From: Pseudomonadota bacterium
Lineage (GTDB): Bacteria > Pseudomonadota > Gammaproteobacteria > Steroidobacterales > Steroidobacteraceae
Direction of reading: 5' to 3'
Assembly: GCA_021780395.1 (NCBI GenBank)
Contig: JAJXYU010000041.1
Coordinates: 1 to 37,910 of the forward strand
DNA: 37,910 nucleotides
Of this stretch, positions 1 to 37,910 are shown piece by piece. Numbering within the stretch: the first letter of the stretch is position 1; each line of letters starts with the position of its first letter. The translations under genes were made by a program, and so were the position numbers. The notes under the pieces were generated by a model, which worked only from the letters and a program-made list of their open reading frames with translations, made no database searches and had not been told where the DNA came from.

Positions 1-1
1 C

Positions 2-244
2 GAGCCGGCCGCCCCGCGGCCGCGGCTGGCGCCATTGCGCCGTGAACTCGCCGACCTGGAGGCGCGCATCGCGGCCCTCGGCGGCGAACGCGCCGCGCTG
101 GAGGAGGCGGTCGCGCGTGGAGAGGTGCCCGAGGGCGGCTATGCGCGCTATGGCGAACTCGTCCGCACGATCGAAGCGCTCGAGGAACGCTGGCTCGGCC
201 TCGCCGAGTCGATCGAGCGGCTCAAGGCCGCCGGCGAGCGGTGA
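2..244 (+). CDS. ABC-F family ATPase, C-terminal fragment (partial, 5' end outside window)
   Basis: The reading frame is open from the first bases of the window and stops with TGA at 242-244, so only the last 80 residues are present. They form a charged helical hairpin rich in Arg, Glu, Leu and Ala. The stretch ALEERWLGLAE near the end resembles the C-terminal coiled-coil domain of Uup-type ABC-F proteins, which act on ribosomes or DNA rather than in membrane transport. The ATPase domains lie upstream and cannot be checked. The 3' end overlaps the convergent lipoprotein gene by 23 bases. The family call rests on the coiled coil alone, so the subfamily is uncertain. Confidence 0.7.
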   Translation, partial: EPAAPRPRLAPLRRELADLEARIAALGGERAALEEAVARGEVPEGGYARYGELVRTIEALEERWLGLAESIERLKAAGER

Positions 245-869
245 GCGCCCGGGCGAGCCGCGCGTCCGTCGTCGCGACGATCCGGTCGAGCGCCGCATCG
301 GCGGCGGACTCGAACGCGGCGACGATCGAGGTCATCCGATTCGCCACCGCGCGGCGCCGGGCGACGGCATCGACGCGCGCGATCACGCGACCGGTCGCTG
401 CATCGCCGACGCGGGCGACGAAGTGTGCGTCGACGGTCGGCGGACCACCGTGGCGCGAGTAGTCGGCCTGGAACGCGACCACCTCGATCTCCAGCCAGTA
501 TCGCGTCGGGTCCACCGAGCGGTCCGGCACCATGGCACGCAGCCCCGACCGGGCGCGGAACTCGCCGATCGCGAGCTGCTCGATCGCTTCGGCGAGCGGC
601 GCACTCCAGCGAACGCGCGCGAAGTGATCGAGGCGTCGGTCGGGGAAGGACGCCGCGATGCGGGCCGAGCCGATCCCCGGCGCGACGATCGGGGCCAGCA
701 CTTTCAGGTCCGCTGCGATGCGAGGCGCGGGGGTGCCTGGGTGCGGCGCGAGCGCGTAAACGGTCGGAGGCGGCCGGTCGCTGCGCAGCAACGAATGACT
801 GCACGCCCCGAGACCGATCGCGCCGGCGATGCACCACAGCACGCGCCGCGCGGCGACCGCGCGGGTCAC
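222..869 (-). CDS. ABC-type transport auxiliary lipoprotein (PqiC/DUF330-like)
   Basis: This 215-residue protein starts with a basic n-region and a hydrophobic stretch ending in a lipobox, LGAC, with the lipidated Cys at about residue 23. The rest resembles the PqiC-like auxiliary lipoproteins (PF03886) that sit in the outer membrane and accompany MCE transport systems: an early PxxYAL-type segment (PPTVYALAPH), then a central region of alternating strands and a helical tail. It is the last gene of the minus-strand operon. Its GTG start shares bases with the TGA stop of the MCE gene (GTGA), so translation is probably coupled. It would be expected to help the MCE protein bridge the periplasm. 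The exact subfamily is inferred from context. Confidence 0.82.
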   Translation of the reverse strand: MTRAVAARRVLWCIAGAIGLGACSHSLLRSDRPPPTVYALAPHPGTPAPRIAADLKVLAPIVAPGIGSARIAASFPDRRLDHFARVRWSAPLAEAIEQLAIGEFRARSGLRAMVPDRSVDPTRYWLEIEVVAFQADYSRHGGPPTVDAHFVARVGDAATGRVIARVDAVARRRAVANRMTSIVAAFESAADAALDRIVATTDARLARALTARRRP

Positions 870-1801
870 CGCGGCACCTCGATGCCGCTGCGCCGCGGAC
901 GGTATAGCAGCTGCGACGGATCCTCGTGCAAGGAGCGCGACAGATCCCGCATCTGGCGCGCCGTGTCGCGGCTCTCGCGAACCAGCGCATCGAATTGGGG
1001 CAGACCGTCGCGCGTGAAACGGGTCAGCGCCGGACCGTTCGCGGTGACCAGGCGGTCGAGCCGACGGGTCGTGTCCGCGAGATTGCCCGCGACCTCGGCG
1101 ACGTGTTGCATCGTCGCATCGATCTGCGGCGCGGAGCGCGCCGAGATCGCGCGCAGCTCAACGGCGGCCGCATCCACCGCCTGCGTCGACACGCGGACCT
1201 CCTGGACGAGCTGCTGCACGTCCTGGATCGTCGCCGGGAGCCGTTCGCTCGCGAGCCGTGCGTTGTCGATCGTCGCGCGCAGTGCGGCGACGTTTTGATC
1301 GCTGAACACCTGATTCAGGCGATCGACGAGTTCGACCGCGCGCGTCGTCAGCGCCGGAAGGCTGCTCAGCAGCACGTCGAAATCCGACGGCGCCGACTGG
1401 ATCACCGGGTGGCGCAGCCCCTGGGCCAGGGGTCGCGGCGGACCCGCATGGGGATTCTGCTCGAGGTCGATGAACAGCAGGCCGGTGACGCCTTGCAGGC
1501 CGAGCGACGCGCGCGTTCGACTGTCGATCGGCGCCGTCGAGTCGATGTCGGCGATCACGCGGACGCGCTTTGGATGAGACGGATCCAGGGTGATTCGCGC
1601 GACCTTGCCGACGTCGACGCCGAGGTAGCGCACGGGGCTTCCCTTGGACAGTCCGCTGACCGAGCCCTCGAAGTAGATCTCGTAGCGAGCGGTCGCATGT
1701 CGCTCGCCGCGTTCCGCGTACCAGAACACGAAGCCGGTCGCGAGCGCGGCGATCAACAGCACGAACGCACCGACGGCGACGTAATTCGCATCCCTATCCA
1801 T
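866..1801 (-). CDS. MCE/MlaD family lipid-binding protein
   Basis: The 311-residue protein has one N-terminal membrane anchor (about residues 9-27) followed by a single MCE domain at roughly 37-120, with the typical GLSKGSPVRYLGVDVGKV segment and the GLLFIDLEQ strand. A long helical C-terminal region follows, as in hexameric MCE proteins that form a lipid channel across the periplasm. I place the start at the ATG at 1801, giving MDRDANYVAV, rather than an upstream codon, because the anchor then begins normally and the gene overlaps the ATPase stop by eight bases. With permease, ATPase and lipoprotein it forms a complete Mla-like phospholipid transport set. Confidence 0.9.
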   Translation of the reverse strand: MDRDANYVAVGAFVLLIAALATGFVFWYAERGERHATARYEIYFEGSVSGLSKGSPVRYLGVDVGKVARITLDPSHPKRVRVIADIDSTAPIDSRTRASLGLQGVTGLLFIDLEQNPHAGPPRPLAQGLRHPVIQSAPSDFDVLLSSLPALTTRAVELVDRLNQVFSDQNVAALRATIDNARLASERLPATIQDVQQLVQEVRVSTQAVDAAAVELRAISARSAPQIDATMQHVAEVAGNLADTTRRLDRLVTANGPALTRFTRDGLPQFDALVRESRDTARQMRDLSRSLHEDPSQLLYRPRRSGIEVPR

Positions 1802-2570
1802 CGCTCCCCCTTCGCGTCGCGCGAGCCCTCGGTCCGTGGAAATAGGCCTGGATCCAAGGATGCGGGTCCTCCGCAACCTGCTCGAGGGTACCGCTCGACA
1901 TCCTGCCGTCGAGAATCACGCCAATTCGGCTGCAGGTCCGGAACAGGGTATCCAGGTCGTGCGTGATCATGACGACGGTCAAGTCCAGCTGGGAATGCAA
2001 GTACAACAGTAGCTCATCGAACCCCGCTGCGGAAATCGGATCGAGACCCGCGGTCGGTTCGTCGAGGCACAGGAGCGTCGGTTCGAGTGCGAGGGCGCGC
2101 GCGAGTGCCGCCCGCTTCACCATGCCACCGGAGAGCTGCGACGGATATTTGTCCGCGGCGCCGTTCGGCAGTCCGACCATCGCGAGACACAGACGCGACT
2201 GCTCGTCGAGCGCCGCGGGCCGGAGCCGCCGGTACTCGCGCAACGGCAACTGCACGTTCTCCGCGACCGTCAGCGATCCGATCAACGCACCGTTCTGGAA
2301 TGTGACCCCGACCCGCTGCACGATCTCGGCGCGTTCGGCACGCGACAAGGCGCCGACTTCGCGTCCGTACAGCTCGACGCGGCCGGCGGTGGGCGTTTGC
2401 AGACCGAGGATCGTCCGCAGCAGGACCGACTTGCCGGTTCCCGATCCACCGACGACCCCGAAGATCTCGCGCGCGCTCACGTCCATCGCCAGCCCGTCGT
2501 GAACGATCTGGCCTGCGAAGCGGTTCACGAGGTCCCTCACGCGAATCACCGGTTCCGCGATCGTCGGCAT
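1794..2570 (-). CDS. ABC transporter ATP-binding protein, MlaF-like
   Basis: The protein has 258 residues, usual for MlaF. Walker A is GGSGTGKS at residues 41-48, the Q-loop is FQNGAL near 91, the signature is LSGGM at 146-150, Walker B is LLCLDEP at 166-172, and the switch histidine is in ITHD near 202. LSGGM followed by VKRAALARAL is typical of the MlaF/MceG branch. It would power lipid movement through the permease and MCE protein at the inner membrane. The ATG at 2570 lies just two bases after the permease stop, so the two are co-transcribed. The direction of lipid movement cannot be read from the sequence. Confidence 0.92.
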   Translation of the reverse strand: MPTIAEPVIRVRDLVNRFAGQIVHDGLAMDVSAREIFGVVGGSGTGKSVLLRTILGLQTPTAGRVELYGREVGALSRAERAEIVQRVGVTFQNGALIGSLTVAENVQLPLREYRRLRPAALDEQSRLCLAMVGLPNGAADKYPSQLSGGMVKRAALARALALEPTLLCLDEPTAGLDPISAAGFDELLLYLHSQLDLTVVMITHDLDTLFRTCSRIGVILDGRMSSGTLEQVAEDPHPWIQAYFHGPRARATRRGSDG

Positions 2571-2572
2571 CG

Positions 2573-3688
2573 TCAGAATCCGAGCCGCACGAACAGCACC
2601 GCGAACACGGCGTCGGCGAGGATCACGAGGAAGATCGATTGCACCACCGCGATCGTCGTCTGCCGGCCGAGCTCGCGCGGCGACTCGCGGACGCGCATCC
2701 CGCGATAGGTCCCGACGACCGCGATCAGCACGGCGAACACCGGCGCCTTGATCAGCCCCGCCCAGAACGTGGTCGGCGCGATCGCCGCCCGCAACCGGTC
2801 CGCGAACTGCGGCCAGGAGATGTGCGCCTGGTAGTGCGCGAGCAGCCCGCCGCCGAGCAGGCCGGTCGCATCGGCGATCACCGTGAGCGCCGGCAAACTG
2901 ATCACCAGCGCGAGGATCCGGGGAACGACCAGCAGCTCGATCGGGTCCATGTCCATCGCGCGCAGCGCGTCGATCTCTTCGTTGAGCCGCATCGCGCCGA
3001 TCTCGGCCGCGAAGGCGCTGCCCGAGCGGCCGGCGACGACGATCGAGGTCAGCAGCACCCCCATCTCGCGGAGCACCGCGATCGCGATCAGGTCGACCAC
3101 GAAGATCTCCGCGCCGAACAGCCGCAACTGCTGCGATCCGAGGTAGGCGACGATCACGCTGATCAGGAACGCGATCAGGCAGACGATCGGGATCGCGGTG
3201 ACACCGGTCTCGTAGACATGCCGCGTCAGCGACGGCAGACGCCAGGATCGCGGCTGCCGGACCGCGCGCGCGAGCACCGTGACGATGCGACCGACGAGGG
3301 CCGCGAACTCGCGCATCTCGGCGCCCCGCGAGAGCACCCAGCGGCCGAGTGCGCCGAGCGCGCCGGGCGAACGCGCATCGTCCGAGGGACTGTCCACCGG
3401 GGTCCGCCGACGCAATGCGTCGAGAAAGGCAACGTGACGTGGCGGCGCGACGTGCTGGATCCGCAGTCGTCCGCCACCGATCGCATCGATCCGCGCGAGC
3501 AGCGCCCAGGCCGGGCCGATCCCCGGCGACTCGGCGGCTGACCAGTCGCAGGTCAGCGTGCCGGCGATCGACTGCGGCAAGTCGCCGAGCAGGGCCTGCG
3601 CCTCGGCGAGCGCCCGGGCCGACCAATCGCCCGCGATCCGCAAACGCCATTCGTCGCCGCCGCCTTCGAGCGCCAACGAACTCGGCAT
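2573..3688 (-). CDS. MlaE-family permease with fused N-terminal STAS-like domain
   Basis: The protein has 371 residues, about 110 more than a bare MlaE. Residues 1-95 look like a STAS domain (alternating strands and helices, no membrane segment), replacing a separate MlaB. From about 125 on it is an MlaE permease with five or six hydrophobic segments and the family's conserved parts: ETGVTAIPIV, the EMGVLLTSIVVAGRSGSAFAAE region, and EEIDALRAMDMDP. It forms the inner-membrane channel of the lipid transporter. Its start lies seven bases after the stop of the CDGSH gene, so that gene probably shares the transcript. Confidence 0.92.
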   Translation of the reverse strand: MPSSLALEGGGDEWRLRIAGDWSARALAEAQALLGDLPQSIAGTLTCDWSAAESPGIGPAWALLARIDAIGGGRLRIQHVAPPRHVAFLDALRRRTPVDSPSDDARSPGALGALGRWVLSRGAEMREFAALVGRIVTVLARAVRQPRSWRLPSLTRHVYETGVTAIPIVCLIAFLISVIVAYLGSQQLRLFGAEIFVVDLIAIAVLREMGVLLTSIVVAGRSGSAFAAEIGAMRLNEEIDALRAMDMDPIELLVVPRILALVISLPALTVIADATGLLGGGLLAHYQAHISWPQFADRLRAAIAPTTFWAGLIKAPVFAVLIAVVGTYRGMRVRESPRELGRQTTIAVVQSIFLVILADAVFAVLFVRLGF

Positions 3689-3695
3689 CGTCGGT

Positions 3696-3929
3696 TCAGC
3701 CGGTCGACGGCGCCGCGATCTTCTTGTGCGAACCGTCGCAGAACGGCGGAGTCGCCGTGCGCTTGCACGCGCAGAACCACACGCGCGCGTCCGCGCTCGC
3801 CTGGTGCTTCATCGGCGTGAACTCGGTGCCCTTGTGCGAACCGTCGCAAAACGGCTGCCGCGCACTCTTGCCGCAACGGCACCACCAGTACGTCTCTCCG
3901 GCCTTGACGTCTACCGCTATCGGTTCCAT
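3696..3929 (-). CDS. CDGSH iron-sulfur domain protein with two motifs
   Basis: This 77-residue protein carries two copies of the 2Fe-2S binding motif CxC-x2-S/T-x3-P-x-CDGSH: CRCGKSARQPFCDGSH at about 17-32 and CACKRTATPPFCDGSH at about 52-67. Each copy has the three Cys and one His that hold a mitoNEET-type cluster. Such small soluble proteins are thought to handle electrons or iron-sulfur clusters, but their bacterial roles are poorly known. I choose the ATG at 3929 (MEPIAVDV) over the GTG two codons upstream because a promoter-like pair ends six bases before it. It heads the minus-strand lipid-transport operon, an odd partnership with no clear explanation. Confidence 0.9.
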   Translation of the reverse strand: MEPIAVDVKAGETYWWCRCGKSARQPFCDGSHKGTEFTPMKHQASADARVWFCACKRTATPPFCDGSHKKIAAPSTG

Positions 3930-3964
3930 CCGCACACTTTATCAGGCGCGGCGACCGGTGTCGC
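3930..3964 (-). promoter_or_regulatory. Candidate leaderless promoter of the CDGSH/Mla operon
   Basis: On the minus strand GCGACA (3964-3959) is separated by 17 bases from TAAAGT (3941-3936), which ends six bases before the ATG at 3929. Transcription would begin at or next to the start codon. No Shine-Dalgarno sequence is visible. The match to sigma-70 hexamers is four of six in each box, so this is a reasoned candidate. Confidence 0.45.
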
Positions 3965-4008
3965 CGCCATTGCCCCGGGCGCACCGGGGCATTAACGTCG
4001 ATCACGCG

Positions 4009-5991
4009 ATGCACGCGGATCCTCTGTTGCAGATCCTGATCCTGCTGACGGCCTCGGTCGGCGTGGTCGCGCTCGTGCGTCGGCTCGCACTGCCTGCGAT
4101 TCTCGGCTATCTCCTGGTCGGGGCGATGCTCGGCCCCCACGCGCTCGGTCTGGTCGACGACACCGCGACCACTCGACTCCTCGCCGAGTTCGGGATCACG
4201 TTCCTGTTGTTCACGCTCGGGCTGGAATTCTCCAGGCCGCGCCTGGTCGCGATGCGCACCGAGGTCTTCGGCGTCGGCGGATTGCAGGTGCTGCTCACCG
4301 CGGGTGCCGTCGCCGGCATCGCGATCGCCGGGTTCGGGATCGCGCCGGCGACCGCGGTCGTCACCGGCGGCGCGATCGCGATGTCGTCGACCGCGATCAT
4401 CGTCGCACAGCTCACCGAGCAGTCCGAGAACAACCGGTCGCACGGACGACTCGCGGTCGCGATCTGTCTCTTCCAGGATCTCGCGTTCACGGTGCTGCTC
4501 GCGCTCGAGTCGTCGTTGCGCGACGGTGGTCACCCGGGCGGCGCGCGGGGAATCGTCCTGTCGATTGCGTTCGCGGCGCTCGCTCTCGCGCTGGTGCTCG
4601 CGGCGGGACGCTGGCTGCTGCGCCCGCTGTTCCACGCGATCGCGTCGGTGCACTCGACGGAGCTGTTCGCATTGACCGCGCTGCTGGTGGTGCTCGCGGC
4701 CGCGTGGGCGACCCGCGCGGCGGGCCTGTCGCTCGCCCTCGGCGGCTTTCTCGCCGGGATGATGCTCGCCGAGACCGAGTTCCGCCACCAGGTCGAGGCA
4801 TCGATCGGATCGTATCGCGACGTGCTGGTCGGACTGTTCTTCATCAGCGTCGGCATGCTGCTCGACGGCCGCCTGCTGCTGCGCGACTTCACGCTGGTCG
4901 CAGCATTGCTCGCCGGGATCCTGGTGCTGAAGACCGGCGTGATCGCGCTGGTCGCGAGACGCGCCGCGCGGAGCTGGTTCAAGGCACTGCGCACGGGCGT
5001 CGTCGCCAGTCAGGGCGGGGAATTCGGATTCGCGCTGCTCACGCTCCTGCTCCAGCACCGGCTCCTGGCGCCCGCGGTCGCGCAGCCGTTGCTCGCCGCG
5101 ACGGTGTCGAGCATGCTGCTGGCGCCGCTGCTGATTCGCCACAATCGGCGAATCGCCGCCGCGTTGCTCGGCCGGACCGGCCCGCCGGGGACGGACGTCG
5201 GGCCGGAGACGCGCGCGACGCTCGCCGTTGCCGGGCGCGAGCACGTGATGATCTGCGGCTTCGGGCGGGTCGGGCAGAACGTCGCGCGCGTGCTCGAGCG
5301 CCGCGGGTTCGAGTACCTCGCGCTCGAAGTCGATCCACGGCGGATACGCTCGGCACGGCAGGCGGGCGACCCCGTCGTCTTCGGAGACGCCGCGCAGATC
5401 GAGGTCCTGCGCAGCGTCGGCGCGATGCGGGCGAACTGCGTCGTGATCACCTTCGCGAATCCGCCGGTCGCGTTGCGCGTGGTGCGCGCGATTCGGTCGT
5501 TGCGCCCCGACGTGCCGATTCTCGTGCGCACGCCCGACGACGTGCACCTCGAGGAACTGCAGGCCGCTGGCGCGACCGAGGTCGTGCCGGAGACCTTCGA
5601 AGCGAGCTTGATGCTCGCATCGCACCTGTTGCTGTTGCTGAAGGAGCCGGTCTCGCGGGTGGTCCGGACGATCGACGGCATCCGCACCGACCGCTATGCG
5701 CTGCTGCGCGAAGTCCTGGCCGATGAACGCTCGCCGATCGGGGCGGATGGCGCGCGGGCTCGGGAGCGTTTGCACAGCGTCGTGCTCCCGCCGCATGCCT
5801 GGGCCGTCGGCCGAACCCTCGACGCGCTCGCGGCACACGGCGCGGCGGCGAGCGTCCGGGCGATCCGTCGTGACCGCATCGTCGGTCGCGACCCCGGGGG
5901 CGAAACGGTACTGAGATCGGGCGACGTCGTGATGCTGCACGGGACGCCCGAGGCGATCGAGCGGACCGAAAGCCTGATGCTGGCCGGCTGA
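4009..5991 (+). CDS. CPA2 monovalent cation:proton antiporter with RCK domains (Kef/YbaL-like)
   Basis: The 660-residue protein begins with a 12- or 13-helix Na/H-exchanger domain (about 5-385), with the family segment LALPAILGYLLVGAMLGPHALGLV near the start. From about 408 comes an RCK (TrkA-N) domain with the nucleotide-binding motif CGFGRVGQNVA and the acidic residue at the end of the second strand (ALEVD). A TrkA-C-like domain fills about 580-655. Such proteins move potassium or sodium against protons at the inner membrane, gated by NAD(H) or another ligand. I start at the ATG at 4009 because it gives the usual short N-terminus; the open frame extends far upstream without family similarity. 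It diverges from the CDGSH operon. Confidence 0.9.
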   Translation: MHADPLLQILILLTASVGVVALVRRLALPAILGYLLVGAMLGPHALGLVDDTATTRLLAEFGITFLLFTLGLEFSRPRLVAMRTEVFGVGGLQVLLTAGAVAGIAIAGFGIAPATAVVTGGAIAMSSTAIIVAQLTEQSENNRSHGRLAVAICLFQDLAFTVLLALESSLRDGGHPGGARGIVLSIAFAALALALVLAAGRWLLRPLFHAIASVHSTELFALTALLVVLAAAWATRAAGLSLALGGFLAGMMLAETEFRHQVEASIGSYRDVLVGLFFISVGMLLDGRLLLRDFTLVAALLAGILVLKTGVIALVARRAARSWFKALRTGVVASQGGEFGFALLTLLLQHRLLAPAVAQPLLAATVSSMLLAPLLIRHNRRIAAALLGRTGPPGTDVGPETRATLAVAGREHVMICGFGRVGQNVARVLERRGFEYLALEVDPRRIRSARQAGDPVVFGDAAQIEVLRSVGAMRANCVVITFANPPVALRVVRAIRSLRPDVPILVRTPDDVHLEELQAAGATEVVPETFEASLMLASHLLLLLKEPVSRVVRTIDGIRTDRYALLREVLADERSPIGADGARARERLHSVVLPPHAWAVGRTLDALAAHGAAASVRAIRRDRIVGRDPGGETVLRSGDVVMLHGTPEAIERTESLMLAG

Positions 5992-6038
5992 GCGGCGAAT
6001 TCTGCGACGCAGTCGATGGTATCGCATTGATCGGCTTG

Positions 6039-6053
6039 CGCGCCTGCGGCGCG
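6039..6053 (+). terminator. Possible terminator after the antiporter gene
   Basis: CGCGCC, loop TGC and GGCGCG form a six-bp stem, followed by GCTCTTTA, a short T-rich tail. It lies 48 bases after the antiporter stop. The stem is short and the tail weak, so it is only a candidate. Confidence 0.3.
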
Positions 6054-6089
6054 GCTCTTTACAGGAGAACGGCGCCATCGCATAGTGAA

Positions 6090-6180
6090 TCCGCTGTTCA
6101 AGGGCAAACCCGTCGAAAGGCGGGGACGCAAAGCCACCGGTCTACCGGGCGCCGATCGGGCGCCCCACGACAGCGGAGCC
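6090..6180 (+). promoter_or_regulatory. Class I cyclic-di-GMP riboswitch aptamer (GEMM-I)
   Basis: The conserved GEMM-I core is present almost base for base. It has GGCAAACC (6103-6110), a hairpin CCCGTC-GAAA-GGCGGG with the required GNRA loop, GACGCAAAGCC (6125-6135), then CCGGTCTA, which forms the tetraloop receptor. A second arm closes with GGGCGCC/GGCGCCC, and AGCGGAGCCGCC returns at the 3' side. By comparison with the Vibrio Vc2 aptamer, the ligand-contacting base G20 corresponds to G at 6103; a G there favours c-di-GMP over cGAMP. The stacked A47 corresponds to 6130. The outer P1 helix is not obvious. Instead TCCGCTG (6090-6096) can pair perfectly with CAGCGGA (6171-6177), possibly a competing helix. 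It precedes the FAD oxidase gene and should control it. Confidence 0.88.
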
Positions 6181-6248
6181 GCCAGTGCCTTCGATCGACG
6201 CGCCCACGCGCTCCGGCGGCTGGACTCGCGCGCCCGGAACAGCCGGAT

Positions 6249-6265
6249 GCCGCTCCGAGAGCGGC
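6249..6265 (+). promoter_or_regulatory. Hairpin between riboswitch aptamer and FAD oxidase start (possible expression platform)
   Basis: GCCGCTC, loop CGA and GAGCGGC form a perfect seven-bp stem. It ends nine bases before the likely ribosome-binding site GAGGG (6275-6279) of the gene starting at 6289. There is no T-run, so it does not look like a terminator. It could take part in translational control by the riboswitch upstream; this is inference from position. Confidence 0.4.
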
Positions 6266-6288
6266 CCGACTGCCGAGGGATGATCGAC

Positions 6289-7647
6289 ATGGCACTGAAT
6301 GGCACGCGCACCCCGGGCGCGGATCGGATCGGGCTGCACCGCCGGCCGCGCGTCACCGTTCGACCCCGGACCGTCGAGGAGGTCGCCGCGATCCTCGCGA
6401 ACCCGAAGGCGTATCCCTCGCCGGTACGCCCGATCGGGGCCGACTACTCGATCACTCGCTGCGCGAACACCGATGGCGGCACGGCGCTGCATCTGGATGC
6501 GTTCGACAGGATCCTCGGCTACGACGAAGGCTGCGTCCGCGTGCAGGCCGGCGTGCGGGTCGCGGCCCTGGTCCGGGCGCTCGCCGAGCGCGGGCTGGAG
6601 CTGCCGCTGACCCCGGACATCGGCAACATGTCGGTCGGCGCGCTGGCGGTCGCGACGCTGCCGCAGCCGTCCTATCGCGAGGACTGCGCGCAGATGGCCT
6701 CCTGCGTGACCGAGATCCGGTTGGTCACGCCCCAAGGTCGACAGATCACGGTCACCGAGCGCGACCGGGACCTCATGCGCGTCTTGCGATCGAGTCATGG
6801 CCTGCTCGGCGTCGTTCACGAGGTCTCGCTGCGCGTCGAACCGGTGGCGCCGGTGAAGATCGAATATCGCAGTCACTCCTTCGCGGAGTTCGCGGCGCGT
6901 TACGCGCGCATCGTCGAAGAGCCCGGCGCACTGCGATTTCATGTCGCGCCGTTTTCCGACCGGATCACCGTCGAACGGCGCGTCCGCGATCCGGACGAGA
7001 GCATCACCCGCTCCGGGATCTGGCAGATCCGTCAGTCCGTGATGCGCAACGTGCTGCCGGCGTTCGGCTCGTCGGTCGGCAGCGTGCTCGCGACACCGGG
7101 ACTGCGCAACGCGGTACTCACGGGCGTGCACCGCGCGCTGCATGCCGCGCAGGGCCGCGCCTCGCGCGGCGTCGTGCTGCACTCGCACGAATGGATGCGC
7201 GAGCTCCCCGCGGACCCCTCGAAGGCCCGCCACACGTACAGCCTCTGGGCATTTGCGCAGGCGGACTTCCCGAAACTCCTCGAGGAATACGCCGCGTTCT
7301 GCCGCGACCATCAAAAGCGTTATCGGTACCGATGCAACCTCGTGACCGTCGCGAGTCGTCTGCACCGTGACCGGAACGCGTTGTTCAGTCCGAGCCATGC
7401 GGGCGACCGGGTCACGCTGGAACCGTCGTCGCCGGGCGATCCCGGATTCGAGGATTTCCTGATCGACTTCAACGAGTTCGCGTCGAACGCCGGCGGCGCG
7501 CCGACGCTCACCCAGACGCGCGCACTCACGGTCGAGCAGCTCACGAAGGCGCTCGGCGAGCGAGCGCGACTGTTCGCCGCGCTGCGCCGCCGGACGGATC
7601 CGGCGAACCGCCTGCGAAACAGCTATTTCGCGCAGCTGCTCAGCTGA
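6289..7647 (+). CDS. FAD-binding oxidoreductase, aldonolactone-oxidase-like
   Basis: The protein has 452 residues. Residues about 12-195 form an FAD-binding (PCMH-type) domain, with PRVTVRPRTVEEVAAIL at the front and GLLGVVHEVSLRV at its end. The C-terminal half matches the sugar-lactone oxidase (ALO) fold and ends in DPANRLRNSYFAQLL, close to the family's DPxNxFxNxY tail. The usual SxxHG-type FAD loop is altered (NMSVGALAVATLPQPSYRED), so substrate and flavin attachment may differ. I choose the ATG at 6289, nine bases after GAGGG; ATG 6280 is nearly on top of that site. The open frame reaches back to 6085, but that part is the riboswitch. Regulation by c-di-GMP is expected. Confidence 0.82.
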   Translation: MALNGTRTPGADRIGLHRRPRVTVRPRTVEEVAAILANPKAYPSPVRPIGADYSITRCANTDGGTALHLDAFDRILGYDEGCVRVQAGVRVAALVRALAERGLELPLTPDIGNMSVGALAVATLPQPSYREDCAQMASCVTEIRLVTPQGRQITVTERDRDLMRVLRSSHGLLGVVHEVSLRVEPVAPVKIEYRSHSFAEFAARYARIVEEPGALRFHVAPFSDRITVERRVRDPDESITRSGIWQIRQSVMRNVLPAFGSSVGSVLATPGLRNAVLTGVHRALHAAQGRASRGVVLHSHEWMRELPADPSKARHTYSLWAFAQADFPKLLEEYAAFCRDHQKRYRYRCNLVTVASRLHRDRNALFSPSHAGDRVTLEPSSPGDPGFEDFLIDFNEFASNAGGAPTLTQTRALTVEQLTKALGERARLFAALRRRTDPANRLRNSYFAQLLS

Positions 7648-7663
7648 CGCCCGGCCGACCTCC

Positions 7664-8146
7664 TCAGGTCTTGTCCTGCGAGTGCGCCTCGAGGAACCAG
7701 AGGTGCTTGTCGAGGTCTCGCGAGATGCCCGTGAACAGATCCGCGGTGTCCGCATCGCCGAGCTCGTCGGTCGCGTCGATCGCGGCGCGTACCGACTTGC
7801 CGAACGCGGCCAGCTGGGTCGACAAGTAGTACAGATGGTCCTTGCCGGACGTGATGCTGAGCGGGTAGTTCTTGAGCCGGCTGCGCTTCGCAGCGACCGC
7901 GACGGTGCCCTCGGCCGTACCGCCGAGCGCGGTGACCCGCTCGGCGATCTCGTCGATTTGACCGAGCACCATGTCCGAGATCTTGTCGAACAGTTCGTGC
8001 AGCGCGATGAAGTTAGGACCCTTCACGTTCCAGTGCGCCTGCTTGACCTGGCTCTGCAGGTCGATCGCATCGGCGAGTCTGTCGTTCAGGATCGCGATCA
8101 CGTTGCGGCGGGTCTTTTCGGGTAGATCGATCTTCGTCTTGTACAT
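7664..8146 (-). CDS. dps: Dps family DNA-binding / ferritin-like protein
   Basis: The 160-residue protein has the four-helix Dps fold. The ferroxidase ligands are visible: His in QAHWNVKG, His and Asp in ALHELFD, and Asp/Glu in QIDEIAERV. The tail KHLWFLEAHSQ is also typical. Dps oxidises ferrous iron with hydrogen peroxide, stores it in a dodecamer and often coats DNA under stress. The start is the ATG at 8146 (MYKTKIDLPEK), preceded by GAGGAC. In the upstream stretch TTGGTG, 18 bases and CACAAT make a possible promoter on the minus strand, and GTGCATTGTGCAC (8181-8193) is a short palindrome that overlaps it. It converges with the oxidase gene. Confidence 0.93.
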   Translation of the reverse strand: MYKTKIDLPEKTRRNVIAILNDRLADAIDLQSQVKQAHWNVKGPNFIALHELFDKISDMVLGQIDEIAERVTALGGTAEGTVAVAAKRSRLKNYPLSITSGKDHLYYLSTQLAAFGKSVRAAIDATDELGDADTADLFTGISRDLDKHLWFLEAHSQDKT

Positions 8147-8202
8147 GCCGACGTCCTCGACGCGTTGAAGAGAGGGCCTCGTGCATTGTGCACGATCGCG
8201 CC

Positions 8203-8221
8203 CGCGCGCACCAAGCGCGCG
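8203..8221 (-). terminator. Possible terminator after the GntR/ABC operon
   Basis: CGCGCGC, loop ACCAA and GCGCGCG make a seven-bp GC-only stem, starting 10 bases after the permease stop on the minus strand. No T-run follows, as in many GC-rich genomes. In sequence this rich in GC such stems arise easily, so confidence is low. Confidence 0.3.
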
Positions 8222-8231
8222 GATCGCGCGC

Positions 8232-9113
8232 TCACGGATCGACGTTGCGCGCGCGCAGGCGGATCGCCGCACCGACCAGCACGACGCCGGCGCCGACCCC
8301 GATCCAGGTCGCGGGGGCTGCGAGGAAGCGAGCCGGCGCGAGCAGTTCCCAGACGCTCGCCGGCACGGCCGTCCGCGACGCGCCGGGGAAGCCGAGTGCG
8401 CCGAGGAGCGATCCCGAGAGGTCGTGAAACGCGGTTGCCGGATAGCCGTCGACCAGACGATTCACGAGGATCCGCCCGACCCAGTTCGTTCCGAGGAACA
8501 CCCGCTCGGCCCAGACCGCGGCGACCGGAGGCAGGAGCGACCAGAGCACGGTCGCGCGGCGCACCGAGGCGGAGACGAGCAGCAGCCAGCCCGCGACCGG
8601 CAGGAGCCAGATCGCGAGGGTCAGGATCAGGTAACACCACAGGGCCTGCAACTGCAGCCATTGCTCGGGATGCCACAACGCGGTTCCGATCCACGCGCGC
8701 GCGCGCAACGACACGATGAACGCGATCGCAAGCGTGGTCACGTCCGCGGCCGCGAAATAGACGAGCGGGATCGCGATCAGGCCGGTCGCGAGCTTCGCGA
8801 GCACCGTCTGCGCGTCGCCGATCGGAAGGGACTTCCAGAACAGGATGCTGCGGTCGCGGCGGTCGGCGTTCAGGCAATCGAGGAGGTACCAGGACGAATA
8901 GGCCAGCATCGCGAACAGGAACACGATCCCGAAGCCGAACAGCAGGGCGCCGCCGAGCGCGCTCGGGCCGGGCCGGACGCCCGCGATGTCCACGTCGACG
9001 TGGCCGAACGAGGCCGCGAGCACGAGCAGCACGCCGGTCACCGCCGGCAGGATCCACGCCGCGCGGTATTCCCAGAGTTCGCGGCGAATCAGCCACAGGA
9101 AACGGGTCATCAC
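8232..9113 (-). CDS. ABC-2 type transporter permease
   Basis: The protein has 293 residues and about six or seven hydrophobic segments (near 20-36, 55-78, 105-140, 160-185, 190-205 and 255-280). The first cytoplasmic part WLIRRELWEYR and the segment NADRRDRSILFWKSLPIGDAQTV are characteristic of permeases paired with YtrA/GntR-type regulators. It forms the membrane part of an exporter with the ATPase encoded just upstream. The two genes share an ATGA overlap. The substrate is unknown; related systems are often linked to antibiotic or cell-wall stress or to membrane protein homeostasis. Confidence 0.85.
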   Translation of the reverse strand: MMTRFLWLIRRELWEYRAAWILPAVTGVLLVLAASFGHVDVDIAGVRPGPSALGGALLFGFGIVFLFAMLAYSSWYLLDCLNADRRDRSILFWKSLPIGDAQTVLAKLATGLIAIPLVYFAAADVTTLAIAFIVSLRARAWIGTALWHPEQWLQLQALWCYLILTLAIWLLPVAGWLLLVSASVRRATVLWSLLPPVAAVWAERVFLGTNWVGRILVNRLVDGYPATAFHDLSGSLLGALGFPGASRTAVPASVWELLAPARFLAAPATWIGVGAGVVLVGAAIRLRARNVDP

Positions 9114-9964
9114 GCGCCACCGGACAATTTGGCGACGAACAGGTCGGCGACGTCCGGCACCTGCAGATCGCCGAGCGCGGCGAGCGCGGCGCGGTCCGCG
9201 TCCTCATAGTAGAGCACGGTCCTGCCGGGCGTGCGGCGCTCGTAGAACGGGCCGAGCGCGCGCGCCTCGGCGAGCCGCGCCGGGTCGACGCTGAGGGCCG
9301 CGTAGCGCCTCGCCAGAGACTCGATCGGTCCGTCGAGGACGATCCGGCCGCGATTGACGAACAGCACGTCGGTCAGCAGCTTCTCGACCTCCTCGACCTG
9401 GTGGGTCGTCACCAGGATCGTGCGGGATTCGTCCATGAAATCCTCGACGAGCGCGTCGTAGAACGCTCGCCGCGCGAGCAGGTCGAGGCCGATCGTCGGC
9501 TCGTCGAGCACCAGGAGTCTGGCGTCGATACCCATCGCGAGCGCGAGATGAACCTGGGTCCGCAGGCCCTTCGACAGTTCGCGCACCCGGCGATCGAGCG
9601 GTATCTGGGTCTTCGCGAGCATCGCGCGACAGCGCTCGCGGCGAAAGTGCGGGTGGATCGCGGCGACGAAGTCCACCGCACGATCGATCCGTAGCCACCC
9701 GGGCAGCACCGCGACATCCGGAATGAACGCGGCCTCGCGCATCAGCGCAGCCCGCTCCCGCCACGGGTCGCGCCCGAGCACCCGCAGATTGCCCTCGTAT
9801 CGGGTGAGGCCGAGCACCGCGCGCAGGATCGAGGTCTTGCCGGCGCCATTCGGACCGATCAGGCCGACGATGCGGCCGGGCTCGATCGAGAAGCACGCGC
9901 GGTCGACCGCGAGCACCGAGCCGTATCGCTTCGTGAGGTCGCGCGCGTCGATGACCGGCGGCAT
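9110..9964 (-). CDS. ABC transporter ATP-binding protein
   Basis: The protein has 284 residues. Walker A is GPNGAGKT at 37-44 and Walker B is LLVLDEPTIGLD at about 153-164. The signature is LSKGL rather than LSGGQ, a variant common in ABC-2 exporters. The switch histidine is in VTTHQVEEVE. After about 215 there is a C-terminal extension of roughly 70 residues, typical of exporter ATPases. The start at 9964 gives MPPVIDARDLTKRYG, 16 bases after the regulator stop. It should drive the permease whose gene overlaps its end. Confidence 0.9.
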   Translation of the reverse strand: MPPVIDARDLTKRYGSVLAVDRACFSIEPGRIVGLIGPNGAGKTSILRAVLGLTRYEGNLRVLGRDPWRERAALMREAAFIPDVAVLPGWLRIDRAVDFVAAIHPHFRRERCRAMLAKTQIPLDRRVRELSKGLRTQVHLALAMGIDARLLVLDEPTIGLDLLARRAFYDALVEDFMDESRTILVTTHQVEEVEKLLTDVLFVNRGRIVLDGPIESLARRYAALSVDPARLAEARALGPFYERRTPGRTVLYYEDADRAALAALGDLQVPDVADLFVAKLSGGA

Positions 9965-9980
9965 CGGGAGTCTCAGCGGC

Positions 9981-10343
9981 TCAGGCGCGATCGGCGTCGC
10001 GATCGAGGAGCTCTTCGATCGACAGCCCGAGACGGCGGATCGACGCGGCGATCCGCGGCCAATCCTCGCTGAGAAAGCGTTCGCGTTCGCCGGCGAGCAA
10101 CGCCGCCCGCGCACCGGCGCCGACGTAGAAGCCGAGGCCGCGCCGCTTTTCGACGAGACCGTCGTCCACCAGACGCTGATAGGCCTTCATCACGGTCAGC
10201 GGATTCAGCCGGCAGTCGGCCGCGACGCGACGCACCGACGGCAAGGGATCCCCGTCGCGCAGCGACTGATCGAGGATCCGCGCGATCATCCGGTCCTGCA
10301 GTTGCCGGTAAATCGGCTGACGGTCGTTCCACTCGTCGCTCAT
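9981..10343 (-). CDS. GntR family transcriptional regulator, YtrA type
   Basis: The 120-residue protein holds a winged-helix GntR domain at about 10-78, including PIYRQLQDRMIARIL, LPSVRRVAADCRLNPLTVMKAYQRLVDDGLVEKRRGLGFYV. A short helical tail of about 40 residues follows, as in the YtrA subfamily, instead of a large effector domain. It is the first gene of the minus-strand operon with the ATPase and permease. An inverted repeat lies over its promoter, so it probably represses its own operon until an inducer appears. The inducer is unknown. Confidence 0.92.
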   Translation of the reverse strand: MSDEWNDRQPIYRQLQDRMIARILDQSLRDGDPLPSVRRVAADCRLNPLTVMKAYQRLVDDGLVEKRRGLGFYVGAGARAALLAGERERFLSEDWPRIAASIRRLGLSIEELLDRDADRA

Positions 10344-10377
10344 TTCACAATTATACCGAACTATTCAGGTATAACAC
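10344..10377 (-). promoter_or_regulatory. Promoter and operator of the GntR operon
   Basis: A perfect -10 box, TATAAT, lies on the minus strand at 10355-10350 and ends six bases before the ATG at 10343. Sixteen bases upstream is GTGTTA (10377-10372), a weak -35. A perfect inverted repeat, TTATACC (10351-10357) and GGTATAA (10368-10374) with ten bases between, overlaps the -10 and the spacer. That is the expected place for a repressor site of the regulator encoded directly downstream. Transcription would begin at about the start codon, giving a leaderless message. Confidence 0.65.
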
Positions 10378-10489
10378 TAACGCGGGATTCGGCAGCGATC
10401 GCCCCCCCCAGCCGCTCCGGGATAACCCGCCGGACCCGGTCGCGACGTTTATCGCAACGGCGAAACCCGCCCACGTATGCTTGGCGTCC

Positions 10490-11116
10490 ATGGAGCGGGT
10501 CGACCACGACGCGGAACTGATGCTTCGCTATGCAGGCGGCGACGTTAGCGCGTTCGAGAGGCTCTATGCACGGCACAAGGGTCCGTTGTATCGCTACCTG
10601 CTGCGGCAGGTCGGTGATCCGGCGGTCGCGAGCGACCTGTTCCAGGAGGTGTGGTCGCGGATCATCGCCGCCCGCAACCGCTACGAGATCCGGGCGAAGT
10701 TCGCGACGTTCCTGTACCAGGTCGCGCATCACTGCACGATCGACCACTACCGACGGCGCCGCAGCCTGCCGGGCGAGGAGCCCTTCGACGACGGCGCCTT
10801 TCTCGGAATCGAGCCGGAATCGCCCGAGCACGACCGACCCGACCGCATCGCGGAGCGCCGCGAGCAGCAGTCGGCGCTGCTCGCCGCGATCGCGGCCTTG
10901 CCCGCGGAGCAACGCGAGGCATTCCTGCTGCGCGAGGAGGCAGGACTCGACGTCGAGGAGATCGCGCGCGTGACCGGCGTCGGCAGCGAGACCGCGAAGA
11001 GCCGCGTTCGCTACGCGATCCGCAAGCTCCGGCTGGCGCTCGCCGAGCGCGCGGCCGAGCCGACCACCGCGCTCGAGGAACCCGTCCCGTCGCGCGCACG
11101 GGCGCGCGCGACCTGA
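10490..11116 (+). CDS. RNA polymerase sigma factor, ECF type
   Basis: The 208-residue protein has sigma region 2 at about 20-92 (AFERLYARHKGPLYRYLLRQ, then DLFQEVW and FATFLYQVAHHCTIDHYRR) and region 4 at about 122-182 (ALPAEQREAFLLREEAGLDVEEIARVTG, then TAKSRVRYAIRKLR). There is no region 1 or 3, so it is an extracytoplasmic-function sigma. I choose the ATG at 10490 over the TTG at 10481, as it gives the usual N-terminus. The next gene, 18 bases on, encodes a single-span protein that is probably its partner. Which promoters it serves is not visible here. Confidence 0.92.
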   Translation: MERVDHDAELMLRYAGGDVSAFERLYARHKGPLYRYLLRQVGDPAVASDLFQEVWSRIIAARNRYEIRAKFATFLYQVAHHCTIDHYRRRRSLPGEEPFDDGAFLGIEPESPEHDRPDRIAERREQQSALLAAIAALPAEQREAFLLREEAGLDVEEIARVTGVGSETAKSRVRYAIRKLRLALAERAAEPTTALEEPVPSRARARAT

Positions 11117-11134
11117 ACCGATGAGGACACGACG

Positions 11135-11617
11135 ATGATCGATCCGGACCGTGGAGAACTGGAGCGGTACCTGTGCGGCGACGACGAATTGAGCGCCGCG
11201 TACCGACGCCTGCCGCAGCCGACACCCCCGCGCATCCTCGATCGGCGCGTGCTCGACCGCGCGCGCGGTGCGACCCGTCGGCGTCCGTGGCGCGAAGGCC
11301 TCGCCTACGCCGCGGGGGTGCTGCTCGCGCTCGCGGTCCTGTTCGCGTTCGAGATCCAGCCGCGCGGGCCGCGCGTGGCCGACGACGCGCCGCACTTCGT
11401 GCGCACCGCGATGCGCACCGATCGCGCCACCGCGTGGCCGATGCCGGGACCGATCGTGGATCGCGCGATCGGGTCGGCGCGCTGCGCGCCGCCGGACACG
11501 CGGCCGCCGGCGATTGCCGGCGAATCCGCGGGGCCGGCACCAGGAACCCCGTCGCGAGTCGCCGAAGCGCGCCCGAAACTGCGCGAACCGTGCTCCCCGC
11601 GGGGGCGTTTACGCTAA
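11135..11617 (+). CDS. Probable membrane anti-sigma partner (unrecognised family)
   Basis: The 160-residue protein follows the sigma gene closely and is preceded by GAGGAC. Its N-terminal 50 residues are cytoplasmic, with a short ELERYLCGDDELSAAYRRLP segment like the start of many proteins encoded beside sigma genes. One membrane helix spans about 54-71 (GLAYAAGVLLALAVLFAF). The C-terminal 85 residues would be periplasmic and are rich in Pro, Arg and Ala. The zinc motif HxxxCxxC of ZAS anti-sigmas is absent. An anti-sigma role is inferred from position and topology only. The C-terminal composition is weakly constrained, so the exact end could have drifted. Confidence 0.65.
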   Translation: MIDPDRGELERYLCGDDELSAAYRRLPQPTPPRILDRRVLDRARGATRRRPWREGLAYAAGVLLALAVLFAFEIQPRGPRVADDAPHFVRTAMRTDRATAWPMPGPIVDRAIGSARCAPPDTRPPAIAGESAGPAPGTPSRVAEARPKLREPCSPRGRLR

Positions 11618-11647
11618 CATCGGCTTTTTTTCGACCGGAGCCTTCGG

Positions 11648-12625
11648 ATGAAATCACCCATCACCGTCACGATCACCGGCGCCGCCGGCAACATCGGCTA
11701 CGCGCTCGCGTTTCGCGTCGCCTCGGGGCAGATGCTCGGACCGGATCAACCGATTCGTCTGAACCTCCTCGAGATCCCCGCCACCCTCGGCGCGGCGCGC
11801 GGCGTCGTGATGGAACTGAGTGATTGTGCGTTTCCGACGTTGCAGTCGGTCACGGCGACCGATGACACCGAAACCGCGTTCCGCGACTGCGGTGTCGCGC
11901 TGCTCGTCGGCGCACGTCCGCGCGGACCCGGGATGGAGCGCAAGGATCTCCTGCTCGCGAACGCGCAGATCTTCTCGGCCCAGGGCAGGGCGCTCGACCG
12001 CGTCGCGAGCCGCGACGTGCGCGTGCTCGTCGTCGGCAATCCGGCGAACACGAATGCGCTGATCGCGCAGCGCAACGCGCCCTCCTTGCCACCGCGCAAC
12101 TTCACCGCGATGACCCGACTCGATCACAACCGCGGCGTCGCGCTGCTCGCGGAGAAGACCGGCCGGTCGGTCACCCAGATCAGGCAATTCGTGGTCTGGG
12201 GCAACCACTCGGCGACGCAGTACCCGGACCTGCACCACGCGACCGTCGACGGTCGACCCGCGCTCTCGACGGTGGACGCGAGCTGGTTCCGCGAAACCTT
12301 CATACCCACCGTGCAGCAGCGCGGCGCGGCGATCATCAAGGCGCGGGGCAGCTCGTCGGCGGCATCGGCGGCCTCGGCAGCGATCGATCACGTGCACACC
12401 TGGGTGCACGGCACCGCCGATGGCGACTGGGTCAGCATGTCGGTGCCGTCGGATGGCAGCTATGGAATTCCCGAGGGCGTGATCTACTCGGTTCCGGTCA
12501 CCTGTCGCGGCGGAGCGTACCGGATCGTGCAGAACCTGCCGATCGACCCGTTCAGCCGCGAAAAGATGGACGCGACGCTCCGCGAACTGCACGAGGAGCG
12601 GGACGGCGTGAAGGATCTGCTATGA
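11648..12625 (+). CDS. mdh: Malate dehydrogenase (NAD)
   Basis: The 325-residue protein interconverts malate and oxaloacetate in the citric acid cycle, in the cytoplasm. The Rossmann motif [10 protein letters not shown] is at about 11-20. The mobile loop carries the substrate arginines ([15 protein letters not shown]), [10 protein letters not shown] follows, and the catalytic pair is the Asp in TRLDHNR with the His in [11 protein letters not shown] near 188. This is the LDH-like, group 2 malate dehydrogenase, at its normal length. The start is backed by GGAG about seven bases upstream. It is followed 20 bases later by dinB, though the two have no functional link. Confidence 0.96.
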
Positions 12626-12645
12626 CCGGATCCGGCGTGCCCTGA

Positions 12646-13815
12646 ATGGAGGCCCGGTCGATCCTGCACGTCGACATGGACGCCTTCTATGCGTCCGTCG
12701 AGGTGCGGGACCGGCCGGAGCTCGCGGGCTTGCCGGTGATCGTCGGCCATCCAGGCCCGCGGGGCGTGGTCGCAGCCGCGAGCTACGCGGTCCGCCGGTT
12801 CGGGGTTCGGTCGGCGATGCCCATCGCGTCGGCACTCCGTCTGTGCCCGCAGGCGATCGTCGTGCCACCGCGGATCGGACGGTACCGCGAAGTCTCGGCA
12901 CAGGCCTTCGCGATCTTCGAGTCCTTCACACCGCTGGTCGAACCCTTGTCGCTCGACGAAGCGTTTCTCGACGTGACCGCGAGCCGGCGTCTGCTGGGCG
13001 AGCCGGTCGCGATCGCGGAGCGGCTCCGGCGAAAGGTCCGCGAGGAGATCGGACTGACCGCCTCGGTCGGCGTCGCGCCGAACAAGCTCGTCGCGAAGAT
13101 CGCCTCGGATCTTCGCAAACCCGACGGACTGTGCCGGATCGGCGCCGAGGAGCTTCCGCACGCGCTCGACGATCTGCCGATCGAGCGTCTCTGGGGGATC
13201 GGAGCGAAGACCTTGCCACGCGTGCACGCCGCCGGGATACGGAGCTTCCGGGACCTGCGAAGTGCCCCCGAGGAGACGTTGCGCACGCTGTTCGGACGGC
13301 ATGCCGAGGCGATGCGCCGTCGCGCCGCGGGGTTCGACGAACGCCCGGTGGTCCGGCCGGGCGAGGAACGTTCGATCAGCGCCGAATGCACGTTCGAGTC
13401 CGATCTCGACGACCCCAGCGCGTTGCGCACGGAACTCGCCCGCCTGGTCGACCGGGTCGGCACCCGGTTGCGGCGCACCGACGCGGCCGCAGCACAGGTT
13501 GCGATCAAGGTACGAACCTCGGACTTCGCGACGAGCCACCGGCAGCGCTCGTTCGAACCGCCGGCGCGCGACACCGCGACGCTGTGGCGCCTCGCCGACG
13601 CGATGCTGTCGGAGTGGCTCGCCGAGCGCCCGCGCACGCCGATCCGTCTGCTCGGCGTTGCCGTCTCCGACCTCGAAACCGGTACCCAGGTCGACCTGTT
13701 CGAGCCGCCGGGCGCCCGGGCGTCGCGGATCGACACCACGGTCGACGAGGTCCGCCGGCGCTTCGGGGCGGCACGAATCCTGCGCGCGAACCAGATCCGG
13801 CGGCAGCCGCGCTGA
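12646..13815 (+). CDS. dinB: DNA polymerase IV (Y-family)
   Basis: The 389-residue protein performs translesion synthesis. It opens with ILHVDMDAFYASVE (metal-binding Asp at about 10) and has YAVRRFGVRSAMP in the fingers. The second catalytic acidic pair is in PLSLDEAFLDVT, near 103-104. SVGVAPNKLVAKIASDLRKPDG and a helix-hairpin-helix part (LWGIGAKTLPRVHAAGI) follow. The little-finger domain runs from about 240 to 350. It ends at a basic tail without a clear beta-clamp motif, though QVDLFE near 347 is close to one. No LexA box is evident upstream. Confidence 0.95.
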   Translation: MEARSILHVDMDAFYASVEVRDRPELAGLPVIVGHPGPRGVVAAASYAVRRFGVRSAMPIASALRLCPQAIVVPPRIGRYREVSAQAFAIFESFTPLVEPLSLDEAFLDVTASRRLLGEPVAIAERLRRKVREEIGLTASVGVAPNKLVAKIASDLRKPDGLCRIGAEELPHALDDLPIERLWGIGAKTLPRVHAAGIRSFRDLRSAPEETLRTLFGRHAEAMRRRAAGFDERPVVRPGEERSISAECTFESDLDDPSALRTELARLVDRVGTRLRRTDAAAAQVAIKVRTSDFATSHRQRSFEPPARDTATLWRLADAMLSEWLAERPRTPIRLLGVAVSDLETGTQVDLFEPPGARASRIDTTVDEVRRRFGAARILRANQIRRQPR

Positions 13816-13836
13816 GCGCCGTCGCCGCGCACAGCT

Positions 13837-13845
13837 TGCTATCAT
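13837..13845 (+). promoter_or_regulatory. Extended -10 promoter candidate for gspA
   Basis: TGCTATCAT is an extended -10 element (TGn followed by TATCAT). It ends 11 bases before the gspA ATG at 13857. No -35 match is visible, which extended -10 promoters can tolerate. The leader would be only a few bases long. Confidence 0.4.
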
Positions 13846-13856
13846 CGGCAACCGGC

Positions 13857-14855
13857 ATGTACACGAGTTACTTCGGCCTCGGCGAAAAGCCGTTCTCGAT
13901 CACGCCGGATCCCCGCTATCTCTATATGAGCGGGCGGCATGCCGAGGCGCTCGCGCACCTGCTCTACGGGATCAACGAATCCGGCGGCTTCGTACAATTG
14001 ACCGGCGAGGTCGGCACCGGCAAGACGACGGTCGTACGCACGCTCCTGTCGCGGATGCCGGCCCACGCGGACGTCGCGCTGATCCTGAACCCGCGCGTCA
14101 CGCCGGCCGAGTTCCTGCAGAGCATCTGTGAAGAGCTCGGCGTGCCGATCGGCGACGCGGAACGGCGCAGCCTCAAGCTCCTGGTCGACGCGCTGAACCG
14201 ACGTCTGCTGTCGGCACACGCCGCCGGCCGACGGGTGGTCTTGATCGTCGACGAAGCGCAGAACCTCTCGCCCGCGGTGCTCGAGCACGTGCGTTTGCTC
14301 ACCAACCTCGAGACCCCGACGCAAAAGCTCCTGCAGATCCTGCTGATCGGGCAGCCGGAACTGCGCGCCCTGCTCGATCTGCCCGAGTTGCGGCAGCTCG
14401 CGCAGCGGGTCACGGGCCGCTATCACCTCGAGCCCCTGAACCGCGAGGAAACGCGCCATTACGTGCGTCACCGGATGCGGGTCGCGGGCGCGACCACCGA
14501 CCCCTTCACGGCCGGCGCGCTGCGCGAGGTGCACCGCATCTCCGGGGGCATTCCGCGGGTGATCAACGTGTGCTGCGACCGGGCGCTGCTCGGCGCCTAC
14601 TCGTCCGAGACGCGCAAGCTGACCGCGCGACTGGTGCGGCGCGCGGCCGGCGAGGTCTACGGACGGCGATTCGCGCCGGCGTGGCTCGGCTGGATCGCGG
14701 CCGCGGTCGTTGCGCTCGGCGCGGTCACCGCGCTCGTCGGCGGCTGGCGAGCATGGCACGACGGCCTGCCGGCTCCGTCGGGGACCCCGGATGACGCCGC
14801 CCGCGCCGTCGGACCGATCGCCCGCGGACCCGCAACCGCGCGCACCACGGACTGA
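13857..14855 (+). CDS. gspA: GspA/ExeA-type AAA+ ATPase of general secretion
   Basis: The 332-residue protein begins MYTSYFGLGEKPFSITPDPRY, the hallmark of ExeA-type ATPases. Walker A is GEVGTGKT at 50-57 and Walker B is VVLIVDEAQNLS at about 125-136. A sensor or arginine part follows in SGGIPRVINVCCDRALL. One membrane helix lies at about 278-300 and a short Pro/Ala-rich tail ends the protein. In Aeromonas, ExeA with ExeB helps the type II secretin cross the peptidoglycan. This copy lacks the C-terminal peptidoglycan-binding domain of full-length ExeA. gspB follows 11 bases later, but no other secretion gene is in the window. Confidence 0.88.
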   Translation: MYTSYFGLGEKPFSITPDPRYLYMSGRHAEALAHLLYGINESGGFVQLTGEVGTGKTTVVRTLLSRMPAHADVALILNPRVTPAEFLQSICEELGVPIGDAERRSLKLLVDALNRRLLSAHAAGRRVVLIVDEAQNLSPAVLEHVRLLTNLETPTQKLLQILLIGQPELRALLDLPELRQLAQRVTGRYHLEPLNREETRHYVRHRMRVAGATTDPFTAGALREVHRISGGIPRVINVCCDRALLGAYSSETRKLTARLVRRAAGEVYGRRFAPAWLGWIAAAVVALGAVTALVGGWRAWHDGLPAPSGTPDDAARAVGPIARGPATARTTD

Positions 14856-14866
14856 GGAGACGCCGG

Positions 14867-15625
14867 ATGTCGTTCATCCTCGACGCACTGAAGAAATCGG
14901 AAGCCGAACGGCAGCGCCAGGCAAGCCCCGGATTGATCGAGCCCGCGATCGTGCGCCCGCGCGCAGGGCCGAGTCCCTTCATGATCGGACTGCTCGTGTT
15001 GCTCGGCGCCAATTCGCTGGTGCTCGGGTTCGTGCTGCTGCGGCGTCCCGCCACGAGTGCGCGGCTCCCCGCACGCGCCGCAGCGACCGCGACGGCACGC
15101 CCCGAGGCGGCGTCGAGGCAGGGCCCGACGCGTTCGACGCCGGCGGCGGCGGTCTCGAGCGCAATTCCCGCCGTGCCCGACTCGGCCTCGTCCGGGATGA
15201 GCGCCGCGTCCCCGCCCGCCGCCGCGTCCCCGCCCGCCGCCGCGTCGCCGCCCGCCGCCGCGGCGGGTTTTGCGCCCGAAGTCCCGGTGACCTCGCCTGA
15301 GAATCCGATCGTGGCCGAGGCGCGCGCAAGGCTGGGTGCGGCGGATGCCGCGCCCGCGGCGCCGGCGACCGCCGCGGATCGCGCGGACCTCGAGCCCCTG
15401 CCGACGCTCGCGCAGATGGGGTTCGCGGGCGCCGACGCGTTGCCGCCCCTGCACCTGGACGTGCACGTGTATTCGCCGGATCCGGCGCAGCGATTCGTGT
15501 TCATCAACGGACACCGGTACGTCGAGGGCTCGAGGCTCGCGGAGGGACCCCGGGTCGTACGGATCCGACCCGACGGCGTCGAGCTCGCCTATCGCGGGCA
15601 TCGCTTCCTGCTGCCGCGTCAGTAG
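14867..15625 (+). CDS. gspB: General secretion pathway protein B
   Basis: The 252-residue protein starts MSFILDALKKSEAERQR, diagnostic for GspB/ExeB. One membrane helix covers about 38-59. A long, low-complexity Ala/Pro linker follows (about 60-165) with three tandem copies of a six-residue unit. The conserved C-terminal GspB domain is at about 185-252 (LDVHVYSPDPAQRFVFINGHRY, ending VELAYRGHRFLLP). The linker would span the periplasm. It works with the GspA ATPase, whose gene lies immediately upstream, in secretin assembly. Confidence 0.9.
   Translation: MSFILDALKKSEAERQRQASPGLIEPAIVRPRAGPSPFMIGLLVLLGANSLVLGFVLLRRPATSARLPARAAATATARPEAASRQGPTRSTPAAAVSSAIPAVPDSASSGMSAASPPAAASPPAAASPPAAAAGFAPEVPVTSPENPIVAEARARLGAADAAPAAPATAADRADLEPLPTLAQMGFAGADALPPLHLDVHVYSPDPAQRFVFINGHRYVEGSRLAEGPRVVRIRPDGVELAYRGHRFLLPRQ
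15203..15256 (+). repeat. Three tandem 18-base repeats inside gspB
   Basis: The unit GCCGCGTCCCCGCCCGCC occurs three times head to tail; the third copy has one C-to-G change. It encodes AASPPA repeats in the periplasmic linker. Such in-frame repeats can change copy number by slippage without breaking the frame. Confidence 0.85.
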
Positions 15626-15631
15626 GCGGGG

Positions 15632-15665
15632 CCCGGTCGCCGGGGGCCTGCGCCGGGCGACCGGG
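15632..15665 (+). terminator. Hairpin after gspB
   Basis: CCCGGTCGCC (15632-15641) and GGCGACCGGG (15656-15665) form a perfect ten-bp stem with a 14-base loop, six bases after the gspB stop. No T-run follows. Confidence 0.5.
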
Positions 15666-15770
15666 GGACGCGGCGACCGCGGCGGGGACCGCGATCGCGG
15701 TGGCTTGCGCGAGAGCCCCTCGCTACCATGTAGCCTGCGGACCGTGGGGGTTCGCGAGGGTCGAAGTTCC

Positions 15771-16700
15771 GTGGTTTCCAGATCGATCATCCGCGCCGCC
15801 TGCGCGGTTCTGATCTCCTGCGTCTCGTCGAGCGTGGCGGCGGCGGCGATCCTCGGCGGCACGATCCGCTTCCCGGGCAGCGACGACCCGGCCATGACCG
15901 TGTACGTGTATTCGATCGATCCCGCACGATTGCGATCGCTGCCCGTGCGCCACGGCCAGCACGCATTCCAGTTCGCGGTGCCGCCCGGTCGATACGTGGT
16001 GTTTGCCGCACCGAGCGGCGCGGGCGCGCCGGACGTGTACGGCGCTTACACCCACTGCAGCGGCAACTCGCCGCCGATCGACCCCGCGACCTGCGAAGAT
16101 CACAGCCTGCGCACCGTCGTCGTCGATCGTCGCACGCGTCGCCTCGAGGTCGCGGTCGACGATTGGTCGTTGAGCGATGCGGACGCGAACGCGCTCGATC
16201 GGATCCGCGGACTGGCGGCGACGCCCGGACCGCAACCGGAAGGAGCGCCGCGTTTCTCCGAGTACCCGGCCGCGACCGCGATGACCGCTGCAACCCCGGC
16301 CACTGCCCCCGCGGCGGCCCGACTACGGCGCCTCGCACTCAGCCTCGCGGATCGCCGGAAGTTGCGCGACGTTCTGGCGGCGGGACCGAATTTCGCGGGC
16401 GAAGTCACCCTGGACGTGGCGCACTGCGGCGTCCATTGTCTGCGCATACTCCTGCTAGACTGGCGCGGCGGTGGCGTGGTCGAGATACCGGACCTCGCCG
16501 CGATCGACGACGATCTGCCGTGCAGGACGTCGGAGGCGGTGCTGTTCCGACGCGACAGCCGGCTGCTCAGCGTGACCCGAATGCGCGGCCGCGTGATCGC
16601 GACCCAGTATTTCCTCTGGGATCCGACGACCGCTTCGCTGCGCCTGCTCGCGGTGTACCCGCGCAAGCCGAGCGAGTATTGCGCGATCGATCCGCCGTAG
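15771..16700 (+). CDS. Secreted protein of unknown function
   Basis: I do not recognise the family. From the GTG at 15771 the protein has 309 residues; a second in-frame GTG at 15744 is possible. A clear signal peptide covers about 1-26, ending VAAAA. Residues 27-120 look like a beta-sandwich of the carboxypeptidase regulatory type (TVYVYSIDPARL, then FQFAVPPGRYVVFAAPSG). After an Ala/Thr/Pro-rich linker, the C-terminal half (about 190-309) is a second globular part with two close cysteines (HCGVHCLRILLLDWRGGG) and the repeating phrase FLWDPTTASLRLLAVYP. It would act in the periplasm. It precedes the DUF502 gene by 51 bases on the same strand. Confidence 0.72.
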   Translation: MVSRSIIRAACAVLISCVSSSVAAAAILGGTIRFPGSDDPAMTVYVYSIDPARLRSLPVRHGQHAFQFAVPPGRYVVFAAPSGAGAPDVYGAYTHCSGNSPPIDPATCEDHSLRTVVVDRRTRRLEVAVDDWSLSDADANALDRIRGLAATPGPQPEGAPRFSEYPAATAMTAATPATAPAAARLRRLALSLADRRKLRDVLAAGPNFAGEVTLDVAHCGVHCLRILLLDWRGGGVVEIPDLAAIDDDLPCRTSEAVLFRRDSRLLSVTRMRGRVIATQYFLWDPTTASLRLLAVYPRKPSEYCAIDPP

Positions 16701-16751
16701 AGGAACTCGACGGGCCGGTCGGCGCCGGGATGCGAAGAATTCAGAACGACG

Positions 16752-17363
16752 ATGCGAAAGATATTCACATTGACGATGCGCGGACTGGTCACGGTACTGC
16801 CGGTCGCGCTCACGGTATACGTGATCTGGTGGGCGGTTCACTCGCTCGAGTTGATGCTGCGGCACCTGCTGATCGCATTCGACATCGTCAGCCCACGACA
16901 CTACTGGCCGGGGCTCGGGCTGCTCGCAGGCTTCCTGGTGCTGCTGCTGGTCGGCAGCCTCGTCAACGCGTACGCCGGCCGGATCGTGCTCAAGTACTGG
17001 GACGATCTCCTCGCGCGGATCCCGTTCGTGAAGACCCTGTACGGGGGCTTTCGCGACGTCGTGAGCCTGTTGCCGTCCGGTAGCGGCGACCGGCGCGATT
17101 TGCAGCGCGTCGTCGTCGCGCACTTCGGCGAGGTACGCGCAATCGGGTTCGTGACGCGCGAAGACGTACCGGCGGCGCTCGCCGCGCGCGAAGGTGAAGA
17201 CCTGGTGACCGTGTATTTCCCGATGAGCTATGCGTTCGGCGGCTACACGATCTACCTGCCGCGCCGCCTCGTCGAGCCGCTCGACATCTCGGTCGAGGAC
17301 GCGATGCGCCTCGCGATCACCGCGGGTCTGACCGCCGCCGGGTCGCGTCACGGCCCTCCATGA
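16752..17363 (+). CDS. DUF502 family membrane protein
   Basis: The 203-residue protein matches the DUF502 family at its usual length. It has an N-terminal helix with GLVTVLPVALTVYVIWW (about 10-27) and a second helix at about 52-70. The family segment RIPFVKTLYGGFRDV follows, then a soluble C-terminal domain with FVTRED and VYFPMSYAFGGYTIYLPRR. The biochemical role is unknown; plant relatives act in membrane trafficking. Its stop overlaps the next gene by ATGA, so the two are translationally coupled. Confidence 0.92.
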   Translation: MRKIFTLTMRGLVTVLPVALTVYVIWWAVHSLELMLRHLLIAFDIVSPRHYWPGLGLLAGFLVLLLVGSLVNAYAGRIVLKYWDDLLARIPFVKTLYGGFRDVVSLLPSGSGDRRDLQRVVVAHFGEVRAIGFVTREDVPAALAAREGEDLVTVYFPMSYAFGGYTIYLPRRLVEPLDISVEDAMRLAITAGLTAAGSRHGPP

Positions 17364-18421
17364 TTCGGACCGTCGGAGTCATGCGGGAGTCCGTCGCGCG
17401 CCGCCGTCCTCTCGCCCGAACGCTCGCCGGCCTGGCACTCGCCGGCGCGATGTGCCTGCCGGCCGGGCACGCCGGGGCGGCGACGAGGGCGCGGGCGACC
17501 GGCGCGCTGCGGCCGACCCCCTGGCTCGACGCCGCGATCGGCTTGCTCGGCACTCGCGGAGACGCGAACTCGCTCGCGACCGCTGCGCTGATCGGGCGCA
17601 GCGGCGACGGAGCGCTCGCGCTCGCGAACCGCGCGGCGCGGCTCGCGCCGGACGACGCGGCGATCGGGTGGCTGGATCTGCGCGTCTGCGCAGCCACGGC
17701 GGGCTGCGACACCCGCGGCGTCGCCGCCGCGATGCGCTGGCTCGATCCGGACAACGCGGCTGCGTGGCTGCCGACCCTCGATTCGGCGGTCGACACGCAC
17801 GACGACGTGGAGACGGACCGTGTGCTCGTGCACATGGCCCGAGGATCGAGCCTGGATTTTTACTGGAATCCGATCGTCGCGCGGGCGTTCGATGCCTTGC
17901 GTGCGGTCGCCGCGCGCATTCCGGGTCACGCGCTCGATTCCGACGCCGCGGTCCTCGCCGCGGTCGAGCGGGCCGCGGGCCGCTTGATCCTTCCGCCCCT
18001 CACCGCGCTCGAGACGGTGTGTCGCGACTCGCGGCCGGGCAACCCGCAGCGCCCCGCCTGCGAAAAGATCGCTCGGCTGCTGCGCCACGGGGACACGATC
18101 GACGCGCAGTATGCGGGCTACTCGATCGCACGGCGCTTCGCCCGTTACGGGAGCCCGGGGTATCGTGCGCTCGGTGAGGCACGGCGGGTACTCGAGTGGC
18201 GCGTCGCGAACGCCGCGCGCTTCGACGCGCCGCTGCTGCCGTGGTTGCGCAGCGCGCACGCCCGCTGGCGCGTCGAGCAGATGCGCAAGCTCGCACGACA
18301 GGAGGACGTGATCCTCGCGGTGCTGCGCTACCAGGGCCTGCCGATCGATCCACCGCCCCCGCCACCGGCACCGACGCCGCCACCGGCGCCGCCGGAGCCG
18401 TTGCACAAGCGTCCCCCCTGA
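17360..18421 (+). CDS. Secreted protein of unknown function with Pro-rich tail
   Basis: I do not recognise the family. The 353-residue protein starts in the ATGA overlap with the DUF502 gene. A signal peptide ends near residue 40 (AGHAGAA). The mature part is mostly helical, with Ala/Arg-rich helices resembling degenerate tetratricopeptide-type repeats (GDGALALANRAARLAPDDAAIGWLDLR). Four Cys lie in it, two of them close together (CAATAGC). The last 20 residues are almost all Pro and Ala. The next gene starts two bases after its stop. It may act in the periplasm together with its neighbours, but nothing shows how. Confidence 0.75.
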   Translation: MIRTVGVMRESVARRRPLARTLAGLALAGAMCLPAGHAGAATRARATGALRPTPWLDAAIGLLGTRGDANSLATAALIGRSGDGALALANRAARLAPDDAAIGWLDLRVCAATAGCDTRGVAAAMRWLDPDNAAAWLPTLDSAVDTHDDVETDRVLVHMARGSSLDFYWNPIVARAFDALRAVAARIPGHALDSDAAVLAAVERAAGRLILPPLTALETVCRDSRPGNPQRPACEKIARLLRHGDTIDAQYAGYSIARRFARYGSPGYRALGEARRVLEWRVANAARFDAPLLPWLRSAHARWRVEQMRKLARQEDVILAVLRYQGLPIDPPPPPPAPTPPPAPPEPLHKRPP

Positions 18422-18423
18422 CG

Positions 18424-19215
18424 ATGGATGCGGACGCTCCCGGGAGCGCCTCGTTGCTCGCGGACGACGAGCCGACGCCGGTGGAGGTTCGTCGACCGCG
18501 GGGGCGCTCGGCCTTCCTGATCGTATGCGATCACGCCGGCGCACGGATTCCGCGCGCGCTCGGGTCGCTCGGGCTCGCGGCCGCGGATCTCGCGCGGCAC
18601 ATCGCCTGGGACATCGGCGCAGCGGCGGTCGCGCGGCGTCTGTCCGACACCTGGGATGCCTGCGCGGTCCTGCAACGCTACTCCCGGCTGGTGATCGACT
18701 GCAATCGCCCGCCCGGTAGCCCGACGTCGATCGCCACCGAAAGCGAACGGACCCCGGTACCCGGGAACGCCCGGCTCGACGCGGCCGCGCGCGAGCGGCG
18801 CGAACGGTCGATCTTCGCGCCGTACCACGCGCGAATCCGTACGCTCCTCGACGCGCGCGCCGCGACGAACCGCCCGACGGTACTGATCGCGATGCACAGC
18901 TTCACGCCGATCTACCTCGGCGCCGCGCGCCCCTGGCACGTGGGCGTCCTCTATCATCGCGATCCACGGCTCGCTGGGTCGCTGCTCTCGGTGCTGCGTG
19001 CCGACCCGGCGCTGGTCGTCGGCGAGAATCAACCCTATGCGGTCGGCGACGCGACCGACGTCGCGATTCCCGAATACGGCGAGAAGCGCGGCTTGTTGCA
19101 CGTCGAGATCGAGGTACGCCAGGACCTGATCGCGACGCCGAGCGGCCAGCGCGCCTGGGCGAGCCGGCTCGCGGTCGCGTTGAGCGAGGCGCTCGCCCGG
19201 TGCCCGGGGCGCTGA
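18424..19215 (+). CDS. N-formylglutamate amidohydrolase family protein
   Basis: The 263-residue protein matches the FGase fold (PF05013). It has FLIVCDHAGARIPRALGSLGL, which carries the metal-binding Asp-His, HIAWDIGA, then SRLVIDCNRPPGSPTSI, the catalytic region MHSFTPIY, and ENQPYAVGD. The C-terminal HVEIEVRQDLI is also typical. Classical members release glutamate from N-formylglutamate in histidine breakdown; others are relatives of unknown substrate. No hut gene is nearby, so the physiological substrate is open. It is the last gene of a tight cluster, and CCGCT-GCG-AGCGG after the stop could be a weak terminator. Confidence 0.88.
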   Translation: MDADAPGSASLLADDEPTPVEVRRPRGRSAFLIVCDHAGARIPRALGSLGLAAADLARHIAWDIGAAAVARRLSDTWDACAVLQRYSRLVIDCNRPPGSPTSIATESERTPVPGNARLDAAARERRERSIFAPYHARIRTLLDARAATNRPTVLIAMHSFTPIYLGAARPWHVGVLYHRDPRLAGSLLSVLRADPALVVGENQPYAVGDATDVAIPEYGEKRGLLHVEIEVRQDLIATPSGQRAWASRLAVALSEALARCPGR

Positions 19216-19242
19216 ACCACCGGCACCCCGCTGCGAGCGGCG

Positions 19243-19749
19243 TCAGGCAACCGAGCTGCGCGACAGCGCGACGCTCGGCGGCTCCGCCGCGAGCGCGCCG
19301 ACCTCCGCGCCGATGCGCAGGTCGTCGATCGGGCCGAATGCGTGCTTGCGGATCACGCCGTCGCGATCGATCAGCACCAGACTCGGCGTTCCGCGCATCC
19401 GATATCGCTCCATCGTGAGCGGAATCGGTCCGGATTCGCCCGGCGAGTCGATCGCGACGGGAAACTTGAGACGATACTCCTGGATGAACGCCTCGATGAC
19501 CGCCCGCGTGATCGCGGCATGGTGCTCGAAGGTCGCATGCAGTCCGATCACCGCGACGTCCTTCGGTTCGAACGTCTCGTGGATCCGGCGAATCTGGGGA
19601 ACGCCGAACGCGACCGATTGCGGGCACAGAACCTGGAATGCGCCGAGCACGACCACGCGGCCCCGCAGTCCCGACAGCGCGATCGGATGATCGCTGTTGT
19701 ACCAGTGACGCACCGACCACTCGGGCGCGACCTTAGGCGACTCGTCCAT
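19243..19749 (-). CDS. Thioredoxin-fold redoxin (AhpC/TSA-like) with altered CxxC
   Basis: The 168-residue protein has the redoxin layout: GRVVVLGAFQVLCP near 30-43, then a long insertion, and the cis-Pro part RGTPSLVLIDRDGVIRKHAFG. Relatives carry CPGC at the active site; here it reads CPQS, so only the first Cys remains. It may act as a one-Cys peroxidase or have lost disulfide chemistry. I choose the ATG at 19749 (MDESPKVAPEW), with AGGGG about six bases before it; starts at 19773 or 19779 would add 8 or 10 residues. It converges with the amidohydrolase gene. Confidence 0.75.
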   Translation of the reverse strand: MDESPKVAPEWSVRHWYNSDHPIALSGLRGRVVVLGAFQVLCPQSVAFGVPQIRRIHETFEPKDVAVIGLHATFEHHAAITRAVIEAFIQEYRLKFPVAIDSPGESGPIPLTMERYRMRGTPSLVLIDRDGVIRKHAFGPIDDLRIGAEVGALAAEPPSVALSRSSVA

Positions 19750-19850
19750 CCACACCCCTGACGCGGCCCGCATGGCCATCCCGATGCCGATCGATCCTCG
19801 ACCGGTTCCGTGCGCCGGCCGGCCTACTGTTTGCCTCAGCGCGCGGAGAA

Positions 19851-22139
19851 TTACAAGAGGCCGTCGTCGTGGGGCCGTGGCTCGGCGCTCGCCTCGAACA
19901 GCGCGAGCTCGCCGAGCAGATCGCGCAGCGGAACCGCGCGCGCGACCGCGAAGCCCTGGCCGTAATCGACGCCGAGATCCGCGATCCGGCACCGCAAGGC
20001 ATCGCTCTCGACGTGTTCGGCGATCGTGCGCAGACGCATCACCGTCGCGAGCTGCGCGACCGCCTTGATCATCGCGGCCGATCGCGGATCCTCGATCGCA
20101 TCGCGGACGATCGCGCCGTCGATCTTCAGCGCCTCGACCGCGAATTCGCGCAGGATTCCGAGCGTACCGGCGCCGGTGCCGAAATCATCCAGAATGAACC
20201 GACAGCCCGAACCGCGCAGCACGTCGATGCAGCGCCGCGTCGCGTCCGGATGTCGTGCCGCGAGGGCTTCGGAGATCTCGAAACCCAGTGCGCCGCGCGG
20301 CACACGATCGGCGGCGATGCGCTCCTCGACGAAACCGACGAAGGAATCGTCGAGCAAGGACTCCGCGTCGAGGTTCACGGTGAAGCAGGCGCGCTCCTCG
20401 CCGACCCGGCGGGCGTGCGCACCGAGCAGCGCGCAGACTCCCCGCACGACCCAGCGATCGACCGCGCGCATCAGTCCGCAGGCCCGGGCGACCGGCAGCA
20501 CCTTGCGTGCGGTGAGCAGCTCGCCGCGCTCGCCTGGCAATCGCAGCAAGACCTCGAACAACGCCCCCCCATAGTCGCCTCGCAGCGGCAGGATCGGCTG
20601 CGCGATCAGGTGCGGTTCGTCGGTCGCGAGCGCCCGTCCGAGCAGGCGCGCCACCGCGGCGTTCGCGGCGTGCCCGCCGGTCCCGCGCTCCTGGGCCTGG
20701 GCGACGCGATCGCCGCCGAGCGCCTTCGCGCTCTTGCACGCATCCTCGGCCGCGGCGAGCGCGTGGGCGAGCGGCTCGTCGACGTCGGCGACCGGCGCGA
20801 CGCCGATGCTCAGGGTCGGCGACGGCGCCGCGGCGCCGCCGCGCGCGGCGTACGCGGCGCGTACGCGTTCGGCGTTCGCGATCGCCGCGTCGACGTTCGT
20901 GTTCGGCAGCAGCGCGGCGAGTCGGTCGCCGGTCAGCCGGGCGCACAGCGCGTCGGCGGGCAGGGTCGCCTGCAAGCACGCCGCGGCGGCGGCGATCGCC
21001 TCGTCGCCAGCGGACATGCCGAACGCCTCGTTGAGCGCCCGCAGGCGATCGACGTCGAGGTACAGCAGGCTGTGGGCTCCGAGGGGTGCACCGGTCGCGA
21101 ACACCCGACGAGCACCCCGCGCGAACGCGGCCTCCGTCAGCAGGCCGGTTCGCGGATCGTGCGCCGCATCGATCATGCCCGACAAGCGCTTCGCAGCCGC
21201 TTCGATCGCAGCGACCGCGGACGGCGGGAAATCCGCCGCGCTGGGCGGATTGAACAACGCGAGCGCGCCGAGGATCCGACCGGACCGATGCCGGACCGGA
21301 CTCGCGAGGATCTTGTACGGCGCGGCATCGGCCGTCGCCGTCCGGGCGATTCGGTTCACGACGAGGGTCCGCTGCTGCAACCGGACCCACGCGAGCAGAT
21401 GCTGTTCGGCGCGTTGCAATGCGGCCGGTGCGAGCGGCTGGCCGCTCGGCGTGAGGGTGCGCGAGATCCGGCGCTCCGGCACCCAGAGCGCCGCGAGCGT
21501 CGCGCCGCCCCGGTGCATCGTCCGCTCGAGCCAGCGGTCGATCGCATCGCCATCCTGGTTTTCATCGCGTTCGTCGCCTTCGTCGGCATCCCGGGAGTCG
21601 ACGGCCAGCGGCGGCGCCGGGATCGGCGGAGCCCGCCCGTGGGCATCGGCCGCGGCAGCGATCGCCGCATGCGCACGCTCGGCGAGCGCCGTGCGCAGCG
21701 ACAACTCTCCCCGCCAGCAGGCGAGCGCCGGCGCGACCATCGATTGCACGTAAGGGAGCGCGCGCGGTCCGGATGGCGAACCGGTCGGCGCGAGCGCGAG
21801 CATCACGGTCCCGTACCGACCGTGATCGCGGGGCAAGGCGAACGCGTAAAGCGCGACGTCCGCGTTCACGACCCGCATCGCGGCCGGGAACTCGCCGGTG
21901 GTGGTCAGCGCGGCCGCGGTCGCCGCCGCCGCAACCGCCTGCGCGGCCGCCTCGTCCACCGCCCACTCGACCGATGCCCAGAGCTGGCGACCGTCGCCGT
22001 CCTGCACGCACATCGCGCACAGGCTCGGCAGCAGGACTTTCAACAGGCGTGCCCACGCCTCGAAGCCGCCCCAAGCGTCGAATCCTCGCTCGGGAGAGGC
22101 CGACCGTGCGGCGTTGTCCGGGTCCGGCAATTGCATCAC
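19851..22139 (-). CDS. Cyclic-di-GMP signalling protein: GAF-like, degenerate GGDEF and EAL domains
   Basis: The 762-residue soluble protein has an N-terminal sensor region, including a GAF-like part at about 200-320. A GGDEF domain (about 330-490) has the motif reduced to TGDRL, so it is unlikely to make c-di-GMP. The EAL domain (about 505-750) reads FEVLLR for the signature, with the catalytic set otherwise present: Asn in FTVNLDAESLL, Glu in GFEISEAL, the DD pair in LDDFGTG, Lys in ALKIDG, Glu in IAEHVES and Gln in DYGQGF. It is therefore probably a phosphodiesterase, the dead GGDEF perhaps binding GTP. Its level would influence the riboswitch at 6090, though no direct link is visible. Confidence 0.9.
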   Translation of the reverse strand: MMQLPDPDNAARSASPERGFDAWGGFEAWARLLKVLLPSLCAMCVQDGDGRQLWASVEWAVDEAAAQAVAAAATAAALTTTGEFPAAMRVVNADVALYAFALPRDHGRYGTVMLALAPTGSPSGPRALPYVQSMVAPALACWRGELSLRTALAERAHAAIAAAADAHGRAPPIPAPPLAVDSRDADEGDERDENQDGDAIDRWLERTMHRGGATLAALWVPERRISRTLTPSGQPLAPAALQRAEQHLLAWVRLQQRTLVVNRIARTATADAAPYKILASPVRHRSGRILGALALFNPPSAADFPPSAVAAIEAAAKRLSGMIDAAHDPRTGLLTEAAFARGARRVFATGAPLGAHSLLYLDVDRLRALNEAFGMSAGDEAIAAAAACLQATLPADALCARLTGDRLAALLPNTNVDAAIANAERVRAAYAARGGAAAPSPTLSIGVAPVADVDEPLAHALAAAEDACKSAKALGGDRVAQAQERGTGGHAANAAVARLLGRALATDEPHLIAQPILPLRGDYGGALFEVLLRLPGERGELLTARKVLPVARACGLMRAVDRWVVRGVCALLGAHARRVGEERACFTVNLDAESLLDDSFVGFVEERIAADRVPRGALGFEISEALAARHPDATRRCIDVLRGSGCRFILDDFGTGAGTLGILREFAVEALKIDGAIVRDAIEDPRSAAMIKAVAQLATVMRLRTIAEHVESDALRCRIADLGVDYGQGFAVARAVPLRDLLGELALFEASAEPRPHDDGLL

Positions 22140-22232
22140 GTTGGTCGTCCTGACGGGGCCGTGAGCCCGGTGGTCCTCACCGGCACAGTGCGCGGCGGTG
22201 GCGGCGGCGACGTCGATCGCCGTCGCCGATCC

Positions 22233-22655
22233 TCATGCGGTGTCGGTCGCCGGTCGGCGTCGGGCGAGCCGTTCGATCAGCCCGCTTCCACCCGGCCATC
22301 GGGCGATCCACAGGACCGCGTTCCAGAATCGCCGCGCCCGCCGATCATACCGCGCGAGCGGCAGCGCCGCGTAGAGATCCTCGCGCGGCTCGTGCAGGAG
22401 TCCCGCCGCCGCACTCAGCGAGGAGCCCGAAGCGTCCGGTCCGGTACCCCAGCGAACCGCGTCACCCCGCCATTCGATGCGGATCGAGGACGTCACCGCA
22501 AACCCCGCGGCGCCGATCGTCCCGCCGTCCGCGCCGCGGGGATCGAGCAGATACACCTCCCACATTGCCGGTCCGCGACCCCGCAGACGCCACCAGCCGC
22601 CCGGGAGCGGCTCGATCCCCTCGTCGGGCGCGCGCAGGATTCTCGACGTCGACAT
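22233..22655 (-). CDS. Hypothetical protein
   Basis: This 140-residue frame is not one I recognise. It is rich in Arg, Gly and Trp with a plausible folded pattern: paired strands WWRLRGRG and MWEVYLLDPRG, then SIRIEWRGDAVRWG. A C-terminal basic helix contains RFWNAVLWIARW. It may be a small cytoplasmic or membrane-surface protein. GGATGG lies upstream of the ATG at 22655, with an alternative GTG one codon earlier. It lies on the same strand as the c-di-GMP protein, 93 bases before it, and diverges from the DD-carboxypeptidase gene. Support is its codon pattern and its fit between neighbours. Confidence 0.5.
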   Translation of the reverse strand: MSTSRILRAPDEGIEPLPGGWWRLRGRGPAMWEVYLLDPRGADGGTIGAAGFAVTSSIRIEWRGDAVRWGTGPDASGSSLSAAAGLLHEPREDLYAALPLARYDRRARRFWNAVLWIARWPGGSGLIERLARRRPATDTA

Positions 22656-22762
22656 CACGCCATCCGTCCGTTGGTCGGGGCTGGGCGCTCCGATTCCGGG
22701 AATGTATCATTCCCCGGCGCCCGCGAGGCGCTTCCTTCGAACCTTCGAGCGAGCCTCACCCG

Positions 22763-24184
22763 ATGCGCCGTACCCTGTTCCCGTGCCTGTTCGCATGCTC
22801 CATCGTCGCCACGGCATTCGCCGCACCGCGTCTCGCGCCGCCACCGGTCGAACGCGTGATCGAACAGGGACACCTCCCGTACGCCTCGGTGAGTTACCTC
22901 GTCGAGGACGCGGACACGGGCGCCGTGGTGATCGAGCGCAATCCCGGAATACCGCGCGGACCCGGATCGGTGATGAAGACACTGACCACGTTCGCGGCCC
23001 TCGACATGCTCGGACCGCAGTTCAAGTGGCACACGCGCGCGCTGGTCGACGGCCCGATCGTGCACGGCGTCCTGCACGGCAATCTGTACCTGCAAGGGGG
23101 CGGGGATCCGTACCTGACGATCGAGCGCTGGTGGCGTTTCGCGGCCGAACTGCGGGCGACGGGCCTGCGCACGATCGACGGCAACGTGGTGATCGACGAT
23201 CACGAATTCTCGCTGCCCGGGGATAACCCAGCCGCCTTCGACGGCCACCCGAACCGGCCGTACAACGTGATACCGAACGCGCTGATGGTGAATTTCCAAT
23301 CGATCGACTATCGCGTCGCTCCCGATCCCACGGATCACCGGGTCGCGGTCTCGGCCTTGCCGCGGCCGGTGAACCTCGCGATCGAAGACGACATCCGGCT
23401 GGTCGGCGGGCGCTGCGCCGGATACGGCGATCGCATCGGCTACCGGGTCGATTCGCCGCTGCGCGACCGGGTGATCTTCAGCGGCACGATGTCGATGCAT
23501 TGCGGGCCGGAGCTGTTCACGCGGGCCGTGATGCAGGCACCGCAATACGCCTACGGCAGCTTCGTTCAGCTGTGGCGCCAGCTCGGCGGCCGGATCGGCG
23601 GCGGCTACGCGCACGGCGCGGCGCCGCCGCACGCACGCGCGCTGCTGGATTTCGAATCGTTGCCGCTCGCCGAGATCGTGAGGCTCACCAACAAGTTCAG
23701 CAACAACACGATGGCGCGCACGCTCCTGCTGACGCTCGGTGAACGGCGCTTCGGCGCACCGGCGACGCTCGCCAAGGGGATCACCGTGATCGAGGACTGG
23801 GCCCGGGAGCACCGGATACCGCTCGAGGGCACGGTGATCGCGAACGGTTCGGGCCTGTCGCGGCGCACGCGGATCGACGCCGAGACGCTCGCCGCGCTGC
23901 TGCGGGTCGCTTATCACAGCAACTTCGCGCCCGAATACCTGGCGTCCCTCCCGATCGCCGGCGTCGACGGCACGCTCCAGCGACACCTGCAGGAAACCCC
24001 GCCGGGGTCGGTCCGCCTGAAGACCGGCCACATCGACGATGTGAGCGCGGTCGCCGGTTACGTGCGCACGCGCAGCGAACGAACGTTCGTGCTGGTGTCC
24101 CTGGTCAACGACCCGCGGGTCGCGACCGGTGCCGCCGAACGCCTGCATCAGGCGCTCGTCGACTGGATTCTCGCACGCGGGTGA
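22763..24184 (+). CDS. dacB: D-alanyl-D-alanine carboxypeptidase/endopeptidase, PBP4 type
   Basis: The 473-residue periplasmic enzyme trims and opens peptidoglycan cross-links. A signal peptide covers about 1-20 (ending ATAFA). The active-site Ser is Ser69 in SVMK (69-72), the SxN motif is SNN in NKFSNNTMAR, and the third motif is KTG in RLKTGHIDDV. The long insertion between the first two motifs, with LYLQGGGDPYL and VIDDHEF, is typical of the PBP4/DacB family. Its 3' end overlaps the convergent methyltransferase gene by 80 bases. Confidence 0.94.
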   Translation: MRRTLFPCLFACSIVATAFAAPRLAPPPVERVIEQGHLPYASVSYLVEDADTGAVVIERNPGIPRGPGSVMKTLTTFAALDMLGPQFKWHTRALVDGPIVHGVLHGNLYLQGGGDPYLTIERWWRFAAELRATGLRTIDGNVVIDDHEFSLPGDNPAAFDGHPNRPYNVIPNALMVNFQSIDYRVAPDPTDHRVAVSALPRPVNLAIEDDIRLVGGRCAGYGDRIGYRVDSPLRDRVIFSGTMSMHCGPELFTRAVMQAPQYAYGSFVQLWRQLGGRIGGGYAHGAAPPHARALLDFESLPLAEIVRLTNKFSNNTMARTLLLTLGERRFGAPATLAKGITVIEDWAREHRIPLEGTVIANGSGLSRRTRIDAETLAALLRVAYHSNFAPEYLASLPIAGVDGTLQRHLQETPPGSVRLKTGHIDDVSAVAGYVRTRSERTFVLVSLVNDPRVATGAAERLHQALVDWILARG

Positions 24185-24809
24185 CCGGCGGCGCGGGTCG
24201 CTCGAGCTCCCACTGGTACGCTTCGATGCCGCGGCGGACCCAGACGCCACAGCCGATGAAGCGGAACTGTCGCGCGAGACGCCGCCGATACCAGTCGGCC
24301 GGGCGCAAGTGCACGTCGCCGTCGGTGAGCCGCTGATCGCAGTGCTCGTGCCAGTCCGCCACCGTGAGCGCCGAGAGATAGATCGCGACGCGCGCGAGCC
24401 GCGTGAGGTTCGCGAGCGCTTTGGCGGCAGCGCGATCGTCGAGATACTGCAGCACGTCGTAACACACGACGAGGTCGTAGCGGCAGTCCGGCGCGAAGTC
24501 CTCGACCGAACCCTGGATCCAACCGTAGCGTGCACACAGGTACTCGCTGCGTTCGAGCCCGGTGTAGACCGCGGCCGGCCAGCGCTTCGCGAACCCGGCG
24601 CGCAGGGTGCCGACGCCGCAGCCCGCATCGAGCACGCTGCGCACCGGCAGTTCGCAGCGGTCGAGCACCGCGGCGATCATCCGCGCCTTCGCGCGCATCT
24701 CCGCCGGCGTGGTCACGCGCGTCCGGGGATCGAAGTAGAAGCGCCGGAAATAGGCCTCGTCGAACGACTTCGGCGTCGCCGCTTTCGCGGGTGAAGGAGA
24801 GTGTGGCAT
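24105..24809 (-). CDS. Class I SAM-dependent methyltransferase
   Basis: The 234-residue protein has the SAM-binding motif VLDAGCGVGTLRAGF at about 58-72. Acidic motif II follows (TGLERSEYLC), with YDLVVCYDVLQYLDDRAAAKAL as motif post-II. The early DEAYFRRFYFDPRTRV segment is family-like. The substrate is unknown. I start at the ATG at 24809, which removes an unsupported upstream extension. The last 27 or so residues are read from DNA antisense to the end of dacB and look poorly conserved, so the true functional end may be earlier. Confidence 0.85.
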   Translation of the reverse strand: MPHSPSPAKAATPKSFDEAYFRRFYFDPRTRVTTPAEMRAKARMIAAVLDRCELPVRSVLDAGCGVGTLRAGFAKRWPAAVYTGLERSEYLCARYGWIQGSVEDFAPDCRYDLVVCYDVLQYLDDRAAAKALANLTRLARVAIYLSALTVADWHEHCDQRLTDGDVHLRPADWYRRRLARQFRFIGCGVWVRRGIEAYQWELERPAPPVTRVRESSRRAPDAGVRRHRSRPAGR

Positions 24810-24984
24810 CGGCGCAGATCTTGCCGGCGATCTCGCGACCGAGCAAGCTCGTCCGGGACGGGCGAGGTGACGGGGGGGGCGAAGCAGACGATGAACATCG
24901 GCGGCAACGGCCGCGCTCGCGGCACGCATGAACCGGCGCCGGCCGATCGGATCCGGCGCGCGACCGTCCGACGGAGCTGACGGC

Positions 24985-25611
24985 ATGGAGGATCGGTGGC
25001 TCGCCTGGGCGAAGCGCTTGCACGCGATCGCGTCGACGGGACTGCATTATGCCGAGGGTCCGTACGACCGCGAGCGGTACGCCGAGGCCGCGGCGATCGC
25101 GAGCGAGATGCTCGCTGCGCTCGCCGACGTTCCACCTCGCCGGATCCGGGAACTGGTGCCGGATTTCGCACGGGGCTACGCGACGCCGCTCGTCGAGGTC
25201 CGGGCGGCGATCGTCGATCGCGGCACCCGGATCCTGCTGGTTCGGGAAGCGAGCGACGGCCGGTGGACCCTGCCCGGCGGGTTCGCCGACGTCGGCCGCT
25301 CGCCGCGCGAGAACGTCGTGAAGGAAGTGCTCGAGGAGGCTTCGATCCGCGTGGACGCGCGGACGCTGTATGCGGTCCGGTACAAGGCACGGCACCGCTA
25401 CGACGCGGACACGCGCGACTTCTACAAACTGTTCTTCCTGTGCGAACGCCTCGACGACGCGGCGCCACGGCCCGGCGCGGAGACGACCGATGCCGGGTTC
25501 TTCGCCGAGGACTCGATTCCGCCGCTGTCCACGGGACGCACGTTGCCCGAGGACGTCGCGGCGGCGTTCGCGCGAGCCCGCGATCCGATGCGTCCGCCCG
25601 ACATCGACTGA
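24985..25611 (+). CDS. Nudix hydrolase with N-terminal extension domain
   Basis: The 208-residue protein has a helical N-terminal domain (about 1-60, RWLAWAKRLHAIASTGLHYAEGPYDRERY) known from Nudix_N_2 proteins. The Nudix fold follows at about 68-195. The Nudix box GGFADVGRSPRENVVKEVLEEASI departs from consensus: Arg stands at the first Glu position and Lys replaces the Arg of REUxEE, while the metal-binding EVLEE is kept. It probably hydrolyses a nucleoside diphosphate compound, with ADP-ribose or FAD-like substrates being common. It converges with the next gene, ten bases away. Confidence 0.88.
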   Translation: MEDRWLAWAKRLHAIASTGLHYAEGPYDRERYAEAAAIASEMLAALADVPPRRIRELVPDFARGYATPLVEVRAAIVDRGTRILLVREASDGRWTLPGGFADVGRSPRENVVKEVLEEASIRVDARTLYAVRYKARHRYDADTRDFYKLFFLCERLDDAAPRPGAETTDAGFFAEDSIPPLSTGRTLPEDVAAAFARARDPMRPPDID

Positions 25612-25621
25612 CCGGTCGCGA

Positions 25622-27610
25622 TCAGGAGTTCGCCGCGTCGGCCCACGCGCGCGGGTCGACGGGTGGCAGCGCGACCGACCTCCAGCGGCTCGCCTCCTCC
25701 TCGAGCAGGCGCCGGGACCGGTCCGCATCGATCGGGCGGTGGAAGTAGTAGCCCTGCGCGCATTCGCACCCCAGGTCCCGCAGGATTTCCGCCTGACGTG
25801 CGGTCTCGACCCCTTCGGCAACCACCGCGATCGAGAAGCTCCGCCCGAGCGCGATGATCGCGCCGATCAGCCGGTTGTCCCGCGCGTCGTTCTCCAGATC
25901 GCTCACGAAGCTGCGATCGATCTTCAGATAGTCGATCGGCAGGCGCTTCAGGTAGGCGAGATGGCAATAGCCGACGCCGAAATCGTCGATCGCGATGCGC
26001 ACGCCGAACCGGCGCAGCGCGAGGATCGCGTCCCGGGGCGCATCGCCGTGCGACATCAGCGCCGACTCGGTGATCTCGATGCGCAGCAGCGCGGGATCGA
26101 GGTCGAACTCCGTGACGATCGCCATCAGGCGATCGACGAAGCCGCGCCGCTCGAGCTGATGCGCGGACACGTTGACTGCGACCGGCACGATCGGCACGAG
26201 ATCGTCGCGCCACGCGCGCAGCTGCCGGCAGACCAGCCGGATCGCCTGTTCGCCGAGTGCATCGATGAAGCCGCTCTGTTCTGCGACCGGAATGAAGTCG
26301 CCCGGCGGGATCGACCCCCGCACGGGGTGTCTCCACCGCAGCAGGGCTTCGAACGAGACCACCCGCTCCGACTCGAGATCGACGAGGGGCTGGTATTCGA
26401 CGTGGAATTGATCCGAATCCACCGCAGTGCGCAGCGCCTGGGCGATGAACACGCGCTCCTCGAGCCGGGTGGCCATGTCGGGGCGATAGGATTGATAGCC
26501 GTTGCGGCCTCGATTCTTGATGTCGTAGAGCGCGAGATCGGCCGCGCGCATCAGGGTTTCTTCGTCCGCGGCGTCGTCCGGGCTCAACGCGATGCCGATG
26601 CTCGCCTGCACGGTACAGGCCTGCGAGCCGATCGCGAGGGGCGCCGCGATCGTGGCGCAGAGGCGGCGCGCCAGGCGTTCGACGTCGGCGCGGCTGCGGG
26701 CGGACGCGGCGACCACGATGAACTCGTCCCCGCCGATCCGCACCAGCAGTCCCTCGCCGTCGACACCGTCGCGCAGGCGACCCGCGACCTCGCGCAGCAC
26801 CTGGTCGCCAAACCCTTCCCCGTGGGTGTCATTGATGTCCTTGAAGTTGTCGAGATCCACGTGCAGCAACGCGACGCGCCGCCGGTGCCGCGCGGCGCTC
26901 GACAGCAGATCGGGCAGGCGATCCTTCAACGCATGGCGGTTCGGCAGTCCCGTGAGCGAATCGTGCATCGCGAGTTCCCGATAACGACGCTCGCTCGCGC
27001 GCAGTTCCTCCTGCTGGGTCATCGCGGCGATCTTCAACGCGGTCGACTCCCCGAACTGGCGATGCGCGCGCCGCGCGGCGGACGTGAGGTACACCCCGTA
27101 CAGGACGCCCATCACGGCCATCGACGCGTGAAAGGGGCCTGAGGCGGCGCCGAGCCGCAGCACCAGGGGTGCGATCGCAGCCCATTGGAACGCGAGCGCC
27201 GCGACCTGGTCCGCATCGAACGAACCGGCCGCCCCCGCGGTGATCCCGGCGATCACGTAGCTCAGGAACTCCAGTCTCGCGATGCTGCCGCCGGTTCCGA
27301 ACGCCGCGATCGCGCCCCAGCACAGGCCGGTCCCGAGCGCCAGCAATCGCAGGTGCAGGAGCCACCGGCGCAGCGTCTCGGGATCGTTCGCACCGCGGTC
27401 GCGATACAGCAGCAGCCGCGCGAGCGACAGGGTCACGAGCGCCCCGCCCCAGACGAGCAACGCCCGGTGCCCGGCGCTCGACCACAGGGTCGCGAGGACC
27501 AGCGCGCCGAGCCCGAGGCTGGCGGCGATCGCGGTCGGGATCGCCCGGGACAGATGCGCGACCCGCTCGGCGAGCAGAGGCGCAGGGTCGTCGGTGAAGA
27601 TCGGGCGCAT
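25622..27610 (-). CDS. Membrane GGDEF-EAL bifunctional c-di-GMP protein
   Basis: The 662-residue protein has an N-terminal membrane part with about six helices (20-170), then a GGDEF domain at about 212-380. The signature is intact, RIGGDEF, after DSLTGLPNRHAL. No RxxD inhibitory site is at the usual position. The EAL domain (about 400-640) is also intact: FEALLRWRHP, Asn in VAVNVSAHQL, Glu in RIEITESALM, DDFGVGY, Lys in YLKIDRSFV, Glu in VVAEGVE and Gln in CAQGYYF. It could both make and degrade c-di-GMP. I start at the ATG at 27610; the frame upstream is not membrane-like. It diverges from mtnA. Confidence 0.92.
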   Translation of the reverse strand: MRPIFTDDPAPLLAERVAHLSRAIPTAIAASLGLGALVLATLWSSAGHRALLVWGGALVTLSLARLLLYRDRGANDPETLRRWLLHLRLLALGTGLCWGAIAAFGTGGSIARLEFLSYVIAGITAGAAGSFDADQVAALAFQWAAIAPLVLRLGAASGPFHASMAVMGVLYGVYLTSAARRAHRQFGESTALKIAAMTQQEELRASERRYRELAMHDSLTGLPNRHALKDRLPDLLSSAARHRRRVALLHVDLDNFKDINDTHGEGFGDQVLREVAGRLRDGVDGEGLLVRIGGDEFIVVAASARSRADVERLARRLCATIAAPLAIGSQACTVQASIGIALSPDDAADEETLMRAADLALYDIKNRGRNGYQSYRPDMATRLEERVFIAQALRTAVDSDQFHVEYQPLVDLESERVVSFEALLRWRHPVRGSIPPGDFIPVAEQSGFIDALGEQAIRLVCRQLRAWRDDLVPIVPVAVNVSAHQLERRGFVDRLMAIVTEFDLDPALLRIEITESALMSHGDAPRDAILALRRFGVRIAIDDFGVGYCHLAYLKRLPIDYLKIDRSFVSDLENDARDNRLIGAIIALGRSFSIAVVAEGVETARQAEILRDLGCECAQGYYFHRPIDADRSRRLLEEEASRWRSVALPPVDPRAWADAANS

Positions 27611-27769
27611 CGTGGTTGGAGTCTCGATCCGGCACAGCCGACACCACGCCGATGCGCAACGGATCGAGGGATTTATCGGCCGAGATCGGCTTTCATTGAT
27701 CGCGGGCCGCACGCCGACGCGGAAAAATGCGATCTGGCGCACACTCCCCGGACGACGGTCGAGATCGGT

Positions 27770-27775
27770 TAAGAT
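27770..27775 (+). promoter_or_regulatory. Possible -10 box directly before mtnA
   Basis: TAAGAT ends seven bases before the GTG start of mtnA. No good -35 is visible and no Shine-Dalgarno sequence precedes the gene. It fits a leaderless message but stays weak. Confidence 0.3.
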
Positions 27776-27782
27776 CCGGCTC

Positions 27783-28874
27783 GTGAAAATCGCCGGCGTT
27801 CCCACCCGCACCCTCTGGCTGGCCGACGGCGCGGTACGGGTCATCGATCAGTCGCGATTGCCGTTCGAGTTCCGCACGGTCGACCTGCGCTCGCTCGCCG
27901 ATGCGGTTCGCGCGATCCGGACGATGGTCGTTCGCGGCGCGCCGCTGATCGGCGCGACCGCCGCCCATGGACTCGCACTCGCGGTCCGCGACGATCCGTC
28001 GGACCGCGCGATCGAGGACGCCGCCCGAGCGCTGCTCGCGACCCGGCCGACCGCGCACAATCTGGCGTGGGCGCTCGATCGCATGCGAGCGGCGCTCGCG
28101 AACCTCGCGCCCGCCGCCCGCGCCGACGCCGCGTTCCGCGAGGCCGCGGCGATCGGCGACGACGACGTCGCGCGATGTCGCGCGATCGGCGAGCATGGCA
28201 GCGCGATCCTGCGCCGCCTCGCCCGGGAGACGCCCGACCGGCCGTTGAACGTGCTGACCCATTGCAACGCCGGTTGGCTCGCGTGCGTGGACTTCGGCAC
28301 CGCACTCGCTCCCGTCTATCTCGCGCACGACGAGGGGCTTGCGCTGCACGTCTGGGTCGACGAGACGCGGCCTCGCAATCAAGGCGCGTCCCTGACCGCG
28401 TTCGAACTCGCCGCCCACGGGATCCCGCACACGGTAATCGCCGACAACCTCGGCGGACATCTGATGCAGAGAGGCCAGGTCGACGTCGTGATCGTCGGCA
28501 GCGACCGCACCACCGCGGCCGCGGACGTCTGCAACAAGGTCGGCACCTATCTGAAGGCGCTCGCGGCGCACGACAACGGCGTGCCGTTCTACGCGGCATT
28601 GCCCGCGAGCACGATCGACTGGTCGATCGCACGCGGCGAGGACATTCCGATCGAGGAGCGCCCGGCGCGCGAGCTCACGCACCTGACCGGGCTCGGCGAC
28701 GGCGGCGAGCTCACGACGGTGCGGGTCGTGCCGGCGGGCAGTCCCGCGCTGAATCTCGCATTCGACGTGACGCCCGCACGACTCGTGACCGGCTTGATCA
28801 CCGAGCGCGGCGTGTGCCCGGCGACGAGCGAGGGGCTCCTCGGACTGTATCCGGAACGGCGGCGGGAGCGATGA
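27783..28874 (+). CDS. mtnA: S-methyl-5-thioribose-1-phosphate isomerase
   Basis: The 363-residue protein isomerises methylthioribose 1-phosphate to methylthioribulose 1-phosphate. It has the family's MVVRGAPLIGATAAHGLALA near 42, TRPTAHNLAWALDRM, and the catalytic Cys161 in LTHCNAGWLA. The catalytic Asp241 is in GSDRTTAAADVCNKVGTY, where relatives have GADR. Its length is normal. The GTG at 27783 is chosen because the family N-terminus (VPTRTLWLADGAVRVIDQ) begins right after. Its stop overlaps the start of the aldolase gene by ATGA. Confidence 0.94.
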   Translation: MKIAGVPTRTLWLADGAVRVIDQSRLPFEFRTVDLRSLADAVRAIRTMVVRGAPLIGATAAHGLALAVRDDPSDRAIEDAARALLATRPTAHNLAWALDRMRAALANLAPAARADAAFREAAAIGDDDVARCRAIGEHGSAILRRLARETPDRPLNVLTHCNAGWLACVDFGTALAPVYLAHDEGLALHVWVDETRPRNQGASLTAFELAAHGIPHTVIADNLGGHLMQRGQVDVVIVGSDRTTAAADVCNKVGTYLKALAAHDNGVPFYAALPASTIDWSIARGEDIPIEERPARELTHLTGLGDGGELTTVRVVPAGSPALNLAFDVTPARLVTGLITERGVCPATSEGLLGLYPERRRER

Positions 28875-29602
28875 CGCGGGCGGCGACCACCGGCCCCGGC
28901 GGGGACGAGACGCTGCGCGCCGCGGTGGTCGAGGGCTGCCGATGGCTCGTCGGCAACGGACTGGTCGTCGGCACGGCCGGCAACGTCTCGGCGCGGCGGG
29001 ATGCCGAACACTTCTTCGTCAGCCCGACCGGAACGCCGTATCACGCGCTGCGGCCGGAGGACGTCGCGCTCGTGGATCTCGACGGACGCTGGCGAGGCGG
29101 ACGGCGACCCTCGAGCGAATGGCGCATCCATCGCGATCTGTATCGCGCCCGACCGGAGATCGGCGCGGTGGTGCACACGCACTCGCGGGAGGCCACCGCG
29201 CTCGCGTGCACTGGACGCGGCATCCCCGCGTTCCATTACCAGGTGGCGGCGGCCGGCGGCGCGGACGTGCGTTGCGCACCGTACCGGCCGTTCGGCACGC
29301 AAGCCTTGTCGGAAGCGGCGCTCGTGGCGCTCGCCGGTCGACGGGCCTGCCTGCTCGCGAATCACGGCGTGCTGTGCGTCGGGGCCGACCTCGACGCCGC
29401 GCTCGGTCTCGCGGCCGAGATCGAGGATCTCGCGGCGAAGTACCGGATCGCACTCGGGCTCGGGAGAATCGAGATCCTCGATGCCGCACAGATGCGCGAG
29501 GTCCTCGATCGGTTCGCGACGTACGGTCGGCAGGACGGAGCGGATCCGGACCTGGTCCACGCGGCGGATCCGTCGGACGGGTCGCCGGAGGAGCCGCGAT
29601 GA
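28871..29602 (+). CDS. Class II aldolase, probable methylthioribulose/5-deoxyribulose-phosphate aldolase
   Basis: The 243-residue protein has the zinc class II aldolase fold. It begins GLVVGTAGNVSAR, then FFVSPTGTPYHALRPEDV, with the catalytic Glu in PSSEWRIH. The metal-binding His residues are in VVHTHSREAT and LANHGVLCVG. Between mtnA and mtnK such a protein is expected to cleave methylthioribulose 1-phosphate into DHAP and an aldehyde (the DHAP shunt). The main alternative is MtnB, a dehydratase in the same superfamily; this protein is longer than MtnB, and no mtnC or mtnD lies nearby. The aldolase call is therefore partly contextual. Confidence 0.8.
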   Translation: MTRAATTGPGGDETLRAAVVEGCRWLVGNGLVVGTAGNVSARRDAEHFFVSPTGTPYHALRPEDVALVDLDGRWRGGRRPSSEWRIHRDLYRARPEIGAVVHTHSREATALACTGRGIPAFHYQVAAAGGADVRCAPYRPFGTQALSEAALVALAGRRACLLANHGVLCVGADLDAALGLAAEIEDLAAKYRIALGLGRIEILDAAQMREVLDRFATYGRQDGADPDLVHAADPSDGSPEEPR

Positions 29603-30876
29603 ACACGACGACCACGGTGCCGGAAGGCTACCGAACGCTCGAGACGGGATCGCTCGCGGGCTGGCTCGCGACCTTGCCGGCGGTGCGCGAACGACTCGGC
29701 GGCGCACCCGAGCGCTGGGCCGTCCGCGAGGTCGGGGACGGAAACCTGAACCTCGTCTTCCGGGTCGACGGCCCCGAGGGGTCGGTCTGCGTGAAGCAGG
29801 CGCTGCCGTACCTGCGCGTCGCCGGACCGTCGTGGCCGATGACGCTCGAACGGGCGTATTACGAGCAGCGCTACTACGCCGCCGTCGCGCCGCACGTCGG
29901 CGCCGCGATTCCGCAGGTATTCCATTACGATCCGGCGCGTTACGCGATCGTGATGGAGAACCTGACGCCGCACGTGATCCTGCGACGCGGCCTGATCGCC
30001 GGCCATCGATACGAGCACGTCGGCCGGGACCTCGGCGACTACGTCGCCCGCGCCGGATTCTTCACCTCCGACCTGGCGGAGCCGTTCGAGCGCAAGTTCG
30101 ACCGCATCGCCTCGTTTGCGGGCAACACGGACCTGGTGCGGATATCGGTCGACCTGATATTCACCGATCCGTACCTCGAGCATCCGCGCAACCGGCATAC
30201 CCGCCCGCAGCTCGACCGTGACGTCGCGGCACTGCGCGGCGATGCCGAGGCGAAGGCCGCCGCGGCCGAGCTCGGCCGGCGATTCCTCGGCGAGACGCAG
30301 GCGCTGATCCACGGCGACCTGCACTCCGGCTCGATCATGGTCACGGACGCGGACACGCGCGTGATCGATCCGGAATTCGCGTTCTACGGGCCGCTCGGCT
30401 TCGATCTCGGGGCCTTCCTCGGCAACCTGGTGCTCGCCTGGTGCGCCCAGCCCGGACTCGCGGCCCACCCCGGAGAGCGCGAAGCCTATCGCGACTGGAT
30501 CCTCGCTCAGGCGAAGGCGTTCTGGACGGCGTTCCACGACCGCTTTCTCGGGCTGTGGCGCGAGGCTGGCCGTGGCGATGCGTGGCCGATCGCGATGTTC
30601 CGCGGACCCGGCGACGAGTCGGCGCTCGAGGCGGCGCGGCGGCGGACCCTGGATGCCCTGTTCGCCGACATGCTGGGCTATGCGGCCTGCAAGATGATCC
30701 GCCGGGTCGTCGGCTTCGCGCACGTTGCGGATCTGGACGGCATCGCCGATCCGGCGCTTCGTGCCCGCTGCGAGCGCAGCGCACTCGCGATCGCGACGCA
30801 CTGGCTGAAGCGCCGGCAGGAATCCCGGTCGATCGACGAGGCCCTCGCGGCGGTGCCGGCGCTGGCGGCGTCCTGA
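29599..30876 (+). CDS. mtnK: S-methyl-5-thioribose kinase
   Basis: The 425-residue protein phosphorylates methylthioribose (or 5-deoxyribose) at C1 with ATP. It has the MtnK pattern: the glycine-rich start VREVGDGNLNLVFRV, the ATP-binding Lys in CVKQALPYLR, the catalytic loop LIHGDLHSGSIMV and the metal-binding DPEFAFYGPLGFDLG. Its length is typical of the family. Its ATG overlaps the aldolase stop (ATGA), completing a tightly coupled three-gene operon. Substrate would come from a methylthioadenosine nucleosidase encoded elsewhere. Confidence 0.93.
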   Translation: MNTTTTVPEGYRTLETGSLAGWLATLPAVRERLGGAPERWAVREVGDGNLNLVFRVDGPEGSVCVKQALPYLRVAGPSWPMTLERAYYEQRYYAAVAPHVGAAIPQVFHYDPARYAIVMENLTPHVILRRGLIAGHRYEHVGRDLGDYVARAGFFTSDLAEPFERKFDRIASFAGNTDLVRISVDLIFTDPYLEHPRNRHTRPQLDRDVAALRGDAEAKAAAAELGRRFLGETQALIHGDLHSGSIMVTDADTRVIDPEFAFYGPLGFDLGAFLGNLVLAWCAQPGLAAHPGEREAYRDWILAQAKAFWTAFHDRFLGLWREAGRGDAWPIAMFRGPGDESALEAARRRTLDALFADMLGYAACKMIRRVVGFAHVADLDGIADPALRARCERSALAIATHWLKRRQESRSIDEALAAVPALAAS

Positions 30877-30901
30877 GGGCGGTGCGGCGCTCGAACCGGA
30901 T

Positions 30902-31234
30902 TCAGGCGTCCGGCGGCCCGTAGTCGTTCGGGCCCGCGACACCCGGCTGGATCAGGAAAATCAACACGATGATCCAGCCGACCAGAGGCACGAAATACAG
31001 CAACAGCCAGAAGCCGCTGCGTCCGGTGTCGTGGAGCCGGCGAGCACCGACCGAGATCGACGGCAGGATCAGTGCGAGCACGGCGACCGCGTTGACGACC
31101 TCACCGAGGATCCGGGCCGCTGCCGTGACCACGATCACGAACAGCCAGAACCACCAGTATTCCGGTCGCCCGGCCCGCCCGTTGAACTGCGAATACCTCG
31201 AGAAGCACCGCTGGATCGCGTCGCTGAACCCCAT
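30902..31234 (-). CDS. DUF805 family membrane protein
   Basis: The 110-residue protein fits DUF805 (YhaH-like): a start with FSRYSQFNGRAGRPEYWWFWLF, three hydrophobic segments (about 28-42, 46-60, 72-96), the family phrase VGARRLHDTGRSGFW, and GPNDYGPPDA at the end. It sits in the inner membrane; the function is unknown. The start is preceded by AGGGGAGAGG. It converges with mtnK, 25 bases away. Confidence 0.92.
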   Translation of the reverse strand: MGFSDAIQRCFSRYSQFNGRAGRPEYWWFWLFVIVVTAAARILGEVVNAVAVLALILPSISVGARRLHDTGRSGFWLLLYFVPLVGWIIVLIFLIQPGVAGPNDYGPPDA

Positions 31235-31350
31235 CGGGCCTCTCCCCTGGCAGTGATTGTTGTTGTTCGAGCGGTCCGGTCGCCCGCCGGATCATGCACG
31301 CGAGCGTCAGCGCCTGTCGAGTCCGGATCGCGCGACCGGTCGGGCGCCGC

Positions 31351-32337
31351 TCAGCGCGCGGTCGCGATCGCCTCGGCGGCTCGCTGACGGGCGTGCCGGG
31401 CCGCGAGACACGGCCGGTCGGCGCTCACGCCGTCGAGCGGGGCGGGGGCGACGGCGCCTCGGCGCTCGAGCGTCGCGGCGAGACGGCGCGGTGTCCCGAG
31501 GTCGCTCCACCCGCAGGGCGGAACCCGCTTCACGAGCAACTCCGTCTCCGCACCGGCGAGCACATCGCGCGAGAAGTCGAGGGAACGCAGCTCGGCGTAC
31601 TCGGCGCCGAGTGCTGCACCGCCGTGGGCGCGGTATCCGTCCTGTGCGAGGGCACGCTGCAGCCGATCGACGAGACCGGGCCACCGCCGATCGAACAGAT
31701 CGAGGAGCGCACGCACGGTCGCCGCGAAGATGAACGAGTTCCACAGCGCGCCGCGCCCGAGGAGATCGGACGCGACCGACGGCGCCGGCTTCTCGACGAA
31801 GGAGTCGACGGTGTGCAGTCCCTCGGCGATCTCGAAATCCGGGACGACGTACCCGAGTTCGCCGTCCGCCTCGTCGGGTTCGATGCCGAGCAGCAGGATG
31901 CCGGAGGCCTCGCGAGCCACCGTCGCCGCCTCGCGGAGCGCGGTGGCGAGGATCGCCTCGTCCGCAACGTGGTGGTCGGACGGCAGCCACACGATCACGG
32001 CATCGCGGTCGCGGGCCGCGATGTGCAGGGTCGGCAGCAGGACGCCGTTCGCGGTCCCGCGGTTCTCCGGCTGCACGAACACGTTCGCGGGACCGAGGTC
32101 GTCGACTTCGGCCCGCCACCAGCGCCGGTGCTGCACAGCGACGATCGTGCCGATGCGTTCGGTCGGCGACACCGCGTGCGCGCGGCGCAACGCATCGCCG
32201 AGCAGCGTCCTGCCACCGTACAGGGAACAGAACTGCTTTGGCGTCGCGGCACCGGCCGCGTCGCTCGTCAGACACTGCAGTCGCGTACCCTCGCCGGCCG
32301 CGAGCACGATCGACCAAGGTTCAGCGGGGTCGTTCAT
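31351..32337 (-). CDS. Mannose-1-phosphate guanylyltransferase-like nucleotidyltransferase
   Basis: The 328-residue protein has the sugar nucleotidyltransferase motif LAAGEGTRL at about 12-20, with PKQFCSLYGGRTLL after it. QPENRGTA binds the base, LPSDHHVAD carries the metal-binding Asp, FVEKP the sugar-contacting Lys, and GALWNSFIFAA follows. It would make GDP-mannose for polysaccharide or glycolipid synthesis. It lacks the C-terminal isomerase domain of bifunctional ManC. GAGGAAA lies seven bases before the ATG at 32337. The C-terminal 30 residues are Arg/Ala-rich and atypical. Confidence 0.87.
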   Translation of the reverse strand: MNDPAEPWSIVLAAGEGTRLQCLTSDAAGAATPKQFCSLYGGRTLLGDALRRAHAVSPTERIGTIVAVQHRRWWRAEVDDLGPANVFVQPENRGTANGVLLPTLHIAARDRDAVIVWLPSDHHVADEAILATALREAATVAREASGILLLGIEPDEADGELGYVVPDFEIAEGLHTVDSFVEKPAPSVASDLLGRGALWNSFIFAATVRALLDLFDRRWPGLVDRLQRALAQDGYRAHGGAALGAEYAELRSLDFSRDVLAGAETELLVKRVPPCGWSDLGTPRRLAATLERRGAVAPAPLDGVSADRPCLAARHARQRAAEAIATAR

Positions 32338-32489
32338 CGCACATTTCCTCCGGTCGCCGCGAACGCATCGAGAGGGGACGTCGTGCGCTTCGATCCGCGG
32401 ATGATGCGGAAAGTTCCTGACGCACCGATGACGGTTTCGTTGCAACCGGGTTTCGAGCGCGCCCGGACCCGCCGGGTGCACCGTCGGAG

Positions 32490-32786
32490 TCAGCCGCGCG
32501 GTGCGACGACGTAGTGGCGCGCGCCGTCGCGCGGATCGAAGTAGACGGCGGTCAGGCGTCCGCTCGCCGGATCGACGAAGCGCTCGCCGGTGTCGGTCCA
32601 CGCCCCATCGGGCCCGGACTCGATCAGCGGCTTGTACCGCCAGCGCTCGATCGCGAGTCCGACGATGAGCAGCACGCCCGCGAGCAGCAACTGGGGCACG
32701 AACACGACGAACAGGCCGGTCAGCGCCGCGACGCCCGCACCGACCAGCAGCGCGGCGCCGAGCACGTAGAGAACGATCGGCAGCAC
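32490..32786 (-). CDS. Small membrane protein of unknown function
   Basis: The 98-residue protein has two hydrophobic segments (about 2-20 and 23-45), then a soluble C-terminal part with short strands (WTDTGERFVDPASGRLTAVYFDPRDGARHYVVAPRG). I do not recognise the family. Its start lies ten bases after the stop of the YbjQ-like gene on the same strand, so they form a probable operon. The downstream 150 bases up to the guanylyltransferase start hold no other gene. Confidence 0.7.
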   Translation of the reverse strand: MLPIVLYVLGAALLVGAGVAALTGLFVVFVPQLLLAGVLLIVGLAIERWRYKPLIESGPDGAWTDTGERFVDPASGRLTAVYFDPRDGARHYVVAPRG

Positions 32787-32796
32787 GCGCGCGCCG

Positions 32797-33120
32797 TCAG
32801 GCCGCGGGTTCGATCACGACCGCGGTGCCGTACGCGACGATCTCGCTCATCGTCTGCCCGATCTCGGCGGAATCGAATCGCATCATCACCACCGCGTTCG
32901 CACCCATCGCCTGGGCGTTCGTGACCAGGCGGTCGAGCGCATGGCGACGCGCCTCTTCCAGCATCTGCGTGTATTCGTGGATCTCCCCACCCACGATCGA
33001 GCGCAGACCCGCCATCAGGTTGCCGCCGATCCCCCGGCTGCGAACGACGACGCCGAAGACCTGGCCCTTGACCTGCGAGACACGATGTCCGGGGATGTTT
33101 TCCGTGGTAACGACGAGCAT
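32797..33120 (-). CDS. YbjQ/UPF0145 family protein
   Basis: The 107-residue protein matches UPF0145 (YbjQ): MLVVTTENIPGHRV at the start, then GQVFGVVVRSRGIGGNLMAGLRSIVGGEI, MLEEARRHALDRL and GANAVVMMRFDSAEIG. Members form pentamers related to heavy-metal-binding domains; the role is unknown. AGGAG lies about eight bases before the ATG at 33120. A longer open frame upstream has no family support. Confidence 0.92.
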   Translation of the reverse strand: MLVVTTENIPGHRVSQVKGQVFGVVVRSRGIGGNLMAGLRSIVGGEIHEYTQMLEEARRHALDRLVTNAQAMGANAVVMMRFDSAEIGQTMSEIVAYGTAVVIEPAA

Positions 33121-33303
33121 CGGCGGCACTCCTCTTTCTGAGGGTTCTTCCGGGAGCGGACCCGCCGCGGGGCGCCGGCGGGGCCGGATCCGCGGGATTG
33201 TCGGCGGGCGCAACCGGCCGGTCAAGGCGGGCCTGCGCCGCCCTCGAGCGGTCGCGGCCAATGCACCGGGATGCCCCCGATTGCGCAGCGCAGGGTATCC
33301 GGC

Positions 33304-33398
33304 TTACCATCGAAATTCGACGCAACATATTAGTAAATTCCGATACATCCTCGGCGCGACTGATTCGCGAGGATCGCATCGACAACGATTCGGAGGAG
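33304..33398 (+). promoter_or_regulatory. AT-rich promoter region and ribosome-binding site of the sulfur-type operon
   Basis: The only clearly AT-rich patch in this gap lies at about 33303-33348. TTACCA (33304-33309), 18 bases and TATTAG (33328-33333) match sigma-70 hexamers in four of six positions each. TCGAAATTCGA (33310-33320) is a short palindrome inside the spacer and a possible operator. GGAGGAG (33392-33398) is a strong ribosome-binding site nine bases before the ATG at 33408. The rest of the 33121-33303 gap shows nothing I can name. Confidence 0.4.
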
Positions 33399-33407
33399 CA
33401 CACCATC

Positions 33408-34199
33408 ATGTCCGTTACCCGCAGAGATCTCCTGGGCATCGTCGCGACGACCGGCATCGCCGGCGTCGCGCTGGACGGTTTCGCGGCGGCCGCGCAACCG
33501 CCGAGTGCGCCGCTGCCGTCGCTGATCGAATCCGGCGGCGGCCACCTGAAGGCCCTGACGCACGCGCTCGCGAAGGCGCCGCGGCGGCGCGACTTCGAGG
33601 AGGTGCCGATGATCCTCACGTCGCCGGCCCAATGGGACCACGAGGCGCTCGGCTTGCTGACGCACTACCGGGGCGGACCGAAGCAGGTGTGGGACAACAC
33701 CGCGATCGACAGTCCGTGGCTCAACCTGATGCGCAACTCGCTGAACGCGCAGATCTGGGCATTCAAGCACCCGGACTTCCTCGTCGTGTCGGCGACCCAC
33801 GGCACCGCGCATCTGGCGCTGTACGACGACTACCTGTGGGAGAAGTACGGCCTCGCGAAGCTCACTGGCGGAAAGTTCGCGCGCAACACGCTGCTCGAGG
33901 TTCCCGCGGCGGCGCACGACGAGGCGAGCGACTTCGAGAGCCCCTCGGGGGTGTTCTCGCCGAAGGACAACAGCATCCCGACCTTGCAGGCACGCGGCGT
34001 CGTGTTCCTCGCCTGCCATAACGCGATCTTCGAGCTCACCTCGCGACTGCACGCGAGCGGCGTGAACCCGGACAAGCTCAGCCTCGCGAAGATGGGTGCC
34101 GAGTTCACGAACCACCTGATCCCGGGCGCGGTGCTCACGCCGGGCATCGTCGGCACGCTGCCCGAGCTCGGCGCGGCCGGCTTCCAGTACGCGAAATGA
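33408..34199 (+). CDS. Tat-exported DsrE-like protein
   Basis: The 263-residue protein begins with a twin-arginine signal (SVTRRDLLG at 2-10, then a hydrophobic stretch to about 28), so it is exported folded to the periplasm. The rest resembles the DsrE fold: ILTSPAQWDHEALG early, and near the end GVVFLACHNAIFELTSRL, the segment where DsrE-type sulfur carriers keep their reactive Cys. Cys203 is the only cysteine in the whole protein, which fits persulfide carriage. It opens the operon with the binding protein and DoxDA. The carrier role is inferred. Confidence 0.8.
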   Translation: MSVTRRDLLGIVATTGIAGVALDGFAAAAQPPSAPLPSLIESGGGHLKALTHALAKAPRRRDFEEVPMILTSPAQWDHEALGLLTHYRGGPKQVWDNTAIDSPWLNLMRNSLNAQIWAFKHPDFLVVSATHGTAHLALYDDYLWEKYGLAKLTGGKFARNTLLEVPAAAHDEASDFESPSGVFSPKDNSIPTLQARGVVFLACHNAIFELTSRLHASGVNPDKLSLAKMGAEFTNHLIPGAVLTPGIVGTLPELGAAGFQYAK

Positions 34200-34210
34200 G
34201 GGGGCGGACG

Positions 34211-35179
34211 ATGCGACAGCGACTCTGGCCGATGGTCGCGGCACTGGCCGCGTGTGTCGCCTGGTGCGGCGCCGCCGCGCGTGCGGCCGAAGGGTCCGGA
34301 TCGGTCTATCCGCCGTGGAGTCACGGCAGGAACGATCCGGCGGTACGGCGCGGACTCGAGTTCACGGTGCCGGAGGTCGACGATCTGCCCGATTTCCACG
34401 GTGACCCGTGCAATGCGCGACTGACGATCTTCGTCGGCGGGAACTACTACTTTGCGATGGCGCCGCTCGTCGAGGCATTCGAGAAGACGCATCCGGAACT
34501 TCGCGGCGAGATCTACTACGAGACGATTCCGCCGGGTCTGCTGGTGCGCCAGATCGAGCACGGCGGCACCATCACGGTGGGCAACATGACCTGGAGCGTG
34601 AAGGCGGACGTGTACGCGGCCGGGCTGCGCGGCGTGCAGGCGCTGATCGCACGCGGCTTCGTGCGCGGGCCCGCGGTGCCCTACGTCACCAACGACCTGA
34701 CGATCATGGTCCCGAAGGGCAATCCGGCGCACATCACCTCCCTCGCCGACCTCGCGCGACCCGGGGTGCGCGTGGTGATGCCGAACCCGCATTTCGAGGG
34801 CGTTGCGCGGCAGATCCAGGCGGCGCTCGTGAAGGCGGGCGGGCAGCAACTGAAGGACACGGTCTACGGCGAGAAGGTGAAGAACGGCGAGACGGTCCTC
34901 ACGCACATTCATCACCGGCAGACACCGCTGTTCCTGATGCAGGGCAAGGCCGATGCGGGAGTGACCTGGAAATCGGAGGCGATGTTTCAGGAACAGGCCG
35001 GCCATCCGATCGCTCACGTCTCGATCCCGGCGGCCGAGAACGTGACCGCGATCTACGCCGCCGGGGTCCTGAGGAGCGCACCGCACCCGCGGGCCGCGCA
35101 GGCCTGGATCGACTTCCTGAAGTCGCCGCCAGCGCTCGCGATCTTCGCGCGCTATGGCTTCGCGCCGTACCACCACTGA
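34211..35179 (+). CDS. Periplasmic substrate-binding protein, ModA-like (orphan)
   Basis: The 322-residue protein has a signal peptide (about 1-25, ending AAARAAEG) and a two-lobed binding-protein pattern like oxyanion binders. LTIFVGGNYYFAMAPLVEAFEKTHPEL starts lobe 1, YVTNDLTIMVPKGNP crosses to lobe 2, and ADAGVTWKSEAMFQEQ and FLKSPPALAIFARYGFAP follow. The mature part keeps a single Cys, in GDPCNARL. I start at 34211, behind GAGGGGG; an ATG at 34196 overlaps the previous stop and would add five residues. No ABC permease or ATPase gene follows, so uptake is not its obvious job. It might present a sulfur oxyanion to DoxDA (inference). Confidence 0.82.
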   Translation: MRQRLWPMVAALAACVAWCGAAARAAEGSGSVYPPWSHGRNDPAVRRGLEFTVPEVDDLPDFHGDPCNARLTIFVGGNYYFAMAPLVEAFEKTHPELRGEIYYETIPPGLLVRQIEHGGTITVGNMTWSVKADVYAAGLRGVQALIARGFVRGPAVPYVTNDLTIMVPKGNPAHITSLADLARPGVRVVMPNPHFEGVARQIQAALVKAGGQQLKDTVYGEKVKNGETVLTHIHHRQTPLFLMQGKADAGVTWKSEAMFQEQAGHPIAHVSIPAAENVTAIYAAGVLRSAPHPRAAQAWIDFLKSPPALAIFARYGFAPYHH

Positions 35180-35213
35180 GCCGCCGATCCGCAATCCAAC
35201 GAGGACCGCCCCC

Positions 35214-36287
35214 ATGCCCATCGATGCCAGGACGTCAGAAGCCCCGCGATCCGCCGATTGGCGGATCGCGGGCATCGCGCTGCTCAGTGCCCGCTTCGTG
35301 CAGGGATGGATCTACTGGGGCGGCGGCAGCCGCCGGTTCATCTACGCGCCGAAGAAGCTCGATCCGCACGCGGCGCACTGGATGGCGAACAAGTTCCAGA
35401 CCGCGATGCCGGGCGCTCTGCTCGGGATGGATCACGTCGTCAGTTACCTGCTCCAGCACTTCTACCTGCTCTATGCGGGGGTCATCGTGTTCAGCGCGCT
35501 GGAACTCGTCTTCGGTCTGTTCCTGCTGTTCGGCTTCCTCACCCGCTTGAGCGCGTTCGTCACGATGGGCCTGAGCGTGGTGCTGATGTTGCTGTTCGGC
35601 TGGCAGGGAGCGACCTGCATCGACGAATGGACGATGGCCGCGTGCAATTTCGGGATCGGCGCCACGCTGCTCGCCGGCGGCGCGGGTGCGTATTCGATCG
35701 ATGCATGGCTCGGTCGGACGCGACCGGCGCTCGCGGCGAAGCCCTGGTTCCGCTGGGTCGCGAGCGGCGCGCTGCCGGAGAAGACCCTCGAGGCGCTCGG
35801 CAAGGCGCTCTGGGCGGTGACGATCCTGTTCGTGGTGTCGACCTACCACTACTACCGCGGATCGGTCGTGACGCCGTTCCATCCCGGCCCCGTGAGTCCG
35901 TCGAAGCATCACGTGACCCTGGACGCCGCGGTGGTTCGAGGCGACGGCGGCGTGTCGTTCCATGCCTACCTCGACGGCGGCACCCCCGCCGTTCCTGCGC
36001 ACATCGTGCGGATCGCGCTCCGCGGTCCCGACGGGCGCACGATCGAAACCTGGGGCGGTGCGAGCCTCGGCGCGCTCCCGAGATCCGCGTTCTCGAACGA
36101 TTACCGGTACAACCAGTTCGGACCCGGACTCGACAGCATCCAGGCCGGCGTCGGCTCCAAGGCGACGATCACGCTGCCCGCGGCGCGGGCCGGACTGCAA
36201 CTCGCGCCCGGCCGTTACGTGATCGAAGCGACCACGATCGACGCGAATCGGTTCACGACGAGCGCGACGCTCGGCGCGGCTGGATGA
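35214..36287 (+). CDS. doxDA: DoxD-DoxA fusion, thiosulfate:quinone oxidoreductase-like
   Basis: The 357-residue protein joins both subunits of thiosulfate:quinone oxidoreductase. Residues about 15-170 are DoxD, with four membrane helices (SARFVQGWIYWGGGSRR at the front, FSALELVFGLFLLFGFLTRLSAF in the middle) and two Cys in GATCIDEWTMAACNFG. After another helix at about 200-217, residues about 225-355 are DoxA (TLDAAVVRGDGGVSFHAYLDGG, then SNDYRYNQFGPGLDSIQAGVGSKATITLP). The enzyme oxidises thiosulfate to tetrathionate and reduces quinone in the membrane. GAGGACC precedes the ATG. It is the last gene of the operon. Confidence 0.88.
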   Translation: MPIDARTSEAPRSADWRIAGIALLSARFVQGWIYWGGGSRRFIYAPKKLDPHAAHWMANKFQTAMPGALLGMDHVVSYLLQHFYLLYAGVIVFSALELVFGLFLLFGFLTRLSAFVTMGLSVVLMLLFGWQGATCIDEWTMAACNFGIGATLLAGGAGAYSIDAWLGRTRPALAAKPWFRWVASGALPEKTLEALGKALWAVTILFVVSTYHYYRGSVVTPFHPGPVSPSKHHVTLDAAVVRGDGGVSFHAYLDGGTPAVPAHIVRIALRGPDGRTIETWGGASLGALPRSAFSNDYRYNQFGPGLDSIQAGVGSKATITLPAARAGLQLAPGRYVIEATTIDANRFTTSATLGAAG

Positions 36288-36292
36288 CCCGT

Positions 36293-36330
36293 CCCGCGTG
36301 CGGCGGCGCGCCCGCGCCGCCGCACGCGGG
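36293..36330 (+). terminator. Strong hairpin after doxDA
   Basis: CCCGCGTGCGGCGGCGCG (36293-36310) and its exact reverse complement (36313-36330) lie two bases apart. Allowing for the loop, a stem of about 16 bp forms, starting five bases after the stop codon. There is no T-run. Confidence 0.65.
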
Positions 36331-36440
36331 GCAGACGAGGCTCGGCCGCGCGCCGCCCGGCTGTCGCCGATTGGCGACCCGGGAACTCCACGGCCGCGCG
36401 CGAGTCGACGTTCTCACAACAAACCACCGTGGGGACTTCG

Positions 36441-36989
36441 ATGATCAAACGCTGCTTGCCGCTCGCGGCACCCTTGCTCGTATTGTCCGGCACCGCCGGT
36501 GCGGCTGGATTTGGAGCCACCCAGTACCACTTCGCGCCCTACGTCGGCGCGAACCTCGGGATCCTGCGCTACGACGAAAGCGGGCTCACGACCGTGAGCC
36601 CGAGCGTGTTCATCGCGCGCATCGGGATGCCGTTGACCGATTATTTCGGCATCGAGGGTCGCATCGGGACCGGACTCTCGAGCGACAACAGCGCCGGGGC
36701 CGCGGTGAGCGTCGGCACGATCGGTGGCGCGTATCTGAAGGGCTCCTACCCGATCCTGCCGACGTTCTCGGTCTACGGCGTCGCCGGACTCGGGACGCTG
36801 AGCGTGAGCCGCAACTTCGGCGACGGACACACCACCAACACCGGGCTGTCGTTCGGCGTCGGGGGCGACGTTGCGCTACGCGGCGCGCTCGGACTGAACT
36901 TCGAGTGGACCCACTTCCCCGGCGGCACCGATGCCGGGTATTCCTACAATTCGGACGTGTTCAGCGCCGGCGTGACCTGGCGCTTCTGA
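36441..36989 (+). CDS. Outer-membrane beta-barrel protein
   Basis: The 182-residue protein has a signal peptide (about 1-21, ending SGTAGA) and then alternating short strands with Gly and aromatic residues: YHFAPYVGANLG, SVFIARIGMPLTDYFGIEGRIGTG, GGAYLKGSYPI, FSVYGVAGLGTLS. It ends in VTWRF, the terminal Phe being the outer-membrane insertion signal. An eight-stranded barrel is likely. GTGGGGAC precedes the ATG at 36441. The role is unknown; it could follow the sulfur-type operon, but a strong hairpin separates them. Confidence 0.85.
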   Translation: MIKRCLPLAAPLLVLSGTAGAAGFGATQYHFAPYVGANLGILRYDESGLTTVSPSVFIARIGMPLTDYFGIEGRIGTGLSSDNSAGAAVSVGTIGGAYLKGSYPILPTFSVYGVAGLGTLSVSRNFGDGHTTNTGLSFGVGGDVALRGALGLNFEWTHFPGGTDAGYSYNSDVFSAGVTWRF

Positions 36990-37017
36990 TCGCGGGCGAC
37001 GCGCGATCCACGACCGC

Positions 37018-37053
37018 GGGGCGCGGTGGCGGCATGAGCCGCCACCGCGCCCC
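37018..37053. terminator. Bidirectional terminator between the barrel gene and amt
   Basis: GGGGCGCGGTGGCGGC (37018-37033), loop ATGA and the exact complement (37038-37053) form a perfect 16-bp stem between two convergent genes. It would stop transcripts from both sides. Neither side has a T-run. Confidence 0.75.
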
Positions 37054-37059
37054 GTCCGC

Positions 37060-37910
37060 TCATTCGATCGCTTCGCCGTGCAGTGCGATGTCGAGTCCCT
37101 CGCGTTCTTCGTCGGTGCTCACGCGCAGACCGATCGTGAGGTCGATCGCCTTGAGGATCGCGACGCTCCACCCGAAGCTCCAGAGCAGGGTCGCCGTCAC
37201 GCCCTGCAACTGCGTGAGCACGCTGCCGGTCGCGCCGCTGATCGCCCGGCTGACGAGCGCGCCGGTGAGCAACGCACCGAGGATCCCACCGACGCCGTGG
37301 ACCCCGAATGCGTCGAGCGCATCGTCGTAACCGAACCAGTGCTTCAGCGACGTCGCCGACGCATAGCAGACCACCCCCGCGAGCGCGCCGATCAGCACGC
37401 CCGAGTTCGGCGTGACGAAGCCGGAGGCCGGCGTGATCGCGACGAGGCCGGCCACCGCGCCGGACGCGATGCCGAGCACGCTCGGCTTGCCCTTCAGCAG
37501 CCACTCCGCGAACATCCAGGTGATCGCCGCGGCGGCCGCCGCAACCTGCGTGGCCAGGAGCGCCATGCCGGCGCGGCCATCGGAGACGAGGGCCGATCCC
37601 GCGTTGAACCCGAACCATCCCACCCACAGCAAGGCCGCGCCGATCACGGTCAAGGTCAGGTTGTGCGGCGCCATCGCGGTGCGCCCGTAGCCGACGCGTT
37701 TGCCGAGCATCAGCGCCGACGCGAGGCCGGCGATGCCGGCGTTCACGTGGACGACGGTGCCACCGGCGAAGTCGAGCTGCGTGGCCGCGAGCCACCCGCC
37801 TGGTGCCCACATCCAGTGCGCAACCGGACAGTACACGACGATCAGCCAGACCGACATGAACCAGAGCATCGCCGAGAACTTCATGCGCTCGGCGAGCGAC
37901 CCGCAGATCA
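37060..37910 (-). CDS. amt: Ammonium transporter, C-terminal part (partial, 5' end outside window)
   Basis: The frame runs off the right edge; ICGSLAERMKFSAMLWF continues upstream of the first internal ATG, as in complete Amt proteins. About 283 residues are present, covering the last eight or so membrane helices. The paired channel histidines are in TVVHVNAGIAGL and AFGVHGVGGILGA. GAALLWVGWFGFNAGSAL and ITPASGFVTPNSGVLIGALAG are further family parts. It moves ammonium or ammonia across the inner membrane. A PII gene commonly precedes amt, but that would be outside the window. Confidence 0.95.
   Translation of the reverse strand, partial: ICGSLAERMKFSAMLWFMSVWLIVVYCPVAHWMWAPGGWLAATQLDFAGGTVVHVNAGIAGLASALMLGKRVGYGRTAMAPHNLTLTVIGAALLWVGWFGFNAGSALVSDGRAGMALLATQVAAAAAAITWMFAEWLLKGKPSVLGIASGAVAGLVAITPASGFVTPNSGVLIGALAGVVCYASATSLKHWFGYDDALDAFGVHGVGGILGALLTGALVSRAISGATGSVLTQLQGVTATLLWSFGWSVAILKAIDLTIGLRVSTDEEREGLDIALHGEAIE

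Follow-up and report, generated by a model that had tools for sequence, protein, structure and literature searches.

According to the portion of a review that treats their targets, riboswitches of the c-di-GMP class I (GEMM-I) control genes for motility, chemotaxis, adherence, and pili (PMC6366702). The cGAMP riboswitch of Geobacter (GEMM-Ib) belongs to the same family of folds and has an adenine at position 20, and an A-to-G change at this nucleotide converts a cGAMP riboswitch into a c-di-GMP riboswitch, as stated in an excerpt of the relevant report (PMC6456294). We analysed a stretch of 37,910 nucleotides from a Steroidobacteraceae bacterium, hereafter the window, in which a class I aptamer stands in front of an oxidase gene. 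In contrast to the targets named in that review, the target here is a flavoenzyme. We consider it likely, judging from sequence comparison and folding energies, that this riboswitch controls translation of the oxidase from the leader of an apparent single-gene transcript, with c-di-GMP as the repressing ligand in relatives and, by analogy, in the window. In the openly licensed literature, we found no report linking a c-di-GMP riboswitch to an FAD oxidoreductase or a lactone oxidase, nor one of a c-di-GMP riboswitch in Steroidobacter or of any riboswitch in Woeseia; the accessible part of PMC7288161 is unrelated to this pairing. The RNA itself is a member of a known family, and what seems to be new is its target and the depth at which the pairing is conserved.

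The usual kind of target was surveyed at 31 other class I loci of the same family (f1, Steroidobacteraceae by homologue names), comprising 30 loci and the pilM locus of the window's own genome, where the likely target was taken to be the longest ORF with its start no more than 600 nt away. One family of long proteins accounts for 19 of these targets (loci within L005-L034), mostly without a Pfam match and with a SPOR domain in two of the eight members scanned; the others are Ig-like surface proteins (6), M23 peptidases (4), and PilM (2). These targets fit the picture of motility, chemotaxis, and adherence drawn in the consulted portion of the review (PMC6366702). None of the 31 loci has an oxidase-like target. 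Because 30 of them come from genera in which the oxidase was not found, the survey illustrates the usual kind of target rather than the rarity of the oxidase. The only other RF01051 match in the window's own genome (L003, 1501-1588, 71.2 bits) lies about 285 nt upstream of pilM, a gene of type IV pilus assembly.

The aptamer occupies positions 6092-6187 of the forward strand, as delimited by Rfam matches and core columns, and is closed by a P1 helix of CGCUG (6092-6096) with CAGUG (6183-6187). In an Rfam scan of the whole window, the sole match above its cut-off was RF03167 (c-di-GMP-I-GGC) at 6094-6187 on the forward strand, which passed narrowly with 62.0 bits against 59 (E 1.8e-12). RF01051, the covariance model by which a preliminary description of this DNA had proposed to check the aptamer, scores 67.5 bits against a cut-off of 35 at the same site in a search of the window's own genome, and in the leaders of other oxidase genes its score is often better than that of RF03167. 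With both models above their cut-offs and the core letters in place, namely GGGCAAACC at 6102-6110, the GAAA tetraloop arm, and GACGCAAAG at 6125-6133, the nearly canonical GEMM-I core reported earlier is borne out. The locus thus resembles RF01051 and RF03167 in score, core nucleotides, a guanine at position 20, and location in a 5' leader, whereas its P3 arm is longer than in the RF03167 consensus.

The equivalent of position 20, in the numbering of the Vibrio cholerae Vc2 aptamer, is G6103; from the base at this position the preliminary description had predicted c-di-GMP as the ligand. This column is G in all 83 aligned aptamers from oxidase leaders, and the A of GEMM-Ib occurs in none of the 83. 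Because of this guanine, the predicted ligand is c-di-GMP rather than cGAMP. A specificity for cGAMP or some other nucleotide is very improbable: RF03167 is a named class I variant, and the parts of the literature on it that we consulted gave us no statement of its ligand, which leaves some room for such a reading, but the invariant G and the conversion of a cGAMP riboswitch by A-to-G at this very position (excerpt of PMC6456294) speak for c-di-GMP. The window's own genome encodes 17 GGDEF domains. In the alignment of the 83 aptamers, 94.8% of the pair cells pair, and the pair two columns past position 20 never mismatches, being C-G in 66 aptamers and U-A in 17. Both-sided changes occur in 13 of the 22 aptamer pairs, and the covariation score is 0.337 against 0.193 for shuffled alignments, with none of 500 shuffles reaching it; both values are to be read with the alignment having been fitted to a model of the same structure.

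The aptamer is also covered by a long open reading frame of 520 amino acids beginning at GTG 6085, as had been noted earlier. A motif search between 5900 and 6400 found a single sigma-70-type promoter (0.1 expected in shuffles) on the forward strand at 6058-6086, composed of TTTACA (6058-6063), a spacer of 17 nt, and CATAGT (6081-6086). Both hexamers, with at least five of six letters each, are present at 20 of the 23 Steroidobacteraceae oxidase loci and absent from L067, L074, and L078, the last of which lies at a contig edge. Transcription should begin at about 6092-6094, at the first base pair of P1. Since GTG 6085 sits within the -10 hexamer, there is very little chance that the protein starts there. 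Its most likely start is ATG 6289, nine nucleotides downstream of a Shine-Dalgarno sequence GAGGG (6275-6279, forward strand) assigned from the sequence and the aligned starts. An alignment of N-termini, suggested as a check in the preliminary description, gave 25 sequences (the window included) sharing the start methionine that matches 6289. That an N-terminal extension is encoded by 6085-6288, with the RNA match being incidental, is scarcely credible. The frame is indeed open from GTG 6085 in the window and likewise in its relative L065, but other relatives have in-frame stops upstream of the start (L069 at -204 nt, L080 at -15 nt), and the covariation of the aptamer and the common start methionine argue in the same direction. 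On the position of the GTG in the -10 hexamer and the stops in relatives, a protein-coding 6085-6288 was rejected. The long frame predicted earlier is thus real, but the expected mis-start by about 68 residues is not seen in the listed homologues, because these mostly carry the 6289-type start: among 120 matches listed of 909 homologues, 85 have 452 amino acids and 117 have 445-457.

How widely the riboswitch and the oxidase occur together was assessed at oxidase loci that had been picked by protein profile alone, blind to the aptamer, in 93 distinct genomes. Of these loci, 23 came from 217 f1 genomes (E<=1e-60), 13 and a further 54 from a search of the order, and 3 from a search of the class. 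The order search matched 111 genomes, 25 of which had partial near-threshold matches and were left out of the aptamer count, and the class search matched 4 of 369. With a covariance model built from 28 class I aptamers, to which oxidase leaders contributed 13, an aptamer was found just upstream of the oxidase gene and in its orientation at 83 of the 93 loci. By family code, these are 20/23 in f1, 1/1 in f3, 5/5 in f6, 46/46 in f7 (Woeseiaceae by homologue names), and 11/11 in f15, against 0/1 in f4, 0/5 in f10, and 0/1 in another order. Rfam models exceeded their cut-offs in 47 of the 56 loci put to them (20/23 f1 loci, 7/13 loci from the order, and 20/20 loci chosen from positives of our own model); the remaining aptamers were called by our own covariance model alone, with at least 47.8 bits.

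One of the three misses in f1, L078, lies at a contig edge. The other two, the close relatives L067 and L074, have lost both aptamer and promoter and look decayed, with no match to a c-di-GMP riboswitch family even at E<=5; L074 retains the 3' part of the aptamer and the switching strand described below, which together with L067 makes a natural loss series. The five f10 genomes (L082-L085, L087) have the oxidase without the aptamer, yet carry 4 to 15 class I aptamers elsewhere. Because RF01051 matches number only 1 to 21 per genome in the 67 of 97 sampled genomes of the order that have any, we estimate that chance would place an aptamer just upstream of the oxidase in about 1 in 1000 genomes or fewer. 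Neighbouring genes vary between families, while aptamer and oxidase remain together. In a midpoint-rooted tree of 38 oxidase sequences, aptamers occur in both major clades, and the aptamer-less oxidases of f4, f10, and the other order group with f1 rather than forming a clade apart (support 0.28-1.0), a topology that fits an ancestral aptamer with losses as well as two gains. Most of the related genomes that we examined show this pairing, so the oxidase is probably a real output of c-di-GMP signalling. With an aptamer at 83 of 93 loci, the arrangement earlier described as unusual is widespread in the order and no local oddity.

Between the aptamer and the start codon, a putative switching strand GCCCGGAACAGC (6232-6243, forward strand) is complementary to the 5' strand of the aptamer, GCUGUUCAAGGGC (6093-6105, forward strand), through 7 bp with 6093-6099 and 4 bp with 6102-6105. 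The duplex of GCCC..GAACAGC with GCUGUUC..GGGC has an energy of -18.5 kcal/mol and competes with the 5-bp P1, and a longer segment reaches -22.4 kcal/mol, with 1% of 200 dinucleotide shuffles doing as well. In the ligand-free state, the 5' strand could leave the aptamer and would be invaded by the switching strand; binding of c-di-GMP to the aptamer would free the switching strand, which in many relatives could then close the Shine-Dalgarno sequence and lower translation. The counterpart in relatives of the genus, CCCCCxGACAGC, complements their Shine-Dalgarno sequence GGGGGG as well. In L068 and L071, both sides of the pairing between switching strand and Shine-Dalgarno sequence depart from the letters of the rest yet remain complementary; L073 has a change on the switching strand only, which gives a longer match. 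By eye, three-way complementarity with other letters can be made out again in other families, as in L086 (CCGCUGAAC/GUUCAGCGG). The sequence GUGUCUUUGGCA of many Woeseiaceae leaders is partly complementary to both the aptamer sequence CAAAGGCACAC and the Shine-Dalgarno sequence UGGAGACA.

Joint pairing of this strand with the aptamer 5' strand and the Shine-Dalgarno sequence beats 95% of dinucleotide shuffles in 32 of 71 leaders, where 3.6 would be expected, and is not significant in the other 39. The two pairing segments overlap in 49 of the 71 leaders against 35.8 expected, modestly above chance. This count leaves out 12 Woeseiaceae loci whose starts were read by eye, the automatic start choice having been wrong for nine and missing for three of them. 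When strands were swapped between species among 20 leaders, a leader's own strand paired better, weakly so, with p 0.036 for the Shine-Dalgarno pairing and p 0.08 for the 5'-strand pairing. Within f1, neither helix covaries: the switching helix is conserved only, with 94.3% paired against 94.1% when shuffled and 40-62% when slid, and the Shine-Dalgarno helix has 71.7% against 71.5% when slid by +1. The case for the switching strand is therefore built on conserved complementarity, the shuffles, and the different letters found in other families.

The seven-bp hairpin close to the ribosome-binding site, from which translational control had been considered plausible, is present as GCCGCUC (6249-6255) and GAGCGGC (6259-6265) around a CGA loop, between the switching strand and the Shine-Dalgarno sequence in the window's sequence and in the minimum free energy (MFE) fold (6249-6265, forward strand), and it is kept in L065, L066, L069, and L080. 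Translational control is supported by the sequence; the hairpin alone is not the probable cause, and the switching strand at 6232-6243 is the likelier element. A different hairpin, formed by CTTCC, a G-run, and GGAAG, holds the Shine-Dalgarno sequence in the last 30 nt before the ATG in 12 of the 23 f1 relatives (L058-L064, L072, L073, L076, L077, L079) and is absent from the window's clade.

In the 12 Woeseiaceae loci read by eye, the Shine-Dalgarno sequence apparently lies inside the aptamer. The only good Shine-Dalgarno sequence, GGAG, overlaps the P1 3' strand at seven of them and lies within P3 at five, and the start codon follows after 6-9 bases. Ligand binding would there follow the same OFF logic in a more direct way. 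Imposing the aptamer raises the cost of opening the start region in 12 of 19 f1 leaders, lowers it in four, and leaves it equal in three. Strand exchange, the Shine-Dalgarno sequences inside the aptamer, and these opening energies together suggest that translation is off in the c-di-GMP-bound state, so that the net effect would be repression of the oxidase, and the mode of control is most likely translational. Control by transcription termination or Rho entry appears improbable. Termination is the mode of the class I switches of Clostridioides difficile, according to the consulted portion of the review (PMC6366702), but a scan of the window between 5900 and 6400 found no intrinsic terminator-like site, and the Shine-Dalgarno sequences apparently inside the aptamer in the 12 relatives also speak against it. 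Terminator-based control was set aside for lack of a site in the window.

For the window's own gene, repression is favoured only by analogy with these relatives, and the folding energies leave its sign open. This is because the duplex between its switching strand and Shine-Dalgarno sequence is weak (-9.6 kcal/mol), the P1 3' strand is complementary to the start region, and the energies lean slightly towards ON. In the unconstrained MFE pairing, CAGUGCC (6183-6189, forward strand), which is the P1 3' strand plus two bases, pairs with GGCACUG (6291-6297). In the window's clade the riboswitch might be an ON switch, in which the start region (6281-6297) is held, without ligand, by this segment and the bases after it, and a ligand-stabilised P1 reclaims CAGUG and frees the start codon; we regard this as the less probable course, though one to be taken seriously. 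Opening the start region costs 13.4 kcal/mol unconstrained, 6.1 with the aptamer, and 6.7 with the switching helix, and CAGUG[CU]C and GGCA[CU]UG are kept in all four clade members (L065, L066, L069, L080), three of which (L065, L066, L080) lean weakly ON, the remaining one leaning neither way. The letters on the ORF side are, however, also codon-driven, the three ON calls differ by only 0.6-2.2 kcal/mol, and the complementarity is not seen in the leaders of other relatives, 12 of which lean OFF.

Taking the repressing riboswitch as the preferred reading, a broader one may be put forward tentatively, with rather more doubt than confidence: one metabolic flavoenzyme might be a near-obligate target of a c-di-GMP riboswitch across one order of Gammaproteobacteria, with at least three translational platforms evolved on one orthologous leader under one OFF logic. 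These platforms would be strand exchange with the Shine-Dalgarno sequence, the Shine-Dalgarno sequence in P1, and the Shine-Dalgarno sequence in P3. If true, c-di-GMP would directly turn off a step of sugar-lactone oxidation, and the riboswitch regulon would extend from surface structures to redox metabolism. The deeply conserved flavoenzyme link in Steroidobacteraceae and Woeseiaceae is a concrete starting point, open to testing, for tracing a metabolic arm of c-di-GMP signalling, and it offers one aptamer with a natural series of expression platforms.

The oxidase gene (6289-7647, forward strand) encodes an FAD-linked oxidoreductase of 452 amino acids with the aldonolactone-oxidase/alditol-oxidase fold. 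Its Pfam domains PF01565 and PF04030 both exceed their cut-offs, and it shares the aldonolactone oxidoreductase fold. It falls far below the cut-offs of the sugar-1,4-lactone oxidase families TIGR01678 (62.4 against 396.8 bits) and TIGR01679 (109.9 against 292.25 bits), and its identity to L-galactono-1,4-lactone dehydrogenase (GLDH) and bacterial alditol oxidase is 17-22%. Tyr53 aligns with the Leu of GLDH, at the place where covalent-FAD enzymes carry a His. A structure model built from 46 sequences (pLDDT 77), used instead of an earlier poor one (pLDDT 62), has a fold like that of DprE1, the decaprenylphosphoryl-ribose oxidase, with Z mostly 30-31 at 14-17% identity; the DprE1 model NF053785 gives 45 bits against a cut-off of 500. 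The enzyme looks like an FAD-linked, sugar-lactone-oxidase-like protein, its substrate class being suggested by likeness only.

Neighbouring genes gave no clue to a pathway, and they differ in other families. A gene for a Na+/H+ exchanger-TrkA protein (3349-5991) lies upstream of the oxidase, as it does directly upstream in 11 of 22 loci of relatives that were searched for it. Downstream, on the opposite strand, is a ferritin-like gene (7664-8272). The window was placed on contig C100 of its own genome, while its positions 4594-7687 match contig C40 at 99.97%; it thus seems to extend over contigs that this genome record keeps apart.
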